Shown here: positions 1 through 64,000 of the stretch, one piece after another
Position numbering within the stretch: position 1 is the stretch's first letter
Layout of the letters: each line of letters starts with the position of its first letter
Origin: an uncultured Psychroserpens sp.
Lineage (GTDB): Bacteria; Bacteroidota; Bacteroidia; Flavobacteriales; Flavobacteriaceae
DNA length: 64,000 bases
Reading direction: 5' to 3'
Assembly: GCF_947492715.1 (NCBI RefSeq)
Contig: NZ_CANLNS010000001.1
Coordinates: forward strand, 992,001-1,056,000
Notes under the pieces: model-generated
What the model saw: the letters and a program-made list of their open reading frames with translations, nothing else
Database searches by the model: none
Told to the model about the DNA's origin: nothing
Program-made: the position numbers and the translations under genes

Positions 1-1754
1 TAAGTTGTGGCTAAAACATCTTGAGCAATCAAACTAGCGCCTTGATAAATATCATAACCAACAGTAGCTATATTATCTGTAGAAGCCTCCCAATCTAAAT
101 CTACTGTTGTAGTTGTAGTGTTACTGGCCAATAAATTTAATGGTGTCGTTGGTGCCTGTGTATCCAGCTCTAATGTTGTTACATTAATTGTATTACTAGC
201 GGCTGAGCTGTTATTTGCAGCATCTTTAGCAATAACATAAAAGGCATAGTTTGTATTATCCGTTAATCCAGACACCTGATGGGAAGTTATAGAGACTGTG
301 GCAATTAAATTATTGTCTTGGTAAATTTCATATGCCGTAACTCCTATATTATCTGTAGCGGCAGTCCAGTTTAAGTCTAAGCTCGATTGTGTAACATTAC
401 TAGCTGTCAAATTTGTTGGAGCAGTTGGAGCTTCTGTATCAGGTAATGTTCCTGTGATTTCAATTGCAAATGTTTCTTGATAATACATACAGGTTCCAAC
501 GGAATAAGTTACGACATAGTTGCCGTTTGTAGATGCAGACAAATCAATAACACCTGTATTAGAATTAATAGATAATCCTGTTGTGCTTGCAAATGTTCCG
601 CCAGTAAGACCAGATATGGTTGGTGAGGGGTTCGCATCACTAACATCATAAGAATTAGCAGCATAAGAAAAATTCGCGAAATCATTGTAATGAATGTCAA
701 TATAATCCAATACTACGGCAGCATATTCTTTTGCAAAAGGCACTAAAGTTTGAGGTCTTGTATCATACACATTCCCATTATATGTTCCGAGATCCCTTAC
801 CCGCCTATTAACTTCTGTCATAATACCATCTATATGACCGCCACCTCCAACATTACCTCCGCTACTACCTGTTCCATTTCCAGAACCGTGTCTTCGATTA
901 TTGTAGAAATCTCCATCAAAATAAGCATTAGAATGAGGCCTTGTATCATCACAACTCGTATTTCCATAGTCTGAATTACTAGGAACAGCTCTATATCCAG
1001 AGGTAACACCGCATCCTGGGTTGACATTTGCGTTGTAAAATACAGCTGGTTGATTTTGAAATAGCTCTCCCAAACTATTTACCCCTCTTATTAATTCTTC
1101 ATGGGTATGACTATTTAAGTTATTCGATACTAGATTCTTAATCGTAGATCTATTAATATTTGTAGTGCTATTTAAATTGCCTGTATTTAATTGTGTAGCA
1201 GTGATATTATATCCTATTTCTATTCTTGGTATGGTATGACTTTGACCGTGTAAATCAATGTATAAACCTTTACCCCAATTTGCTTCAACAGAAGCACTGG
1301 CCTGATCAATAAAACTATGCCAAGCATTCCAATGGTCTAAAGCATCTGAATCACCACAAGTGGCTTCGTTTTGTTCGCGGTTAGGGTCAAGTTTTGATCT
1401 GTGTAAATTATTAATGATAACATGTGCATAGCATCCTGTTAGTGCAAATATTTCAGCTTGAATTTCACGAATTAAAATGTCCGTATTATCATCACGTTCG
1501 TTAGTACCACAACTTCTATCTGGTAATGTCGAATCATTATCTGGGTAGAAGGTTCCTCCTATTGTTTGTCCAGACAACTTCACTCCTCCATGAGGTGCAG
1601 AAATAATTATAGGCAAATTCCCAGGTATATATTCTATATATTCTCTAGTATCTCCATTGAATTGTTCATAGAATGTTGATACGCCCGGAGTTTGCGCATT
1701 TGCCTGAATAGCCATAAGCAAAACTGCGATCAAAAAACGAAACTGTGAATTCAT
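1..1754 (-). CDS. Secreted N-formylglutamate amidohydrolase-like protein with fibronectin type III domains (C-terminus cut by window edge)
   Basis: The frame is open from an ATG at 1754 to base 1, so about 584 residues are visible and the C-terminus is missing. Residues 1-20 form a signal peptide ending ANA/QT. Residues about 45-330 resemble the N-formylglutamate amidohydrolase / zinc carboxypeptidase-like fold: SAPHGG with His55, RDDNTD near residue 87, NLHRSKLDPNRE, and DLHGQSH with His169, which are plausible metal and substrate ligands. Two fibronectin type III repeats follow (about 435-520 and 528 onward, each opening with TxAPTxPxNL). Known family members hydrolyse N-formylglutamate in the cytoplasm; here the signal peptide and FnIII modules imply export, possibly by T9SS, whose sorting domain would lie outside the window. 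The true substrate is unknown; another amide or peptide bond in the environment is possible. Confidence 0.8.
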   Translation of the reverse strand, partial: MNSQFRFLIAVLLMAIQANAQTPGVSTFYEQFNGDTREYIEYIPGNLPIIISAPHGGVKLSGQTIGGTFYPDNDSTLPDRSCGTNERDDNTDILIREIQAEIFALTGCYAHVIINNLHRSKLDPNREQNEATCGDSDALDHWNAWHSFIDQASASVEANWGKGLYIDLHGQSHTIPRIEIGYNITATQLNTGNLNSTTNINRSTIKNLVSNNLNSHTHEELIRGVNSLGELFQNQPAVFYNANVNPGCGVTSGYRAVPSNSDYGNTSCDDTRPHSNAYFDGDFYNNRRHGSGNGTGSSGGNVGGGGHIDGIMTEVNRRVRDLGTYNGNVYDTRPQTLVPFAKEYAAVVLDYIDIHYNDFANFSYAANSYDVSDANPSPTISGLTGGTFASTTGLSINSNTGVIDLSASTNGNYVVTYSVGTCMYYQETFAIEITGTLPDTEAPTAPTNLTASNVTQSSLDLNWTAATDNIGVTAYEIYQDNNLIATVSITSHQVSGLTDNTNYAFYVIAKDAANNSSAASNTINVTTLELDTQAPTTPLNLLASNTTTTTVDLDWEASTDNIATVGYDIYQGASLIAQDVLATT

Positions 1755-1837
1755 ATAGTTTTTAGGAATGTAATAGCATTAATATATACAAGGTATTGAT
1801 AATCTCTTTATTAGACTCATATTTTTGTTGTATGTCA

Positions 1838-1873
1838 CAAAAAAAAAGCCCAGATACGTGATCTGGACTTTTT
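1838..1873 (-). terminator. Intrinsic terminator of the M12B-like protease gene
   Basis: Read on the minus strand, an AAAAAGTCCAGAT / ATCTGGGCTTTTT stem with a 5-nt loop is followed by a run of T. It lies just after the stop at 1891. Confidence 0.85.
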
Positions 1874-1890
1874 AAAGTTAATTGGTATTT

Positions 1891-4800
1891 CTATTGTTTT
1901 ATAAATCGTTTTGTTAATGTTTTATCTTCTAAGGTAAATATAATTTGATAGATGGCTCCATCAAGTTCACTTATATTAATAGCATCGTTTTTAACGATTC
2001 CTTTTCCAACAAGTTGCCCCACCATATTATAAATCTCATAGTTAAGGTTAGAGTAATCAGATTTCACGTTTAATAAATCGCCTTTAACCGGGTTAGGGTA
2101 TAGTGTAATGTCTTTAACATTAGCTATATCTGGTCTTGACGTCTCTCCTTTAGATTGAGCAGTAATCAGTCTAACATTATCAATTGCAATATCTGCTTGC
2201 CAAGTACCACCCGTTACTCTATTGAAACGCAGTTGAACACTTCCTCCAGCATATGAAGACAAGCTAACATTAGCCGACTGCCAAGAATTTCCTAAGTTAC
2301 CTGAGCTGTTCCAGATACTTACCCAACTTACACCATTATCATTACTAGCCTCTAAATTAATAGTTCCCATATCTGATGAACCAAATTGATGGTAATTAAA
2401 ACTAAAACTCGCTGAAGCCTGTCCGCTTAAATCAAAACAAGGAGAGTTTAATATAGCTTGCTTTGTTGGGTAGCCTGTATTGTTACCAGAAGCCTCAACA
2501 TAGATATAATAAGTTCCTTCATTTGCACTTGATGGTCCTGTACCATTCGATGGTGTTCCATTAGCATCAACAGTCCAGTTTAAATCGTCAGCCGATGACT
2601 GCGTCCATCCACCCAACGTGTTTTCAAATCCTTCGGAGTATGGGAATGACGTTATTCCTCCAGAACAACTCTCTACAACAACTTCACCTTCGATTAGGCT
2701 AACATCATCAATTGCTATATCTGCTTGCCATGTACTTCCTGTGAGCCTATTGAAACGCAATTGTACACTACCTCCTGTGTAGGCATTTAAACTAACATTT
2801 GCGGTTAACCATGAATTTCCTTGGTTTCCTGTACTATTCCAAATGGATGTCCAGCTCGCACCATCATCATCACTTATTTCTAAATCAATGCTTCCCATAT
2901 CATTAGAACCAAACTGATGGTATTTGAAACTAAAAGTAGCTTCAGTCAATCCAGATAAATTAAAGCATGGCGAGTTCAAAATAGCACGTTTATTAGGATA
3001 ACCTGTACCATTCCCAGATGCTTCAACATAAACATAGTATGTTCCTTGAGTTGCACTAGATGGACCTGTACCATTTGAAGGTGTTCCATTGGCATCAACA
3101 GTCCAGTTGATATCATCGGCCGTTGATTGCGTCCATCCTCCTAGCGTATTTTCAAAACCTTCAGAATAAGGGAATGTTGAAATCCCGCCAGAGCATCCAG
3201 ATGATGGTTCGGACACATTCACAGTTCTAATAACTTGAGTTGCGGCATTTCCTGCAGCATCATTAACATTATAAGTCACGACATAACTACCTGCGGTATT
3301 CGTGTCAACGGTAGCTCCTCCAATAACAATATTTGCCGAAATATCGCCATCAATATTATCGGTTGCTGTAGCTCCTTGCTCGTTATAAGTGTCACCAACG
3401 GTTAGATTAATTGTTGCAGCTCCTATTAAAGTAATTACCGGAGCTGTTGTATCTGCAGTAACATTAACAGTTCTTATAACCTGAGCGGCAGCATTTCCTG
3501 CAGCATCACTAACATTATATGTTACAACGTAAGTTCCCGCATTATTTGTATCTACGGCATCTCCTGCAATTACAATATTTGCTGAAATATCGCCGTCTAT
3601 ATTGTCTGACGCAGTAGCACCTTGTTCGTTATAGGTGTCGCCAACATTTAAATTAATTGTTGCGGCTCCTATTAAAGTAATTACCGGAGCTGTAGAATCT
3701 GGATTTACAGTAACTGTTCGTATTACTTCTGTAGCATCATTTCCTGCAGCATCACTTACATTATAAGTTATAACATACGTTCCTACTGCATTAGTGTCTA
3801 CAGTATCACCACCAACGACAATACTAGAGGTTAAATCTCCATCGACATTATCCGAAGCCGTAGCACCTTGATCAGAATACGAATCTCCCAACTCTAGGTT
3901 AATTGTTGACGCTCCATTTAAAGTAATAACAGGAGCTTCAGTATCTGGTCCAGACCCTTGAATTATAACTGTATAATCTTCAACTTCCCCATATGTAAAT
4001 GTTGTTTCACATGCATCAGGGATATCGTTGTACTTCATAGATACTCTCATTCGAGTAGAGTTTTCTACAGCACCAGCTGGTATTGTGAAACTTCCGCTAA
4101 CAGGTGTTGTTTGCGTAGGTGCTTGAGAGAATACTTGCTCTCCAGCATCTGAAAAATCTCCATCTCTATTATAGTCAATCCATACTGAATATCCTTCATT
4201 ATATAAAGTCCCTGTCCATGTTGGCGTAATAGAAATTGTATATTGAGTTCCCTTCGTTAGTGTTGTTGATATACTTGTGAAATCAGAGTAAAATTGGGCA
4301 CCAGAAGCATTATCAATTGTATTTAATTGTACTCTACTAATAAATTCATCATTCACATTGGTACTTGCCGAATCACAATAATTCAATTGTACATCTGTAG
4401 TTGTGAAATTCACTGAAGCACTATAAGCAGAATTACTTCCACCAGAGCATTTGCTTCTTACTTGAGCTTCATATTGTGTAAGCGCTGTAAGCCCAGAAAT
4501 ATTTGACGAGATTCCAGTCACAGCAGTTGTTGTCCATGTCGATGTTCCAGTTTGACGATATCTCAAATCATAAGTTGCTCCTGGCACTGCATTCCAACTT
4601 AAAGTTGCAGTCGTTGTAGCCACATTAGAGGCCGCAAGACCAGTAGGAATATCTGCATTACAAACCACTTGACCAGCAATAGTAAAGTTAGAATTCGAAA
4701 TATCAAAGAAAATATTGTTTGCTCCTCTTACCATTACTCTATTTTGATTTCCTTGATTATTTGGAACTAAAATATCGTGTGAGCCATCATTAGGAACACC

Positions 4801-6603
4801 AGATGCTAATGCTATTGGGTATGTGTCTCCGCCGTCTGTAGATAGGAATATATCAACATTTGCTGCATTAACACCATTTCCAGTAGTTCCAGCAACATTC
4901 CAAGTAACCGTTTGCGTTGTTCCCGCATTCCAGGTAACATTTGTATTCGGAGAGTTAACAACAAATGGGCCAGCGGTACCATTTACAGTGACAACCATAT
5001 CGTCACTATTATTGGTTCCACCACCAGCTTGGTTGTCTCTAACTGTCAATCTAAAATTTAAGTTTCGAGCAACATTCGGAACAGCTTCCCATTGCCAAGA
5101 AGTTGCTCCTGTTTTGATTGTTGACAATCTTGGGAAATATCTTTTTGTATCAGTAGTTGGGTTAAAAGATCGAAATGCCACACCTGACGTTGCATTAACG
5201 CTTGGGTTCGTTGTAGAGGCATTATTCTCATCCATTTGTTCCCAGCAATATGTTAATACATCACCAGCATCCGCATCGGTTGCAGAGCCATCTAAAACAA
5301 ATGCAGTTCCTCTTGGAATCGTATAATTTGAACCCGCATTAACAGTTGGTACGGCGTTACCTGTATTTGTATTTGTTTGACAACTCGTGGTTTTTATATA
5401 ATCTGTAATCTGTTCTATAGAAGCTGCGTGAAAATAAGGATCACTATTAGATTGAACATCAGTAGCTCCTGTAATACCTGCATACCCCATTATTGTAGAT
5501 CCACTTCCAGGTTCCATTTGTACGTTAGTTCCTTCGTTTCCGCCATGCGTCCATGTATGATTTCCTCCAAACTGATGTCCCAATTCATGCGCTACATAAT
5601 CTACATCGAATGGATCGCCTTCAGGTACTGTATGAGAAGTCCATCCACTTCCTTTTTGTCCATTAACACAAACGCAACCAATACATCCTGCATTACCATT
5701 ATTTTGAAGGTTTGCAAATAAGTGACCAACATCATAGTTAGCTTCGCCTATTACGTTAGTTAAAGTAGATTGTAATTGACCATTGTAACCGCCTGTAGAG
5801 TTTCCGTAGGGATCTGATCCTGAATTTGTATAAATGACATCATCAGTATTACCTATAAGTATCATCGTTACATTAAAATCACTTTCGTAAATACCGTTTA
5901 CTCTTGTCATTGTAGCATTAATTGCCGCAAGAGCCAATGCTTTTGTTCCTCCATGATAGTTGGTATATTCCCCTGTTGCGGATACTGCCAATCTATACGT
6001 TCTTAAAATGGAGTCATCGGCATTTCTCATGGCGCTATCATCTCCTACATTTAAACGTTTATTCATACTCTCTGTAACTTCACATTCAAAATCATCATTA
6101 AAGTTGATTTTATCTGCTCTTTTAAATGCAGTATAGTGAGACGCATTATCTGTTAAAGCTTCAATAAATGTGGCAGGCATATAAGCCGATAGCCTCATAC
6201 TTTGAAAACCTTTAGGCGAGATACTAAATCTAATAATTGCAGTTGGATCGTCAACACCTTGTCCTACATACGATCTAATATCTGGATATCTAGCTTGTAG
6301 TTCTGGGCTAAATATAGAAGCTTCAGCAACTTTAAAGCGTTCTAGTTTACCTTGATCATTTGGAAAAGATAAAATTATACCAGAAGAATTGTTATGAAGT
6401 GCTTCTCTTTGAGGTGCATTAACCAACGCCTGTTTTAAGGCTTCGATATTCAAAGTAAACGTTTGCGTTTTTGGCAAATTTAATTTACTTGATTTAATAG
6501 TTCTTGAATTGTCAATTGATTCTTTTTGCCAAAACGTCTTGTTCTGTGACATCGCAAAATTAAAACTCATTATGAAAATGAGGATCCCTAATTTAAGTTT
6601 CAT
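1891..6603 (-). CDS. Secreted M12B-like zinc metalloprotease with FnIII, GEVED, DUF5011 and MAM-like modules and a T9SS sorting domain
   Basis: The frame extends to 6654, but the ATG at 6603 is preferred because it begins directly with a signal peptide (MKLKLGILIFIMSFNFAMSQ), giving 1570 aa. A propeptide-like region is followed by a reprolysin-type catalytic motif HELGHQFGGNH (residues 339-349; three His ligands and the catalytic Glu) with a downstream Met-turn-like MGYAG. Then come a FnIII domain (about 652-733), a GEVED domain ending GEVEDYTV (about 741-881), three DUF5011 Ig-like repeats (about 886-1131), two near-identical MAM-like modules (about 1136-1301 and 1311-1480) and a type A T9SS C-terminal domain (about 1500-1570, beginning YPNPVKG and ending RFIKQ). 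It is most likely exported through T9SS and attached to or released from the cell surface, where it would degrade proteins. Alternating adhesive modules suggest binding to a polymer or host surface. The peptidase substrate is not predictable. Confidence 0.88.
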   Translation of the reverse strand: MKLKLGILIFIMSFNFAMSQNKTFWQKESIDNSRTIKSSKLNLPKTQTFTLNIEALKQALVNAPQREALHNNSSGIILSFPNDQGKLERFKVAEASIFSPELQARYPDIRSYVGQGVDDPTAIIRFSISPKGFQSMRLSAYMPATFIEALTDNASHYTAFKRADKINFNDDFECEVTESMNKRLNVGDDSAMRNADDSILRTYRLAVSATGEYTNYHGGTKALALAAINATMTRVNGIYESDFNVTMILIGNTDDVIYTNSGSDPYGNSTGGYNGQLQSTLTNVIGEANYDVGHLFANLQNNGNAGCIGCVCVNGQKGSGWTSHTVPEGDPFDVDYVAHELGHQFGGNHTWTHGGNEGTNVQMEPGSGSTIMGYAGITGATDVQSNSDPYFHAASIEQITDYIKTTSCQTNTNTGNAVPTVNAGSNYTIPRGTAFVLDGSATDADAGDVLTYCWEQMDENNASTTNPSVNATSGVAFRSFNPTTDTKRYFPRLSTIKTGATSWQWEAVPNVARNLNFRLTVRDNQAGGGTNNSDDMVVTVNGTAGPFVVNSPNTNVTWNAGTTQTVTWNVAGTTGNGVNAANVDIFLSTDGGDTYPIALASGVPNDGSHDILVPNNQGNQNRVMVRGANNIFFDISNSNFTIAGQVVCNADIPTGLAASNVATTTATLSWNAVPGATYDLRYRQTGTSTWTTTAVTGISSNISGLTALTQYEAQVRSKCSGGSNSAYSASVNFTTTDVQLNYCDSASTNVNDEFISRVQLNTIDNASGAQFYSDFTSISTTLTKGTQYTISITPTWTGTLYNEGYSVWIDYNRDGDFSDAGEQVFSQAPTQTTPVSGSFTIPAGAVENSTRMRVSMKYNDIPDACETTFTYGEVEDYTVIIQGSGPDTEAPVITLNGASTINLELGDSYSDQGATASDNVDGDLTSSIVVGGDTVDTNAVGTYVITYNVSDAAGNDATEVIRTVTVNPDSTAPVITLIGAATINLNVGDTYNEQGATASDNIDGDISANIVIAGDAVDTNNAGTYVVTYNVSDAAGNAAAQVIRTVNVTADTTAPVITLIGAATINLTVGDTYNEQGATATDNIDGDISANIVIGGATVDTNTAGSYVVTYNVNDAAGNAATQVIRTVNVSEPSSGCSGGISTFPYSEGFENTLGGWTQSTADDINWTVDANGTPSNGTGPSSATQGTYYVYVEASGNGTGYPNKRAILNSPCFNLSGLTEATFSFKYHQFGSNDMGSIDLEISDDDGASWTSIWNSTGNQGNSWLTANVSLNAYTGGSVQLRFNRLTGSTWQADIAIDDVSLIEGEVVVESCSGGITSFPYSEGFENTLGGWTQSSADDLNWTVDANGTPSNGTGPSSANEGTYYIYVEASGNNTGYPTKQAILNSPCFDLSGQASASFSFNYHQFGSSDMGTINLEASNDNGVSWVSIWNSSGNLGNSWQSANVSLSSYAGGSVQLRFNRVTGGTWQADIAIDNVRLITAQSKGETSRPDIANVKDITLYPNPVKGDLLNVKSDYSNLNYEIYNMVGQLVGKGIVKNDAINISELDGAIYQIIFTLEDKTLTKRFIKQ
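2165..3200 (-). repeat. Two tandem MAM-like modules (about 500 bp each) inside the M12B-like protease gene
   Basis: The two modules (about 2690-3200 and 2165-2672) encode almost the same protein sequence, both opening with a CSGGI..FPYSEGFENT motif and sharing NWTVDANGTPSNGTGPSSA. Conservation this high implies recent duplication or gene conversion. Confidence 0.75.
3214..3946 (-). repeat. Three tandem DUF5011 (Ig-like) repeats, about 243 bp each
   Basis: Each unit encodes xAPVITLxGAxTINL, YxxQGAxAxDNxDGD and YNVxDAAGN motifs. The second and third units are closest to one another. Confidence 0.75.
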
Positions 6604-6777
6604 CTGTGAAGTGTTTTTAATGATTAATAGCTTAAAATTTTCTATAAACTCCATTGAAGTTAATTATAATTTACTGTAATCTCCATATCAAAATCCTTAA
6701 AATTCTCAATTATATGCAAGATTTGTGGTTTTTCCGTAATTGCTTTTCAGATTAGTCCTACAAACAAAATATAGAAT

Positions 6778-6810
6778 AAAAAAAAGTCCAGATTTACATC
6801 TGGACTTTTA
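6778..6810 (-). terminator. Intrinsic terminator of the M43 protease gene
   Basis: On the minus strand, AAAAGTCCAGAT, a short loop and ATCTGGACTTTT are followed by a T-run. The stem sequence is nearly the same as that of the terminator at 1838-1873. Confidence 0.85.
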
Positions 6811-6832
6811 GCATTAAGTAAACGGTTAGTGT

Positions 6833-9055
6833 TTATTGCTTAATGAATTTTTTAGTCATTGTTTCTTCTCCGTCGTTAACTTCAATGAAGTACATTCCAG
6901 ATTTCAAACTAGACACGTTGATTTCTTTTACAGAATCTCCTTTCATCATCGTTTGTCCTAACATATTTAAAATTCTATATGTTGCATTTTCATTATTAGA
7001 TAACTTAACAAATAATGTGTTTCCTTTTACAGGGTTAGGATAAATAATGAAATCTTCTTCAGACATAAATGAATTATCTGGTCTGTGATCGGTTCCAAGT
7101 GCTCTAATAGTATCTACTCTACCCGAACCATTGATACCTCTAATAGTTACTTGATCTATATAAACCTGATCTGCGTTAGCTGATGCATCACACTGGAATC
7201 TAAATCTAGAATTTGATGCAAAGTTAACATCAGATGCGTTTAATGTCACTGTAGCCGTATAGAATGTATTGTTATTAAAGTTTGTTCCACTAGCATATGA
7301 TGCTACTGTACTATAAGACGATCCATTGTAGTAACGTAACCAGAAATCTTCTCCAGTTTCCATACTGTTTGCGTAGAAATAGAATTCAACTTCTACTTGA
7401 TCATAAGGTGTTAAATCAAAAGCTGAAGATGTCATTGCTGAAGCCGTTCCTGAGTTGTCTCTTAATCTAATTGAGTAGTTACCTTCATAAGAATTTGAAC
7501 CACTATATCTGAAGCAATCACTTCCGCCATCAGACCATCCATCCCATCCAGACTCGAAGTATCCTTCGCTTAAGACAGTTGTTCCTGGTGTTGAACAAGG
7601 TGCACAAGATGAACCTCCACAGTCTACTCCTGTTTCGTCTCCATTTTGAATTCCATCAGTACATGTTGGTGCAGGTGCTCCTCCTAAACAGAAATCTGTG
7701 GCTTGAGAACTTGTAAATGATCCTCCTGATGCTAATACACCTGACGAACCTGTAAGGCTATAAGATCCATTTCCGTAAGAACAGCAGATACCATCACCAT
7801 AAACATCTGTAATTGTAAATGTATAGCATCCATCTGGTAAACATAAATCTTCAGTATATGTAGAACCATCTGCTTGGCTACCATATGTTCCTCCAGATGC
7901 TACTGTTTGACCACCACTATTAGTAAGCGTCCAAGCTGTTTCTTCCGGATAGTTATCGAAAGTAATTGATAAATTAACTTCATTATCAGAACAAGCTGTT
8001 TGACAAGGTGCACAAGATGAACCTCCACAATCTATTCCTGTTTCATCTCCATTCTGGATACCATCTGTACATGTTGGTGTTGGTGCTCCACCACCACATT
8101 TGTCAGATAATGCCAAACTTCTTCTTACCCCTCCTGCCTCTAAAACAGCACGCATTCTGTCTTTTTGACCTTGCGTAAATAGGTTCATACATGAATCATT
8201 AGTATAATCCATATAATTTTGTACCATATCTGTAGATCCACAAGATACTTGACCTACAGGACATCCTCCATTTGATGTTTGATGCGTTGGTGTATCTGCA
8301 ACAAAATCGTTTCCACAATTAGAATCTCCCCAAATATGACGTAAATTAAAGTAGTGGCCAACTTCATGCGTCGTTGTACGTCCACCGTCAAAAGGAGCTG
8401 TAACGTTTCCTACTCTTCCAAAATAGTTATAAGCCATAACAACCCCATCAGTTGATGCATTCCCACCTGGAAATTGTGCATAACCTAAAATTGTTCGTCC
8501 ACCGCTTGTCATTTTTGGTACTATCCACATATTTAAATATTCGCTTGTATTCCAAGGATCAACACCTCCAGATGATGATCTTTTCATATCATCACTAGTT
8601 CCCCAATCTTGTCTAGTAGTGGATTTTCTGGTAATACCTGTTGTTGCATTACCATTTGGATCTACCGTCACTAAACAAAACTCAATTTCCGTATCTGCGG
8701 CTTGAGACCAAGTATTATCAGCATCAGGGTTAGTACGTCTAAAATCTTCATTTAATACATCTAATTGAGATTGAATTTGAGCCACGCTGATGTTTTCAGT
8801 GCTATTACGATATAAAACATGTACTACCACCGGAATAGTAATGATGCTTCCATCAACCCTATTCATTTGCATTTCTTGAACTTTATTCTGTGTAAAGGTT
8901 TCAATTTCCTGCATTCGAGCCTCAAGACTAGGATCTTGCTGTTTTCTAAGTTCTAGATTTTCCATCGCTCCACAATTTCGTTCAAGAATGTCTTGAGCAA
9001 AAACGGAACACATTGATAGAAAGCACAATAGTGTAAGAGTAATTGTTTTTTTCAT
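6833..9055 (-). CDS. Secreted M43-family (pappalysin/cytophagalysin-like) metalloprotease with T9SS sorting domain
   Basis: 740 aa with a signal peptide (cleavage near VFA/QD). The catalytic zinc motif is HEVGHYFNLRH (residues 230-240) followed by IWGD and ADTP, the pattern of the M43B family. Two short Cys-rich units containing CTDGIQNGDETG and DCGGSSCAPC (about 327-352 and 463-490) separate a C2-like domain (about 352-460, with DVYGDGICCSYG) and a MAM/jelly-roll-like domain (about 490-640). The C-terminus (about 668-740) is a T9SS type A sorting domain (IYPNPVKGN to KKFIKQ). The protein is therefore expected to be secreted across the outer membrane by T9SS and to cleave extracellular proteins. 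It lies directly upstream of the M12B-like protease in the same orientation, but each gene has its own terminator, so the two are probably separate transcription units. Confidence 0.9.
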   Translation of the reverse strand: MKKTITLTLLCFLSMCSVFAQDILERNCGAMENLELRKQQDPSLEARMQEIETFTQNKVQEMQMNRVDGSIITIPVVVHVLYRNSTENISVAQIQSQLDVLNEDFRRTNPDADNTWSQAADTEIEFCLVTVDPNGNATTGITRKSTTRQDWGTSDDMKRSSSGGVDPWNTSEYLNMWIVPKMTSGGRTILGYAQFPGGNASTDGVVMAYNYFGRVGNVTAPFDGGRTTTHEVGHYFNLRHIWGDSNCGNDFVADTPTHQTSNGGCPVGQVSCGSTDMVQNYMDYTNDSCMNLFTQGQKDRMRAVLEAGGVRRSLALSDKCGGGAPTPTCTDGIQNGDETGIDCGGSSCAPCQTACSDNEVNLSITFDNYPEETAWTLTNSGGQTVASGGTYGSQADGSTYTEDLCLPDGCYTFTITDVYGDGICCSYGNGSYSLTGSSGVLASGGSFTSSQATDFCLGGAPAPTCTDGIQNGDETGVDCGGSSCAPCSTPGTTVLSEGYFESGWDGWSDGGSDCFRYSGSNSYEGNYSIRLRDNSGTASAMTSSAFDLTPYDQVEVEFYFYANSMETGEDFWLRYYNGSSYSTVASYASGTNFNNNTFYTATVTLNASDVNFASNSRFRFQCDASANADQVYIDQVTIRGINGSGRVDTIRALGTDHRPDNSFMSEEDFIIYPNPVKGNTLFVKLSNNENATYRILNMLGQTMMKGDSVKEINVSSLKSGMYFIEVNDGEETMTKKFIKQ

Positions 9056-9222
9056 GTTAATTGTTTAAAAAATTAGTGTTTATTTTGAATTTTCGCTCGT
9101 GAAAGTATTAAAATTTTGTTAATATCAAAATTTAACGATAACGTTTTCGTTGAAGCGCAACCATATATTTTTTGGTTACGGTTTTTCCGTAAATTAGTAC
9201 CAGAAAATGACTACATTTACCT

Positions 9223-10914
9223 ATGGAGAATCCTAAATTACTTGATATAAAGAATTTGTCTGTTTCTTTTTTTTCTGAAGGCACAGAGAACAAAATAATT
9301 CACAATATCTCTTATCAATTATATCCAAATGAAATTTTAGGAATTGTAGGAGAGTCTGGTTCTGGAAAATCTGTATCATCCATGGCTATTTTAGGTTTAC
9401 TACCAAAGACCATTTCAAAAATAACTCAAGGTAGTATTGAATTTAATGGTCGTAACTTAACAACCTTAAGCCAGAAGGCACTGCAACACATAAGAGGAAA
9501 AGAGATTGCGATGATCTTTCAAGAACCAATGAGTTCTCTAAACCCTTCTATGACGTGTGGAAAACAAGTTCTTGAAATACTGCTTCAACATACAAGCCTA
9601 TCAAAATCTGAAGCCACAGCAGAAACATTATCGCTTTTTGAAAAAGTAAAGTTACCCTTAGCTAAGCGTGTTTATGGTGCTTATCCTCATGAAATTTCGG
9701 GTGGACAAAAACAGCGCGTTATGATAGCCATGGCTATTGCTTGTAAACCCAAGATCTTAATTGCCGATGAGCCTACAACAGCATTAGATGTTACGGTACA
9801 AAAAGACATTATAACGCTTCTCAAACAACTTCAGAAAGAAGAGCAAATGAGTATTATTTTTATTTCTCACGATTTGTCCTTGGTTTCGGAAATTGCAGAT
9901 CGTATTGCTGTTATGTATAAAGGTGATATTGTAGAACAAGGTACAGTCTCGCAAATTTTTAAATCTCCAAAGGAATTATATACTAAAGCCTTGATTAATT
10001 CGAGGCCCTCTATGGACGACAGGTTAAAACAACTACCAACAATTGATGATTTCATGAATGATTCGCAAAATTCTGAAATTATAACTTCGGAGGAAAGAGC
10101 TCAAAATCATAAAAAGATTTACAGTAGACCTCCTCTTTTGGAAGTTATTAATCTTGAAAAAGAGTTCCTTTCAAAATCAGGTTGGTTTTCAAAACCAAGT
10201 GTATTTAAAGCAGTTAACCAAGTATCTTTTAAGTTATATAAAGGAGAAACGCTAGGCCTAGTTGGTGAATCTGGATGTGGAAAATCTACACTTTCAAATG
10301 CTATTTTACAGTTGAATCCAGCGACAGCTGGATCCATTATCTATAAAGGTAACGACATTACGACGCTTTCAGAGTCGAAGATGCGACAGCTTCGAAAAGA
10401 TATTCAAATTATATTTCAAGATCCTTATGCATCACTAAATCCTAGGCTTACTGTGGGTAATGCTATCATGGAGCCTATGAAAGTTCATGATATTGGAAGC
10501 AATGATAACGATAGAAAAGCTAAGGTTCTAGAATTACTTTTGAAAGTAGGGTTAGATGATAGTTATTTTAATCGCTATCCACATGAATTTTCAGGCGGGC
10601 AACGACAGCGTATTGGTATTGCTAGAGCTATAGCCTTAGAACCTCAGCTCATTATTTGTGACGAGTCTGTTTCTGCACTAGATATTTCTGTTCAGGCGCA
10701 AGTACTAAACTTATTAAATACGTTAAAGCAAAATTATGGGTTCACCTATATTTTTATATCTCATGATTTAGCAGTGGTTAAATACATGTCAGATCAACTA
10801 GTGGTTATGAATAAAGGTGAAATTGAGGAAATGGATGATGCCGATATTATTTATAGCAATCCAAAAAAGGAATACACTAAAAAACTTATTCATGCTATCC
10901 CGAAAGGATTATAG
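9223..10914 (+). CDS. ABC transporter, fused dipeptide/oligopeptide ATP-binding protein (DppD-DppF type)
   Basis: 563 aa made of two complete nucleotide-binding domains. NBD1 has Walker A GESGSGKS (about residue 45), signature SGGQKQRV and Walker B ILIADEPTTALD. NBD2 has Walker A GESGCGKS (about 347), signature SGGQRQRIGIARAI and Walker B LIICDESVSALD. Both NBDs end in the oligopeptide-transporter C-terminal extension that carries the permease-contact region. This is the YejF/GsiA arrangement, which energises uptake of peptides or related solutes at the inner membrane. No permease or solute-binding gene is adjacent, so its partners must be encoded elsewhere, as is common in flavobacteria. The gene is monocistronic, flanked by a divergent protease gene and its own terminator. 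The exact substrate is not predictable. Confidence 0.92.
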   Translation: MENPKLLDIKNLSVSFFSEGTENKIIHNISYQLYPNEILGIVGESGSGKSVSSMAILGLLPKTISKITQGSIEFNGRNLTTLSQKALQHIRGKEIAMIFQEPMSSLNPSMTCGKQVLEILLQHTSLSKSEATAETLSLFEKVKLPLAKRVYGAYPHEISGGQKQRVMIAMAIACKPKILIADEPTTALDVTVQKDIITLLKQLQKEEQMSIIFISHDLSLVSEIADRIAVMYKGDIVEQGTVSQIFKSPKELYTKALINSRPSMDDRLKQLPTIDDFMNDSQNSEIITSEERAQNHKKIYSRPPLLEVINLEKEFLSKSGWFSKPSVFKAVNQVSFKLYKGETLGLVGESGCGKSTLSNAILQLNPATAGSIIYKGNDITTLSESKMRQLRKDIQIIFQDPYASLNPRLTVGNAIMEPMKVHDIGSNDNDRKAKVLELLLKVGLDDSYFNRYPHEFSGGQRQRIGIARAIALEPQLIICDESVSALDISVQAQVLNLLNTLKQNYGFTYIFISHDLAVVKYMSDQLVVMNKGEIEEMDDADIIYSNPKKEYTKKLIHAIPKGL

Positions 10915-10929
10915 CATGAATATTTTTTT
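10886..10929 (+). terminator. Intrinsic terminator overlapping the 3' end of the ABC ATPase gene
   Basis: An 11-bp perfect stem ATTCATGCTAT (10888-10898) / ATAGCATGAAT (10911-10921) is followed by ATTTTTTT. The stem contains the last codons and the TAG stop codon at 10912-10914. Confidence 0.8.
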
Positions 10930-11250
10930 AGTTAGGGTTAAGATGTTTTTGAGCAATCTTAGAGTGTTTTGAAAACCAGCTGTAAACTTGTTTTCAGTAG
11001 GTGTAGGTTTTGGTAGATTTGGGGCAAAAAAGTTCATTCAGTTAAAATTTATGATAGATTTGGGGCAAATCATAAATATTGGTTAATTGTAAATTTGGTT
11101 GTTTCGATTTGGTTTTGCTAATATGAAACTTATTTTCAATTAATCAGTTAAAACACATAAAAAATCGATGAAATGCATTGTTTTTTAACATTTACAAAGT
11201 GATAAGCAGAAAAATCTTACATTTTTTAAAGCAAATATTTCTTATGAAAA
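10930..11250. other. Gene-free stretch between the ABC ATPase and the CoA-transferase terminator
   Basis: No open frame longer than about a dozen codons is convincing on either strand. The stretch is AT-rich and holds only a duplicated 15-bp element (11014-11028 and 11055-11069). I see no promoter for a flanking gene. Confidence 0.5.
11014..11071 (+). repeat. Direct repeat TAGATTTGGGGCAAA, two copies 41 bp apart
   Basis: The copies lie at 11014-11028 and 11055-11069. The second extends to an inverted repeat GATTTG-GGG-CAAATC (11057-11071). Function unknown; it could be a protein-binding site or the remnant of a small duplication. Confidence 0.5.
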
Positions 11251-11251
11251 C

Positions 11252-11286
11252 AAAAAAGCCACTTACATAAGTGGCTTAAATTTTTT
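11252..11286 (-). terminator. Intrinsic terminator of the scoAB operon
   Basis: AAGCCACTT / AAGTGGCTT stem with a 4-nt loop. On the minus strand it is followed by TTTTTTG, placing it just downstream of the scoB stop at 11301. Confidence 0.8.
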
Positions 11287-11300
11287 AGTAATTGCTAATT

Positions 11301-11954
11301 TTATAATATCATCTCAGGAATATCGCCATCAATAATTAAAGTGCCTTCGGTGGCGCTTTCAATATCTTCAACAGATACACCTGGAGCACGCTCTAAAAGT
11401 TTAAACCCCTCATTTGTTACTTCCATAACAGCAAGATTAGTTACCACTTTCTTAACACAACCAACTCCCGTTAATGGCAATGAGCAACGCTTCAATAGTT
11501 TTGACGCACCTGCTCTATTGGTATGCATCATGGCAACAATAATATTTTCGGCACTTGCAACTAAATCCATTGCGCCTCCCATACCTTTTACCATCTTCCC
11601 TGGGATTTTCCAATTAGCAATATCTCCATTTTCAGCTACTTCCATAGCTCCTAAAATGGTTAAATCTACATGCTGCCCTCTTATCATTGAAAAACTCGTA
11701 GCTGAATCGAAAAAACTAGCTCCAGGTAATGTTGTAATTGTTTGCTTTCCTGCATTAATAATATCGGCATCTTCCTCTCCTTCAAAAGGAAAAGGTCCCA
11801 TTCCTAGTACGCCGTTTTCACTTTGAAACTCTACTTCTATATCATCGCGAACATAATTGGCTACCAATGTTGGGATGCCTATACCAAGATTAACGTAGTA
11901 TCCATCCTGAACTTCTTTGGCAATGCGTTTTGCGATTCCGTTTTTATCTAACAT
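11301..11954 (-). CDS. scoB: 3-oxoacid CoA-transferase subunit B
   Basis: 217 aa, the usual length of the beta subunit of family I CoA-transferases (ScoB/AtoD-AtoA type). The N-terminal GLGIGIPTLV motif and SENGVLGMG are present; Glu46 in SENG is the residue that forms the glutamyl-CoA intermediate in this family. With subunit A it moves CoA from succinyl-CoA (or acetyl-CoA) to acetoacetate in the cytoplasm, allowing ketone-body or fatty-acid-derived acetoacetate to be used. It starts 2 nt after the scoA stop codon, so translation is probably coupled, and the pair ends at an intrinsic terminator. Confidence 0.93.
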   Translation of the reverse strand: MLDKNGIAKRIAKEVQDGYYVNLGIGIPTLVANYVRDDIEVEFQSENGVLGMGPFPFEGEEDADIINAGKQTITTLPGASFFDSATSFSMIRGQHVDLTILGAMEVAENGDIANWKIPGKMVKGMGGAMDLVASAENIIVAMMHTNRAGASKLLKRCSLPLTGVGCVKKVVTNLAVMEVTNEGFKLLERAPGVSVEDIESATEGTLIIDGDIPEMIL

Positions 11955-11956
11955 AA

Positions 11957-12658
11957 TTAATCTCTTTGTCTAACAGTTCTTTGTTCAATTCGTTTTTCAT
12001 AACGTGCTCCTTGAAAGATACGTTTTACAAATATGCCTGGAATATGTATTTGGTTTGGATCTAAAGTTCCAACAGGAACAAGTTCCTCAACCTCAGCTAC
12101 AGTAATTTTTGCAGCACCACACATATTTGGATTAAAATTTCTGGCAGTTCCTTTAAAAATAAGGTTACCTGCTTCGTCACCTTTCCAAGCTTTTACAAAA
12201 GCAAAATCGGCTTTAAATGCATACTCTAAAACATACATTTTACCATCAAATTCTCTGGTTTCTTTTCCATCGGCAACTTCCGTTCCATAACCAGCAGGTG
12301 TATATACTGCTGGAAAGCCTGCTTGTGCAGCTCTACAACGCTCGGCTAACGTTCCTTGAGGAATTAACTCTACTTCCAATTCACCAGACAACATTTGTCT
12401 TTCAAACTCATCATTTTCTCCTACATACGAAGAGGTCATTTTATCTATTTGCTTTCCTTGTAACAATAATCCCAGTCCAAAATCATCAACACCAGCATTA
12501 TTAGAGATACATTTAAGTCCTTTAACGCCTAAACGCACCAATTCTGCAATAGAATTTTCTGGTATTCCTGATAGCCCAAAACCACCAAACATAAAGGTCA
12601 TATTATCTGAAACACCTTGTAATGCTTCTTGAACATTAGCTACTTTTTTACTAATCAT
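11957..12658 (-). CDS. scoA: 3-oxoacid CoA-transferase subunit A
   Basis: 233 aa alpha subunit of a family I CoA-transferase. It carries the family signature [14 protein letters not shown] near residue 30 and the downstream [16 protein letters not shown] and [16 protein letters not shown] segments. It forms a heteromer with the product of the next gene (scoB) and provides the CoA-binding half of the enzyme. The gene is first in a two-gene operon. A candidate promoter lies in the loop and tail of the preceding terminator (12679-12708). Confidence 0.93.
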
Positions 12659-12678
12659 TTGTCTTTAATTTAGCATTG

Positions 12679-12708
12679 GAAAATTACAAAATAAAAAAGC
12701 CATTCAAA
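12679..12708 (-). promoter_or_regulatory. Candidate scoAB promoter overlapping the upstream terminator
   Basis: On the minus strand TTTG (12708-12705) and TAATTTTC (12686-12679, 7 of 8 to TAnnTTTG) are separated by 18 nt, about 20 nt upstream of the scoA ATG. The -33 box sits in the terminator hairpin of the PBP gene. Confidence 0.4.
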
Positions 12709-12722
12709 AATGAATGGCTTGT
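12692..12722 (-). terminator. Intrinsic terminator of the ricT-gldH-PBP1A operon
   Basis: AAGCCATTCA / TGAATGGCTT stem. On the minus strand it is followed by TTTTTTAT. Confidence 0.85.
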
Positions 12723-12744
12723 GATTTTATAATAAAATTGTGCT

Positions 12745-15102
12745 TTAAAAATCGAGCACATCTTCCAATTCGTCTGATGGGTCTTTCCCTTCACCATCAT
12801 TGCCTTTCCATTTGCTACAATCTACTTCTATTGAAAGGTCTGCTGGCTTTTCAAAACTCTCTTTAGAAATGCCTAGGTCTTTATCTGCGTAGCACGCCTT
12901 CATGTATAATCCCCAAATTGGAAGTGCCATTGAAGCCCCTTGACCATAAGCAATGGTCTTAAAATGTGCTGCTCTATCTTCGGCACCAACCCAAACACCT
13001 GTAACTAAATTTGGAACCATTCCCATAAACCAACCGTCACTTTGGTTCTGAGTTGTTCCTGTTTTACCTGCTATTGGATTAGTAAGCTCGTAAGGATATC
13101 CCGTAATTATTTCTTTATATAATGTTTGATTTGCTCTCCAGCTACCTCTTAATCTGCTTCCAGAACCAGACTGTACAACCCCTTCCATTAAGTTTACCGT
13201 TGTATATGCCACTTCTGCACTTAAGACGTCTTTAGTTTCTGGGGTAAATTGATACAATATTGTGCCATTTTTATCTTCTATACGCGTTACCATAACTGGT
13301 TTGTTATAAACTCCTTTATTAGCAAAAGTAGAGTAAGCAGCTACCATTTCATAGACGCTAATATCTGGTGTCCCCAAGGCAATAGCTGGCACAGGAGGGA
13401 TATCTGAATCTACGCCTAAATTTCGAGCCATATCAATCACAGGTTCTGGTCCAACTTTATCCATCAAGCGTGCTGTTGCTGTATTAACAGAATTGGCCAA
13501 AGCATCTTTTAGAGACAAGAAACCGTCATAGCGTCCATCTGAGTTTTTCGCAGTCCAAGGCTCTGGGTTTCCATATTTATTAGCTTCAATAGTAATCTGT
13601 TGTCTTGGAATTGTATCGCAAGGCGATAAATGTAACTGATCTATGGCTGTAGCATATACAAATGGTTTAAACGTAGATCCCACTTGCCGTTTACCTTGTT
13701 TCACATGATCATACTGAAAATGTCTATAATTCATTCCTCCAACCCATGCTTTAACATGTCCTGTTTGTGGATCCATAGACATCATTCCTGGTTGCAAGAA
13801 TGACTTATAATAACGCATAGAATCGATAGGTTTCATAACGGTATCTATTTCACTAGGCTTGCCGTCTTTCCATGCAAATATGCTCATTTGAGCAGGCTTA
13901 TAAAACGAATCTCTGATCTCCTTTTCCGATTTACCATTTGCCTTCATAACACGCCAACGTTCTGACCTTGACATGCTTCGGTTCATTAAATCTTCTATCT
14001 CGTCTTTATCCAATTCTAAAAAAGGCGCTGTTTTATTTCGATCAGGTGTGTTTTGATTATCAAATTCGGCCTGAAGTCTAGGCATATGAAGAGCTACAGC
14101 ATCTTCGGCATACTTTTGCATTCGCGAATCAATAGTTGTGAAAATCTTGAGTCCGTCATTATACAAATTATACTTTGAGCCATCTGGCTTTGGATTGTTT
14201 TTTATCCATTCTTTCATAAACTTATCTAAATAAGCTCTAAAATAAGTTGCTGTTCCTTCACGATGCGTTTCCGGCGAAAAATTTAAGTCTAATTCTCTAG
14301 CCTGTAAGCTATCTTTTAAGGCTTCGGAAATGTACTCGTACTTATACATTTGAGCTAGAACAACATTACGTCTATTCTTTACTCCAACAGGATTACGCGA
14401 TGGTATTGGATTGTATAAAGATGAGTTTTTAAACATTCCTACCAGCATTGCCGATTCTTTTAAGTCGAGGTCTTTAGGCTCTTTTCCAAAGTAAATCCGA
14501 GAAGCGCTTCTAATACCATCTGCATTATTTCCAAAGTCATAAATATTAAAATACATCGCTATAATTTCTTCTTTGGTGTACTGGCGTTCTAAACGAATGG
14601 CAATTACCCACTCTCTAACTTTTTGAAAGATTCTTTGAAATTTGTTAGATGAAACTTGTTTTGTAAAAAGTTGTTTTGCCAATTGTTGAGACACAGTACT
14701 AGCTCCTCCTCCTCTTCCTAATTTTGATATTGCTCTTAGCGTTCCTCGAACATCAATTCCGGCGTGATCATAATATCTAATATCTTCTGTAGCGACTAAA
14801 GCATCAACCAAATTTTTAGGTAATTCATCATAATCTACAGGAGTTCTATTATCATCTAAATAGAATTTTCCCAAAGTCTTATTATCTGATGAAATAATTT
14901 CAGTTGCTAAAAATGTTTTAGGGTTCTCAAGAATGGTATGGTCTGGCATATCGCCTAAAAGTCCCCATGATGCTAGTAAAAACATGGAAAAAAAAGCGAT
15001 AACACCTCCAGTAAAAATCATCCAAAATCGTCGAACATATTTTGAAAAATCTTGAGTTGAATTATTTGTAGATTTCTTTTTTGCTGTCGTTTTCTTTGCC
15101 AT
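12745..15102 (-). CDS. Penicillin-binding protein 1A (bifunctional peptidoglycan glycosyltransferase/transpeptidase)
   Basis: The ATG at 15102 is preferred over a TTG two codons upstream, giving 785 aa. A short Lys-rich cytoplasmic tail and one membrane anchor (about 28-50) precede a GT51 glycosyltransferase domain with ATEDIRYYDHAGID (catalytic Glu about residue 95) and GGGASTVSQQLAKQLF. The transpeptidase domain contains GSTFKPF (active Ser about 476, SxxK), SVNTATA (SxN) and KTGTT (KTG). It polymerises and cross-links peptidoglycan in the periplasm. It follows gldH by 2 nt after the stop, in a ricT-gldH-pbp order conserved in Flavobacteriia, and ends with an acidic tail (DGEGKDPSDELEDVLDF). 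Confidence 0.92.
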   Translation of the reverse strand: MAKKTTAKKKSTNNSTQDFSKYVRRFWMIFTGGVIAFFSMFLLASWGLLGDMPDHTILENPKTFLATEIISSDNKTLGKFYLDDNRTPVDYDELPKNLVDALVATEDIRYYDHAGIDVRGTLRAISKLGRGGGASTVSQQLAKQLFTKQVSSNKFQRIFQKVREWVIAIRLERQYTKEEIIAMYFNIYDFGNNADGIRSASRIYFGKEPKDLDLKESAMLVGMFKNSSLYNPIPSRNPVGVKNRRNVVLAQMYKYEYISEALKDSLQARELDLNFSPETHREGTATYFRAYLDKFMKEWIKNNPKPDGSKYNLYNDGLKIFTTIDSRMQKYAEDAVALHMPRLQAEFDNQNTPDRNKTAPFLELDKDEIEDLMNRSMSRSERWRVMKANGKSEKEIRDSFYKPAQMSIFAWKDGKPSEIDTVMKPIDSMRYYKSFLQPGMMSMDPQTGHVKAWVGGMNYRHFQYDHVKQGKRQVGSTFKPFVYATAIDQLHLSPCDTIPRQQITIEANKYGNPEPWTAKNSDGRYDGFLSLKDALANSVNTATARLMDKVGPEPVIDMARNLGVDSDIPPVPAIALGTPDISVYEMVAAYSTFANKGVYNKPVMVTRIEDKNGTILYQFTPETKDVLSAEVAYTTVNLMEGVVQSGSGSRLRGSWRANQTLYKEIITGYPYELTNPIAGKTGTTQNQSDGWFMGMVPNLVTGVWVGAEDRAAHFKTIAYGQGASMALPIWGLYMKACYADKDLGISKESFEKPADLSIEVDCSKWKGNDGEGKDPSDELEDVLDF

Positions 15103-15104
15103 AA

Positions 15105-15608
15105 TCAAGGTGTTTGCGCATGCTCTATTCTAAAACCAACATCTGTGATGCCTTCCAATTTATCAATACCATCAACACTACCATTTTGTCTCATGGCTTG
15201 TTGTATATTGATTGTATACTCTCCTTGTTCATTAAAAACAAAAGGAGTTTTATGTCCTTTGTACCACAATTTATTTTCTTTTACGTCTGTAAATCCCGTA
15301 CCTAAAAAGGTGCCATCTGGATTTGTCATTGCGTATTCTAATGTATCGACTAAGGTCTTTCCATTAGGATAGTTAAGTTCTACAATCAGAAATAAATTGC
15401 TGTATTTAAAATCTTCTGTATTTCTTAGGTTAACAAATAAGTTGTAATTACTAGTAGAATCTGGCGGAGTTACTTTGAACTCAATAACATTATTCTTATC
15501 CCATTGGTCTGGAACAGATTTGTACTCATCAAACACTCTATTAGCGTCACAAGACACTGTAATAATTACAATGAGTAAACCAATGAACCAATACTTATTT
15601 TTTTGCAT
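15105..15608 (-). CDS. gldH: Gliding motility lipoprotein GldH
   Basis: The open frame extends to 15686, but the ATG at 15608 begins a typical lipoprotein signal (Lys-rich n-region, hydrophobic core, lipobox TVSC with Cys20), giving 167 aa, the usual GldH size. The mature start CDANRVFDEYKSVPDQW and the internal NLRNTEDFKYSNLF match GldH. In Flavobacterium johnsoniae GldH is an outer-membrane-associated lipoprotein needed for gliding and linked to T9SS function. Its start overlaps the end of ricT by 14 nt and the PBP gene begins 2 nt after its stop, so the three genes are translationally coupled. Cargo proteins with T9SS sorting domains lie at the left of the window. Confidence 0.9.
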   Translation of the reverse strand: MQKNKYWFIGLLIVIITVSCDANRVFDEYKSVPDQWDKNNVIEFKVTPPDSTSNYNLFVNLRNTEDFKYSNLFLIVELNYPNGKTLVDTLEYAMTNPDGTFLGTGFTDVKENKLWYKGHKTPFVFNEQGEYTINIQQAMRQNGSVDGIDKLEGITDVGFRIEHAQTP

Positions 15609-16770
15609 TGTTATTTTTCGATTTATTACGACGTCTTTGCTTCCCTTTATTATTTCTACGTTTGTTTTTACGTTTTGGATTATCAAAACGCGTTAAACTA
15701 TCTTGACCAACAACGTTTTCAAACTCTGTTTTAGTATTTTCAATAAGTTCAGAAGCGTATTCTTCTAGGCTCGCCACTTTTTCTTTACGCTTGTTCTTCT
15801 CAATTATTTCATTCGCTTGTTCTGTAGTTAATTTATGCCAATTCATCCATTCTCCTTCATAGGCATACCACATATGACCTTTAAAGATGTCTGTTTTTTG
15901 ACAAACTGCTTTACCTTTTTCGGTATATAATCGTGTTTCGGTTTTTGGGAAAGCCTTCAGAGCATCTAAATAAGCATCGAGTTCATAATTTAAGCAGCAC
16001 TTCAGTTTCCCACATTGTCCAGCTAGTTTAAGCGGGTTTAAAGAAAGTTGTTGGTATCGCGCTGCAGATGTACTTACAGATCTAAAATCGGTAAGCCAAG
16101 TAGAACAACATAATTCTCTACCACAAGAACCAATACCTCCAAGTCTTGCGGCTTCTTGGCGAAAACCTACTTGTTTCATCTCAATACGCGTTCTAAATTC
16201 ACGCGCAAATACTTTAATTAATTCTCTAAAATCTACTCGCTCTTCGGCTGTATAATAAAATGTTGCCTTGCTAGCATCTCCTTGATATTCAATATCGGAG
16301 ATTTTCATTTGAAGTTTTAAATCAATAGCAAATTGCCTTGCCTTGACTTTCATTGGTTCTTCTTTATCTCTTGCAGAAGACCAAATATCAATATCTTTCT
16401 GACTTGCCTTACGGTAAATTTTTAAGACATTTTCTTCGTCATCAATATTGATTTTTTTACGTTTCATTTGAACTCTTACCAATTCTCCTGTAAGAGTCAC
16501 CATCCCGATATCATGACCAGATTTGGCTTGCGTAGCTACAATATCTCCAATACTAAGTGTGAGGTTTTCTGTGTTTTTATAGTATTGTTTACGTCCATTT
16601 TTAAAACGCACTTCTATACCCTTAAAAGGCTCTTGTCCTTGTGGTAATGACATATTGGCCAACCAATCAAAAACAGTTAGTTTGTTGCAGCTATCTGTAC
16701 CGCAAGTTCCATTGTTTTTACATCCTTTTGGTTGTCCGTCTTTTCCAGTTGAGCAACTGTTACAACTCAT
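15595..16770 (-). CDS. ricT: PSP1-domain protein, RicT/YaaT family
   Basis: 391 aa. A Cys-rich N-terminus (CNSC...GCKNNGTCGTDSC) is followed by the PSP1 core and the conserved clusters GSCGRELCCSTWL and CGKLKCCLNYELDAY, which in RicT of Bacillus contribute Fe-S ligands. The C-terminal 25 residues are a run of Lys/Arg/Asn, suggesting RNA binding. In Bacillus the Y-complex RicT/RicF/RicA affects RNase Y-dependent RNA processing; in Bacteroidota the partner proteins are not obvious and the role is unproven. It is the first gene of the ricT-gldH-pbp1A operon. Confidence 0.88.
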   Translation of the reverse strand: MSCNSCSTGKDGQPKGCKNNGTCGTDSCNKLTVFDWLANMSLPQGQEPFKGIEVRFKNGRKQYYKNTENLTLSIGDIVATQAKSGHDIGMVTLTGELVRVQMKRKKINIDDEENVLKIYRKASQKDIDIWSSARDKEEPMKVKARQFAIDLKLQMKISDIEYQGDASKATFYYTAEERVDFRELIKVFAREFRTRIEMKQVGFRQEAARLGGIGSCGRELCCSTWLTDFRSVSTSAARYQQLSLNPLKLAGQCGKLKCCLNYELDAYLDALKAFPKTETRLYTEKGKAVCQKTDIFKGHMWYAYEGEWMNWHKLTTEQANEIIEKNKRKEKVASLEEYASELIENTKTEFENVVGQDSLTRFDNPKRKNKRRNNKGKQRRRNKSKNNNAKK

Positions 16771-16922
16771 GAAATTTTATATATAATTCGGCAACTCAAA
16801 TAGTTGTCGAATGACAATTAGTATTTATTTTGAAATGTAAAGATACTATTATTTATTAAGTAAAATAAATGCATATCTAGCTGCTACTTTTATAAAATCA
16901 GAAGGATACTTAGGTCTATTAA

Positions 16923-17987
16923 TTATTTCGAAAATGAATCGAAAATATTTCTCAAATCCTTTTTATAAGGCAGGTGATCTGCTCTACCTTTTTTAAATAT
17001 GTCATTGCTATTTCCTTGCCCCTTTCTTAGCGCTTTTTGTTCATCATAAGGAAGTCTATTTACTTCCATACATGCGGTCGAACAGCAATTCTCCATGTGC
17101 TCTTTGCAAGATGCGCATTGAATAAATAAAAGATGACAAGCTTCATTAGCACAATTCGTATGCATATCTGCAGGTTGGCCGCACTGATGACAATTGGCAA
17201 TAACGTCTTCACTTATGCGTTCAGATCGTCTTTGATCGAAAACAAAATTCTTACCTAAAAACTTATTCTCTAAGTCATTGGCTTCAACCTGCCTCACGTA
17301 GTTAATAATTCCGCCTTCCAGCTGGAATACATTTTTAAATCCTTTATGTTTATAGTATGCACTCGCTTTCTCACAACGAATCCCTCCAGTGCAATACATC
17401 ACTAAATTCTTGTCTTCTTTATGTTCCTTTAAGTCTTCTTCTATTAAATCTAACGACTCTCTAAACGTATCAACATCTGGAGTAATAGCGTTCTTAAAAT
17501 GCCCTATTTCACTTTCATAGTGGTTGCGCATATCTACCAAAACAGTATTGGGATCTTCAATAAGATTGTTGAATTGTTCGGCACCTACATGAACCCCTTT
17601 ATTTGTCACATCAAACGTATCGTCGTTCAATCCGTCTGCCACTATTTTTTTACGCACTTTAACTTTCAGTTTTAAAAATGCAAAATTATCATGCTCAACA
17701 GCAATGTTTAATCTTACATTTTCTAAAAATGTAATAGTATCTAAGTGATTTTTAAATGTTTCAAAGTTTTCTGCTGGAACAGAAAGTTGGGCATTAATTC
17801 CTTCATGAGCCACGTATATTCTACCTAGGACATCTTGTTCGTCCCACGCTAAAAACAAATGATTTCTGAAAATTTCGGTATTGCCAATTTTGGCGTACTT
17901 GTAGAAAGAGATTGTTAAGCGTTCTTTTCCCGCTTTTTCAATAAGTTCGGCTCTTTCCTTAGCACTTAAGTTATTGTACAGTTGCAT
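16923..17987 (-). CDS. trhO: tRNA uridine(34) hydroxylase TrhO (rhodanese family, YceA)
   Basis: 354 aa. An N-terminal UPF0176/YceA domain (INAQLSVP near residue 65) is followed by a rhodanese domain with the active-site loop YCTGGIRCEKAS (Cys199) and a C-terminal Cys-rich region with CHQCGQPADMHTNC and CASCKEHMENCC, a likely zinc-binding extension found in many family members. TrhO makes 5-hydroxyuridine at position 34 of some tRNAs using oxygen and prephenate-independent chemistry. The gene is monocistronic with a strong promoter at 18028-18057. Confidence 0.93.
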   Translation of the reverse strand: MQLYNNLSAKERAELIEKAGKERLTISFYKYAKIGNTEIFRNHLFLAWDEQDVLGRIYVAHEGINAQLSVPAENFETFKNHLDTITFLENVRLNIAVEHDNFAFLKLKVKVRKKIVADGLNDDTFDVTNKGVHVGAEQFNNLIEDPNTVLVDMRNHYESEIGHFKNAITPDVDTFRESLDLIEEDLKEHKEDKNLVMYCTGGIRCEKASAYYKHKGFKNVFQLEGGIINYVRQVEANDLENKFLGKNFVFDQRRSERISEDVIANCHQCGQPADMHTNCANEACHLLFIQCASCKEHMENCCSTACMEVNRLPYDEQKALRKGQGNSNDIFKKGRADHLPYKKDLRNIFDSFSK

Positions 17988-18027
17988 GCTATACTAATTT
18001 TAAGGTTAAAAAGATTATTTTAAAATG

Positions 18028-18057
18028 CAAAGATATTCTTTTTCAAAGAATATCAAA
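18028..18057 (-). promoter_or_regulatory. trhO promoter, Bacteroidota sigma-A type
   Basis: On the minus strand TTTG (18057-18054), an 18-nt spacer and TATCTTTG (18035-18028) match the consensus TTTG/TAnnTTTG perfectly. The predicted start is about 35 nt upstream of the ATG at 17987. Confidence 0.75.
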
Positions 18058-18065
18058 TGCTTGTA

Positions 18066-18104
18066 ATAAAAAAGCCCTTTAGACTTTCTAAAGGGCTTTT
18101 TTGA
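18066..18104 (-). terminator. Strong intrinsic terminator downstream of the 41-aa gene
   Basis: AAAAAAGCCCTTTAGA / TCTAAAGGGCTTTTTT is a long GC-cored stem with U-tracts on both strands. It lies between two divergent annotated genes (trhO and recA), so the transcript it ends must start in between, consistent with the small gene at 18157-18282. Confidence 0.85.
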
Positions 18105-18109
18105 GGACT

Positions 18110-18158
18110 AACTCGTTATTAATATTTTAAAATGTTCATCTTAAAACTAATACGAGTT
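18110..18158 (-). repeat. Long imperfect inverted repeat after the 41-aa gene
   Basis: On the minus strand AACTCGTATTAGTTTTAAGA pairs with a 3' arm ending TATTAATAACGAGTT (about 22 bp with small bulges, almost no loop). It begins at the stop codon of the small gene and precedes the terminator. Confidence 0.65.
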
Positions 18159-18282
18159 AGCCTCCATCGGCTTTACAATTACTGTTTACATGGACAGTAA
18201 CTGAAACACCTAATGCGTTGTTAAAAATAATTTTTCTAAAAAATCTCATTCCTCTGTAAGAATTGAATTTTGGATAAGCCAT
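18157..18282 (-). CDS. Candidate small protein, 41 aa, unrecognised
   Basis: An ATG at 18282, immediately after an in-frame stop, opens a 41-codon frame ending TAA at 18157. The protein starts MAYPKFNSYRG, continues with a basic, hydrophobic MRFFRKIIFNNALGVSVTVH stretch and ends NSNCKADGG, with one Cys. A second possible start at 18249 would give 30 aa. I do not recognise the family and see no signal peptide. Support for a real gene is contextual: an ECF-like promoter 39 nt upstream of the start, nearly identical to the one driving the sigma-factor operon on the other side of recA, and a long stem-loop plus an intrinsic terminator just downstream. It may be a small membrane-active or regulatory peptide; alternatively the transcript could act as an RNA. 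Confidence 0.45.
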   Translation of the reverse strand: MAYPKFNSYRGMRFFRKIIFNNALGVSVTVHVNSNCKADGG

Positions 18283-18320
18283 TTAAGGCTTGGTTATCAT
18301 AGCAAGATTTCCCAATCTCA

Positions 18321-18355
18321 ATTAGTAGATGCAAAAACTTTAAAAAGGTTGCGTC
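18321..18355 (-). promoter_or_regulatory. ECF sigma-type promoter of the 41-aa gene
   Basis: On the minus strand GACGCAACCTTTT (from 18355), then TGCATCTACTAAT (18333-18321), with 13 nt between CC and TGCATCTA. It matches the element at 19493-19527 in 25 of 26 box positions and in spacing. Confidence 0.65.
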
Positions 18356-18435
18356 ATAACCCTAAAAAAAATTAAAAGATGTTGTATTTTAGCTTTCCGC
18401 TATCAAAATAGTATTCATTAAAAATATTCAGATCA

Positions 18436-19434
18436 ATGAGCAGTGAAAAAGAAGCAAAATTAAAGGCATTAAAACTAACATTAGACAAACTAGACAAGGC
18501 ATACGGAAAGGGTACCGTTATGAAGATGAGTGACCAAGCAGTCATAGATGTAGATTCGATTTCTTCTGGATCTTTAGGTTTAGATATTGCTTTAGGTGTT
18601 GGTGGTTATCCTCGAGGACGCGTTATAGAAATATATGGCCCAGAATCATCAGGTAAAACAACATTAACATTACACGCTATTGCTGAGGCACAAAAAGCTG
18701 GAGGTATTGCTGCTTTTATTGATGCAGAACACGCCTTTGACAGAACATATGCCGAAAACTTGAATGTAGATATTGATAATTTAATTATTTCTCAACCTGA
18801 CAATGGAGAGCAAGCTCTAGAAATTGCAGATAATCTTATCCGTTCTGGTGCAATTGATATTGTGGTTATAGATTCTGTAGCGGCCTTAACACCTAAAAGT
18901 GAGATTGAAGGCGAAATGGGAGATTCAAAAATGGGATTGCACGCTCGATTAATGTCTCAAGCCCTAAGAAAATTAACAGGTTCTATTAGCAAAACGAATT
19001 GTACAGTAATCTTTATTAACCAATTGCGTGAAAAAATTGGTGTTATGTTCGGAAACCCTGAAACAACAACTGGTGGTAATGCATTAAAGTTCTACGCTTC
19101 TGTACGTTTAGATATTAGACGATCAACACAAATTAAAGAATCTGACGGAAATGTTGCTGGAAACAAGACTAGAGTAAAAGTTGTAAAAAACAAAGTAGCT
19201 CCTCCTTTTAAAATGTGTGAATTTGATATCATGTATGGTGAAGGAATTTCTAAAGTGGGAGAAATATTAGATATTGCTGTAGATCTCGAAATTATAAAAA
19301 AGAGCGGATCATGGTTTAGCTATGGAGACACCAAGTTAGGTCAAGGAAGAGATGCTGTAAAAGCATTAATAAAAGATAATCCAGAATTAATGGAAGAGCT
19401 AGAAGATAAAGTTCGAGAAAGCATTAATTCTTAG
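18436..19434 (+). CDS. recA: Recombinase RecA
   Basis: 332 aa, typical for flavobacterial RecA. The N-terminal segment [14 protein letters not shown], the Walker A motif GPESSGKT (about residues 66-73), FIDAEHAFD, the L1/L2 loop regions ([34 protein letters not shown]) and the GWFSYG-like [16 protein letters not shown] segment near the C-terminus are all present. It forms ATP-dependent filaments on single-stranded DNA for homologous recombination and, where LexA exists, stimulates LexA cleavage. The gene is monocistronic with its own terminator. I see no clear LexA box or sigma-A promoter upstream. Confidence 0.98.
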
Positions 19435-19454
19435 GCAATAATCACATATAAAAT

Positions 19455-19486
19455 AAAAAAATCCCTCTTTTTGGGATTTTTTTTTG
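19455..19486 (+). terminator. recA intrinsic terminator
   Basis: AAAAAATCCC / GGGATTTTTT stem followed by nine T residues, 20 nt after the recA stop. Confidence 0.85.
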
Positions 19487-19492
19487 TTTTTA

Positions 19493-19527
19493 GACGCAAC
19501 CTTTTGCTATGTTGTGCATCTATTAAT
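19493..19527 (+). promoter_or_regulatory. ECF sigma-type promoter of the lipoprotein-sigma-anti-sigma operon
   Basis: GACGCAACCTTTT (19493-19505) and TGCATCTATTAAT (19515-19527), with 13 nt between CC and TGCATCTA. The -35-like box has the AAC core seen in many ECF promoters. It lies 30 nt upstream of the lipoprotein ATG, consistent with autoregulation by the sigma factor encoded in this operon (inference). Confidence 0.65.
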
Positions 19528-19556
19528 AGAAATCGATACGTATTTCTAAATTTAAA

Positions 19557-19973
19557 ATGAATATGAAAAAGATAATTTTATTAAGCTTTTTGATGTTTTC
19601 GTTGTTCTCTTGTGAGATTTCAGACGACAACCCAAATTTTTATTATGAAGCCTTGCCTGTTGAATCTGTGGATATGCCTGAAACATTTCAATTTGGTGAA
19701 ACCTATGAAATTTTGTTGACTTATATAAAGCCAACAGATTGCCACGTGTACAACAACTTGTTTTATGAAAGTGATTTAAATCAACGGGATATTGCAATAG
19801 TTACTGCAGTATTTCCTGATAATGGATGTACTGAACTTAATGAAGAGGAAGAAGTTTCTTTTAATTTTAAAGTAACAAATACAGGCATATATACATTTAG
19901 GTTTTGGCAAGGCGAAGATTCTAGTAGTGGTCTTGACACCTATTTGATTGTAGAAGTTCCAGTAGAAGAATAA
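19557..19973 (+). CDS. Putative lipoprotein of unknown function, first gene of an ECF sigma operon
   Basis: 138 aa; an alternative ATG two codons in (19563) is equally possible. The N-terminus MKKIILLSFLMFSLFSCE is a lipoprotein signal with a lipobox ending in Cys, so the mature protein (about 118 aa) should be anchored in the envelope. The mature part is acidic, predicted to be a beta-rich single domain, with FQFGETYEILLTYIKPTDCH, DNGCTELN and a final strand-like DTYLIVEVPVE; two Cys could form a disulfide. I do not recognise a family. Its position, 21 nt before an ECF sigma gene and directly after an ECF-like promoter, suggests a sensor or target in the same envelope response. Confidence 0.75.
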   Translation: MNMKKIILLSFLMFSLFSCEISDDNPNFYYEALPVESVDMPETFQFGETYEILLTYIKPTDCHVYNNLFYESDLNQRDIAIVTAVFPDNGCTELNEEEEVSFNFKVTNTGIYTFRFWQGEDSSSGLDTYLIVEVPVEE

Positions 19974-19994
19974 AAACTAAATAAACCTAACCAT

Positions 19995-20537
19995 TTGAGT
20001 TTAGAACAACTCATAGAGCGATGTAAAAAAAATGATGCTCAAGCACAAAGTCAACTATATAAGCTATATGCGAGTAAACTGTTTTCGATTTGCTTGAAGT
20101 ATTCACGTAACTATGCCGAGGCAGAAGACAATTTGCAGGATGCATACATTACGGTTTTTAAAAAAATAGATCAGTTTAAAAACAAAGGCTCTTTAGAAGG
20201 TTGGATGAAACGAATAACGATTAACACTGCATTACAAAGGTATAGAAGTGCTGGTGTTTTTGACATTATTAATGAAGATCGAATTGAAGATGTAAGCGTT
20301 GATGTAGATGATGATGATATTAGCATTGATTTTTTGCTAAACATTATTCAAGAATTACCTGATCGTTATCGATTGGTATTTAATTTATATGCCTTAGACG
20401 ATTATTCGCATAAGGAAATTGCGAACATGTTAGATATTTCGACAGGAACATCAAAATCAAATTTAGCTAGAGCTAGATTGATTTTAAAAGATAAAATAGA
20501 ACAATACAAAGCGAAACCCAATTCGCAAAGTTTATAA
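19995..20537 (+). CDS. RNA polymerase ECF sigma factor
   Basis: 180 aa, starting at a TTG (MSLEQLIERCKK after initiation) with no ATG nearby, which fits the usual N-terminus of this group. Region 2 is AEDNLQDAYITVFKKIDQF followed by GSLEGWMKRITINTALQRYR; region 4 is DDYSHKEIANMLDISTGTSK with a helix-turn-helix. It should direct RNA polymerase to a small set of promoters, probably including GACGCAACC-13-TGCATCTA at 19493 and 18321 (inference). Its TAA stop overlaps the ATG of the next gene by one base (TAATG), coupling it to its presumed anti-sigma factor. Confidence 0.9.
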   Translation: MSLEQLIERCKKNDAQAQSQLYKLYASKLFSICLKYSRNYAEAEDNLQDAYITVFKKIDQFKNKGSLEGWMKRITINTALQRYRSAGVFDIINEDRIEDVSVDVDDDDISIDFLLNIIQELPDRYRLVFNLYALDDYSHKEIANMLDISTGTSKSNLARARLILKDKIEQYKAKPNSQSL

Positions 20538-22132
20538 TGAGTGAAAAGAAAAACATAGACAAACTCTTTAAAGAGCAACTCAAAGATTTTGAGGTTGCTC
20601 CTAATGATGCTGTCTGGGAAAATATAGAGCGTGAGCTCCATAAAGACAAGCGCAAGCGTCGTGTTATTCCTATCTGGTGGAAAATAGCAGGTGTTGCCGC
20701 TGCGTTACTTTTATTATTTACCGTAGGACAAAAATTGTTTAGTCCTAATGACAGTGCTATCGAGCAAGAAGTTGTTGATACAAATAAGTCAAGTAACGAT
20801 ACTAGCAATGATACTAACGATACAGGTAACACAAAATCTTCAGACTTAAATACATCTAAAGATTTAGACGATACGCCAATTGTAGATAATCATAATTCTA
20901 AAAATGATGACCACAGTAGTATCACCGACAATTCAAACAACGATTTAACAAATTCAGAAGATTCAAATAACAAAACGACAGTAGTCTCTTCAAAAGAAAA
21001 AAAGAAGACATCATCATTTAAAGATAAATCGCTAATAAAAAACAAATCTTTGAAAGAACATGCCGTTGCAAATAAAAATAACAACCAACTTCCTCAGAAA
21101 AATAAAACAAAGACAGCAACCACTGTTAACACAAACAAAGAAGCTGTAGCCAATACCTCAAACGATTCTAAATTAAACAAAGACAATGATTTAAACCCTG
21201 TTAACAAGGAGAAATCTGAAATTGACAAACTCATAAATGACATCAAAAAATCTAAAGAAACTCAAGTAACTTCTTCGACTCCTGATAAAGAAAATGCGGC
21301 ATTAGCTATAGATACATCAAAATCAAAAGACGCAATTAAAAAAGAAAATGATATTGAAACAGCCATTGCAGAAGCCGAAAAAAATAAAGATGAAACCGAA
21401 GAACCAGAAGAGCTTCTAAAACGCTGGAGTGTTGCTCCTAATGTAGCACCTGTTTATTTTAATACTCTAGGGAAAGGATCTCCAATTGACGATCAATTCA
21501 TTAACAACACCAAAGAAGGCGATGTTAATGTAAGTTATGGTGTTAAAGGAAGTTATGCTATTAATAAAAAATTAAAAATTAGAGCTGGTATTAATAAGGT
21601 AGATCTTGGGTATACTACAAATAATGTTGTGGCATTTACAAGACCTACAAGCTCTGGTAATAATACGAGGCAATTGCAAAATATTAAGCTTCATGATTCT
21701 ACCACCACATTTATTAGTGCCAATAGTATAAGCTATACAACTGGTCCTGAGATTCTATTTACAAAAGAACAAGGCTCAATAGACCAACAGCTTGGTTTTA
21801 TTGAAGTACCAATAGAAGTTGAGTACAGCCTAATAGATAAAAAAATAGGCTTAAACCTTATTGGAGGGTTTAGTACGCTGTTTTTGAGTAATAATGAAAT
21901 ATACTCGGTTCAAAATAATGGCGATAGAGCATTTTTAGGTGAAGCTACAAATATTAACGATATGAGTTATAGTGCCAATTTTGGAATTGGAGTGAACTAT
22001 AACATTTCAAAACAATTACGATTTAATCTTGAACCTACGTTCAAGTATCAAATTAACACCTTTAATGATACGTCTGGTGATTTCCAACCGTTCTTCATTG
22101 GTGTTTATACAGGACTTAGTTTTAAGTTTTAG
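20537..22132 (+). CDS. Anti-sigma factor fused to an outer-membrane beta-barrel (dual membrane-spanning type)
   Basis: 531 aa. Residues 1-45 are cytoplasmic and helical (KLFKEQLKDFEVAPNDAVWENIE), typical of the anti-sigma segment in this group. A single inner-membrane helix follows (about 46-66, WWKIAGVAAALLLLFTVG). Residues about 70-290 are a long Asn/Ser/Asp/Lys-rich low-complexity linker, long enough to cross the periplasm. Residues about 295-531 are a beta-barrel of alternating strands ending in Phe (LSFKF), the outer-membrane insertion signal. The same architecture has been described in Bacteroides as dual membrane-spanning anti-sigma (Dma) factors controlling ECF sigma factors and vesiculation. 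It is translationally coupled to the sigma gene. Barrel strand number and ligand cannot be told from sequence. Confidence 0.8.
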   Translation: MSEKKNIDKLFKEQLKDFEVAPNDAVWENIERELHKDKRKRRVIPIWWKIAGVAAALLLLFTVGQKLFSPNDSAIEQEVVDTNKSSNDTSNDTNDTGNTKSSDLNTSKDLDDTPIVDNHNSKNDDHSSITDNSNNDLTNSEDSNNKTTVVSSKEKKKTSSFKDKSLIKNKSLKEHAVANKNNNQLPQKNKTKTATTVNTNKEAVANTSNDSKLNKDNDLNPVNKEKSEIDKLINDIKKSKETQVTSSTPDKENAALAIDTSKSKDAIKKENDIETAIAEAEKNKDETEEPEELLKRWSVAPNVAPVYFNTLGKGSPIDDQFINNTKEGDVNVSYGVKGSYAINKKLKIRAGINKVDLGYTTNNVVAFTRPTSSGNNTRQLQNIKLHDSTTTFISANSISYTTGPEILFTKEQGSIDQQLGFIEVPIEVEYSLIDKKIGLNLIGGFSTLFLSNNEIYSVQNNGDRAFLGEATNINDMSYSANFGIGVNYNISKQLRFNLEPTFKYQINTFNDTSGDFQPFFIGVYTGLSFKF

Positions 22133-22177
22133 GTTTTTTAGTTGGTTAGATAGTTATTGCAAACTTCGCAATGATGA

Positions 22178-22212
22178 CGAAAAGCTGCTCTGTGCCAAGG
22201 GCAGCTTTTTTT
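22178..22212 (+). terminator. Intrinsic terminator after the anti-sigma gene
   Basis: AAAAGCTGC / GCAGCTTTTTTT stem with a 12-nt loop. The U-tract is on the plus strand, and it could also serve the convergent plsC weakly. Confidence 0.8.
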
Positions 22213-22948
22213 AACCGTTATATAGGTCTAATTGCTGTAACAATAAGTTCCGCGCTTCTTTATTAACACCTTTAGTGTCTTCTATAGTTAATCCTTCGGT
22301 TGAAATAAACTTATGAATTTTTGCACGCATTTTTCCAGGGCTTCCACTAAAAAAAGTATATGAAAATCGCTTTTTGTTATCCCCAAAAGTAATTGGAACA
22401 ATAGGAATATGATGGTTAATTGCCATTCTAAAAGCACCATCTTTAAAATCATCTAAGATCACATCTTCGTCAGGTACTCCTCCTTCAGGAAAGATACAAA
22501 TGCTCATCCCTTGTTTGAGTCGTCGCTGTGCTCTTAGAAACACCGTTTGCCTACTTTTAGCACTACTTCTATCTACTAAAATACTTGTTCGTTTATAAAA
22601 GAATCCAAATAATGGGATTTTTGCTAGCTCTTTTTTCCCTACAAATACAAAAGGGTTCTTTACAGTCACAAGCATCAACATGATATCAGTCATAGATGTA
22701 TGATTGGCAATAAACATATAGCTTTTTTCAGGTTCGGGCGTTTGCTCTCGCTCTATCTTAACACGAAAACCCATACCAATTAAAATGAAACGCGCCCAAA
22801 AACGAGCAAGTTTAAAAAAGAAGGGATACCATGACTCTTTTAAAATAGAAAGTATTAAAATTGGTAAGAGTACAACAATGGGTAAAGCCACTAAAATATA
22901 GAACCAAATGCGGTATAATAACCAAAATATGTACTTAAAAAACTTCAT
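22211..22948 (-). CDS. plsC: 1-acyl-sn-glycerol-3-phosphate acyltransferase
   Basis: The ATG at 22948 gives MKFFKYIFWLLYRIW; a TTG three codons upstream lies inside the -7 element and is unlikely. 245 aa. One or two N-terminal membrane segments (about 5-40) are followed by the PlsC domain with NHTSMTDI (catalytic HxxxxD), KKELAKIPLFGFF, and FPEGGVPDE (acceptor-binding motif). It acylates lysophosphatidic acid to phosphatidic acid at the inner membrane in phospholipid synthesis. A TACTTTTG element ends 7 nt upstream of the ATG, so the mRNA may be leaderless. Confidence 0.9.
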   Translation of the reverse strand: MKFFKYIFWLLYRIWFYILVALPIVVLLPILILSILKESWYPFFFKLARFWARFILIGMGFRVKIEREQTPEPEKSYMFIANHTSMTDIMLMLVTVKNPFVFVGKKELAKIPLFGFFYKRTSILVDRSSAKSRQTVFLRAQRRLKQGMSICIFPEGGVPDEDVILDDFKDGAFRMAINHHIPIVPITFGDNKKRFSYTFFSGSPGKMRAKIHKFISTEGLTIEDTKGVNKEARNLLLQQLDLYNG

Positions 22949-22954
22949 ATGCGC

Positions 22955-22962
22955 CAAAAGTA
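22955..22962 (-). promoter_or_regulatory. -7 element of plsC (possible leaderless transcript)
   Basis: TACTTTTG on the minus strand matches TAnnTTTG exactly and ends 6-7 nt before the ATG at 22948. No clear -33 box is seen at the usual spacing. Confidence 0.5.
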
Positions 22963-22970
22963 CACAATTG

Positions 22971-23003
22971 TTTTGAGCTATTTAATTAAAAAAAATACCT
23001 TTG
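22971..23003 (+). promoter_or_regulatory. trpS promoter, Bacteroidota sigma-A type
   Basis: TTTTG (22971-22975), a 20-nt spacer and TACCTTTG (22996-23003) match the consensus fully. It is divergent from and adjacent to the plsC promoter. Confidence 0.75.
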
Positions 23004-23036
23004 CTGACGATATAAGTTTAATTTATTAAAACAGAT

Positions 23037-23076
23037 TTCCGCTGGAGTCTATCTTAAGCGGAGCCGAAAGGCGGAA
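23037..23076 (+). promoter_or_regulatory. trpS leader with two mutually exclusive hairpins, or a dispersed repeat
   Basis: In the 5' leader, TCCGCT (23038-23043) can pair with AGCGGA (23057-23062), or TTCCGC (23037-23042) with GCGGAA (23071-23076). The second arm ends 7 nt before the trpS ATG at 23084. The stretch also resembles the ATCCTGAGCGNAGTCGAAGG-type dispersed repeats of Bacteroidota. Confidence 0.5.
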
Positions 23077-23083
23077 CGTAAAT

Positions 23084-24055
23084 ATGGCAAGAATACTTAC
23101 AGGAATACAAAGTACAGGAACACCACACTTAGGTAATATACTAGGCGCTATTATACCTGCAATAGAGATGGCAAATGACGATACAAATGATTCGTTTCTG
23201 TTTATCGCAGACATGCACTCGTTAACGCAAATAAAAGATGCAGAAACACTTCGTCAAAACACATATTCAACGGCCGCAACATGGTTAGCATTTGGATTAG
23301 ACATTAATAATACGGTCTTTTATAGACAAAGTGATATTCCTCAGGTTACTGAGTTATCATGGTATTTAAGTTGTTTCTTCCCTTTCCAACGTTTAACCTT
23401 AGCTCATAGTTTTAAAGATAAATCAGACCGCTTGGAAGATGTGAATGCTGGATTATTCACCTACCCAATGTTGATGGCTGCCGATATTCTCTTGTATGAT
23501 TCTGAAATTATCCCTGTTGGAAAAGATCAGCTGCAACATATAGAAATGACACGTGATGTTGCTTCTCGTTTTCATGCTAAAATGGGAGGTGAAACGTTTG
23601 TTTTACCAGAAGGAAAAGTTCATAAAAATACCATGCTCGTTCCGGGAACTGATGGCGCGAAAATGAGTAAGAGTAAAGGAAATATTATAAATATCTTCTT
23701 ACCTGAGAAAAAATTGCGCAAGCAAATTATGTCGATAGAAACCGACAGTACTCCTCTTGAAGATCCTAAAGATTGGAAAACGTGTAACTGTTTCGCTTTA
23801 TATGCCTTATTAGCTTCTGAAGACAAGATTAAAACTATGAAAGCTAATTATGAGAATGGTGGTTATGGTTACGGCCATGCTAAACAAGCGCTATTTGAAT
23901 TAATCATAGAAAAGTTTTCTACACAGCGTGAACGTTACAATCATTATATGGCCAACCTCAACGAAGTAGATGATGCTCTAGCCGTTGGTGCCGAAAAAGC
24001 TAAAGCGGTTGCTAATGACGTTTTAAAGCGAGTACGCGAAAAGGTTGGATACTAG
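23084..24055 (+). CDS. trpS: Tryptophanyl-tRNA synthetase
   Basis: 323 aa class Ic aminoacyl-tRNA synthetase. The HIGH-equivalent motif is GTPHLGN (about residues 12-18), DMHSLTQ and VGKDQLQHIEMTRD form the tryptophan and ATP site, and KMSKS lies at residues 193-197. It charges tRNA-Trp in the cytoplasm. The 80-nt leader between the mapped promoter and the ATG contains alternative hairpins that could control expression. A small membrane-protein gene follows 34 nt after the stop. Confidence 0.97.
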   Translation: MARILTGIQSTGTPHLGNILGAIIPAIEMANDDTNDSFLFIADMHSLTQIKDAETLRQNTYSTAATWLAFGLDINNTVFYRQSDIPQVTELSWYLSCFFPFQRLTLAHSFKDKSDRLEDVNAGLFTYPMLMAADILLYDSEIIPVGKDQLQHIEMTRDVASRFHAKMGGETFVLPEGKVHKNTMLVPGTDGAKMSKSKGNIINIFLPEKKLRKQIMSIETDSTPLEDPKDWKTCNCFALYALLASEDKIKTMKANYENGGYGYGHAKQALFELIIEKFSTQRERYNHYMANLNEVDDALAVGAEKAKAVANDVLKRVREKVGY

Positions 24056-24089
24056 GTAACATTTGAATCCTATTTCATACTAATTAGGT

Positions 24090-24323
24090 ATGATACGATC
24101 TTTTCTTTTATGGCTAAAAGGTTATGTTAGATTGGTTTTGGTGTATGTTTTATTTTTCTTTTTAATTCGCCCAATTACTGAGTTCCTAACACTATTCGAT
24201 TTTTTGCATGACATAAAAGACGAGACACTAATTCTTACGGTCATTTTATTAGATCTTCTGATATGCTCTTTTATCATTAAGTCGATTCAACATTTTTTTA
24301 AGAGGCTTCAGGATGCCGAATAA
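24090..24323 (+). CDS. Small two-helix membrane protein of unknown function
   Basis: 77 aa with two hydrophobic segments (about 12-35 and 47-66) separated by an acidic loop (FLHDIKDETL) and ending in a basic/acidic tail. No known family is recognised. It follows trpS by 34 nt on the same strand and is probably co-transcribed. It ends 5 nt from the convergent dprA stop. The composition and hydrophobic pattern support a real gene. Confidence 0.65.
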   Translation: MIRSFLLWLKGYVRLVLVYVLFFFLIRPITEFLTLFDFLHDIKDETLILTVILLDLLICSFIIKSIQHFFKRLQDAE

Positions 24324-24328
24324 AACCA

Positions 24329-25432
24329 CTAAACCAGTTCAAACAACTTTCCTGGTAATGGCCTCGTAATGCCTTTTAATTCCATGGTCAATAAAATACT
24401 AGCAGCCTTGAAAATGGGCATTTGGCATTCTAAAGCAATGACATCTAATAACTGCTTATCGTTTTCTTTAAGGAAATTATAGATCACTTTTTCTTCCGAA
24501 GTTAATTCTACAAACAGTCGTTTTTGTATTACTGGTTTTTTAAAATCTTCTAATTGCCAATTAAGCATATAAGCAATATCTAAAGGGTTAGATAATAGAT
24601 GAGCTTGTTGAGTTTTAATCAAATTATTACAACCAATGCTTTGATTGTCTGTTGCTCGACCAGGAACGGCAAAGACATCGCGATTATAAGAATTAGCAAT
24701 ATCTGCTGTAACGAGGCTCCCTCCTTTTGATGCAGATTCTATCACAATAGTAGCCTCGCTAATGCCAGCAATAATTCGGTTTCGTTTTAGAAAATTATTG
24801 CGATCAAAACTTGATGTGCTCCAAAAGTCTGTAAGAAATCCACCATTTCGATTAACATCTGTCACGTACTTTTTGTGCGATTTAGGATAGATTTGATTCA
24901 GCCCATGCGCCAAACATCCAATGGTTTGGAGTTTGTGTTTTATGGCCAATTTATGCGCTGTGATATCTGTTCCGTAGGCAAAGCCAGATACGATGACAGG
25001 ATCAAAAGCAGCGAGTTGATCAATAAGTTTTTCACAAAAACTCACACCATAACTCGTAATTTTTCGAGTACCAACAATACTAATAAGTCGTCGTTTTTGT
25101 AGATTGATATTTCCAGATTGAAATAATACCATTGGACCATCAATGCAATGTTTTAATTTCGTTGGATAATCGTCATCAGTAAAATATAGACATGTGATGT
25201 CATTATCCTTAATAAATTGTAATTCGGTCTCAGCAGCTTTTAAATGTTTGGATGCGCAAAGGTTTTTAATCATCGTAAGACCGATACCGTCTATTTTAAG
25301 GAGATTGGTCTTCTTCTCTTTTAAAACGGCTTCAGCAGAACCACAATGACTTATCAGTTTTTTGGCAGTTACATCTCCAATTTTAGGAACATGTTGCAAG
25401 GCAAGTATATATATCAAATCTTGATTTGTCAT
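24329..25432 (-). CDS. dprA: DNA processing protein DprA
   Basis: The ATG at 25432 (MTNQDLIYILALQHVPKIGD) is preferred over one eight codons upstream; 367 aa. An N-terminal helix-hairpin-helix/SAM-like domain (KIGDVTAKKLISHCG, KIDGIG) precedes the Rossmann-like DprA core with VGTRKITSYG, SGFAYGTDITAHKLAI, NRIIAGISEATIVIESASKGGSLVTA and VPGRATDNQS, and a C-terminal winged-helix domain (about 290-367). DprA binds incoming single-stranded DNA and loads RecA during natural transformation. No other competence gene is adjacent. Confidence 0.95.
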   Translation of the reverse strand: MTNQDLIYILALQHVPKIGDVTAKKLISHCGSAEAVLKEKKTNLLKIDGIGLTMIKNLCASKHLKAAETELQFIKDNDITCLYFTDDDYPTKLKHCIDGPMVLFQSGNINLQKRRLISIVGTRKITSYGVSFCEKLIDQLAAFDPVIVSGFAYGTDITAHKLAIKHKLQTIGCLAHGLNQIYPKSHKKYVTDVNRNGGFLTDFWSTSSFDRNNFLKRNRIIAGISEATIVIESASKGGSLVTADIANSYNRDVFAVPGRATDNQSIGCNNLIKTQQAHLLSNPLDIAYMLNWQLEDFKKPVIQKRLFVELTSEEKVIYNFLKENDKQLLDVIALECQMPIFKAASILLTMELKGITRPLPGKLFELV

Positions 25433-25519
25433 GTATAGTATATTTTCTATATGCAAGAAACAAAATTTTACTTGTTAATAAATACTTATTCGGAAGTTTT
25501 ATTCGCATTTAAAAATTTT

Positions 25520-25527
25520 TAACTTTG
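25520..25527 (+). promoter_or_regulatory. -7 element 5 nt upstream of the HU-SPOR gene
   Basis: TAACTTTG is an exact TAnnTTTG match ending 5 nt before the ATG at 25533, so the transcript would be leaderless or nearly so. The -33 region (GTTTTATT) is weak. Confidence 0.5.
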
Positions 25528-25532
25528 TTTTT

Positions 25533-26471
25533 ATGCAATTAGAGACTTACATCAGCGATTTATTATATAGATATGATTGTGTTATAGTACCACAATTTGG
25601 TGCGTTTTTAACACATCGTGTTTCGGCAAAAGTACACGAAACAACCAACGCCTTTTATCCACCTAAAAAAGCATTATCGTTTAACGAACAGTTGCAAAAT
25701 AACGATGGGCTATTGGCTAATTATATTGCTGAAATTGAAAAGATTCCTTATGCGGTTGCTGTAGAAAAAGTAGTTAAACAGGTAAAAGCAATCAAGTCAT
25801 ATTTAGTTGAGGGAGAAACTATTGCCTTACATAATATTGGAGACCTCGTTTTAAACACTGAAGGAAAAATTAATTTTGAACCTTCACTTCATATTAATTA
25901 TCTCACTGACGCTTTTGGATTATCTCAATTTACAGCTTCAGACATTACAAGAGAAGTCTATAAAGAGCATGTTGAAGAACTTGAAGAGGCTATACCATTA
26001 ACCATAACTCCAGAAACTCGTAAAACCAGACCATATCTTAAATATGCTGCAGTAGCGTTAATTGCCTTAACCTTTGGAGGTTTTACGGCTTCCAACTATT
26101 ATGTAAATCAGATTGATGAACATAACCAAATGGCTCAGGAAGAGGCCAATCAACAGATGGACATTAGAGTACAAGAGGGTACGTTTATCATTGATAGCCC
26201 TTTGCCTGCTGCAACACTTAATGTAGAGAAGCCTTCTGGAAACTATCATATTGTTGCTGGAGCGTTTCGGGTTGAAGCCAATTCTGATAAAAAAGTACAG
26301 CAACTTAGAGACAAAGGGTTTAAAGCTCGTAAAATTGGGGTAAACCGTTACGGACTTCATGAAGTTGTATATTCTAGTTTTACCGATAGAATTGAAGCCT
26401 TAAAAGCCTTGAGAACCATTAAGCGCACGCACAATAGTGATGCGTGGTTATTAGTAAAAGCATTAGACTAA
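25533..26471 (+). CDS. HU-CCDC81-like and SPOR domain inner-membrane protein
   Basis: 312 aa. The N-terminal about 150 residues carry the two prokaryotic HU-like (CCDC81-type) domains: YDCVIVPQFGAFLTHRV followed by KKALSFNEQLQNNDGLLANY, then GETIALHNIGDLVLNTEGKI. A single transmembrane helix lies at about 172-192 (YAAVALIALTFGGF), and a SPOR domain of about 75 residues (YHIVAGAFRVEANSDKKVQQ) is at the C-terminus. SPOR domains bind denuded glycan strands at the division septum. The protein therefore couples a cytoplasmic HU-fold to periplasmic peptidoglycan and may link chromosome or division machinery to the septum (inference). It is monocistronic with a possible weak terminator at 26499. Confidence 0.85.
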   Translation: MQLETYISDLLYRYDCVIVPQFGAFLTHRVSAKVHETTNAFYPPKKALSFNEQLQNNDGLLANYIAEIEKIPYAVAVEKVVKQVKAIKSYLVEGETIALHNIGDLVLNTEGKINFEPSLHINYLTDAFGLSQFTASDITREVYKEHVEELEEAIPLTITPETRKTRPYLKYAAVALIALTFGGFTASNYYVNQIDEHNQMAQEEANQQMDIRVQEGTFIIDSPLPAATLNVEKPSGNYHIVAGAFRVEANSDKKVQQLRDKGFKARKIGVNRYGLHEVVYSSFTDRIEALKALRTIKRTHNSDAWLLVKALD

Positions 26472-26498
26472 TTCACCAATAAAAGCCCATTATAATTG

Positions 26499-26535
26499 GT
26501 TACCTAAACAACGTTTTAGGTAACACTTTTATATT
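26499..26535 (+). terminator. Possible terminator after the HU-SPOR gene
   Basis: GTTACCTAAA (26499-26508) / TTTAGGTAAC (26515-26524) is a perfect 10-bp stem, followed by only a modest T-rich tail (ACTTTTATATTT). Confidence 0.55.
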
Positions 26536-26581
26536 TCCTTATAATTTCATAAAATCACTTAGTTAAGATTTAAATTCATCT

Positions 26582-26589
26582 TACCTTTG
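26582..26589 (+). promoter_or_regulatory. -7 element of the thioesterase gene
   Basis: TACCTTTG is an exact match to TAnnTTTG, 24 nt upstream of the ATG. The -33 position holds CTTAG rather than TTTG. Confidence 0.5.
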
Positions 26590-26612
26590 CAGGAAATTAA
26601 ACGTTTATTTTA

Positions 26613-27122
26613 ATGGAGCCAAGAACAGCTTTTCAGTCTAAAACCATCATGACCGATTTGGTACTTCCAAGTGAAACCAATCCTATAAATAATCTTTTTG
26701 GAGGTGAACTTTTAGCACGTATGGATCGTGCTGCCAGTATTGCTGCTCGTCGTCATAGTAGACGTATTGTGGTTACTGCATCTGTAAATCATGTTGCTTT
26801 TAACAGGTCTATTCCTTTAGGGAGCGTCGTTACTATTGAAGCTAAGGTCTCTAGAGCATTCACAAGCTCTATGGAAGTGTATCTTGATGTATGGATTGAA
26901 GATAGAGAATCTGGTGAATGCATTAAAGCTAATGAAGCTATTTACACTTTTGTAGCTGTTGACGAGACAGGCAGACCAGTAAAAGTACCTCAACTTATTG
27001 CCGAAACTAAGCTAGAAAAAGAACGCTATGATGCTGCTTTGCGTCGTAAACAATTAAGTCTAGTGGTTGCCGGAAAAATGAAACCTAGTGATGCTACAGA
27101 ACTAAAAGCTCTGTTTGTGTAA
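26613..27122 (+). CDS. Acyl-CoA thioesterase, hotdog fold (YciA/BFIT type)
   Basis: 169 aa single hotdog domain. The conserved N-terminal NPINNLFGGELLARMDRAAS carries the Asn and Gly/Glu/Asp region used for catalysis in this family, followed by the substrate-tunnel strand VVTASVNHVAFNRSI. It hydrolyses acyl-CoA thioesters in the cytoplasm; chain-length preference is not predictable. It is probably co-transcribed with the small lipoprotein gene 53 nt downstream, or that gene is independent. Confidence 0.9.
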   Translation: MEPRTAFQSKTIMTDLVLPSETNPINNLFGGELLARMDRAASIAARRHSRRIVVTASVNHVAFNRSIPLGSVVTIEAKVSRAFTSSMEVYLDVWIEDRESGECIKANEAIYTFVAVDETGRPVKVPQLIAETKLEKERYDAALRRKQLSLVVAGKMKPSDATELKALFV

Positions 27123-27175
27123 TTAAACCTTTAACTCTTGTATAGGTCTTATAGTAGAATCAAATCTTAAATACT

Positions 27176-27388
27176 ATGAGAACTTTAGTCCTTATTTTTT
27201 CGGTTGCCTGCCTTTTAAGTTTATCATCTTGTGCCACACGCGTTGTAGCTAAACCTGCAACAGTAACGGTTGTAAAAACTCCGCCAAAACACTATAAAAT
27301 AGTAAGAGTTAAAGGAAAACGATACTACTTCTGGAATGGTAAACACTACAAAAAAACGAGAAGAGGTTATGTTATTGTAAGAGTATAA
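27176..27388 (+). CDS. Small lipoprotein of unknown function
   Basis: 70 aa. Residues 1-19 form a lipoprotein signal (lipobox LSSC, Cys19). The mature 50-residue part is very basic and rich in Tyr/Lys/Val (HYKIVRVKGKRYYFWNGKHY), similar in composition to small DUF6515-like surface proteins. It could bind anionic surface polymers or nucleic acid, but no function is known. The gene is followed by the tandem repeat at 27434. Confidence 0.7.
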   Translation: MRTLVLIFSVACLLSLSSCATRVVAKPATVTVVKTPPKHYKIVRVKGKRYYFWNGKHYKKTRRGYVIVRV

Positions 27389-27433
27389 ATCGTATTACTG
27401 AAACATTAAACACGTTTAGAATGACTTCTAAAT

Positions 27434-27570
27434 TACATTTTGTAAATCCTAAAGTTATGTTTCAAAATGCGGCTACATTTTGTAAATCCTAAAGTTATGT
27501 TTCAAAATGTTACTACATTTTGTAAATCCTAAAAGTTATGTTTCAAAATGCGGCTACATTTTGTAAATCC
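27434..27570. repeat. 40-bp tandem repeat, three and a half copies, overlapping the 3' end of the EnvC-like gene
   Basis: Copies start at 27434, 27474, 27514 (one extra A) and 27555 (partial). Each unit has the form TACATTTTG...TATGTTTCAAAATGCGGC and contains the inverted repeat CATTTTG / CAAAATG. The partial copy encodes the last codons (IYKM, stop) of the EnvC-like gene, so the array looks like an expansion from that gene end. Confidence 0.85.
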
Positions 27571-28771
27571 AATGCGCTGGATTTTGAGGTTTTGAGTCTT
27601 TAAAAATGGCAAAACTTAATACTGTTTCTCCTTCAGCATTTGTAAATACTTCTCCTATGACTTGGTTTGTAGTTACCTTTTCTCCCTTCTTAACATATAT
27701 CTTTGATAGGTTTCTATAAATAGTAATGTAATTACCATGTCTAAGCATAATAATAGGGTTTCCGTTTTTAACCACAATAATTCTTGACACCTCACCATTA
27801 AAAACTGCTTTTACTTGAGCATTTCGTCCAGTGGCAATCCTAACACCAGTACTTTTAATTTCTATTGTGGGATCTATGGGAGAGCGTTGTGTTCCATATT
27901 TCAAATTCACGACACCTCTTTCTACAGGCCATGGCAATTTCCCTTTGTTTGATGCAAAGTTTTTAGCAATAAGCTTGGCTTCTGGTGTTAAAGCAAATCC
28001 TTTTGATGATGATGATTTTCCAGCTTTTCTATTCGACTTAGCGATTTCCTCTCTAATAATGCGGTTAATCTCTCTATCTATTTCATTAATTTCCTGTTGT
28101 TTCCTCTTAATTTTAGTGGTATAAGAACTCATGCTTTTGCGAATAGTCGACATAAGTTTTTCCTGTTCTTTTAACTCTTTTTCAAGTTCTTTTTTAGCAA
28201 GCCTGTTTTCAGCAACGAGTTGATCTTTATCCTTTTTTTGACGTAATAAATCGGTATTTAATTCTTGTAATTTTTGGGTTTTTGCTTTTATTAGGTCGCC
28301 TTGTTCTTTTTGATAATCTGCATATTGTTTTATATACTGTAAACGTTTGTAGGCTTGTCTAAAATTTTCTGAAGACAACAAAAACATCACCCTACTCTGT
28401 TCCGATTTGTTTTTGTATGATTTTACAATCATATCGGCATACTCCTTTTTCAATGTTGTTAATTGATCTCTTAAACTAGAAATTTCATTCTGATTGGCAT
28501 TAATTTCTCGCGTTAATAAATTAGCCTGATCATTAGTAACTTTAATCAAATTTCGTCTAACACTAACTTTATGATTTAAATCTTCCACTAAAGAAATCAC
28601 AGATTTTTCCTCTTTCTTGTTCGAAAACAATAAAGCATTTAGTTGTTTTAATTCATTCTGAAATTTAACACGTTTAGCTTCTAAGGCTTTTTGCTTGTCA
28701 CTCTGAGCTGCTACAAAAAAACAATTGAGTAGTAAACAAACAACACATATGTATAATGATTTATTTCGCAT
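27554..28771 (-). CDS. EnvC-like murein hydrolase activator (coiled coil plus degenerate LytM/M23 domain)
   Basis: 405 aa with a signal peptide (VAA/QS). Residues about 25-250 are two long coiled-coil blocks rich in Lys/Glu/Gln. The C-terminal domain (about 285-405) has the M23 fold, but all four zinc ligands are missing: the usual HxxxD site is replaced by STGVRI and the HLHFEI strand reads VLSFAI. This is the pattern of EnvC/NlpD-type activators, which switch on amidases rather than cutting peptidoglycan themselves. It is the last gene of a six-gene envelope operon and overlaps the DUF4292 gene by 11 nt. Its last codons are part of the 40-bp tandem repeat. Confidence 0.88.
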   Translation of the reverse strand: MRNKSLYICVVCLLLNCFFVAAQSDKQKALEAKRVKFQNELKQLNALLFSNKKEEKSVISLVEDLNHKVSVRRNLIKVTNDQANLLTREINANQNEISSLRDQLTTLKKEYADMIVKSYKNKSEQSRVMFLLSSENFRQAYKRLQYIKQYADYQKEQGDLIKAKTQKLQELNTDLLRQKKDKDQLVAENRLAKKELEKELKEQEKLMSTIRKSMSSYTTKIKRKQQEINEIDREINRIIREEIAKSNRKAGKSSSSKGFALTPEAKLIAKNFASNKGKLPWPVERGVVNLKYGTQRSPIDPTIEIKSTGVRIATGRNAQVKAVFNGEVSRIIVVKNGNPIIMLRHGNYITIYRNLSKIYVKKGEKVTTNQVIGEVFTNAEGETVLSFAIFKDSKPQNPAHWIYKM

Positions 28772-29543
28772 TTTCTAATACAATTTCATCAAAACCTGAA
28801 GGGATTTTGAATGGAAACCTCACCTCTTCGTTTACCGAAACCGATTTATATTCCATGACGATATTCAATTCTTCAGTATCTTCAACAGCTATTATCTTCA
28901 TATTTTGAGGCAGGATTTCTTTGTCTACTTCCTGATACCCTAAATAGTCAATTTGCAAAAAACGTTTTTTTGATGGTTGCAATAGTTGTTGAGAATCCAT
29001 TTTAAAATGAGAGGGGTTAAACAACAAAAACAACTCTAAAAATAGGTCTTGATTTTTTGGCTGTAATATATACGATGCTTCATTGGTAGAGATGATATAC
29101 TTATCATCATTTAAATCGTACAGTGGTTCTCCTATCAATAAACTTTGAACTTTATCGTAGTTGAGTTCTATACCTAAAAGATTGCTTAACAACTCATAAT
29201 CTCCATCAAAATATTGATTGTTTATTTTATCATAAAACTTCACATTATTAGGTGTAATCATTGCTCTTGCTAAGCCTAAGGTGGCGCTTATCCAAATGGT
29301 TTTATCTTTTTCCATTCTAAGATTCACTGTATAAGAAGACTCTTTAAGGTCTTGAATAATATCAATTTTAACCTTAGCTTGAAGCGTTTTAAATCTAGCG
29401 TCACGCTTTCCATTTTCTTTAATAAGTTGTTTTGCAGATAGATTAGAATCTACTTTTCCAGATGCTACAACACTCCGTGTCGATTTACAAGAGGTTCCAA
29501 ACGTTACAAATAAACAAAGTAAACTGATTTTTAATATCTTCAT
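28761..29543 (-). CDS. DUF4292 lipoprotein
   Basis: 260 aa. The lipoprotein signal ends at TSC (Cys19). The mature part has the DUF4292 pattern (LQAKVKIDII, TIWISATLGLARAMITPNNVKFYDK, YFDGDYELLSNLLG), a family predicted to have a LolA/LolB-like beta-clam fold. An outer-membrane lipoprotein carrier role is an attractive guess but unproven. It lies between the TPR protein (3 nt) and the EnvC-like gene (overlap 11 nt), so the three are tightly coupled. Confidence 0.85.
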   Translation of the reverse strand: MKILKISLLCLFVTFGTSCKSTRSVVASGKVDSNLSAKQLIKENGKRDARFKTLQAKVKIDIIQDLKESSYTVNLRMEKDKTIWISATLGLARAMITPNNVKFYDKINNQYFDGDYELLSNLLGIELNYDKVQSLLIGEPLYDLNDDKYIISTNEASYILQPKNQDLFLELFLLFNPSHFKMDSQQLLQPSKKRFLQIDYLGYQEVDKEILPQNMKIIAVEDTEELNIVMEYKSVSVNEEVRFPFKIPSGFDEIVLENAK

Positions 29544-29546
29544 ATA

Positions 29547-30908
29547 TTATTGATCTTTCAATAAGGCTGCAGCCTTTTTAGCAAACGTCTCAGATTGGGT
29601 AATATTATTAATCTGTTTATACGCTTCACTTAATTGTTTGTAGAAATCGGCTTCCATTTTTGGGTTTTCTACAACGTAGTCAATTCCCATTTCTAAGCTT
29701 TCAATTGCCTTTTCTGGTTTGTTAATTTTGTTATTAGCGACACCATTAATTAAATATAGGACAGGTTGTGCCGGAAATATATCAAGGGCTTCCATACTTT
29801 TTTTTGCGGCTTCGGCATTTTTATTTAAATCCACCTGAAGCAGTAATACATCTCTAATAATTTTAAAATCATTAGGTTCCTGTTTCAATGCTTCTAAGTA
29901 ATAACCTAGCGCCTTTTCTTTATCGTTAGACTTTAGATAATATGCTCCAAGCTCTAAAAGAGTTTTCACGCTTTTATCTTCGCTTACAAGTGTGGTGATT
30001 TCAACCAAATCTGATTCATATTCGGGGTTTTGACCTACAAATTTCACAAAATCGTTAAGCACTTTTGTTTTGGCATCAGCCTTTATATCTGGACTTGTTA
30101 AAACAACTTTAATAGAGTTTATAGCGCTAGTAGTATCACCTTCATCTAAGTAGAATTTATATAAGGCTAAGTGCACTAATTGTGATTCAGGATTAATGTT
30201 TTGCAAACGTTTTGCTGCATCAAATGCTTTTTTTGTTTCACCCGTTTCGCTATATCTAAAAATGAGTCTTAAGTAATTTGATTCGTCTTCAGGATTACTC
30301 TTTACTCGTTCTTCTAAGTTTTCAATCCGATCTTCATCATTTCCTGTGATGTTATAAATTTGATTTCGGAGGTAATCTCTATCTTGACTATAACCCAATT
30401 GCTCGTCCATTTCGTCGAGCAATTTTAAAGCATCTTTATATTTTTTAACGCGAATATAGAGTGACGCCAAGTCTTGCTTATAATCTGGATGAAATCTCAC
30501 TAATTGCTTTACAGTTTTTAAAGCTTTGTTCATTTCATTTTGTTGGATATAAACGTCATATAATTCGTCTAAAAACCATTCGTTATCGGGAGATTTAGAC
30601 ACTGCTTTTTTTAAGGCATCTTCTGCTGCTCCAAAATTCTTAAGGGCTTTGTAGTTTTTTCCTAATTCGAAATATAATACAGGGTCGCTATCTTTAAGTT
30701 CGATACATTTAAGAAGAGCATCTGCCGATTTTTGATAGTTCTCAATTCCCTTTTGTTTTAGAGCTTCAAAGAAATATTCTTGAAACTTATCTTCTACATT
30801 TCCTAAATCATCGTCAGGACGCTTGTTGAAATCAACTTGCGCAAGTGTAATCCTAGGAAATAGGAACATTCCGAAGACTAGAAGCAGGATATATAATTTA
30901 GTTTTCAT
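29547..30908 (-). CDS. Periplasmic tetratricopeptide-repeat protein
   Basis: 453 aa with a signal peptide (TLA/QV). About nine to ten TPR units fill the rest, e.g. DPVLYFELGKNYKALKNFGA, NEWFLDELYDVYIQQNEMNK and LLELGAYYLKSNDKEKALGY. TPRs act as protein-binding scaffolds. Its place between a sugar nucleotidyltransferase and the DUF4292-EnvC pair points to envelope assembly (inference). No specific name can be given. Confidence 0.85.
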   Translation of the reverse strand: MKTKLYILLLVFGMFLFPRITLAQVDFNKRPDDDLGNVEDKFQEYFFEALKQKGIENYQKSADALLKCIELKDSDPVLYFELGKNYKALKNFGAAEDALKKAVSKSPDNEWFLDELYDVYIQQNEMNKALKTVKQLVRFHPDYKQDLASLYIRVKKYKDALKLLDEMDEQLGYSQDRDYLRNQIYNITGNDEDRIENLEERVKSNPEDESNYLRLIFRYSETGETKKAFDAAKRLQNINPESQLVHLALYKFYLDEGDTTSAINSIKVVLTSPDIKADAKTKVLNDFVKFVGQNPEYESDLVEITTLVSEDKSVKTLLELGAYYLKSNDKEKALGYYLEALKQEPNDFKIIRDVLLLQVDLNKNAEAAKKSMEALDIFPAQPVLYLINGVANNKINKPEKAIESLEMGIDYVVENPKMEADFYKQLSEAYKQINNITQSETFAKKAAALLKDQ

Positions 30909-30947
30909 TTTAAAGGGTATTCGCTATGGTTGACTAGTGTTCAACAA

Positions 30948-31967
30948 TTATTCCAAAATAGAATAATCTCCAATACTAATAGCCTTAAAGCCACCATCAT
31001 AGACAACATGATTTCCAATCATAGCATTGTCTAAATTAGCGTTTTTAATACTAGTATGGTTTTGAATTAAGCTATTTTTAACGCTTGAATCAGAAATCAC
31101 GCAATTGTTACCAATAGATACATTAGGTCCAACCGTTGCATTATCTAATACTACATTCTCACCAATATAACAAGGCTCAATTATGTTTGAGTTATTATTT
31201 TTAACAGAGTTAGCAATCATTTGTTCTTCACCATCGGTCTTTAAAAAGCCTAGCATTTTAGCATTGGTTTCTAGAGTTACCGTCTTATTTCCACAATCCA
31301 TCCATTCGTCAACGGTTCCTGTTTTAAAAACTCTTCCATCTGCCATCATACGCTTTATACCATCGTTTATTTGGTATTCGCCTCCATTCATAACGTTTTC
31401 ATCAAGAACTTCTTGTAATTTATCTTTTAAAACTTCAACATCTTTGAAATAGTATATCCCTATAACGGCTTGGTCGCTAACAAAAGTTTCAGGTTTTTCA
31501 ACGAGTTCAATAATCTCTTCATTGGTATTAAGTTTAACTACCCCATATGCTTCTGGGTTGGCTACTTTTTTAGTCCAAATCACACTATCTGCACTTGGAT
31601 CTAAGTCAAATTCGGCACGAATAAGTGTATCTGCGTAAGCCACTACTGCAGGACCAGACAGTGATGGTTTTGCACACATAATGGCATGGCCTGTTCCCAA
31701 AGGTTGGTCTTGGCGGTAAATAGATGGTCTTGCTCCCAAACTTGTTGCAAGTTCTTTTAAACTATCAACAACATCATCACCAAACCAAGCCGGGTCTCCT
31801 AATACAAAAGCAATTTCTTCAATAGGTTGTTTTAGAACTTTCGCAATGTCTTTAACTAAACGATGAACTATTGGCTGACCTGCAACAGGGATAAGTGGTT
31901 TTGGTACTGTTAAACTATGTGGTCTTAGTCGAGAGCCTCGACCTGCCATTGGTACTATTATTTTCAT
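30948..31967 (-). CDS. Sugar-1-phosphate nucleotidyltransferase with left-handed beta-helix domain
   Basis: 339 aa. The N-terminus MKIIVPMAGRGSRLRPHSLT and VPKPLIPVAGQP is the nucleotide-binding signature of NDP-sugar pyrophosphorylases. The catalytic domain spans about 1-240 and a C-terminal hexapeptide-repeat domain about 255-339 (GENVVLDNATVGPNVSIGNN). It activates a sugar-1-phosphate, probably glucose-1-phosphate, to an NDP-sugar for envelope glycan synthesis; the exact nucleotide is uncertain. It is the third gene of the flippase-dut-nucleotidyltransferase-TPR-DUF4292-EnvC operon. Confidence 0.88.
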   Translation of the reverse strand: MKIIVPMAGRGSRLRPHSLTVPKPLIPVAGQPIVHRLVKDIAKVLKQPIEEIAFVLGDPAWFGDDVVDSLKELATSLGARPSIYRQDQPLGTGHAIMCAKPSLSGPAVVAYADTLIRAEFDLDPSADSVIWTKKVANPEAYGVVKLNTNEEIIELVEKPETFVSDQAVIGIYYFKDVEVLKDKLQEVLDENVMNGGEYQINDGIKRMMADGRVFKTGTVDEWMDCGNKTVTLETNAKMLGFLKTDGEEQMIANSVKNNNSNIIEPCYIGENVVLDNATVGPNVSIGNNCVISDSSVKNSLIQNHTSIKNANLDNAMIGNHVVYDGGFKAISIGDYSILE

Positions 31968-32012
31968 ATTATTATGCCTTTTTAGGCCATCTATTTTTTA
32001 ATTGATTGTTTT

Positions 32013-32447
32013 TTACTTTACTCCAGTGCTTCCAAATCCGCCTTCGCCTCTAGAGGTTTCTGAAAGCTCATCAACTTCTATCCAATCTGCTCTTTCGTGC
32101 TTAGCGATTACTAGTTGCGCGATACGTTCTCCATTGTTTATAACAAAATCTTCACTAGATAAATTTACCAAGATTACCCCTATTTCACCTCTATAATCTG
32201 CATCAACTGTTCCAGGTGCATTAAGAACAGTTATTCCCTTTTTAGCCGCTAAACCACTTCTAGGTCTTACCTGAGCTTCATAACCAATTGGGAGCTCAAT
32301 AAATAACCCTGTACCAACGACACTTCGCTCTAAAGGTTTTAATATCCTAGGTTCAGATAGATTGGCGCGCAAGTCCATTCCGGCCGATGCAATAGTTTCG
32401 TAATGTGGTAAATCGTGATTAGATTTATTAATAATCTTTATGTGCAT
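32013..32447 (-). CDS. dut: dUTP diphosphatase
   Basis: 144 aa trimeric dUTPase. All five motifs are visible: [43 protein letters not shown] and the C-terminal P-loop-like GEGGFGSTG. It hydrolyses dUTP to dUMP, keeping uracil out of DNA and feeding thymidylate synthesis. Its position between a flippase and a sugar nucleotidyltransferase in one operon is conserved in flavobacteria, though the functional link is not obvious. Confidence 0.97.
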
Positions 32448-32476
32448 GCTTTCAAATATTTCAGATGTAAAAAATT

Positions 32477-33907
32477 CTAGCTTCTTTTAAGTAATAACTT
32501 TAACTCCTTTCTCTCTAAAAAGACGATTAAGGCTAAGTAAAGTAACAAAAATACAGTTCCTAGTAAAATATCTCTATCAAAATAGTAATAAGTTATAAAA
32601 CTTAATCCAGCACTTATTATGAGGTAAATACCTATGCGGCTAATATCATATGGAACAGGGTAATACTTTCTACCCAATAGGTAAGATATTAGCATCATCA
32701 ATCCGTAGGCCATAAGTGTTGCATAAGCACTGGCCATAAAACCAATTTTAGGAATAAATATTAGATTAAATGCTATAGTAATCGCCGCTCCAATCAACGA
32801 AATATACATTCCAAAACGGGTTCTATCTGTTAGTTTGTACCAAATGGAAAGGTTGTGATAAATCCCTAAACAAAGGTTTGCGAGTAATACAATAGGCACA
32901 ATATCTAATGCTAATAAATAGCTTTCTTTTTTTATGAAAATTGGTCGCAATAGGTCGATATACACCACTACAATCATTAAACCAATGGCGCCAACAATAG
33001 TAAAATACTTCAATATTGTGGCGTAGGTCTGTTGAGCATTTTCTTTATCCGCATGATTAAAGAAAAAAGGTTCAGCTCCCATTCTAAATGCCTGAATAAA
33101 GAGTGTCATAAACACGGCTAGTTTATAACAAGCACTATAAGCCCCATTTATAAATTCTCCTTCTAATTCTGGTAACAACCATTTATCTAAATTTTCGTTG
33201 ATTACAAATGCTAGACCTGCAACCATTATTGGCCAACCATAATTGAGCAATTGTTTTAATATACTAGTGTCAAATTGAAGCTTTGTTTTAAAGAAATAAG
33301 GCGATACTAAAATTAAAACTACAGCACTAGCAATAAGGTTTGCAATAAAAATATATTCTACATCATTATTTACATTAAATACGTTTTTTAGACCTTTTAA
33401 TCCGAAAGATTTGGATAGTAAAAGCACATTTAGTGCTACAATTATAAGCACGTTAATTAACTTAATTAAGGCAAACCTAATTGGTCTACCAGTAACTCTC
33501 AAGTAAGCAAACGGAATCACAATTAAGGTGTCAATGAGTGTAATTCCAACAAGTAAAGTATAAAAATCAGTATTGATTCTTAAGGTTTCTGAAATTGGTA
33601 TTCGAAACAAAAACAAGAGGGTTCCAAAAAACAAAGTACTCAAGACAATCGTAATCATTGCCGTTGATAACACTTTGTTTTTATCCTTGTTCCTACTAAA
33701 AAATCTAAAAAAAGAAGTTTCCATGCCGTAGGTTAGAATGACATTGAAAAAAGCAGCAACTACATAAAACTCTGTGTTTTCAGAATAGTCTTCATTAGGC
33801 AATACGTCTGTATGTAATCGTACTAATAAGAAGTTAATGAGTCGTGGCAACACAATTGCCAAACCATAGATAACAGTATCTTTTAAAAAAGTTTTTAGTA
33901 CGCTCAA
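32477..33907 (-). CDS. Polysaccharide/lipid-linked oligosaccharide flippase (MOP superfamily)
   Basis: 476 aa, starting at TTG ([20 protein letters not shown] after initiation). About 14 hydrophobic helices are spread through the protein, with the N-terminal [20 protein letters not shown] typical of polysaccharide biosynthesis proteins of the MATE/Wzx type. It probably flips a lipid-linked glycan across the inner membrane. It is the first gene of the six-gene envelope operon. The substrate is unknown. Confidence 0.9.
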
Positions 33908-33923
33908 AAGTTTTAATTTGTTC

Positions 33924-33945
33924 TGCTAAAAATACGTTTTTAGCA
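33924..33945 (-). terminator. Possible terminator/leader hairpin between a lipoprotein gene and the flippase gene
   Basis: TGCTAAAAA / TTTTTAGCA is a perfect 9-bp stem with a 4-nt loop. It lies 19 nt after the lipoprotein stop and 17 nt before the flippase start. It has no long U-tract, so termination is uncertain. Confidence 0.4.
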
Positions 33946-33963
33946 AACGTGAACCAAGGATAG

Positions 33964-34473
33964 TTATTGCTCGTTTGGTGGAGCGCTAGGAAAATTTATT
34001 GGTGCTTTTTGTTTAATATTTGAAATTTTATAGTATTGCGTTTTATTTCTTTTTTGATAACTCACAACACATTCATCATCATTTAAATCGAAAGAAATAG
34101 ACGTCTTATTCATTGGCATTTTATTAGCGTATTCTTCTTTTGAGTCACTACTTAAAATAACATCTTCAACCTGGTTTGCATGTGTTCTAAATAAGCCTAT
34201 ATATAGTTGTTTATTTCCTGATGATAATTCAAGTTTAGTCATTTTACCCTTAAAATATACACTATCTAAAGCAATAGAGGTATCGGTAACAGGAATATAA
34301 ATATTTACGCCCGAACCTCCATCTTTAATCCCTGCTGCCCAATATTGGTAATACACTTGCCCAAATTCTGTAGGCGGTTTGTTTTGTAATTTCTGAGAAG
34401 AAGAGCATTGAGAAAAACTTGCCATAAGTATAAACATTACTAGTAAAAATGACGCTTGTTTTATAAATTTCAT
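33964..34473 (-). CDS. Lipoprotein of unknown function (paralog A)
   Basis: 169 aa. The N-terminus is a lipoprotein signal (MASFSQCSS). The mature protein is predicted to be beta-rich and carries VYYQYWAAGIKDG and GVNIYIPVT, the same pattern as the next gene upstream (34575-35102), so the two are paralogs. The C-terminal half contains DDECVVSYQKRNKTQYYKIS, a strand pair also shared. I do not recognise a named family, though similar pairs seem typical of flavobacteria. It is preceded by the terminator of its paralog, so it may have its own promoter. Confidence 0.75.
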   Translation of the reverse strand: MKFIKQASFLLVMFILMASFSQCSSSQKLQNKPPTEFGQVYYQYWAAGIKDGGSGVNIYIPVTDTSIALDSVYFKGKMTKLELSSGNKQLYIGLFRTHANQVEDVILSSDSKEEYANKMPMNKTSISFDLNDDECVVSYQKRNKTQYYKISNIKQKAPINFPSAPPNEQ

Positions 34474-34520
34474 TTTAAAATAATTAACTATTATAAATAT
34501 ACAATTTCAAAATTAGTGCC

Positions 34521-34556
34521 ATAAAAAAAGTCTTGCTTGAATAAGCAAGACTTTAA
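34521..34556 (-). terminator. Intrinsic terminator of lipoprotein paralog B
   Basis: AAAGTCTTGCTT / AAGCAAGACTTT stem with a 4-nt loop, followed on the minus strand by TTTTAT. Confidence 0.85.
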
Positions 34557-34574
34557 AGTTATTATAATGCGATA

Positions 34575-35102
34575 TTAATTCTCATCGTCATCAAGAGTTG
34601 CCATTCCAGATGAAGCTGTTTCTAAATATAAAGATGGTGGGCCATTTTCATAATATGTTCCTGCCACTTCATTTAATTGGCTAGTTTTATAATACTTTAC
34701 AACTCCATTTTCAATATAGCTGATTACGCACTCATAATCTAATAGTTCAAATGGGTAATCATCTGGGCGTTCGGTCTTTTTAAACGTGTATCCTTTAAAG
34801 GCGTTCTCAAGAACTGCAACGTACTTTCCTTCTTTCTTAACTAGTTTACCTTTTAAGTTTCTAAAATAAATACTATCAATAGTTACATTCTGATTTACGT
34901 TAGTCAAAGGAAGGAAAACATTCAGACCTGTTGTTCCAACTTTAATTCCTGCATACCATTCTTGAAAGTAAACAGGTTTGAGTTTAAACGGAGCTTGATT
35001 TTCAAATTGTGTCGTGGCAATTTTGGGGCTTGCACATTGAAAAGTAGTCGAAATAATGGCTACCAGAGCAATGGCAAAAGTCAACTTCTTAAATAATTTC
35101 AT
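34575..35102 (-). CDS. Lipoprotein of unknown function (paralog B)
   Basis: 175 aa with a lipoprotein-like signal (ISTTFQCAS). The conserved motif VYFQEWYAGIKVG and GLNVFLPLT matches paralog A at 33964, and DYECVISYIENGVVKYYKTS matches the C-terminal strand pair. The tail is acidic (ATLDDDEN). Function unknown. The gene is monocistronic, and two palindromic TTTAATCGATTA sites 49-80 nt upstream of the ATG suggest that it is under specific transcriptional control. Confidence 0.75.
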   Translation of the reverse strand: MKLFKKLTFAIALVAIISTTFQCASPKIATTQFENQAPFKLKPVYFQEWYAGIKVGTTGLNVFLPLTNVNQNVTIDSIYFRNLKGKLVKKEGKYVAVLENAFKGYTFKKTERPDDYPFELLDYECVISYIENGVVKYYKTSQLNEVAGTYYENGPPSLYLETASSGMATLDDDEN

Positions 35103-35150
35103 GTCAATTTCGGTTAAGATTTGGAGGGTTAATATAATTAATATATTGAG

Positions 35151-35182
35151 TTTAATCGATTAAATATTCTTTTAATCGATTA
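35151..35182 (-). promoter_or_regulatory. Tandem palindromic operator, two TTTAATCGATTA sites 20 bp apart
   Basis: Sites at 35151-35162 and 35171-35182 share the palindromic core TTAATCGATTAA or TAATCGATTA. The centre-to-centre distance of 20 bp is about two helical turns. They lie upstream of lipoprotein paralog B. Confidence 0.55.
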
Positions 35183-35257
35183 TCTGTAATTATTTGTAAG
35201 ATTTTAGCACTTTCTTAAAACTTAATAAGACCTACCCTTAACGTTGATTTAACCGTA

Positions 35258-35812
35258 TTAATTACTCAATCCTTTTAATATTATAAGTTCTTTTTTGATT
35301 TGTTTTCTAATAAAAAGTACCATTAACAATAAGACAACTATGGCTGAAGATTTAATATAAATATAAAACCCACTTGATAAATTATCCTTAAAAGAAGGTA
35401 ATAACATAATAAAACCCGCACAATAGAGTATTATAATTATTGGTGTTACAATGTAATGTGTTCTTATTCTCTTTTTATAATAGCTTATCATATTTGAACT
35501 GAAAACAGATGAGTTTTCAGTGATATCAATTTCTTTTAGCTTTTTAATACTAAAAAACTCAATAATAACTCTAATTAATAAAGCGCTTATCATTAGTAAT
35601 AAAGCAAGGGTAACAGTTGCATTATTATGAGCTTCTATATAGAAGAAAAAGCCTATCAAAACTAGTACTGTAGTTAACAAAACAAAATTTGCAATTCCTT
35701 GTTTTCTTTTGAGAATATTCATCTTCTGAACTATTAATTCAGGTCCATCTTTAGGTGTATTTTGTTCTGGTTGTTTCTCCCATTGGGATTTTAGATCCTT
35801 AAATGTTGTCAT
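35258..35812 (-). CDS. Four-helix membrane protein coupled to an ECF sigma factor (putative anti-sigma)
   Basis: 184 aa. A short hydrophilic N-terminus (FKDLKSQWEKQPEQN) is followed by four hydrophobic helices (about 41-60, 67-88, 117-136 and 148-168). It overlaps the end of the ECF sigma gene by 14 nt in another frame, the arrangement usual for sigma/anti-sigma pairs. It lacks a recognisable zinc-binding anti-sigma motif, so the role is inferred from position only. Confidence 0.7.
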   Translation of the reverse strand: MTTFKDLKSQWEKQPEQNTPKDGPELIVQKMNILKRKQGIANFVLLTTVLVLIGFFFYIEAHNNATVTLALLLMISALLIRVIIEFFSIKKLKEIDITENSSVFSSNMISYYKKRIRTHYIVTPIIIILYCAGFIMLLPSFKDNLSSGFYIYIKSSAIVVLLLMVLFIRKQIKKELIILKGLSN

Positions 35813-36296
35813 TTTTAACGCATTTAGTTAATTCATTTTTAATTCTATGGATTCGTACTCTAATGGCCTCGTGAGATAAACCTGTTATTTCTGCAATCTC
35901 TTTTTGAGGTAATCCTTCAAGTTCTAGTAGAATTATACTCTTGTTCTCTGGTTTTAAACAACCTATACATGAATACAGCTGTTTCAACTTAATGTCCATA
36001 TTAGCAGAAGTATTTTCTAAAGGTTGCTCTAAGTGATTCAGGTGATCTGATATTCCTATCGTTTTTTTCTTCCTTAATTCTAAAAGACATGTATTTACGG
36101 CAATTTTATAAATCCATGTAGATATACTAGATTCCTGTCTAAACGATTCTAGGTTTTGCCAAACTTTTATAAAGACCTCCTGTGTCAAATCTTTTGATAA
36201 CATCGTGTCTCCACTAGTATACCCTAAGCACAACCGAAGAACTTTATTATAGTTGGCTTCATAAAGGTGTTTAAATTGGTGGTCTAACGATTTCAT
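35799..36296 (-). CDS. RNA polymerase ECF sigma factor
   Basis: 165 aa. Region 2 is KDLTQEVFIKVWQNLESFR with SSISTWIYKIAVNTCLLELR; region 4 is LEGLPQKEIAEITGLSHEAI with RVRIHRIKNEL, a helix-turn-helix. It follows the hydrolase gene by 3 nt and overlaps the membrane-protein gene by 14 nt. The operon promoter at 37171-37198 has an ECF look, suggesting autoregulation (inference). It differs in sequence and probable promoter specificity from the ECF factor at 19995. Confidence 0.9.
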   Translation of the reverse strand: MKSLDHQFKHLYEANYNKVLRLCLGYTSGDTMLSKDLTQEVFIKVWQNLESFRQESSISTWIYKIAVNTCLLELRKKKTIGISDHLNHLEQPLENTSANMDIKLKQLYSCIGCLKPENKSIILLELEGLPQKEIAEITGLSHEAIRVRIHRIKNELTKCVKNDNI

Positions 36297-36299
36297 TTA

Positions 36300-37142
36300 C
36301 TATTGTAGTTCTTCATTAATAGTCTTTAAAAGCCATTTGGGTTGATCGAACATAATGAAATGAGCCGATTCTTTAGCATATTTAATCGAGTATTTCTCTA
36401 GGTTCTTATACTGTTCTTTATAGGTTTTCTTTACATTATCTTCTCCATAAGGTTGTGTAGCGGCAAGAATTGTTATAGGAATTCTAATTTTGGTTATAGG
36501 TTCTCTTAAGTCTAATTTAAGCAAATCGGTATAGCCATAAACATATGTTTTTCTATCTGCTTTTAATATCCATGCTTTGATTACATCATGTTTTTCTTTA
36601 TTTAAGCACATCCCTGTTGCCATTTGTGTTGCCATAATCTCAAAGTTATTGGCATCCATATCTAGTAATCTTTGATTATAAGGGTTATCATAAACAATGG
36701 TATCACTATTAAAGTTCGGAATCATTAAGGCGCCCGCTGAAGGAAGTGCATCTACAACAATAATTTTATTATATCTGGCATTCTCATCTATAGCTAACCA
36801 TAAACCTAAAGTTCCTCCTAGGCTATGACCAATTATAGTTGCTTTCTCTAGTTTGTTTTCTGTAATATATTGGTCTATCCCTTCTCTAATTTTAGAAAGC
36901 CATGGTTTCTCTATGGCTGGTACATCTCCAAATCCAGCAAAAGTGAACACATGACATTCATTTGTTTTAGATAATTCTGTTACAATCTCCTTCCAAACAT
37001 CTCCTGTACATGTAAATCCAGGAAACAGTAGTATAGGTTTACCTTTTCCTTGAACTTTTACATCAAAGGTTTTAGTTTGAGCTTGAAGCCCGATGCTAAG
37101 TGTACAAATTATGAGTAATAAGATATTCTTAAATGTTTTCAT
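36300..37142 (-). CDS. Exported alpha/beta hydrolase, first gene of an ECF sigma operon
   Basis: The frame extends to 37265 but would then run through the atp terminator; the ATG at 37142 begins a signal peptide (MKTFKNILLLIICTLSIGLQ, cleavage near AQ/TK), giving 280 aa. The fold is recognised from PILLFPGFTCTG (oxyanion region), GHSLGG (nucleophile Ser), a late Asp-containing strand (ILAATQPYGED) and SAHFIMFDQP (catalytic His). It is a periplasmic or secreted esterase-like enzyme of unknown substrate. It is co-transcribed with an ECF sigma factor and a membrane protein, an unusual partner for such a pair. Confidence 0.85.
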   Translation of the reverse strand: MKTFKNILLLIICTLSIGLQAQTKTFDVKVQGKGKPILLFPGFTCTGDVWKEIVTELSKTNECHVFTFAGFGDVPAIEKPWLSKIREGIDQYITENKLEKATIIGHSLGGTLGLWLAIDENARYNKIIVVDALPSAGALMIPNFNSDTIVYDNPYNQRLLDMDANNFEIMATQMATGMCLNKEKHDVIKAWILKADRKTYVYGYTDLLKLDLREPITKIRIPITILAATQPYGEDNVKKTYKEQYKNLEKYSIKYAKESAHFIMFDQPKWLLKTINEELQ

Positions 37143-37170
37143 ATTGTTTTGTTTTAAATTGATTTTTCTC

Positions 37171-37198
37171 TTTAGATACAAAACCATGAAAATGTTAC
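37171..37198 (-). promoter_or_regulatory. Candidate ECF-type promoter of the hydrolase-sigma operon
   Basis: On the minus strand GTAACA (from 37198), 12 nt and TGTATCTAAA (to 37171), about 28 nt upstream of the ATG. It resembles the GACGCAACC-13-TGCATCTA elements at 18321 and 19493, but differs in both boxes and in spacing by one. Confidence 0.45.
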
Positions 37199-37209
37199 AG
37201 ATTAAATTT

Positions 37210-37255
37210 AAAACATAAAAAACCCAACTCGTACGAGTTGGGTTTTTTATGTTTG
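37210..37255 (-). terminator. Intrinsic terminator of the atp operon
   Basis: An almost perfect 20-bp palindrome with the core ACCCAACTCGTACGAGTTGG (outer arms AAACATAAAAA / TTTTTATGTTT) and T-runs on both strands. It lies 41 nt after the atpG stop. Confidence 0.9.
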
Positions 37256-37295
37256 TGCGTACCAAAACTATATCAATACGACAACTTAATAAGTA

Positions 37296-38156
37296 TTAGT
37301 TGTTTAGCGCTTCTGCTCCACCAACAATCTCTAAGATTTCATTAGTAATCGCTGCTTGACGAGCCTTATTATAAGTTAATTTCAATTGATCTCTCAATTC
37401 TGTAGCGTTATCTGTTGCTTTATGCATAGCAGTCATACGCGCACCATGTTCTGAAGCAAAACTATCTCTAACAGACTTATACAATTGTGTTTTTAATGAC
37501 TTAGGAATAAGTTGTTCTACGATCTCAACCTTTGAAGGTTCAAAAATATAATCTGTATTCGTGTTAGTTTCTCCTTCCATTGGTACAATAGGTAAAAACT
37601 GCTCTGTCATTACAATCTGCGTTGCTGCATTTTTAAATTTATTGTAAACGATTTCAATCTTATCGAAATCACCTTCAACAAATTTATCCATTAACATTTC
37701 AGCAATTTCAGCTACATTATCAAAAGTTAACTCATCAAAAACTTCGCTCTTGTTAGCGATAACACGATCTGTTTTCTTGAAAGCATCGTTAGCTTTTTTA
37801 CCAATAGCTAAATACGACACCTCTTGATTTGCATAAGTGTCATTTGTTAGATTTGTAACCTCTTTAATAATGTTTGAATTAAAAGCACCTGCAAGACCTC
37901 TATTAGAAGTAATTGCTACTATAAGTACTTTTTTAACTTCACGCTGTGTCGCAAACTTACTTCCAGAATCTCCATCTAAAGTAGCACTCAAACTCTGTAA
38001 AAGTTCTGTCAATTTATCTGAATAAGGACGCATTGCCGTAATAGCATCTTGAGCTTTCTTCAATTTTGCAGCAGATACCATTTTCATAGCACTTGTAATC
38101 TGCATCGTTGAAGATACTGATGATATTCTATTACGTATTTCTTTTAGATTAGCCAT
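37296..38156 (-). CDS. atpG: F1F0 ATP synthase gamma subunit
   Basis: 286 aa. The conserved N-terminal helix (MANLKEIRNRISSVSSTMQI, TSAMKMVSAAKLKKAQ) and the C-terminal helix (ASEHGARMTAMHKATDNA, NKARQAAITNEILEIVGG) form the central coiled-coil rotor shaft; SNRGLAGAFNSN marks the Rossmann-like middle. One copy is needed per F1. It is the last gene of the operon, separated from atpA by 51 nt that contain a strong hairpin. Confidence 0.97.
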   Translation of the reverse strand: MANLKEIRNRISSVSSTMQITSAMKMVSAAKLKKAQDAITAMRPYSDKLTELLQSLSATLDGDSGSKFATQREVKKVLIVAITSNRGLAGAFNSNIIKEVTNLTNDTYANQEVSYLAIGKKANDAFKKTDRVIANKSEVFDELTFDNVAEIAEMLMDKFVEGDFDKIEIVYNKFKNAATQIVMTEQFLPIVPMEGETNTNTDYIFEPSKVEIVEQLIPKSLKTQLYKSVRDSFASEHGARMTAMHKATDNATELRDQLKLTYNKARQAAITNEILEIVGGAEALNN

Positions 38157-38174
38157 ATTTTGAAATATGAAAAT

Positions 38175-38202
38175 ATCCTGTGTTCAAATTGAGCACAGGA
38201 TT
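38175..38202 (-). promoter_or_regulatory. Intercistronic hairpin between atpA and atpG
   Basis: ATCCTGTGTTC (38175-38185 on plus) pairs with GAGCACAGGAT (38191-38201) around a 5-nt loop, an 11-bp stem with one G.T pair. On the minus strand a T-rich ATTTTC follows. It could terminate or protect the 3' end of atpA mRNA. Confidence 0.55.
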
Positions 38203-38207
38203 ATTAA

Positions 38208-39788
38208 TTATGCTCTATATTTAGCTGATAAGTCGCTCGCTACAGTTGTTAATGTATCTGTAACCTCATCAGTTAATTTTCCTGCTTTTAAAGTGCTTAA
38301 AACATCTGAATGCTTAGCCTTTAAGAATTCAATGAAATCTCTTTCGAATTCTTTTACCTTGTTCACAGGAACGTCTTTTAATAAGTTTTTAGATCCTGCA
38401 TAAATAATTGCAACCTGATCTTCAACTGTAAACGGATCGTTTTGTGCTTGCTTTAAGATTTCAACGTTACGTTTACCTTTTTCAATTACGTTTAAAGTAA
38501 CAGCATCTAAATCAGAACCAAACTTAGCAAATGCTTCAAGTTCACGGAACTGAGCCTGATCTAATTTTAATGTTCCTGATACTTTTTTCATTGATTTAAT
38601 TTGTGCATTACCACCAACACGAGATACCGAAATACCTACATTAATTGCTGGACGTACACCAGAGTTAAATAAATCTCCATCTAAGAAGATTTGTCCATCT
38701 GTAATAGAAATTACGTTAGTTGGAATATATGCAGAAACGTCACCTGCTTGAGTTTCAATGATTGGTAAAGCCGTTAAAGAACCACCACCTTTTACCATTG
38801 GTTTTAATGCCTCAGGAAGATCATTCATTTCTTTTGCAATCGCATCGTCATTGATGATTTTTGCAGAACGCTCTAATAATCTTGAGTGAAGGTAGAAAAC
38901 ATCACCAGGATACGCCTCACGTCCTGGTGGGCGACGTAGTAATAAAGATATCTCACGATATGCAACGGCTTGCTTTGACAAATCATCAAAAACAATTAAT
39001 GCTGGACGACCAGTATCTCTAAAATATTCTCCAATAGAAGCTCCTGTCATTGGTGCATAAACTTGCATTGCAGCAGGATCTGATGCATTTGCAGCCACTA
39101 TTGTCGTATATGCTAAAGCTCCTTTTTCTTCTAAAGTCTTAGCAATGTTTGCTACAGTTGAAGCTTTTTGTCCAACTGCAACATATATACAATATACAGG
39201 ATTACCTGCATCATAAAATTCTTTTTGATTTAAGATCGCATCGATACAAACAGTTGTTTTACCTGTTTGACGGTCACCAATTACCAACTCACGTTGACCT
39301 CTACCCACTGGAATCATAGCATCAATCGCTTTAATTCCTGTTTGTAACGGCTCTGTTACTGGTTCTCTGTAAATAACACCTGGTGCTTTACGCTCTAAAG
39401 GCATTTGGTAAGTTTCGCCAGCAATTGGTCCTTTACCATCAATAGGGTTACCTAAAGTGTCTACAACACGACCAACAATACCTTCACCTACGTTTACAGA
39501 GGCGATACGTTCAGTACGTTTTACTGTAGATCCTTCTCTTACTCCTACTGAAGCACCTAATAATACAATACCTACGTTATCTTCTTCAAGGTTAAGAACG
39601 ATACCTTCTAATCCACCATCGAATTCTACTAATTCTCCGTATTGAGCGTTAGCTAATCCGTAAGCACGCACAATACCGTCACCTACAGTTAATACTGTTC
39701 CAACTTCGTCTAATGAAGCACTCGCTTCAAAACCTGAAAGTTGTTGTTTTAAGATTGCTGATATCTCAGCTGGTTTTACTTCTGCCAT
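38208..39788 (-). CDS. atpA: F1F0 ATP synthase alpha subunit
   Basis: 526 aa. The P-loop is [13 protein letters not shown] (about residues 170-182), and the alpha-specific [20 protein letters not shown] and [19 protein letters not shown] follow. It binds nucleotide in the non-catalytic sites and forms the alpha3beta3 hexamer with AtpD. Beta and epsilon (atpD, atpC) are not in this window, as is usual in Bacteroidota where they form a separate operon. Confidence 0.98.
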
Positions 39789-39827
39789 CTTATTCTATTT
39801 TGACCCCTCGTTTTGCTTAGGGCAAGT

Positions 39828-40367
39828 TTAATTTAATGTAAATTCTCTTTTTAATGTATTCAATTGATTAGCAATACTTGCATTATACTGGACATCGCCC
39901 ACACGCAAAATGAAACCACCTAAGATGCTTTCATCTACTGTATTTTTAATCTCAATTTTATCAGCACTTGTCAATTCTTTTACCTTGGCAAGTACTTTGC
40001 TTTTTAAATCATCTGTTAAAGGCACAGCTGTAGTAACATTTGCTACTTCAATATTCTGAGACTTTTCATATAATTCAACATATTTAGAAGCAACATCTCC
40101 TAAAATGTTCATACGTTTATTTTTAACCAAAACATCTAACAAGCCAGAAAACATTGGGTTTGCTTTAGGAAACACTTTTAATAAAGCATTTTTCTTATCA
40201 GTAGACTTAATTACAGCACTTTGAATCATGTCGTTTAAGTCTTTGTTGTCTGCAACAGATTTAGCGATTAGCACCATATCCTCATTAACGGCTTTCGCTG
40301 TATTTTGAGTTTGAGCTAAGTCTAAAACTGCTTTCGCATAACGAATTGCTGCTCTTGTTCCTGCCAT
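39828..40367 (-). CDS. atpH: F1F0 ATP synthase delta subunit
   Basis: 179 aa. The N-terminal helical bundle (RAAIRYAKAVLDLAQTQN) and the C-terminal strand GGFILRVGDVQYNASIANQL are the OSCP/delta signatures. The subunit links the peripheral stalk (AtpF) to the top of F1. It lies 4 nt after atpF and 39 nt before atpA. Confidence 0.95.
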   Translation of the reverse strand: MAGTRAAIRYAKAVLDLAQTQNTAKAVNEDMVLIAKSVADNKDLNDMIQSAVIKSTDKKNALLKVFPKANPMFSGLLDVLVKNKRMNILGDVASKYVELYEKSQNIEVANVTTAVPLTDDLKSKVLAKVKELTSADKIEIKNTVDESILGGFILRVGDVQYNASIANQLNTLKREFTLN

Positions 40368-40371
40368 GGCT

Positions 40372-40869
40372 TTAGTTTAATTTTGCTTCACCTAACATTG
40401 TCTCAACCAATTTTAATTGCTTGTCTTTGTTAGATAATTCATCTTTTACAACTTTTTCTGCGATCTCTACAGATAAGTTAGCTACTTGTGCTTTAAGATC
40501 TGAAATTGCGGCTTGCTTTTCACTTGCAATTGCAGCTTGAGCTTGCTCAATAATTTTGCTAGCTTGTGCTGAAGCTTCACCTTTAGCATCTTCAATCATC
40601 TTATTTTTAAGCTCTCTCGCTTCTTTAAGCATTGCTTCACGTTCTAAACGTGCTTCTTGTAATAACTTTTCGTTATCTGCTTGAAGGTTTTCCATTTCTC
40701 TCTTAGCATTTTCAGCAGAGTCTAATGCATTTTTAATCCCTTCTTCTCTTTCATTTACTGCATTTAAAATTGGCTTCCAAGCATATTTTTTAAGCAATAA
40801 TAAAAGGAGTACAAACAATAATGTTTGCCAGAAAAATAGTCCTAAAGAAAAATCTTCTAATAACTTCAT
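40372..40869 (-). CDS. atpF: F1F0 ATP synthase b subunit
   Basis: 165 aa. One N-terminal membrane helix (about 8-28, LGLFFWQTLLFVLLLLLLKK) and a long charged coiled coil (about 35-150) rich in Glu, Lys and Ala form the peripheral stalk. Two copies are used per enzyme. A stem-loop precedes it in the 84-nt gap after atpE. Confidence 0.95.
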   Translation of the reverse strand: MKLLEDFSLGLFFWQTLLFVLLLLLLKKYAWKPILNAVNEREEGIKNALDSAENAKREMENLQADNEKLLQEARLEREAMLKEARELKNKMIEDAKGEASAQASKIIEQAQAAIASEKQAAISDLKAQVANLSVEIAEKVVKDELSNKDKQLKLVETMLGEAKLN

Positions 40870-40902
40870 AATATATAATTGTTATATCAATTTAATTTTC
40901 AA

Positions 40903-40943
40903 TAAAAGCAACCTTGCAACCAACCGTTACAAGGTTACTTTTT
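40903..40943 (-). promoter_or_regulatory. Intercistronic hairpin between atpE and atpF
   Basis: AAAAGCAACCTTG (plus 40904-40916) pairs with CAAGGTTACTTTTT (about 40929-40943) with one mismatch, and loop CAACCAACCGTTA. Read on the minus strand the stem ends in TTTTATT, like a weak terminator. Confidence 0.55.
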
Positions 40944-40952
40944 GGTTTTTAA

Positions 40953-41144
40953 TTATACCGCAAATAATGCAGCAAATCCAATACCTTCAATTAAGGCTGC
41001 TGCGATAAGCATAGCTGTTTGGATCTTTCCGTAAGATTCTGGTTGACGAGCGATTGCTTCCATAGCAGAACCACCAATTTTACCAATACCAATACCAACT
41101 CCAATTACAACTAAACCTGCACCTACCATTACTGGGATTTCCAT
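40953..41144 (-). CDS. atpE: F1F0 ATP synthase c subunit
   Basis: 63 aa, two membrane helices joined by the polar ARQPE loop that contacts F1. The ion-binding carboxylate is Glu53 (ALIEGIGF). The Gln and Ser/Thr residues that accompany Glu in sodium-binding c rings are replaced by hydrophobic or Gly residues, so proton coupling is expected. Ten or more copies form the rotor ring. The upstream gap to atpB is 42 nt. Confidence 0.97.
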   Translation of the reverse strand: MEIPVMVGAGLVVIGVGIGIGKIGGSAMEAIARQPESYGKIQTAMLIAAALIEGIGFAALFAV

Positions 41145-41186
41145 AATAAATATATTTAAAAATTAAACATTCAATATTTAGTATTC

Positions 41187-42305
41187 TTACAAGTGCTGTA
41201 TCTCACCTTCATGTTCTTCGGCATGCTCGTGAGTTTCAGCAGCAAAACCAAAGTAAAGTGCCGATAACATTGTAAAAATATATGCTTGTAGCAATGCTAC
41301 TAATATTTCAATAAGTGAAATTGCAAAGGCCAATCCAAATGATAATGGGCTTCCAATAACGCTTTTGAAAATAAACATTAAACCAATTAAACTCATTAAT
41401 ACAATATGTCCTGCTTGCATATTTGCATATAAACGTATTAATAATGAGAATGGCTTAATAAAGATTCCTAAAACTTCAATAGGAATTAATATAATGTACA
41501 GAACTACTTTAGCGTACCAAGGCATAGAGTTCCCTAATGGATCAAAAATATGCTTCCAGTAATCTTTCGTTCCTGTAAAATTCGTTAATAAAAAAGTTAA
41601 TATCGCTAACGATGCTGTTACGGCAAGATTTCCAGTAACATTAACCCCTAATGGCGTTAAACCAAAAATATTTAAGAACCATATAAAGAAAAATACGGTT
41701 AGTAAAAACGGCATATATTTCATGTATTTTTTCTCACCAATATTTGGAATAGCAATGTCATCTCTAATATAAAGTACAATAGGCTCAAAGAAACGACCAA
41801 CACCCTTTGCAATACCTCCATTTTTACCATATGAACGCCCTAAACTTCTAAATAAGAAAAACATTAACAAGCCCGTAAGGATAATCATCACAACACTTTT
41901 TGTTATTGACATATCAAATGGTTTTGCATTTGTAGGCTTATGGTCTTCATCATAATTGATGGTTCCGTTAGCATCTGTTTTATAAATGTGATTGTGATAT
42001 AGTTTATAGAAGTTTCCATCAACCTCAGCTAATTCTTCTCCATGATGGAATTTTGATGACGAAAAGACTTTTAATCCTCCATCCCAAAGAATAACTGGAA
42101 GCGGAAAACCAATATATTTATGTTCGCCTTCGTCGGTTGTATATGAGAACAAACTAAAGTCATAAGAATCTTTCAAGTGGTGTTGAATATACTCTTTGAT
42201 TTCAGATTTTTTATCTCCTTTCCCTTCACCTTCACTTGCAAACGAAGTAAAGGATACTAAAAGTAATAATAAGGTAATTGTCTTAACAGTTATTTTTCTA
42301 TGCAT
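41187..42305 (-). CDS. atpB: F1F0 ATP synthase a subunit, with long exported N-terminal domain
   Basis: The ATG at 42305 (372 aa) is preferred because an earlier frame start at 42341 falls inside the -7 promoter box. Residues 1-22 look like a signal sequence (MHRKITVKTITLLLLLVSF), followed by about 110 hydrophilic residues predicted to face the periplasm, a feature of Bacteroidota AtpB and about 120 residues longer than the E. coli protein. The membrane part contains LLIRLYANMQAGHIVLMSL with the essential Arg, and ends in a His/Glu-rich tail (HEHAEEHEGEIQHL). It forms the half-channels for protons next to the c ring. Confidence 0.95.
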   Translation of the reverse strand: MHRKITVKTITLLLLLVSFTSFASEGEGKGDKKSEIKEYIQHHLKDSYDFSLFSYTTDEGEHKYIGFPLPVILWDGGLKVFSSSKFHHGEELAEVDGNFYKLYHNHIYKTDANGTINYDEDHKPTNAKPFDMSITKSVVMIILTGLLMFFLFRSLGRSYGKNGGIAKGVGRFFEPIVLYIRDDIAIPNIGEKKYMKYMPFLLTVFFFIWFLNIFGLTPLGVNVTGNLAVTASLAILTFLLTNFTGTKDYWKHIFDPLGNSMPWYAKVVLYIILIPIEVLGIFIKPFSLLIRLYANMQAGHIVLMSLIGLMFIFKSVIGSPLSFGLAFAISLIEILVALLQAYIFTMLSALYFGFAAETHEHAEEHEGEIQHL

Positions 42306-42338
42306 ATCACTTAAATAATAGTGGCTTAAAAATCGCTG

Positions 42339-42367
42339 CAAAGGTATGGTTTTATATCAAAAACAAA
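42339..42367 (-). promoter_or_regulatory. atpBEFHAG promoter, Bacteroidota sigma-A type
   Basis: On the minus strand TTTG (42367-42364), 17 nt and TACCTTTG (42346-42339), full consensus. The start of transcription would be about 27 nt upstream of the atpB ATG. Confidence 0.75.
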
Positions 42368-42421
42368 AACTATTTTGAACTTTATTTCTTAGGGTGTTTT
42401 TGTTTGTTAAAAAAGGCGGTT

Positions 42422-42808
42422 CTATTCTAATTTATTTAACCATTTTGCCAAGCTAGATGTTTCAATAATTAAACTCAAAAGGTAAGGTATAAAAAAGGCG
42501 GCAAACTCTAATTTAGATATGGTCCCATCTGCTTTATAGGCACCATAAAATAAAATAAAAAACACAGCAAATTTTACTAAACTTCCGGCAATAAACAAAA
42601 AGCCTAGTTGTTCTTTGTATTTGTCTTTCATTTTTTGCAAGAATGCAAAGATTAAAATAGCTAAAATGCCATTTACAATGTAAGCAAGTACAATTTTATT
42701 GTCAAATAATGGATATTCTAAATACTTAAGTGTTAGTACATGAAGTCCAAATACAACGACAAGAATTAATATAATCTTTAAGGAAAATTTTAGTAGCGAT
42801 TGATTCAT
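42422..42808 (-). CDS. Four-helix membrane protein upstream of the ATP synthase operon (DUF6168-like, AtpI position)
   Basis: 128 aa with four hydrophobic segments (about 8-28, 38-58, 68-90 and 100-118). It resembles the DUF6168-type proteins of flavobacteria and sits where the AtpI/UncI protein is encoded in other operons. AtpI helps assemble the c ring; a similar role is inference from position and size only. It starts right after the atpZ stop. Confidence 0.75.
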   Translation of the reverse strand: MNQSLLKFSLKIILILVVVFGLHVLTLKYLEYPLFDNKIVLAYIVNGILAILIFAFLQKMKDKYKEQLGFLFIAGSLVKFAVFFILFYGAYKADGTISKLEFAAFFIPYLLSLIIETSSLAKWLNKLE

Positions 42809-43069
42809 TTATTTATGAATTCGATTAAGTTGTTTAACAACAATAAAAAGTGAGATGGCAACACCTGCAAGTGTACAAAATATAATGAACATTTTTTCGC
42901 CATCATTGTATGTTGCATCAAGCCATTTACCCAGCATGACAAAGCCATAAATAATAGCTCCCATTTCTAGACCTATGCCTGTTAGCATTAAAGCTTGTTT
43001 AAGCGGTTTGTCCTTTTTCTGTTGGTCTTGTTGGTGGTTTGATTGTGGTTTGTTGTCCGGTTGCTCCAT
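42809..43069 (-). CDS. AtpZ/AtpI-family ATP synthase accessory protein
   Basis: 86 aa. A Gln/Lys/Asp-rich N-terminus (about 1-25) precedes two membrane helices with GIGLEMGAIIYGFVMLGKWL and GEKMFIIFCTLAGVAISL, matching the AtpZ/AtpI family, whose members aid c-ring assembly or ion supply. The first 71 nt overlap the 3' end of the bactofilin gene in another frame. A start further in (Met28) would cut into the first helix, so the overlapping start is preferred. Confidence 0.85.
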   Translation of the reverse strand: MEQPDNKPQSNHQQDQQKKDKPLKQALMLTGIGLEMGAIIYGFVMLGKWLDATYNDGEKMFIIFCTLAGVAISLFIVVKQLNRIHK

Positions 43070-43445
43070 GACTTGTTTCTTTTAGGCTGCCTTTCATAGA
43101 ACATGTGGCGTTAAAAGTGGCTCCTGGTTCTACTGCTAATTTACCAACGATCACTTCACCTTCAACATGCGCTGAAGATTTTAATGATAGTGTATCTGAA
43201 AGCAATAATTTGCCCATAAATTTTCCTTCAATATCGGCATTTGCGCTTTTTAATGTTCCATTAATGATTCCTGTTTTACCAATAACCACCTTTCCTGGTG
43301 TTTTGATATTTCCTTGAATTGAGCCTTCAATTCTGAAATCGCCTTCGCTAATAATATCTCCTGTAATAACAGTGCCTTTAGCAATTGTGTTCTGTTGTGA
43401 AATTGTTTCTGAAGCCATACGTCCTGTTTTTTTGTCTGAAAACAT
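42999..43445 (-). CDS. Bactofilin (polymer-forming cytoskeletal protein)
   Basis: 148 aa. The central DUF583 core (about 18-120) is a right-handed beta-helix of repeats such as GTVITGDIISEGDFRIEGSI and GKVVIGKTGIINGTLKSANA. The ends are short and disordered (SQQNTIAKG; ETSHGATGQQ). Bactofilins form nucleotide-free filaments that scaffold envelope or cell-shape proteins at the inner membrane. It lies directly after sprE and overlaps atpZ by 71 nt. Confidence 0.92.
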   Translation of the reverse strand: MFSDKKTGRMASETISQQNTIAKGTVITGDIISEGDFRIEGSIQGNIKTPGKVVIGKTGIINGTLKSANADIEGKFMGKLLLSDTLSLKSSAHVEGEVIVGKLAVEPGATFNATCSMKGSLKETSHGATGQQTTIKPPTRPTEKGQTA

Positions 43446-43455
43446 AGGTCTAAGT

Positions 43456-46026
43456 TTATTGAGATTCTAGGTATTCGTTTAAGTTTTTATGTCGTTGTAC
43501 AATTTCGTAGTTAGGCGAAGAAATTGAATAGAAATTTCGGTCAATTTTGTTTTTGCTCTCTTCTAGGATCTCGGCAAAACCTGCTGCTCCTTGAATACTG
43601 GTTAATCCATGAACTACCACAAAGACTGTATTGGCGTCATAGATGTCTATAGACGTAGATAGTTCGAAATAGTTAACTTTAGAGATCGCATCGTTTAGTT
43701 GTTCTACAAAGTCTTTTATTTGGTCTTTCTCATCGTTATTGAAAGGGTATAATACATTAAAATGTTTTGTGGCATCATTACTCACAAATTCCTTTTTCGC
43801 TAAAATAGGAATCACAGATTTCATAATCTCCTGAGCCTGCTTTCCTTCATCGGAGTTTGGATAGGTTAGGGCAATAAAGTTTACGCCGTTCTTATAGGCT
43901 TCGAAACCATGTAATCTTCCATTAGCGGATGCCTTTAAAATTTCAAATTTTGGCACCATAGGATCCCCTTCAAACTCTGTAATATATTTTTCGGATTGCG
44001 AAATAACTTCTGCATATTCCTGATCACCAAACTTCTTAAATAAGCCTTCATATAGACTCTCTGGGCTATTTTCATCTTTGGCAAATTCTGAACGCGGGTT
44101 TAATAGTATTTTTGCATATCGCGAATCTGGGTAATTACTAACGATATCTGATTTCATAGCATTAGCTTTACTGCTTAGGCCCAATTCAGTATATATCTTT
44201 TGTAAATTGTATTTAGAAGGTAATATAAGTCGATCTTCTGGGTTATTTTGTAAAAGTGTTTCGAGCTTATTCATAGCTAACTCATACTCTTTGAATTTCT
44301 CTTTGTAAATCACACCTAATTGATAGTAGGCATAATTTCGGTCTTTGGCTAAGCTATCAATAACCTTTTGATCTGTAGGAATCTTAGAAATATAAAATTC
44401 TGGGTCAAATTTTTCATTTTCAGAAGCGCTTGCTACAATATCATTAGTGCCTGCAGCAGCTCCTCCAGGTCGAGATTTAGAATCTGAAAGTCTCCAGTTG
44501 TCTTTTAGCGCTCTATCTCCCCAAATTTTTACAAACTCATTTTTTCCAAAAGCAACTGTTGTTGAATTGTAAAAATAAAACTCTTGCTTTTGTCCTTTAC
44601 TGGCCGTTGGGTCTACTCTTACAGATTTTCCTGATTTATTGACACTATTATTATTTGTTGCCAATCCTGAATTTGCCGATTTAAGACGTTCGGCTATTTC
44701 AGCCTTTTCTTTTTCAGCTTCAGCAATGGCTTTTTGTTTGTTCGTATAATCTGTAAAATAGGCCAATCGCTCATCATCAGACATATTAACTAATCTTAGA
44801 ATGCTATCATTAGCCTGTGCAATATCCTCATAGTAGATAACATCTTCTAAGTTCTCTCGCTTTCGCTTAATTATGCGATAAGGTCTTGAATTAAGTTTCA
44901 TATTGGTCATAGTACTGTCGTAATAAGCACCTGCCCTTTTGTATTTAGCTTCATCGAAGCTCATATCACCCAACGTTGCATAATCTCTAGACATCAATTC
45001 TTTATCTCCAAGATTTGTACGCAATGATTTATTGTAATAAGCGACTGCCAATGAATCACTTTTATTAGCTCTGTGAAACTCTGCAATTCGGTAATAAATT
45101 TTATCTAAAAACGGACGATTCTCTCGGTCTTCTTCGAGGTCTGTTAAATAGTCTAAAAACTCAGTTTGGTTGCCAGTTTCCATATCAAAATTATACGATT
45201 TGGCTAAATGCGCATTAATATAATATGGTCTAGGAATTTTACGATGCATGTCTATCACTTTATCAAAAGCGATATTGGCACTGTCTTTTTCACCAAACTC
45301 GTTATACAATTGCCCGATGATATAATTGAATCGTGCTTTTTCCTTATTCTTTTTGGTAAATTCTGCTGCTGTAGCTAATTCAACTAAAGCACTATCTTTA
45401 GATTTTATATTAATATAGGCTTGAGCTAGCATTGAAGTGGCATCGGCTAAATCTTGATCTTCAAGTTCTTCTTGATCTAAAAGGCGTTTTAGGTTTTTTA
45501 TAGCCAACTGATTATTTTCTAATCTAATATTAGCCTTTTCCCTCCAAACTTTTGCGGTGTTAATTTTATCACTAGCTGGGTATTTGTATAAAATATAGTT
45601 GAACGCTTCCAATGCAGGAACAAATCGCTGGTCAAAATAACGTGCCTGACCCAGTAAAAGATAAGCTTCGTCAATTTGAGGGTTATACTCTTTCCCTTTT
45701 ATATTCATTCCATGCTTTTGTACCGCCTTAATAGCCTTTTCTTCCGCACGCTCGAAATCTTGATTTTTAGATTGACCTGGCAATACGATTTCTTCTGAAA
45801 GTTGCATGCGTTCTATTGGTAAGAGTTCCCAATAGTTATCAGTTGCCGCATTATCAACAGTTTCTCTTCCTTTTTCTAACGCAATATTTCCGTTATAAAG
45901 AATGTTATATTTCGTGCCTAAAGCATGAAAATTTCTATTGATAAACGTGTCTTTTTTACGCGAACAACTTGTAACAATAAGCGTCACGCAAAACAGTGAT
46001 ATAAAGAATTTTAAAGATGTATTCAA
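43456..46026 (-). CDS. sprE: Gliding motility/T9SS lipoprotein SprE (PorW), TPR protein
   Basis: 856 aa. Lipoprotein signal with lipobox VTSC (Cys21), then a mature N-terminus SRKKDTFINRNFHALGTKYN and ILYNGNIALEKGRETVDNAA characteristic of SprE/PorW. TPR units cover about residues 100-420 and 560-730 (e.g. DEAYLLLGQARYFDQRFVPA, YQLGVIYKEKFKEYELAMNK), separated by a low-complexity stretch (KAIAEAEKEKAEIAERLKSA). SprE in F. johnsoniae and PorW in Porphyromonas are outer-membrane lipoproteins required for T9SS secretion, connecting the GldL/GldM motor to the translocon. It is the start of the sprE-bactofilin-atpZ-DUF6168 run. Confidence 0.9.
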   Translation of the reverse strand: MNTSLKFFISLFCVTLIVTSCSRKKDTFINRNFHALGTKYNILYNGNIALEKGRETVDNAATDNYWELLPIERMQLSEEIVLPGQSKNQDFERAEEKAIKAVQKHGMNIKGKEYNPQIDEAYLLLGQARYFDQRFVPALEAFNYILYKYPASDKINTAKVWREKANIRLENNQLAIKNLKRLLDQEELEDQDLADATSMLAQAYINIKSKDSALVELATAAEFTKKNKEKARFNYIIGQLYNEFGEKDSANIAFDKVIDMHRKIPRPYYINAHLAKSYNFDMETGNQTEFLDYLTDLEEDRENRPFLDKIYYRIAEFHRANKSDSLAVAYYNKSLRTNLGDKELMSRDYATLGDMSFDEAKYKRAGAYYDSTMTNMKLNSRPYRIIKRKRENLEDVIYYEDIAQANDSILRLVNMSDDERLAYFTDYTNKQKAIAEAEKEKAEIAERLKSANSGLATNNNSVNKSGKSVRVDPTASKGQKQEFYFYNSTTVAFGKNEFVKIWGDRALKDNWRLSDSKSRPGGAAAGTNDIVASASENEKFDPEFYISKIPTDQKVIDSLAKDRNYAYYQLGVIYKEKFKEYELAMNKLETLLQNNPEDRLILPSKYNLQKIYTELGLSSKANAMKSDIVSNYPDSRYAKILLNPRSEFAKDENSPESLYEGLFKKFGDQEYAEVISQSEKYITEFEGDPMVPKFEILKASANGRLHGFEAYKNGVNFIALTYPNSDEGKQAQEIMKSVIPILAKKEFVSNDATKHFNVLYPFNNDEKDQIKDFVEQLNDAISKVNYFELSTSIDIYDANTVFVVVHGLTSIQGAAGFAEILEESKNKIDRNFYSISSPNYEIVQRHKNLNEYLESQ

Positions 46027-46151
46027 GTGGTTTAGTTTTTTGTAAATACTATAACTAAAATCGCTTGCATATATTATGCAATGCTGTAAAAATAAGCATC
46101 TTTTTGAATTATCACCGAAAAATGGCCTGTTTTTAGATGTATTGTAAACTC

Positions 46152-46859
46152 TTAAACGACCTCTGAACCTGAAAAATGCGCCTCTAATTCTTTAAGAGTC
46201 GCCTCATTAGTTTCTAAGTCTTTTACAACCTCTCCTTTTTCCAAAACGACTATACGTTCGCAGACATCTGTAACGTGTAATAAATCATGGCTTGATACCA
46301 AAACTGTTACACCTTGTTTTTCTGCGAGGTTCTTAATAATTCCTTTCAAACGTATTTGTGTTGTAGGGTCTAAGTTTGCAAAAGGCTCATCTAGGATGAT
46401 TACGTCAGGATTTCCTATAAGAGCGGCAACAATTCCTGCTTTTTTCTGGTTTCCTTTACTAAGATCTCTAAGATATTTTTTTTGCCCTAATATTTCGTCG
46501 TGAAAAAAGTCTTCAAACTGTGACACCAAACTGTCCACATCTGCCCTATTCTGCCCTCTCAATTCACCTATAAAGTAAAAATATTCTTCTGGAGTTAAAT
46601 AACCAATAAGGAAACTTTCATCGATAAATGCTGATGTAAAGGGTTTCCAATCTTCACTTTTATCAACAACTACACTATTATTTGTAATGTTTCCTGTGGT
46701 TGGTTTTATGAGGTCTAATAGCAAGCTAAAGTAAGTTGTTTTACCTGCACCATTATTTCCTACAAGTCCGAAACTTTGTCCTTTTGGAATTCCTAGTTCA
46801 TCTATTTTTAAAACTTGCTTTCCATTATATGCTTTTGAAAGGTCTTTTGTATAAATCAT
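46152..46859 (-). CDS. ABC transporter ATP-binding protein
   Basis: 235 aa. Walker A GNNGAGKTT (about 36-44), signature LSKGNQKKAGI and Walker B VIILDEPFANLDP. It pairs with the membrane protein encoded 15 nt upstream (46875-48356), forming an exporter or drug/lipid transporter of unknown substrate at the inner membrane. The two genes are almost certainly an operon with a DUF2059 gene. Confidence 0.92.
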   Translation of the reverse strand: MIYTKDLSKAYNGKQVLKIDELGIPKGQSFGLVGNNGAGKTTYFSLLLDLIKPTTGNITNNSVVVDKSEDWKPFTSAFIDESFLIGYLTPEEYFYFIGELRGQNRADVDSLVSQFEDFFHDEILGQKKYLRDLSKGNQKKAGIVAALIGNPDVIILDEPFANLDPTTQIRLKGIIKNLAEKQGVTVLVSSHDLLHVTDVCERIVVLEKGEVVKDLETNEATLKELEAHFSGSEVV

Positions 46860-46874
46860 AATATTTTTGTCTTT

Positions 46875-48356
46875 TTAACTATCTTGACTAAACGCGTCAA
46901 TCATTTTATATTTTGAATTGAGATATTTTTGAGTGATGAATTTCATTATTTTTTTATGAAATACAATTCCTAAAATACCCAATATTAGGAGAACTGCAAT
47001 TGCGGCTTCAAACCCAGCCAACCAATTGGTAATACCAAACAAGCCCATTGGAAGCACCATTAAAGGAATACCTATTAACCACTGCACAGCTCCTGTCCCT
47101 TGGTAATTAAATGCAGCTCTTTTATCTAAGTCTATTTTTTTTCTGTTGAAAGAGCCTCCTAATAAAATCACATGAGAATTCACACCAATGTTATAGACCG
47201 CTGCGGCAAAATGCGCAATTAGAATTTTCCAACCAAAATATACATATGGAATACCTAGTACAAATAAAATCACCACACTCATAATCATAAGAATAAATTT
47301 AGAGCGAAGGTATTGCTCGTATTTAATGTTTTGACTCATAAGCATTTTATAGTATCCACTATCCCAAGCTGGAATAAATTGACCGAAATTAATAAGAAAA
47401 AATCCAGTAGAAAACACACCAATAAATGCATACATAAATACCATGTTTCTATATATAGGCTGTGGATAAAAGAACAATCCATATAGTAATCCAATCGCTA
47501 AAAGCATAACCATAGATTTAGTTCGTTTATTTCTCCATATCAACTTTAAATCTAATTGCATAAAAGGTGCAATATCCCCAAAACGCCTAGTCCAATCCAT
47601 ATTAGAAGCGTTGACAACAGTAGTCTTTGTTTTTAATGAACTATCAAGGAAAAGTTTAGACCTCAACTGTTTAAAATTAATCACATATAAAGCCACCAGT
47701 ATAGCTATTGGTACCAGAACGAATACTGGATTATCGTAAATAGCTGTATAGCCTTGCGCTACGATATCTGCAAATGATATAACATTAAAATGATTTAAAG
47801 CAAATAATCCTCCTACGAGTACAATTACAGGTAGAAAAGACAGTTCTCTTTCTGAAGAAAAACTCTCTAAAATAAAATTCAAAAAATTAATGATAAGGGT
47901 CACTGCAATCGCTGTTAATAACCATGCAAGTACTGAAGCTGTAGGATATCCTTTAGTTAACAGTGTGATGCTAAATGGTATAAACGCAAACAGCGGTAAA
48001 AAATTAAAAAATGAAAATGCCGATTTCCGCAAAACATAATTAACCACTTTGCTGCGTTTTACAGGTAATGTAAGTAAAGGTTTTACCGACATCACAGGTA
48101 ATTTCTGAAAAAAGAAACGCATGGCAATATCTGCAATAATATAGTAAAACATGAACGCGTTTAACGTTGACAGAGGGTCTTGATCTGGATTTATTTTTCC
48201 TAAAAGTTTATGTAAAAAGATACCTAGGAATAGAAAAATTCCAACAAAGTACAGCGCAAAAAAGATCATCAAGATATTAATCGCAATACTTTTACCAAAA
48301 CTTGCCGAACGAAAAAACTGCTTCCATTCTAAGTTTAAAAAATGCTTAAGTTTCAT
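46875..48356 (-). CDS. ABC transporter permease, DUF5687 family
   Basis: 493 aa with about 11 hydrophobic helices. The N-terminal MKLKHFLNLEWKQFFRSASF and the internal PVLTLPVKRSKVVNYVLRKSA-like region (VKPLLTLPVKRSKVVNY) are typical of DUF5687 proteins of Bacteroidota, which are encoded with an ABC ATPase. It forms the membrane part of the transporter with the next gene (46152). The substrate is unknown. Confidence 0.88.
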   Translation of the reverse strand: MKLKHFLNLEWKQFFRSASFGKSIAINILMIFFALYFVGIFLFLGIFLHKLLGKINPDQDPLSTLNAFMFYYIIADIAMRFFFQKLPVMSVKPLLTLPVKRSKVVNYVLRKSAFSFFNFLPLFAFIPFSITLLTKGYPTASVLAWLLTAIAVTLIINFLNFILESFSSERELSFLPVIVLVGGLFALNHFNVISFADIVAQGYTAIYDNPVFVLVPIAILVALYVINFKQLRSKLFLDSSLKTKTTVVNASNMDWTRRFGDIAPFMQLDLKLIWRNKRTKSMVMLLAIGLLYGLFFYPQPIYRNMVFMYAFIGVFSTGFFLINFGQFIPAWDSGYYKMLMSQNIKYEQYLRSKFILMIMSVVILFVLGIPYVYFGWKILIAHFAAAVYNIGVNSHVILLGGSFNRKKIDLDKRAAFNYQGTGAVQWLIGIPLMVLPMGLFGITNWLAGFEAAIAVLLILGILGIVFHKKIMKFITQKYLNSKYKMIDAFSQDS

Positions 48357-48381
48357 ATGTTTTTGGTTAGTTAATCACTAA

Positions 48382-48786
48382 TTAGTTAGTGTATTTTTGA
48401 GCTATTTGAGATAATTCCATTCCCCAAGATTGGCCGATAGACATTCCTGCTTGAGTTAGCTCTGTTTGCTTTGATGCCAATTTTTTTCCTAAATCCGAAT
48501 TATAAAAAGCTACCAAACCTTGAATCTCCTCTTTTGAGAATTCTTTCATATATACATCTGCTAATTTACTATATAAACCATCTAAGGTGCCATTGGCTTC
48601 TTTAGTATAGGCCTCTTTTTTGTCGGTAGGTACCATTGCTCCAATTTGCGAAATAGCGTTATTAAACATATCTGTAGTTCCCGTAAGTTTTATAAACTCA
48701 ATGGTTTGCGTTTTAAACTCTGAATGATCTTGAGCCTGGATTGAAAACGTGCAAACAAATGCAATAAGGTAAATTAATTTTTTCAT
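48382..48786 (-). CDS. DUF2059-domain secreted protein
   Basis: The ATG at 48786 (134 aa) begins a signal peptide (MKKLIYLIAFVCTFSIQAQ), while the longer frame upstream lacks one. The mature part is all helical with FSKEEIQGLVAFYNSDLGKK, the DUF2059 core, found in periplasmic proteins of unknown function. It lies 25 nt upstream of the ABC permease gene and probably shares its transcript. Confidence 0.85.
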   Translation of the reverse strand: MKKLIYLIAFVCTFSIQAQDHSEFKTQTIEFIKLTGTTDMFNNAISQIGAMVPTDKKEAYTKEANGTLDGLYSKLADVYMKEFSKEEIQGLVAFYNSDLGKKLASKQTELTQAGMSIGQSWGMELSQIAQKYTN

Positions 48787-48898
48787 GGTTTGTGTCAATG
48801 TTTGATTATTATGAAATGTTAGTGTCGCTAAATTTGATTTTGTTACAACTAAAATACGATTCCTAGTTCGATTTGTTATTTTTACAAAAAAAATATTC

Positions 48899-49954
48899 AT
48901 GTCACAATTTCACAATCTCACTATAAAGGAAATAACCAAAGAAACGGAAAAAGCTGTAACTATTAGCTTTGATGTCCCTCCAGAACTTAAAGATACCTTC
49001 CAGTTTAAGGCTGGACAATATATTACCTTAAAAACAACCATTAATGGCAATGAAGTTAGACGCGATTATTCACTTTGTACATCTCCTAAAAGCGGAACAC
49101 TTAAGGTTGCAGTAAAAGAAGTAGAAGATGGCACATTTTCGGCATATGCAAATCACGAACTTAAATCTGGTGCTATTTTAGAAGTCGCTCCACCAAAAGG
49201 TCGTTTTGTCTTTGAACCTAACGATTCTAAAACAAAAAATATTGCCCTTTTTGCTGCTGGAAGTGGGATTACACCAGTATTGAGTATTATTAAATGTGCT
49301 TTAGAAGAAGAAGTGCAGAGCAAGGTGATATTGGTTTATGGTAATAAATCTACAAAAGACACCATGTTCTTAAAAGAACTTTTAGAGTTGCAACATCAAT
49401 ACAGTTCTCGTTTTTCAATTCAGTTTGTATTTAGTCAGGCCGATGAAGATGATGCTATTTTTGGTAGAATTGAAAAAAGCACAGTTAACTATGTCATGAA
49501 AAATAGGTATAAACATGTGGAAGTTGATGCGTATTATCTTTGTGGTCCTGAAGGAATGATACATACAGTTAAGGATGTTTTAACTGATCATGATATCGAC
49601 GAAAACCGCATACACTTTGAGTTATTTAAGGCGGCCAAACCTGCTGAAATTAACAACACATCGGTTCCTGATGGTAGAACAAAAGTCACTGTGCTTCTAG
49701 ATGATGAAACCTTAACTTTTGAAATGTCACAGAAACAATCTGTTCTGGAGGCTGCTTTAGATGAAGATATTGATGCGCCATACTCTTGTCAAGGGGGTAT
49801 CTGTAGCAGTTGTATTGCCAAAATTACAGAAGGCAAAGCAACCATGAGGCAAAATAATATTTTAACAGATGGTGAATTGGCAGATGGACTTATTTTAACC
49901 TGCCAAGCTCACCCAACAACGCCAACACTTTTTGTGGATTATGACGATGTGTAA
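48899..49954 (+). CDS. Ferredoxin-NAD(P)H reductase with 2Fe-2S domain (PaaE-like)
   Basis: 351 aa. A FAD-binding domain (about 1-105, RRDYSLCTSP) and an NAD(P)-binding domain (about 110-235, FAAGSGITPVLSI) are followed by a plant-type 2Fe-2S ferredoxin domain (about 255-351) with CQGGICSSCIAK and a fourth Cys in LTCQAHP. The layout matches PaaE/PaaK, the reductase of phenylacetyl-CoA epoxidase, and related single-protein reductases. No paa genes are nearby, so it may serve another oxygenase or desaturase. Transcribed alone; a terminator lies at 50118, beyond a candidate small RNA. Confidence 0.9.
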   Translation: MSQFHNLTIKEITKETEKAVTISFDVPPELKDTFQFKAGQYITLKTTINGNEVRRDYSLCTSPKSGTLKVAVKEVEDGTFSAYANHELKSGAILEVAPPKGRFVFEPNDSKTKNIALFAAGSGITPVLSIIKCALEEEVQSKVILVYGNKSTKDTMFLKELLELQHQYSSRFSIQFVFSQADEDDAIFGRIEKSTVNYVMKNRYKHVEVDAYYLCGPEGMIHTVKDVLTDHDIDENRIHFELFKAAKPAEINNTSVPDGRTKVTVLLDDETLTFEMSQKQSVLEAALDEDIDAPYSCQGGICSSCIAKITEGKATMRQNNILTDGELADGLILTCQAHPTTPTLFVDYDDV

Positions 49955-50036
49955 AATACACGTCATCTGCTAAAATTGGTTTTAGTCGTAATAATCAGCA
50001 CTTTATCGAAAAAATCGAAGATATTCCTACAAATTC

Positions 50037-50067
50037 TTGACGGCTAATTTTAATCAAAATAACTTAG
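50037..50067 (+). promoter_or_regulatory. Candidate promoter of a small RNA
   Basis: TTG (50037-50039), a 20-nt spacer and TAACTTAG (50060-50067; 7 of 8 to TAnnTTTG), in the gap after the PaaE-like gene. Confidence 0.4.
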
Positions 50068-50073
50068 CCCACG

Positions 50074-50147
50074 ATTAGAATTTAATCATAGGGATTATCT
50101 AAAAATTCTAAATCTTACCTCGTTCTTCTGGAGCGAGGTTTTTTTAT
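50074..50147 (+). ncRNA. Candidate small RNA with two hairpins
   Basis: Starting 7 nt after the -7 box, the 74-nt stretch folds as a first hairpin, TTAGAATTT (50075-50083 region) with AAATTCTAA (50103-50111), and a terminal hairpin that is an intrinsic terminator (50118-50147). The gap is too short and frame-poor for a protein. It could instead be the long 3' end of the upstream mRNA. Confidence 0.4.
50118..50147 (+). terminator. Intrinsic terminator before the convergent GT9 gene
   Basis: ACCTCG / CGAGGT stem followed by TTTTTTTATTTT on the plus strand; the last bases overlap the stop codon of the minus-strand gene. Confidence 0.75.
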
Positions 50148-51163
50148 TTTAAAGTCTCGTAAATTTTAGAAATAATGTCCTCTGGAGAAATAGACCTCAT
50201 CACATCTTCATAACCTTGAGGTAAGACATTCCCATAGATAGATGTAGGTATTTTTGGATATTGTGTTCTATTTACTAGAACTGTAGAATCTTCATTTTGA
50301 TTATAAGGTAAAAAACCAGCAAAAGGATGTGTAACGCCCCAAACTGTAACAACCTTTATACCTAGCATAGCAGCTATGTGCGCATTTCCAGAATCCATAG
50401 CGAGCATAAGGTCTAAATTGGATATGATATCCAATTCTTCGTCCAAGGAAAATTGACCTGCTAAGTTTATTACGTTTTCAAATTTATTCGCTATACCTTC
50501 TAATACTTGAGCTTCACTGTTTCCTGCTCCAAAGAGCAAAATCTTATATGTTTTAGCAAGCTCCTCAACTACGGTTGTCATTAAATCGATAGGATACATC
50601 TTCCCTTTAAAAGCAGCAAATGGGGCAATGCCAATCCATCGTTTTGTATCATTGCCTATAACATCTAGATATTTAGAACTAAGACTTGTCTTTTCTGAAA
50701 ACATCGGTTTAGACATATCTAAAGGAAAGCCTAGTTTTTCAAAAACATCTACGTAGCGTTGTTGTGTGGTTTTAAGTTGTTTAAAATTTTTGCCAGATGT
50801 AAGCGCTCTTTTTTCTTGACGTCCTTTATCTATTTGTACTATCCTTTTTCCTAAGAAAAACAGTTTCAATATTTTGCTACGCAAAACATTGTGTAAATCG
50901 GCAACCACATCAAATTGTAATTGACGAAGTTCACGTGAAAGTTTCCATAACCCATAGATCCCTTTATGCTTACCTCTAATCTGAGCGCCAACAACATCTA
51001 CATTAGGTATATCTCTAAAAAAAGGTCTAAAGAAAGGTTTTGTTAGAACGGTAAGTTTAACATCGGGATATTGAGAAGAAAATGCACGTAATACTGGTAC
51101 ACTCATAGCAACATCGCCCATGGCTGATAGACGGATGACAAGAATGTGTTTAGGTTTTGGCAT
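50144..51163 (-). CDS. Glycosyltransferase family 9 (heptosyltransferase-like)
   Basis: 339 aa GT-B fold. The N-terminus HILVIRLSAMGDVAMSVPVL is the family 9 signature (RxSAxGD), and the donor-binding loop is AMDSGNAHIAAMLGIKVVTV followed by WGVTHPF. Such enzymes add heptose or a related sugar to the lipid A core or surface glycan on the cytoplasmic face of the inner membrane. A DUF4254 gene lies 96 nt upstream, a pairing common in Bacteroidota. Confidence 0.92.
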   Translation of the reverse strand: MPKPKHILVIRLSAMGDVAMSVPVLRAFSSQYPDVKLTVLTKPFFRPFFRDIPNVDVVGAQIRGKHKGIYGLWKLSRELRQLQFDVVADLHNVLRSKILKLFFLGKRIVQIDKGRQEKRALTSGKNFKQLKTTQQRYVDVFEKLGFPLDMSKPMFSEKTSLSSKYLDVIGNDTKRWIGIAPFAAFKGKMYPIDLMTTVVEELAKTYKILLFGAGNSEAQVLEGIANKFENVINLAGQFSLDEELDIISNLDLMLAMDSGNAHIAAMLGIKVVTVWGVTHPFAGFLPYNQNEDSTVLVNRTQYPKIPTSIYGNVLPQGYEDVMRSISPEDIISKIYETLK

Positions 51164-51259
51164 GCTCTAGCTCTCTTATCACACTTAACTCTGTTAAGCA
51201 TCTTGTAGATTATATTGCTAAGAATGATTTAAAATCAAAATTAGGCTGCTATAATTATG

Positions 51260-51868
51260 TTATTTCTGGCTTCTCAAAACAGGATTAAGTTCGTCGTCGT
51301 TATACATTTTCATTTGCTTATAAACTTTCATGTACTTATCTCCTTTATTTATATCATCTAAAAGCGTATCAATGGCTGTTGATAAATCAACACGTTGCTC
51401 TAATAAAATATCTAATTTTTTCTTACATGCATCTCTATGTGAATCTGAGGCATCTGTTCTGGTAGCTTCTTCATTCATATGATAGATTTTAAGTGCTAAA
51501 ATCGACAATCTGTCAACTCCCCAAGCAGGGCTTTCTGTATTAATCGTAGCGTCTTCCTTGGCAACAACATCATCATATTTTTCTAAAAAATAACTATCAA
51601 TGTACTCTACCATATCTGTTCTGTCTTGATTTGAAGCATCAATTTGACGTTTCAATTTTAAAGCAGCAACGGGATCTATCTGTGGGTCGCGAATAATGTC
51701 TTCATAATGCCATTGTACGGTATCTATCCAACATTTTCTATAAAGTAGATGTTCTAATAGGTTAGAGTTTTTATCATACACATTAGTAAATGGTTGATCT
51801 ACAGTATTTATAACATGATATTTCTCAATAACATCCTGAAATATTTTATTTGCGTTTTCTGAAAACAT
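51260..51868 (-). CDS. DUF4254 protein
   Basis: 202 aa, all helical, with the family pattern NLLEHLLYRKCWIDTVQWHY and NTESPAWGVDRLSILALKIY. Function unknown; members usually neighbour family 9 glycosyltransferases, hinting at a role in lipopolysaccharide core synthesis. A TATATTTG element (51888-51895) 19 nt upstream of the ATG is a likely -7 box. Confidence 0.88.
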   Translation of the reverse strand: MFSENANKIFQDVIEKYHVINTVDQPFTNVYDKNSNLLEHLLYRKCWIDTVQWHYEDIIRDPQIDPVAALKLKRQIDASNQDRTDMVEYIDSYFLEKYDDVVAKEDATINTESPAWGVDRLSILALKIYHMNEEATRTDASDSHRDACKKKLDILLEQRVDLSTAIDTLLDDINKGDKYMKVYKQMKMYNDDELNPVLRSQK

Positions 51869-51887
51869 AATCTCTTATTTTAAAGTG

Positions 51888-51895
51888 CAAATATA
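51888..51895 (-). promoter_or_regulatory. -7 element of the DUF4254-GT9 pair
   Basis: TATATTTG on the minus strand is an exact TAnnTTTG match. No good -33 box is seen. Confidence 0.45.
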
Positions 51896-51939
51896 TAGGT
51901 ATTTATTAACTTTATCATTCTTAAATTTAACTTCAAAAC

Positions 51940-52599
51940 ATGCACATTCATAATCTATCGAAAGAAAATTCTATTTTAAATTCTTTTATATCTGAAATTA
52001 GAGATAATCGTATTCAAACCGATCGTATGCGATTTAGGCGAAATATTGAACGCATTGGTGAGGTTTTATGTTATGAAATGAGTAAAACTTTAGATTATAA
52101 ATCAAAAACAATTACCACCCCTTTAGGAAAAAGTGATACGCAACTGTACAATGACGATATCGTGTTGTGTTCTATCTTAAGGGCAGGTGTACCATTACAC
52201 AGTGGGCTTCTGAATTATTTTGACGACGCAGAGAATGCCTTTATTTCTGCCTATAGACATCATAAAGACAATCCTGAAACTTTTGAAATTATTGTAGAGT
52301 ATTTGGCTTGTCCTAGTCTTGAAGGAAAAACGCTTGTTTTAGCAGATCCAATGCTTGCCACAGGTCAATCTATGGTTGCTACTTTTGAAGCATTAAAACC
52401 TTTTGGAACTCCAAAAAACATTCATTTAGTAAGTGTCATTGGAGCCCAAGATGGTGTTGATTTTGTAAATAATCATTTCGGAAAAGACACTCATTTATGG
52501 ATTGCCGCCATAGACCAAACCCTTAGTGATAAAGGTTATATTATACCTGGTTTAGGAGATGCTGGAGATTTAGCCTTTGGAAAAAAGTTACAGCAATAA
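51940..52599 (+). CDS. upp: Uracil phosphoribosyltransferase
   Basis: 219 aa. The PRPP-binding loop LADPMLATGQSMVAT lies at about 135-150, with CSILRAGVPLHSG in the flexible arm region and IPGLGDAGDLAFG at the C-terminus, the uracil-recognition segment of Upp. It salvages uracil to UMP. The last 12 nt overlap the end of the convergent DUF6427 gene. A near-consensus -7 box TAACTTTA is at 51907-51914. Confidence 0.96.
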   Translation: MHIHNLSKENSILNSFISEIRDNRIQTDRMRFRRNIERIGEVLCYEMSKTLDYKSKTITTPLGKSDTQLYNDDIVLCSILRAGVPLHSGLLNYFDDAENAFISAYRHHKDNPETFEIIVEYLACPSLEGKTLVLADPMLATGQSMVATFEALKPFGTPKNIHLVSVIGAQDGVDFVNNHFGKDTHLWIAAIDQTLSDKGYIIPGLGDAGDLAFGKKLQQ

Positions 52600-53511
52600 A
52601 AGAGCAATAGGTGTTATAATAATAACCCAGAGTAGTGTTTCTTTAAACCACTTTTCTGAAATCACCTCTAGATAATTTGTCATAATAATTGATAGTGGCG
52701 CAAATAAGAATAGAAACTCGCTTCCATTTTTAGAAGGAGCTACAGCAACAATGACTAGGCCTAATACCGCTGTTAAAATAATAAGTTTAAATGATGGTCT
52801 ATAGCTCTTCATTTGAGACCTAATATTCTTAATATAATAGAATAAAGCCCATAGCCCAAAAGACAATAATATGGTTGATCCCACTATAATTTGTCTTGAA
52901 TTTAATGCGCTAAAATCTAAACTAAAGTCAAATAATCCATTAGCAAAGCTTAAAATGTCTGTGTTGTTTAAAATAAGATATGAGCTTGTAATAACTGCCA
53001 CTGTTGCTATGCCCATAAGTGGTATGATGTAGTTTTTTAAATCTAAAATTGCATATACTAGCAATGCTGCGAAAATGAGAATAAAAAACACTGAGGACCA
53101 GAAGTAAAACAGACTCGCAATAGCAATCCAAAATGAGGCATCAAATAACTTTTTCTTAATTGCTTTTTGAGACCTTAAACTTATTAATCGGCGTAATGCC
53201 AAGAGTACAAAAAAATTAGCTACTAATATTTGAGAGTTTAGAATTGTTGGCGGTAGTACTGCAAAAAACAACACATACAAAACAATGTTGTAGCTGTTCT
53301 TTTTTGTTAAGCCATTTCTGGTTACTAAAAAGTCGAATACAAAAACAGACATTAGGCATATTAGAAACAAACCTACTTGCTTTGCGACTGCAATGGCATC
53401 GAAATTTTCGGTTAATATTTTAAATTTAACTAGCACAAAAACAACCAACAGCATAATGCTAACTACGATGTAGTGAATTGGTTTTGATTTACTAAAAAAA
53501 TTTGAAATCAT
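52588..53511 (-). CDS. DUF6427-like multi-pass membrane protein
   Basis: 307 aa, with about nine hydrophobic helices. The N-terminal MISNFFSKSKPIHYIVVSIM and NSQILVANFFVLLALRRLIS are typical of DUF6427 proteins, which lie beside upp, DUF6341 and purD in many flavobacteria. Function unknown. It overlaps the 3' end of the convergent upp by 12 nt. Confidence 0.8.
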   Translation of the reverse strand: MISNFFSKSKPIHYIVVSIMLLVVFVLVKFKILTENFDAIAVAKQVGLFLICLMSVFVFDFLVTRNGLTKKNSYNIVLYVLFFAVLPPTILNSQILVANFFVLLALRRLISLRSQKAIKKKLFDASFWIAIASLFYFWSSVFFILIFAALLVYAILDLKNYIIPLMGIATVAVITSSYLILNNTDILSFANGLFDFSLDFSALNSRQIIVGSTILLSFGLWALFYYIKNIRSQMKSYRPSFKLIILTAVLGLVIVAVAPSKNGSEFLFLFAPLSIIMTNYLEVISEKWFKETLLWVIIITPIALLLL

Positions 53512-53539
53512 TGGTTTAGTTTAAAATGAAAAAAATATG

Positions 53540-53547
53540 TAATTTTG
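53540..53547 (+). promoter_or_regulatory. -7 element of the DUF6341-like gene
   Basis: TAATTTTG is an exact TAnnTTTG match, 61 nt upstream of the ATG. The -33 position (TTTAG) is weak. Confidence 0.5.
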
Positions 53548-53608
53548 CACTGTAAATATATGATTATACCCTTGAAGCTCGTTAAGAGATTCTAAAAATA
53601 TCAACATA

Positions 53609-53836
53609 ATGAAAGACTTTTTTTACGCAATACAAGATTTATTTGTTAACTTTTTATTCAAACCTTTTGATTGGTTAGCATCGTTGGAATTAGAAAACTG
53701 GTGGACAGCCAACACTGTTTCTTGGATTTTCATCATCATTGGTATTGTTGCCATGGCTTACTGGATGAAAGAGCTTAAAAAATATAATGATAACAATGAA
53801 GAAGATAAGAGTATCTCTTCTCATTCTTATCTATAA
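53609..53836 (+). CDS. Small DUF6341-like membrane protein
   Basis: 75 aa. One amphipathic N-terminal stretch (DLFVNFLFKPFDWLASLELE) and one membrane helix (about 32-50, VSWIFIIIGIVAMAYWMKEL) precede an acidic tail (NDNNEEDKSISSHS). It resembles DUF6341 proteins found beside purD and upp in flavobacteria. Function unknown. It ends 1 nt from the convergent purD stop, and its probable terminator lies inside purD. Confidence 0.8.
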   Translation: MKDFFYAIQDLFVNFLFKPFDWLASLELENWWTANTVSWIFIIIGIVAMAYWMKELKKYNDNNEEDKSISSHSYL

Positions 53837-53837
53837 G

Positions 53838-55109
53838 TTATAAATCGAAACCGATATCTTTACGATAATTCATCTTATCAAAATGTAGTTTATCTATATT
53901 TTGATAAGATTTTTTTATGGCTTCTTTATACGTGTTTCCGTAAGATGTTATTGCCATAACACGACCTCCAGACGTTACAATTTTCTCCCCTTTTTCGATT
54001 GCTCCTGCATGAAATACAATAGAGTTCTCTACGTGTTCTAACCCAGAGATTTCTTTTCCTTTTTCATAAGATTCGGGATACCCTCCAGACACAAGCATCA
54101 CTGTTGTGGCCGCTCTTTCATCAATCTCGATATTAATCTCATTTAAACGCTCCTCTGCTATAGCTTTAAACACCTCAACAATATCTGTTTTTAATCTTGG
54201 TAAAACAACTTCTGTTTCTGGGTCTCCCATTCTTACGTTATACTCAATAACTTTTGGGTCATCGCCCACCTTAATTAAACCTATAAAAATAAATCCTTTA
54301 TAGGGCAAGTTGTCTTTAGCCAAACCTGTTACTGTAGGTTTCACGATTTGTTCTTCAATTTTAGTCAAGAACTCTTTAGTTGCAAAAGGAACTGGAGATA
54401 CGGCTCCCATGCCTCCAGTATTTAAACCTGTATCACCTTCTCCAATACGCTTATAGTCTTTAGCCGTAGGCAAAATTTTATAGTGTTTCCCATCAGTTAA
54501 CACGAAGCAACTAAGCTCAATCCCATCTAAAAATTCTTCTATAACAACTTTTGAACTGGCATCACCAAACTTGGCATCTACAAGCATATTCTTAAGTTCG
54601 GCTTTTGCTTCATTTAAATCATCAAGAATCAAAACACCTTTTCCAGCAGCCAATCCATCGGCTTTTAATACATAAGGAGGATTTAAAGTTTCTAGAAATT
54701 TATAACCATCTTCAACATTAGAGGGATTAAAACTTTGATACGCAGCTGTTGGGATATTATGCCTAAATAAAAACTCTTTAGCAAACTCCTTGCTACCTTC
54801 TAATTCGGCAGCCGCCTTTTGAGGTCCAATAACCGCTACGTGCTTTAGCCTTTCGTCATTTAGAAAGAAATCATGCACACCTTGAACTAAAGGATCTTCT
54901 GGACCCACAACTACCATATCAATATGATGCTTTAAAACTAAATCTTTAATGGCGTCAAAATCGGTAACGCTAATATTTACATTAGTAGCTATTTGAGCTG
55001 TTCCAGAGTTTCCAGGAGCGACAAAAAGTTTGTCACATAAAGGGCTTTGAGCTGTTTTCCAAGCAAATGTATGTTCTCTACCTCCAGAACCAAGAATTAA
55101 AATCGTCAT
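53838..55109 (-). CDS. purD: Phosphoribosylamine-glycine ligase
   Basis: The ATG at 55109 (MTILILGSGGREH) is preferred; a TTG seven codons upstream overlaps the -7 box. 423 aa ATP-grasp enzyme. GSGGREHTFAWK marks the N-domain, KADGLAAGKGV the ATP-grasp A-loop, GLNTGGMGAVSPVPF the signature and NVRMGDPETEVVLPRL the metal-binding end. It joins phosphoribosylamine to glycine in purine synthesis. The 3' coding end contains a perfect plus-strand terminator for the convergent gene. Confidence 0.97.
   Translation of the reverse strand: MTILILGSGGREHTFAWKTAQSPLCDKLFVAPGNSGTAQIATNVNISVTDFDAIKDLVLKHHIDMVVVGPEDPLVQGVHDFFLNDERLKHVAVIGPQKAAAELEGSKEFAKEFLFRHNIPTAAYQSFNPSNVEDGYKFLETLNPPYVLKADGLAAGKGVLILDDLNEAKAELKNMLVDAKFGDASSKVVIEEFLDGIELSCFVLTDGKHYKILPTAKDYKRIGEGDTGLNTGGMGAVSPVPFATKEFLTKIEEQIVKPTVTGLAKDNLPYKGFIFIGLIKVGDDPKVIEYNVRMGDPETEVVLPRLKTDIVEVFKAIAEERLNEINIEIDERAATTVMLVSGGYPESYEKGKEISGLEHVENSIVFHAGAIEKGEKIVTSGGRVMAITSYGNTYKEAIKKSYQNIDKLHFDKMNYRKDIGFDL
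53872..53917 (+). terminator. Intrinsic terminator of the DUF6341-like gene inside purD
   Basis: ATCTTATCAAAAT (53872-53884) and ATTTTGATAAGAT (53898-53910) form a perfect 13-bp stem around a 13-nt loop, followed by TTTTTTT. The stem encodes SYQNIDKLHFDK of PurD on the other strand. Confidence 0.8.
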
Positions 55110-55127
55110 ATTGTCAATTTGTTTGTG

Positions 55128-55135
55128 CAAAAATA
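55128..55135 (-). promoter_or_regulatory. -7 element of purD
   Basis: TATTTTTG on the minus strand, an exact TAnnTTTG match 18 nt before the ATG at 55109. Confidence 0.5.
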
Positions 55136-55212
55136 ATTGTTTTTAGCGTCTTTCGAAGTTTACAGACAAGACTTTTTTTCTTTACTTTACAAGAAATACA
55201 AACACACTTTTT

Positions 55213-56532
55213 TTGAACCTTTTCGATTTTTCTTTAAAACTTAATGGCTATCCTTTGAAGGAAGCAAAAACAGAATTGGCTTCTATTCAAAAAAAAACCG
55301 ATAAAGACTTTAAGCAATATATAGGCCAAAAACGTTATGACATTGTTGCGTATCATTTAAGTCAAAATTTGTTTTATAAATCTCTAGCTCCTAATCTCAA
55401 TTTAGACAACTGGAGTTCAGTTCCAGTGATGACAAAAAAAGATTTGCAACAACCACTCAAAGAGCGTTTATCAACAGGGTTTACAGCTAAAAATGTTTAC
55501 ATTAACAAGACCTCTGGTTCTTCTGGTGACCCTTTTATTTTTGCGAAGGATAAATTTTCACATGCCATGACCTGGGCAATTATTCAAGATAGATTTGGTT
55601 GGTATAATTTAGATTTTAACACCTCTCGTCAGGCTCGTTTTTATGGTATTCCGTTAGATAAAAAAGGATATTATAAAGAACGTTTTAAGGACAGTTTGAG
55701 TAAACGTTTTAGATTTTCAGTGTTTGACCTAAGTGATGATGCTTTTGCGAAACACATAAAGAAATTTAAGTCGACAGCATTTGAATATATAAATGGATAT
55801 ACAAGTTCTATTGTTCAGTTTGCAAAGTTTTTGGAACGACAAGAGCTCATTTTAAGATCTATCTGCCCAACATTAAAAGCATGTGTAGTGACTTCGGAAA
55901 TGTTATTTGACGACGACAAACGGCTTATGGAAAATCAATTTGGCGTTCCTGTGATTAACGAATATGGAGCTTCGGAACTGGATTTAATAGCATTTCAGAA
56001 TCATAATAATGACTGGCAACTTAATAGTGAAACCTTGTTTGTTGAAATTTTAGATGATGATGATAACACACTTCCTGTTGGAAAAGAAGGACGTGTTGTT
56101 ATTACCTCTCTCTACAATAAAGCACACCCTTTTATTAGATATGATATTGGAGATATTGGAGCCTTATCTGAAAAAAGCACACCTCGCATTCCCATTTTGA
56201 AAACATTAATTGGAAGAACAAATGATATCGCCATCTTACCAAGTGGAAAACGAGCCGCTGGATTAACCTTTTATTATATCACGAAGAGTATTATTGAAGA
56301 TGACGGCAATGTTAAGGAATTTGTTATTGAGCAATTAGAAAAACATCGTTTTAAAATTATATATGTAAGCGCTAAACTACTTTCGGAAGAAAAAAAACAA
56401 ACCATTATTAAAGCAATGGAAAATTACTTAGAAAAAGGGCTCACTATCATCTTTGAAAGACAAGATCAATTAAAACGATCTAAAAGTGGTAAATTAAAAC
56501 AGTTCACTTCTTTTGTAACCTCAACGCAATGA
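55213..56532 (+). CDS. CapK-like AMP-forming ligase of a polysaccharide cluster
   Basis: 439 aa starting at TTG (MNLFDFSLKLNGYPL after initiation). It belongs to the phenylacetate-CoA ligase/CapK group: NKTSGSSGDPFIFAKDKFSH (AMP-binding loop), INEYGASELDLIAF and RYDIGDIG. CapK-like proteins accompany capsule and exopolysaccharide loci and may activate an acyl or amino acid group for transfer to a glycan; the substrate is unknown. Its stop overlaps the ATG of the next glycosyltransferase by 4 nt (ATGA). Confidence 0.85.
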   Translation: MNLFDFSLKLNGYPLKEAKTELASIQKKTDKDFKQYIGQKRYDIVAYHLSQNLFYKSLAPNLNLDNWSSVPVMTKKDLQQPLKERLSTGFTAKNVYINKTSGSSGDPFIFAKDKFSHAMTWAIIQDRFGWYNLDFNTSRQARFYGIPLDKKGYYKERFKDSLSKRFRFSVFDLSDDAFAKHIKKFKSTAFEYINGYTSSIVQFAKFLERQELILRSICPTLKACVVTSEMLFDDDKRLMENQFGVPVINEYGASELDLIAFQNHNNDWQLNSETLFVEILDDDDNTLPVGKEGRVVITSLYNKAHPFIRYDIGDIGALSEKSTPRIPILKTLIGRTNDIAILPSGKRAAGLTFYYITKSIIEDDGNVKEFVIEQLEKHRFKIIYVSAKLLSEEKKQTIIKAMENYLEKGLTIIFERQDQLKRSKSGKLKQFTSFVTSTQ

Positions 56533-57686
56533 AAAAAGACGTTTTAGTCATTACAAGCTATTTTCCTCCAGAAATTGGAGCAGCGTCCAATCGGATTTTC
56601 CAGTTGGCAACAGGTTTACAACATAGCGATTTTAATGTTAGTGTATTAACGCCTTTACCTAATTATCCAACAGGCAAGATATTTGAGGGATATCGAGGAA
56701 AGTTTAAACAAGTCTCTGTTGAGAACAATGTAACAATCCATCGTCTTTGGGTTTATGCTAGCAACTCAAAAAATAAGCTGTTACGCCTAATGGCCATGTT
56801 ATCATATAGCTTTAGTCTCGTCTGGTTTTTTGCATGGAATAAAATTCCTAAGACTGTTATTGTACAATCTCCTCCATTAATAGTGGCGTTTACTTGCATG
56901 CTCTTTTTGCGAAAAAAAAATAGAAACCTCATTTTAAATGTTAGTGATCTTTGGCCTATTGCTGGCTTAGAATTAGGCGCATTTAAAAAAAATTTCAGTT
57001 ATAGGGTTTTAGAAAAAATTGAGCATTATAACTACAAAAAAGCCAGCCTGATATTGGGGCAAAGTGAAGAGATCTTAACTCATATAAATGCAATGTTCCC
57101 GGAAAAGACAACGTTTTTATATCGAAATTTTCCCGACTTTAATGTCCCAGAAATAGTATCGCCCGAAAGCCAAGGGAAACTTAAAATTGTCTATGCTGGG
57201 TTATTGGGTATTGCCCAAGGAATTTATAAATTATGTAATGAACTTAAATACGATACTATTGAATTCCATATTTATGGTTCTGGAGCAGAACAACATAAAA
57301 TAGAAACATTCGTAGCAGAACATCCTGAGTTACCCGTTTTTTATCATGGTCATGTCACTAGAGATGTGCTCCATACTGTTTTAATGCAGTACGATGTTGC
57401 TATTATTCCACTACTTAATCGGATTTATGGTAGTGTGCCTTCGAAAATATTTGAATATGCGCGTTTGGGTTTACCAATGCTTTATTTTGGTGGTGGTGAA
57501 GGTGAATTTCTTATTGAAAACCACAAATTAGGCTGGGTTGCAAAATCTGGCGACTATAATCATTTAAATAGTATTATTTCAACTATTAGTCCTTTTTCAG
57601 AAGCACAGAAAAGAACTATTCATAAAGAGGCCATAACTCATTTTGATTTTAATAGTCAATTAGAACGCTTAAAAGTTTTAATTTAA
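56529..57686 (+). CDS. Glycosyltransferase family 4
   Basis: 385 aa GT-B enzyme. The N-terminal domain has FPPEIGAASNRIFQLATGLQ, and the C-terminal nucleotide-sugar site has EFHIYGSGAEQ, PLLNRIYGSVPSKIFEYARL and GLPMLYFGGGEGE, typical of the WbuB-like GT4 group. It probably adds a sugar to a lipid-linked surface glycan. It is coupled to the CapK-like gene and overlaps the convergent WcaJ-like gene by 4 nt at the 3' ends. Confidence 0.9.
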   Translation: MKKDVLVITSYFPPEIGAASNRIFQLATGLQHSDFNVSVLTPLPNYPTGKIFEGYRGKFKQVSVENNVTIHRLWVYASNSKNKLLRLMAMLSYSFSLVWFFAWNKIPKTVIVQSPPLIVAFTCMLFLRKKNRNLILNVSDLWPIAGLELGAFKKNFSYRVLEKIEHYNYKKASLILGQSEEILTHINAMFPEKTTFLYRNFPDFNVPEIVSPESQGKLKIVYAGLLGIAQGIYKLCNELKYDTIEFHIYGSGAEQHKIETFVAEHPELPVFYHGHVTRDVLHTVLMQYDVAIIPLLNRIYGSVPSKIFEYARLGLPMLYFGGGEGEFLIENHKLGWVAKSGDYNHLNSIISTISPFSEAQKRTIHKEAITHFDFNSQLERLKVLI

Positions 57687-59038
57687 TACGCCTTGTCTTC
57701 ACCTCTTACGGCATTTAGAAAAGTTTGGGTGATGATTTTTAAATCTAATAGAAGCGACCAGTTTTCGATATAGAATATATCATATTTTACACGACCAATG
57801 ATGTCTTTATCTGTTTCTATTTCGCCTCTAAAACCACTAATTTGAGCTAGACCAGTAATGCCAGGCTTTACAAAATGACGTACCATAAATTTGTCGATTT
57901 TTTTTGCATACATATTGGTGTGGCTTACCATATGTGGTCTTGGGCCAACAACAGACATATCTCCAAAAAGAACATTAAAAAACTGTGGCAGCTCATCAAT
58001 ACTTGTCTTTCTAATAAATTTTCCAATTTTAGTGATGCGCTGGTCTCCTCGTGTTGCTTGATATAAATGAGCATCCTTATTAGGCATCATAGATCTAAAT
58101 TTGTAGCAATCAAATTCTTTGTAATTAAATCCATTTCTGGATTGTTTAAAAAACACTGGACCTTTCGATTCTATTTTTATTAAGATGGCTATGATAGGCG
58201 TAAGCCACGACAAAATAAAAATAACCACTAAACTTGAGAAAATGATATCAAAAATTCTCTTAATCACCATGTTAAATGAGTCCTCTAAAGGTATATTCCT
58301 AAGTGATAAAATAGGTATATAATCATAGTACTCATATTTTAATTTTTTAGAATAAATCTCTTTATTGTCGGGTAAGAATTTCAAGATTTTTAAATTATTA
58401 TCTACAAAATCTGCTATGTCGCTTATTTGCCTGTTAGATAATTCTGAAATGGAACAATAAATTTCATCGATATCTTCTTCTTTAATATAATCAAAGTAAT
58501 TATCGAGATTCTCATTCTTGTCTTTAATGCTGAATGTGTTCACATGAACATAGCCATATTCTGGATTCTTATTAAAGAAGGTTTCGAGTGCTTGAGTTTT
58601 TTTGTTAGCTCCAAAAATTACAGTTCTTCTAAAATTACCTCCAAAAGAGATACGGTATTTTTGAAGTAAATAATAAATAGTGAACTTAAAAAAAGTTACC
58701 CCTAAAAAAACGAAGAAGATATATTTAAAAATGGTAATTGGATAGATATTTAAATCGTGATAATACCCAGAGAACGCAAATACTATCAACGTAAACAGCA
58801 CCATTTGAGTGAGAATTAAAGAAAAAATCTTTACCTCTCTTGTGTATCTATAAACTTGATAGAATTTAGAGTAAACCGACAAGGTCACCCAAGATATTGA
58901 TGTAAATAGTATAAAAATAAATGGATCAATATTTTTAAAAAAATATAAAATGGCTAGACCATTAACCATACTTAAATCAATTAAATATGAAATTGGTCTT
59001 AAATAACCCGAATATCGTCCTTGTTTAAATAAGCTCAA
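57683..59038 (-). CDS. Exopolysaccharide polyprenyl glycosylphosphotransferase (WcaJ-like)
   Basis: 451 aa. Four to five N-terminal membrane helices and a CoA-binding-like domain (about 135-240, RTVIFGANKKTQAL) precede one more helix and the bacterial sugar transferase domain (about 260-451): KRIFDIIFSSLVVIFIL, GPVFFKQSRNGFNYKEFDCY, KFRSM, KIGKFIRKTSIDELPQFFNV and MSVVGPRP. It starts glycan synthesis by moving a sugar-1-phosphate to undecaprenyl phosphate. It is the last gene of the ugd-uxs-wcaJ operon. Confidence 0.93.
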   Translation of the reverse strand: MSLFKQGRYSGYLRPISYLIDLSMVNGLAILYFFKNIDPFIFILFTSISWVTLSVYSKFYQVYRYTREVKIFSLILTQMVLFTLIVFAFSGYYHDLNIYPITIFKYIFFVFLGVTFFKFTIYYLLQKYRISFGGNFRRTVIFGANKKTQALETFFNKNPEYGYVHVNTFSIKDKNENLDNYFDYIKEEDIDEIYCSISELSNRQISDIADFVDNNLKILKFLPDNKEIYSKKLKYEYYDYIPILSLRNIPLEDSFNMVIKRIFDIIFSSLVVIFILSWLTPIIAILIKIESKGPVFFKQSRNGFNYKEFDCYKFRSMMPNKDAHLYQATRGDQRITKIGKFIRKTSIDELPQFFNVLFGDMSVVGPRPHMVSHTNMYAKKIDKFMVRHFVKPGITGLAQISGFRGEIETDKDIIGRVKYDIFYIENWSLLLDLKIITQTFLNAVRGEDKAY

Positions 59039-59039
59039 A

Positions 59040-60026
59040 TTATGGTTTTATATGTTTAGAAAAATCTCTGTGTTCTCTTTTAAATAAATCTTCTTTAGAC
59101 AGGCTTTTAAAATACGCGTATGTTTTTTTCATGCCTTCCTCACGACTCACTTTTGGTTCCCAATTTAACAACTTTTTCGCTAAGGAAATATCGGGTTGTC
59201 TTTGCATTGGATCATCTACAGGTAAATCTTTATAAACGACCTTTTGTGATGTATTAGTAAGCTTTATTATTTCTTCAGCAAAATCACTTATAGATATTTC
59301 GTGAGGGTTTCCAATATTTACTGGATACACATAATCACTAAGTAATAATCTATAAATCCCTTCAACTTGATCATCAATATAACAAAACGACCGGGTTTGT
59401 GAACCATCCCCAAAAACAGTTAAGTCTTCTCCTCTAAGCGCTTGACCCATAAAGGCCGGTATTACTCTTCCGTCATTTAATCTCATTCTTGGTCCGTAAG
59501 TATTAAAAATACGAACAATTCTTGTTTCCAATCCATGAAATCTATGATATGCCATAGTAATAGACTCCTGAAAACGCTTCGCTTCATCATAAACGCCTCT
59601 AGGTCCAATGGTGTTTACATTTCCGTAGTAGGCTTCGTTTTGAGGATGTACCAAAGGATCTCCGTACACCTCAGAGGTTGATGCGATTAAAAGTCTTGCT
59701 CTTTTTGCTTTCGCTAAGCCTAATAAGTTATGCGTTCCTAACGAGCCTACTTTTAAGGTTTGGATTGGGATTTTCAAATAATCTATTGGGCTGGCAGGAG
59801 ATGCAAAATGTAATATATAATCTAAGGGTTTTTCAATAGTGATATGTTTCGTTACATCGTGCTCAATAAATTCAAAATTTGGATTTGATTGTAAGTGCTC
59901 TAAATTACGGATATCACCTGTGATGAAATTATCCATACCAATAACATAAAACCCTTCTTTTATGAAGCGATCACATAAGTGTGAGCCTAAAAACCCGGCG
60001 GCTCCAGTTATAAGTGCCTTTTTCAT
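59040..60026 (-). CDS. UDP-glucuronate decarboxylase (UDP-xylose synthase)
   Basis: 328 aa extended short-chain dehydrogenase. [15 protein letters not shown] binds [12 protein letters not shown] and YDEAKR hold the catalytic Ser, Tyr and Lys, and [20 protein letters not shown] is the substrate-binding segment conserved in UXS enzymes. It makes UDP-xylose from the UDP-glucuronate produced by the adjacent ugd product. Its start overlaps the ugd stop by 1 nt, so the two enzymes are made together for a xylose-containing or related surface glycan. Confidence 0.92.
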
Positions 60027-61336
60027 TAACTCTCTGTATTTCGCCCTATAGATGCGTAATAAAACCCTTCACTCTGTACGTCACTAACATCATATAGATT
60101 TCGTCCGTCAAAAATAATAGGGTGTTTCATTTTTGATTTTAATTTATTAAAATCTGGTGTTCTAAATATACTCCATTCTGTACAGATAATCAAAGCATCA
60201 ATATCTTCTAAAACATCGTACATATTGTCTGCATAATACAGTTTATTTCCGAGTTTTCTTTTTACGTTTGGCATGGCTTCTGGATCAAAAACCCGAAGTG
60301 AAACTCCTTGTTTTAATAACTCATCAATCATATATAAAGAGGGAGCTTCTCTAATATCATCTGTTTCGGGTTTAAATGCTAATCCCCATATACCAAATGT
60401 TTTACCTTTCAAAGTATTATCAAAATGAGAAGTGATTTTTGGCATCAGAATTTTTTTCTGAATGTCATTTACTTTTATTACAGATTTCAAGATATCAAAC
60501 TCATAGCCATGATCTTGACCCGATTTAAATAGGGCTTTCACATCTTTAGGAAAACACGACCCGCCATAACCTATTCCAGGAAATAAAAAACGTTTACCTA
60601 TTCTAGAATCTGTTCCCATTCCAACTCTAACCTTATCTACATCTGCACCCACTTTTTCACAAAAATTAGCAATCTCATTCATAAAAGTGATTTTAGTTGC
60701 TAAAAAGGAATTGGCGGCATATTTTGTAAGCTCTGCCGAACGTTCGTCCATAATTATAATTGGGTTACCTGAACGCACAAAAGGTTTATAGAGCTTTTGC
60801 ATTAATTTTGTTGCTCTTTCAGAACTTGACCCAACCACAATTCTTTCAGGTTTTAAAAAGTCGTCAACGGCGAAGCCTTCTCTTAAAAATTCTGGATTAG
60901 AAACGACATCAAAAGGGACATTTGTTTCTTTGTCAATAGTTTCTTTTACGCGATCTGAGGTGCCTACAGGTACAGTGCTTTTATCAACAATAACTTTATA
61001 ACTTTTTATGTTTTTTCCGATTTCCTTGGCAACACCTAAAACATATGATAAATCTGCTGATCCGTCTTCATCTTCTGGAGTTGGAAGTGCTAAAAAGATA
61101 ATATCTCCATGTTCTAAACCTTCGGATAGATCGGTAGAAAACTTAAGTCTGTTCGCCTTAATATTTCGTTCAAATAGAACATCTAAATGAGGTTCGTATA
61201 TTGGAACAACGCCACTTTGCATTTGTTCAACTTTACTCTGGTCAATATCTATACAAAGCACTTCGTTACCTGTTTCTGCCAAACAAGTACCTGTTACTAA
61301 GCCTACATAACCAGTACCAATTACTGATATCTTCAT
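60026..61336 (-). CDS. ugd: UDP-glucose 6-dehydrogenase
   Basis: 436 aa. The N-terminal NAD-binding [17 protein letters not shown], the [15 protein letters not shown] motif and the active-site loop [16 protein letters not shown] (catalytic Cys) are those of UDP-glucose/UDP-ManNAc dehydrogenases, and the context with UXS supports UDP-glucose. It oxidises UDP-glucose to UDP-glucuronate in the cytoplasm. It is the first gene of a three-gene operon; an exact -7 box (TATTTTTG, 61355-61362) is 18 nt upstream of the ATG. Confidence 0.95.
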
Positions 61337-61354
61337 TAATTATATTATTTAAAA

Positions 61355-61362
61355 CAAAAATA
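61355..61362 (-). promoter_or_regulatory. -7 element of ugd
   Basis: TATTTTTG on the minus strand, exact TAnnTTTG match. The -33 box is not clear. Confidence 0.4.
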
Positions 61363-61409
61363 GAAAAATAAAGGTGGTAGATTATAATAATTTAATCTAA
61401 AAACAAGGA

Positions 61410-62624
61410 TTACTTTTCTAGTGCGAGAATAAAACGGTCTAGGATGTTTTCTTTAGAATAATTTTTCACAACATAGGTTGCTGCATTCTTTCCTAATTTG
61501 ATGCAGAGGTCTTTATCATTTTTCAATGTTTCAATACAATCCACGACTTGGTTTTCAGAATTATCACTGAAATAAAACCCTCCTTGTGAATCCTCGTATA
61601 CGGTAGCAACCTCTGAATCCTTATTACCTGTAACTATAGAGGGTTTAGAGCTTGCCATCATCCCTAATAGCTTGGAAGGCATAACAGTATCTATGACATC
61701 ACTTTTTTGAAAAAGGATATGTACATCTGCACTTGATAAAAGTACTGGTAATTCTTCATAAGGAACTAAGTTAAAATGTTTAACAAAGTCGTATTTTTTA
61801 ATGGCTTCTACTACTTTTGATTTCTCGGCGCCTTCTCCCACAACTATAACTTCTATATTATCTATTGACTCAAGTTTATCTAGTACTTTAAAGAAAAAAC
61901 TCCAATCCTGTTTGGCTCCAATATTTCCTGAATACAGGATTTTAAATTTTTCGGAATTTAAATGTGGGTGTTTTTTATCTATTTTAATTCTAAATTTAGA
62001 AGTGTCTAACCAATTCGTTAGATAATAGGTTGGCTTGTTTTTAACTTTCGAGTTTAGTTTGCTAAGCATTCCGTTGCTTATAGTACTTATGGTATTGGCT
62101 TTTTTAAATAGGCTTCTCTCAATCCAAAGAAGGAGCTTAATAAATACCGATTTATTACTACTTAAAAGACCAGAATCTATCGCAGCATCAAACTCAAAAT
62201 CTTGAATATGAATCCATAATTTTGATCTATATCTAAGTTTTAAAAACCACCCAAGTAATATTGATGATGTAAACGGAACAATACAGATGACATGATCTGG
62301 TTTAGCGATTTTAAACAAATTAATAACATTTCCGAAGGTAAAACTAAGTAGATGTATAATTCGTTTTACGAAAGAAGGATTGGATGGTACATATTGCTTA
62401 TATCTATAGACTGATACGTCGTTAATGGTTTCTTTATACCACCTTTTTTTGTTCTTATAATCTGATCGTATTTTCCATTGCGGATAATAAGGAAAACCCG
62501 TTACGACTGATACGTTATAACCTTTAGAAACTAAATATTCGGCTTTTTGGGTTGTATATAATCCAATGGCACTATCTTCTGGATAATAGTTAACACCAAT
62601 AATTGTAATGTTTTTTTTACTCAA
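61410..62624 (-). CDS. Glycosyltransferase family 4 (WbuB-like)
   Basis: 404 aa GT-B enzyme. YYPEDSAIGLYTTQKAEYLV at the N-terminus and PSKLLGMMASSKPSIVTG with NQVVDCIETLKNDKD near the C-terminus are typical of WbuB/WcaI-like transferases acting in surface polysaccharide synthesis; HIQDFEFDAAIDSGLL is also characteristic of this group. The donor sugar is unknown. It starts 2 nt after the stop of the acetyltransferase gene upstream, in the same operon. Confidence 0.9.
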   Translation of the reverse strand: MSKKNITIIGVNYYPEDSAIGLYTTQKAEYLVSKGYNVSVVTGFPYYPQWKIRSDYKNKKRWYKETINDVSVYRYKQYVPSNPSFVKRIIHLLSFTFGNVINLFKIAKPDHVICIVPFTSSILLGWFLKLRYRSKLWIHIQDFEFDAAIDSGLLSSNKSVFIKLLLWIERSLFKKANTISTISNGMLSKLNSKVKNKPTYYLTNWLDTSKFRIKIDKKHPHLNSEKFKILYSGNIGAKQDWSFFFKVLDKLESIDNIEVIVVGEGAEKSKVVEAIKKYDFVKHFNLVPYEELPVLLSSADVHILFQKSDVIDTVMPSKLLGMMASSKPSIVTGNKDSEVATVYEDSQGGFYFSDNSENQVVDCIETLKNDKDLCIKLGKNAATYVVKNYSKENILDRFILALEK

Positions 62625-62625
62625 G

Positions 62626-63174
62626 CTACCTTTTCTTTAAAAATTTTGCAGGAGACCCAACATATACAGAAAACCCATCTAAATTATCAATAACCGAACT
62701 TCTTGCGCCAACTACAGTACCATCTCCAATAGAAATTCCGGGGGCAACAAAAACATCTGTGGCTAGCCAGCATTGGTTTCCGATGGTGATTTTTTTAGCA
62801 TAGATTGGAAAATCTATTTTGTCATAATTATGAGAACCTGTACAAATATACCCTTTTTGAGACACGACTGTATTACTACCAATTTCTATTTCGCCTAGAG
62901 AATACAAGACAACATCATCACCAATCCAACTATTATCGCCAATAGAAACTTTCCATGGATAAGTCATTTTTACACTTGGTCTAAGCAATACATTTTTACC
63001 AATTTTAGCTCCAAAAATCTTCGCTAAAAAACGTCGCCATCCATACAAAAATTGTGGTGACAAGGCAAACAAAGTTCCTTGTACAACCCACCATAATTGC
63101 ACTACAATTGCCGACTTGCCTCTAAAACCTTTTGGGGTTTTGTACAAGTTTAAATCTTGTATAGAATGACTCAT
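62626..63174 (-). CDS. Colanic acid/EPS acetyltransferase (WcaF-like)
   Basis: 182 aa. The N-terminal segment RGKSAIVVQLWWVVQGTLFA is characteristic of WcaF-type enzymes, followed by left-handed beta-helix hexapeptide repeats (VSIGDNSWIGDDVVLYSLGE, WLATDVFVAPGISIGDGTVV) containing the catalytic His in CTGSHNYD. It transfers an acetyl group to a sugar of the surface polysaccharide. It sits between two glycosyltransferase genes, 8 nt from the next. Confidence 0.92.
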   Translation of the reverse strand: MSHSIQDLNLYKTPKGFRGKSAIVVQLWWVVQGTLFALSPQFLYGWRRFLAKIFGAKIGKNVLLRPSVKMTYPWKVSIGDNSWIGDDVVLYSLGEIEIGSNTVVSQKGYICTGSHNYDKIDFPIYAKKITIGNQCWLATDVFVAPGISIGDGTVVGARSSVIDNLDGFSVYVGSPAKFLKKR

Positions 63175-63182
63175 TTTTTTAT

Positions 63183-64000
63183 TTAGGCTCTAAAGATACT
63201 AACTGCATTGTCAATAAAGCTTTTTACTTTATACTTTTCTTTAGCTTCATTAAAATTATGTTCTTGTATCTTATTAGAACTTTCATGGTTATCTGATAAG
63301 GTTTTCACCATATTTACGATACTATTAGGGTCATTTTTATTGACATAAAACCCATTTATAGATGCTTTGAAGATGTCTGGAATTCCAGCATGGTTTGTTG
63401 TTAAAACAACATTAGCAGTGGCCATCGCTTCCAAAATAGAGATAGGTTGGCCTTCCATGGTATACCATGTAGGTAAGATAAAAGTATTCGCCCAAATCAA
63501 TAGGTCTTTTTTCTCTTGACCTCTCACGACACCACAATATGTAGTGTGTTTTAAATCATCAAAATACGCTGTCACTTTATCCTTGTTAGATGCATCTATA
63601 TGCCCTGCTATTTTAGCCTCATAATCAACACCTTCATTTTCTAAAATTTTTAATGCTTCCAATAATGCGAAAATTCCTTTTTCTTCCATTAAATTACTCA
63701 AAAAAACAATTTTAGGTTTTTTGAAGGACTGTACCTTTTCTTTGACTTCATTTGATGTTGGGAACAAGTAATTTTCAACAAAATTATAGAGCACAAATAT
63801 ATTATCCTTGGGTATAAAAGGAGACATATTTCCTGTGAGGCTTTCAGATAGCACAATACCTTTAGAGGTTTTGCTCAAAAGTATTTTGAAAATCTGTTTT
63901 TTTAAACCCTTTAATAAGCCGTATTCTTTTCCAACATAATTCCCATGAATATGAGTAATCAACTCTTTACCGGCTAATTTAGAGAGGGCTATAAACAAGG
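63183..64000 (-). CDS. Glycosyltransferase family 4, N-terminus cut by window edge
   Basis: The frame is open to base 64000, so the gene continues to the right; at least 272 residues are visible. The C-terminal Rossmann domain has KPKIVFLSNLMEEKGIFALL, ILPTWYTMEGQPISILEAMA (acidic motif binding the nucleotide-sugar) and NHAGIPDIFKASINGFYV, typical of GT4. The visible N-terminal part has HIHGNYVGK. It is the first visible gene of the minus-strand polysaccharide operon. Confidence 0.88.
   Translation of the reverse strand, partial: LFIALSKLAGKELITHIHGNYVGKEYGLLKGLKKQIFKILLSKTSKGIVLSESLTGNMSPFIPKDNIFVLYNFVENYLFPTSNEVKEKVQSFKKPKIVFLSNLMEEKGIFALLEALKILENEGVDYEAKIAGHIDASNKDKVTAYFDDLKHTTYCGVVRGQEKKDLLIWANTFILPTWYTMEGQPISILEAMATANVVLTTNHAGIPDIFKASINGFYVNKNDPNSIVNMVKTLSDNHESSNKIQEHNFNEAKEKYKVKSFIDNAVSIFRA

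Follow-up and report, generated by a model that had tools for sequence, protein, structure and literature searches.

The window, a 64-kb stretch of the genome of an uncultured Psychroserpens species that was analysed as a whole, contains a recA gene flanked by two short, near-identical sites that point away from it. To the right of recA lies an operon for a small lipoprotein, an ECF sigma factor and an anti-sigma factor. To the left, on the opposite strand, lies a short unit with a small open reading frame (ORF), followed by a gene that we take to be trhO/yceA. Positions refer to the window.

16923 to 17987, minus strand: rhodanese-family gene, presumably trhO/yceA, the next gene on the same strand as the small unit
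18028 to 18035, minus strand: TATCTTTG (TAnnTTTG), likely the housekeeping -7 box that serves trhO separately, lying past the terminator
18069 to 18101, minus strand: predicted intrinsic terminator of the putative small transcript
18103 to 18164, minus strand: hairpin enclosing the stop codon, GAGG-CTAACTCG ... CGAGTTAG-U-CCTC
18157 to 18249, minus strand: 30-codon ORF plus stop, MRFFRKIIFNNALGVSVTVHVNSNCKADGG
18292 to 18319, minus strand: putative transcript 5' end with a conserved element, GAGATTGGGAAATCTTGCTATGA, which forms a short hairpin, then TTGCTATGA
18326 to 18355, minus strand: left, outward ECF-type promoter with GACGCAACC (-35), 13 nt and TGCATCTA (-10), facing the small RNA/peptide unit
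18436 to 19434, plus strand: recA (Pfam and NCBIfam matches), between the two outward promoters
19455 to 19483, either strand: terminator between recA and the right promoter, scoring on both strands
19493 to 19522, plus strand: right, outward ECF-type promoter, serving the lipoprotein-sigma-anti-sigma operon
19557 to 19973, plus strand: small lipoprotein, first gene of the operon, a predicted beta-sandwich with conserved Cys62 and Cys91
19995 to 20537, plus strand: ECF sigma factor with a TTG start (Sigma70_r2 and Sigma70_r4_2), proposed reader of both promoters
20537 to 22132, plus strand: Dma-like anti-sigma factor with predicted cytoplasmic helices, one transmembrane helix, a tether and a C-terminal outer-membrane-protein beta-barrel

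Read from the window sequence, the left site (minus strand, 18355-18321) is GACGCAACCTTTT-TAAAGTTTT-TGCATCTACTAAT and the right site (plus strand, 19493-19527) is GACGCAACCTTTT-GCTATGTTG-TGCATCTATTAAT. As the original prediction had it, 25 of the 26 box bases are identical and the distance from CC to TGCATCTA is 13 nt at both. With up to three mismatches allowed, GACGCAACC-N13-TGCATCTA matched the 64-kb window only at these two positions, both exactly. Dinucleotide-preserving shuffles of the window (n = 100) gave a mean of 0.08 matches, and none contained two. Across the whole 4.2 Mb genome, CGCAACC-N13-TGCATCTA was found four times exactly, seven times with up to one mismatch and 11 times with up to two; at up to three mismatches there were 58 matches against 42 in the reversed control, and these are mostly chance.

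A peptide-profile search of genome contigs yielded 68 named Flavobacteriaceae loci, among them some from Psychroserpens, Gelidibacter, Flavivirga, Algibacter, Olleya, Lacinutrix, Bizionia, Xanthomarina, Mangrovimonas and Winogradskyella. recA is divergent from the peptide unit at every one of them. The motif (up to two mismatches) was present within 450 nt upstream of the peptide in 67/68 loci, and a second motif pointing away from recA was present no more than 700 nt past its end in 66/68. Comparison of the two intergenic regions in related genomes thus bears out the paired arrangement, with both motifs kept in 65/68 loci. The sigma operon adjoins the right-hand side of recA in 66/68 loci, and 62 have trhO downstream of the peptide, the other six being without trhO there. 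Among the exceptions, L221 and L267 are truncated by contig ends on the sigma side, L264 has its right-hand copy farther from recA, and L266 is without the left-hand motif. The promoter boxes are constant across the loci and the spacer is variable, like a phylogenetic footprint. A chance repeat, already judged improbable when the sites were first noticed, is ruled out by the shuffles and by the conservation of the pair.

The two recA-flanking sites of one genome have spacers that resemble each other more than those of different genomes do (0.632 against 0.587 when permuted; reached in 0/5000 permutations; 66 of the 68 loci, L221 and L266 omitted). No such excess was seen outside the promoters, either in the 15 nt upstream (938/5000) or in the 22 nt downstream (1337/5000). 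With permutation restricted to clusters of relatives (the 62 loci in clusters of two or more), 3/5000 permutations reached the observed value, and the effect was weaker against the five nearest relatives, with 39 of 66 genomes above and 27 below. Spacer pairs in L268, L271, L272, L281, L285, L279 and L287 are alike, up to complete identity or shared odd bases; L287, for example, has CATCTT in both. Coevolution with the sigma factor or short-tract conversion would both explain this likeness.

The proposed small RNA unit and its 30-codon reading frame

The left site was originally assigned to an unannotated 41-codon frame. That it faces a small unannotated gene agrees with the presence of the motif upstream of a conserved peptide in nearly all loci, although the frame as first drawn starts 11 codons too early: the conserved ORF has 30 codons and begins at the ATG at 18249, codon 12 of the longer frame. 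The 41-codon reading was rejected because homology in many relatives starts near Met12 and some have in-frame stops upstream. Among the 68 relatives the peptide has 30 codons in 54 and 28 in 14, with an ATG start in all. It ends in C[KR][AS]DGG in 68/68, an invariance that is partly ascertainment, since N[SG][NH]CK[AS]DGG was one of the two seeds of the scan that gave these loci. An expression requiring the GG end returned 54 loci from 31 genomes, all of 30 codons and ending in CK[AST]DGG, and a seed-free direct protein search found the peptide in 31/97 genomes.

The median dN/dS of the peptide was 0.27 (1190 pairs, 68 loci). Mean pS/pN was 0.481/0.178 in frame, compared with 0.264/0.224 and 0.319/0.215 in the other two frames. 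These values show coding selection on the 30-codon ORF, and we consider it very probable that the peptide is translated. Within the family, the peptide profile matched 72/395 genomes and 40/203 genera. In a phylum sample of 394 genomes the peptide was found in five, four of them from its own family (own genome included); the single match outside the family was weak, contained stops and was rejected. A Shine-Dalgarno sequence was dropped as general support for the start because AGAGG occurs only in a few close relatives. In a subset of the genus (L047, L049, L050, L051, L052 and L053), some 130 additional nt separate the 5' element from the start of the peptide, an insert that leaves both unaffected.

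Folding of the unit in the window, 18319 to 18069, is much more favourable than that of its shuffles (z -8.2). The 5' element is conserved together with the promoter in the 33 rows of the alignment (A2), chosen by hand from 50 listed reference rows. TTGCTATGAAA was not enriched genome-wide, with 8 matches against 8 in the reversed control, and was therefore rejected as a generic translation-start context. RNAalifold on the raw MAFFT alignment (A3, 21 of the 22 sequences) returned the terminator only and no stop-codon hairpin, so the hairpin was tested by per-sequence folds. Thirty loci were tried, of which eight had no match to the regular expression (28-aa or variant peptides). In 22/22 folded sequences the stop codon was paired with the 3' arm of the hairpin, with compensating changes seen by eye in distant genera. 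The 3' arm, TTAGYC, is present in 67/68 loci, and a terminator-like stem likewise in 67/68. Rfam gave sub-threshold matches only; identity with BTnc231 was rejected at 26.9 bits, against the gathering score of 80.4.

To follow the unit beyond the peptide, we used a sequence model of the promoter and transcript 5' end (R1). At E < 1e-9 it matched 59/199 genomes (about one per genus; hand count), and the element is thus not universal. By hand count, 31 of these 59 genomes have the peptide and 28 do not, G209 being counted without inspection of its sequence. In 10 genomes of the large genus g138, R1 gave no strong match (best E 2e-5). The 28 peptide-less loci examined comprise 27 of the R1 set and G198, which falls just above the E cut. 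A search of these loci with the peptide profile recovered no intact copy, and 9/9 controls were found. All 28 keep the promoter, the 5' element and divergent recA, and 27 keep the terminator; the median length of the predicted RNA is 105 nt. CTA[AG]CTC, which in the peptide-coding RNAs corresponds to the hairpin arm containing the stop codon, occurs in 13/28 peptide-less RNAs (0.13 expected). Relics of the peptide were recognised in L200 (E 0.0024) and L197 (E 0.23), and a decayed remnant in L195 by eye. All three decayed copies sit in units that retain the promoter, the 5' element and the terminator.

Our main reason for proposing a function for the RNA is that, where no intact peptide is left, the promoter and the 5' element are still there and the terminator usually is too; we regard the small RNA as fairly likely to be a functional entity in its own right. 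The idea of a peptide made with the sigma operon is therefore borne out in part: the peptide ORF is conserved, but the left unit is also a structured RNA, predicted to be terminated, whose promoter and 5' end persist at 28 loci without an intact peptide, with the terminator at 27 of them. A simpler account would make the left unit only the mRNA of a small protein, with a 5' segment for translation initiation, a hairpin and terminator that stabilise the message, and no regulatory RNA. Such an account accommodates the strong coding signature, the loci whose conserved ATG is itself the start of the peptide (L078, L083, L110, L164, L167) and the similar TTTGCTATGAAAA contexts at the lipoprotein start in L101, L102 and L112. 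It fits poorly with the 28 loci that retain the unit with no intact peptide, some of them with relics, with the window genus, where the conserved ATG does not open the peptide, and with the lack of enrichment of TTGCTATGAAA in the genome. We consider it unlikely, though it is the alternative that survives best.

Sigma factor, anti-sigma factor and proposed regulon

The 180-aa product of the gene at 19995 matched Sigma70_r2 (1.6e-14) and Sigma70_r4_2 (4.2e-15) and contains regions 2 and 4 only, as is characteristic of ECF sigma factors. The sigma factor keeps 83% identity or more in each of the 22 genomes of the same genus that were searched. The right site does face a lipoprotein-ECF sigma-anti-sigma operon, as had been predicted, with the same arrangement in 66/68 loci.

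We then scanned 10 genomes, chosen by hand, for the motif with up to one mismatch. This gave 43 matches, 3 to 6 in each genome, and none in the reversed control. Twenty-four of the sites lie away from the recA pair, and 21 of these are followed within 260 nt by an ORF of 60 aa or more that starts with ATG; the other three had no qualifying ORF by the same definition. As judged by eye, all 21 products begin with a signal or lipoprotein peptide. Seven weaker, hand-picked sites in the own genome added six more exported-type ORFs. The survey thus took in 31 sites, namely all 21 non-recA sites of the nine other genomes and 10 hand-picked sites of the own genome (three within one mismatch, seven weaker), 27 of the 31 with an ORF. 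Two own-genome sites inside ORFs (L009 and L010, two mismatches to the shorter motif) were left out.

A strict lipobox expression was positive in 13/27 ORF products. The site lies 14-56 nt upstream of the exported-protein genes, and about 141 nt upstream of a TonB receptor. Several families, named by eye, recur: a 145-aa lipoprotein (L003, L317, L295, L322), behind which the own genome has a second lipoprotein; an OMP-like protein 181-192 aa long (L005, L288, L294, L314); a lipoprotein whose ORF spans about 175 aa (L007, L320, L321); and a SusC-like TonB receptor with the site about 141 nt upstream in three species (L316, L319 and, weaker, L006). The receptor sites suggest that the regulon reaches TonB-dependent uptake. 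A widespread motif in front of housekeeping genes is ruled out by these counts: the motif is rare and goes with genes for exported proteins. Of the small two-unit regulon first proposed, the shared regulon stands, but it has more than two units.

A paralog of the sigma factor with 50-55% identity occurs in 14/23 genus genomes (own included). The operon of the own-genome paralog (G000:C1:294216-294731, L181) also begins with a lipoprotein. We compared the upstream regions of 12 of the 15 paralogs with at least 50% identity (L181 and 11 relatives, L328-L335 and L337-L339). The TGCATCTA -10 motif was found in 0/12 of these regions. Seven of the 12 operons have the same -35, CGCAACCTTTT (CGCAACC), but AGACTA at -10; in the other five, GCAACC was not found in the 1.3 kb examined for each. 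Where readable, the -10 box would thus separate the 19995-type and paralog systems.

Both sites flanking recA are most likely promoters of one ECF sigma factor, the 19995 sigma. This assignment is well supported, if not proven, because the motif is rare, precedes exported-protein genes and differs at -10 from the paralog operons. The original proposal that this sigma factor reads both sites is in line with synteny, motif rarity and the paralog comparison. As to the core of the proposal, we are highly confident that the two sites are ECF promoters of the same type in one conserved regulon. Reading by a different ECF sigma factor (such as the paralog at G000:C1:294216) or by several would be consistent with the -35 shared by 7/12 paralog operons, and overlapping ECF regulons have been suggested in F. 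psychrophilum (Guerin et al., PMC9723704). We think this rather improbable, given the absence of the TGCATCTA -10 from all 12 paralog operons and a 19995-type sigma that adjoins recA and the motif in 66/68 loci.

The anti-sigma factor has 531 aa, and its predicted model has a mean pLDDT of 61, with the barrel part mostly above 80. The model has helices at 4-16, 24-38 and 46-68 and a strand-rich domain at 297-529, which Foldseek aligned with the OmpA, OmpW and NspA barrels. Residues 69-291, a tether of about 220 residues, are mostly of very low confidence and mostly disordered. A transmembrane helix was recognised by hydropathy in 65/66 relatives. Dma proteins are described with the same order of parts (Pardue et al. 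2026, PMC13088901): N-terminal helices that bind the sigma factor, putatively so here, then one transmembrane helix, an extended disordered tether and a barrel at the C terminus. In Bacteroides thetaiotaomicron, Das1-Dma1 and Das2-Dma2 each pair an ECF21 sigma factor with a dual membrane-spanning anti-sigma factor (PMC13088901). By analogy, the 19995 sigma would be of the Das/Dma type (ECF21), an assignment that rests on the predicted architecture of its neighbour.

As in Das/Dma, the operon is probably autoregulated, judging here from the motif and there from the rise of das2 in a dma2 mutant (PMC13088901). In a system of the Das/Dma type, sigma release would be expected to change vesiculation or the outer membrane. 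Unlike Das/Dma, the present system belongs to marine Flavobacteriaceae, adjoins recA and has a small lipoprotein first in the operon. Its regulon would also include a small RNA/peptide unit, which sets it apart from Das/Dma as described in the available part of that report, where the words 'motif' and 'small RNA' occur zero times in the main text (PMC13088901). The model of the lipoprotein is confident (mean pLDDT 90.4) and had no match in the PDB with E ≤ 0.001. Pfam gave no match at E ≤ 0.01; among 27 relatives, two matched a lipoprotein attachment-site model and nothing else. The lipoprotein is possibly a sensor partner of the barrel anti-sigma factor.

trhO, recA and the probable independence of the left unit

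The TAnnTTTG box was present in 62/62 recognised trhO upstream regions, compared with 6.4% in shuffles. With a box of its own for trhO, the left unit therefore looks independent of this gene. The left transcript could otherwise be a trhO leader or attenuator, in which peptide translation and the stop-codon hairpin decide terminator readthrough. The order of the genes (trhO next on the same strand in 62/68 loci) and the stop codon within a hairpin just before the terminator are what such a leader would call for, and an ECF-type (SM6) start in F. psychrophilum has been assigned to a YceA rhodanese-related gene (PMC9723704). But trhO has its own box in all recognised cases, is not at that position in 6/68 loci, and the peptide-less versions keep the terminator; an unsystematic look noticed no anti-terminator pairing. 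An attenuator is thus very unlikely, and we keep to an independent unit.

In F. psychrophilum, transcription starts were mapped by Guerin et al. 2021 (PMC9723704). The SM6 ECF-type starts there include one before the YceA rhodanese gene and one for a putative small RNA, Rfp11; the -10 box of SM6 is CGT, and SM6 is linked to genes for type IX secretion (PMC9723704). Both systems, then, have ECF-type promoters in this family, which in F. psychrophilum include one before the trhO-like gene and one for the putative RNA. They differ in the -10 box, CGT there and TGCATCTA here, and R1 had no strong match in the 10 genomes of the related genus g138. Judging from sequence and from the part of the report available, the YceA start of F. 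psychrophilum may mark the equivalent locus.

That the inverted repeat is a DNA element for recombination, inversion or recA regulation instead of a promoter pair can be practically discounted: the inversion around recA and the greater likeness of spacers within genomes (0/5000 permutations; 3/5000 within clusters; only 39/66 against nearest relatives) would suit it, but the motif also occurs away from recA upstream of exported-protein genes, the excess similarity is limited to the promoter, and the anatomy of the sites is typical of ECF promoters.

A model of the regulon and comparison with known systems

The promoter pair and its relatives elsewhere in the genomes probably define a Dma-type regulon of the outer membrane that includes a small RNA, in some cases coding as well, and that follows a sigmaE-MicA/RybB-like logic. 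From the architecture of the anti-sigma factor, we infer that an outer-membrane signal would release the sigma factor. The released sigma factor would transcribe the operon that encodes it, a limited number of genes for lipoproteins, outer-membrane proteins and TonB receptors and, divergently from recA, a small terminated RNA. In the window this RNA would be about 250 nt long and carry the 30-aa peptide, the stop codon of which lies within a stable hairpin. Where other genera have no peptide or a decayed one, the RNA would have a predicted median length of about 105 nt and share the promoter, the 5' element and the terminator. The RNA would act on its putative targets as the post-transcriptional arm of the response, as MicA and RybB do for sigmaE. 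It would also double as the mRNA of a conserved peptide, with a presumed function of its own, in roughly half of the genera where the element is strong.

MicA and RybB are sigmaE-dependent small RNAs of enterobacteria. Small RNAs of this kind base-pair with mRNAs of outer-membrane proteins, and an envelope-responding ECF sigma factor drives both the short terminated RNA and envelope genes. A like arrangement is predicted here from the promoter motif, the synteny and the terminator-like stems. The likeness is one of logic, between systems with no known sequence relation; a difference is that here the RNA also encodes a peptide in about half of the genera where the element is strong. SgrS/SgrT is a dual-function small RNA, and like it the left unit has the look of a short regulatory RNA that also contains a conserved small ORF. 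It differs from SgrS/SgrT in phylum, in promoter class and in the stop codon embedded in a hairpin.

More speculatively, the unit might be a dual-function RNA of an outer-membrane stress regulon in which translation sets the activity of the RNA, so that the ORF is both gene and switch. A ribosome finishing the C-terminal DGG-stop would then open the hairpin and expose CTA[AG]CTC or its partner strand for pairing. We hold this to be doubtful. The degrees of confidence voiced here for the promoters and their regulon, the small RNA, translation of the peptide and the switch are judgements, not computed values.

Among the matches listed in the open-licence literature, no description of the small RNA or the peptide was found, and the available parts of PMC7366714, PMC12596196 and PMC12045153 contained nothing on this locus. 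Recent work on Dma-type sigma/anti-sigma systems in Bacteroidota gives, in the text available, no promoter motif and no RNA arm. The locus supplies testable candidates for both, namely a highly specific promoter with its compact group of genes for exported proteins, and a conserved RNA that carries a 30-aa peptide. Genera that have the peptide and genera that lack it form a natural series for separating the function of the RNA from that of the protein. With such a regulon, the principle of envelope-stress small RNAs would reach past the proteobacteria. In this large group of marine bacteria, one outer-membrane switch appears to turn on its own genes together with an overlooked small RNA across recA.
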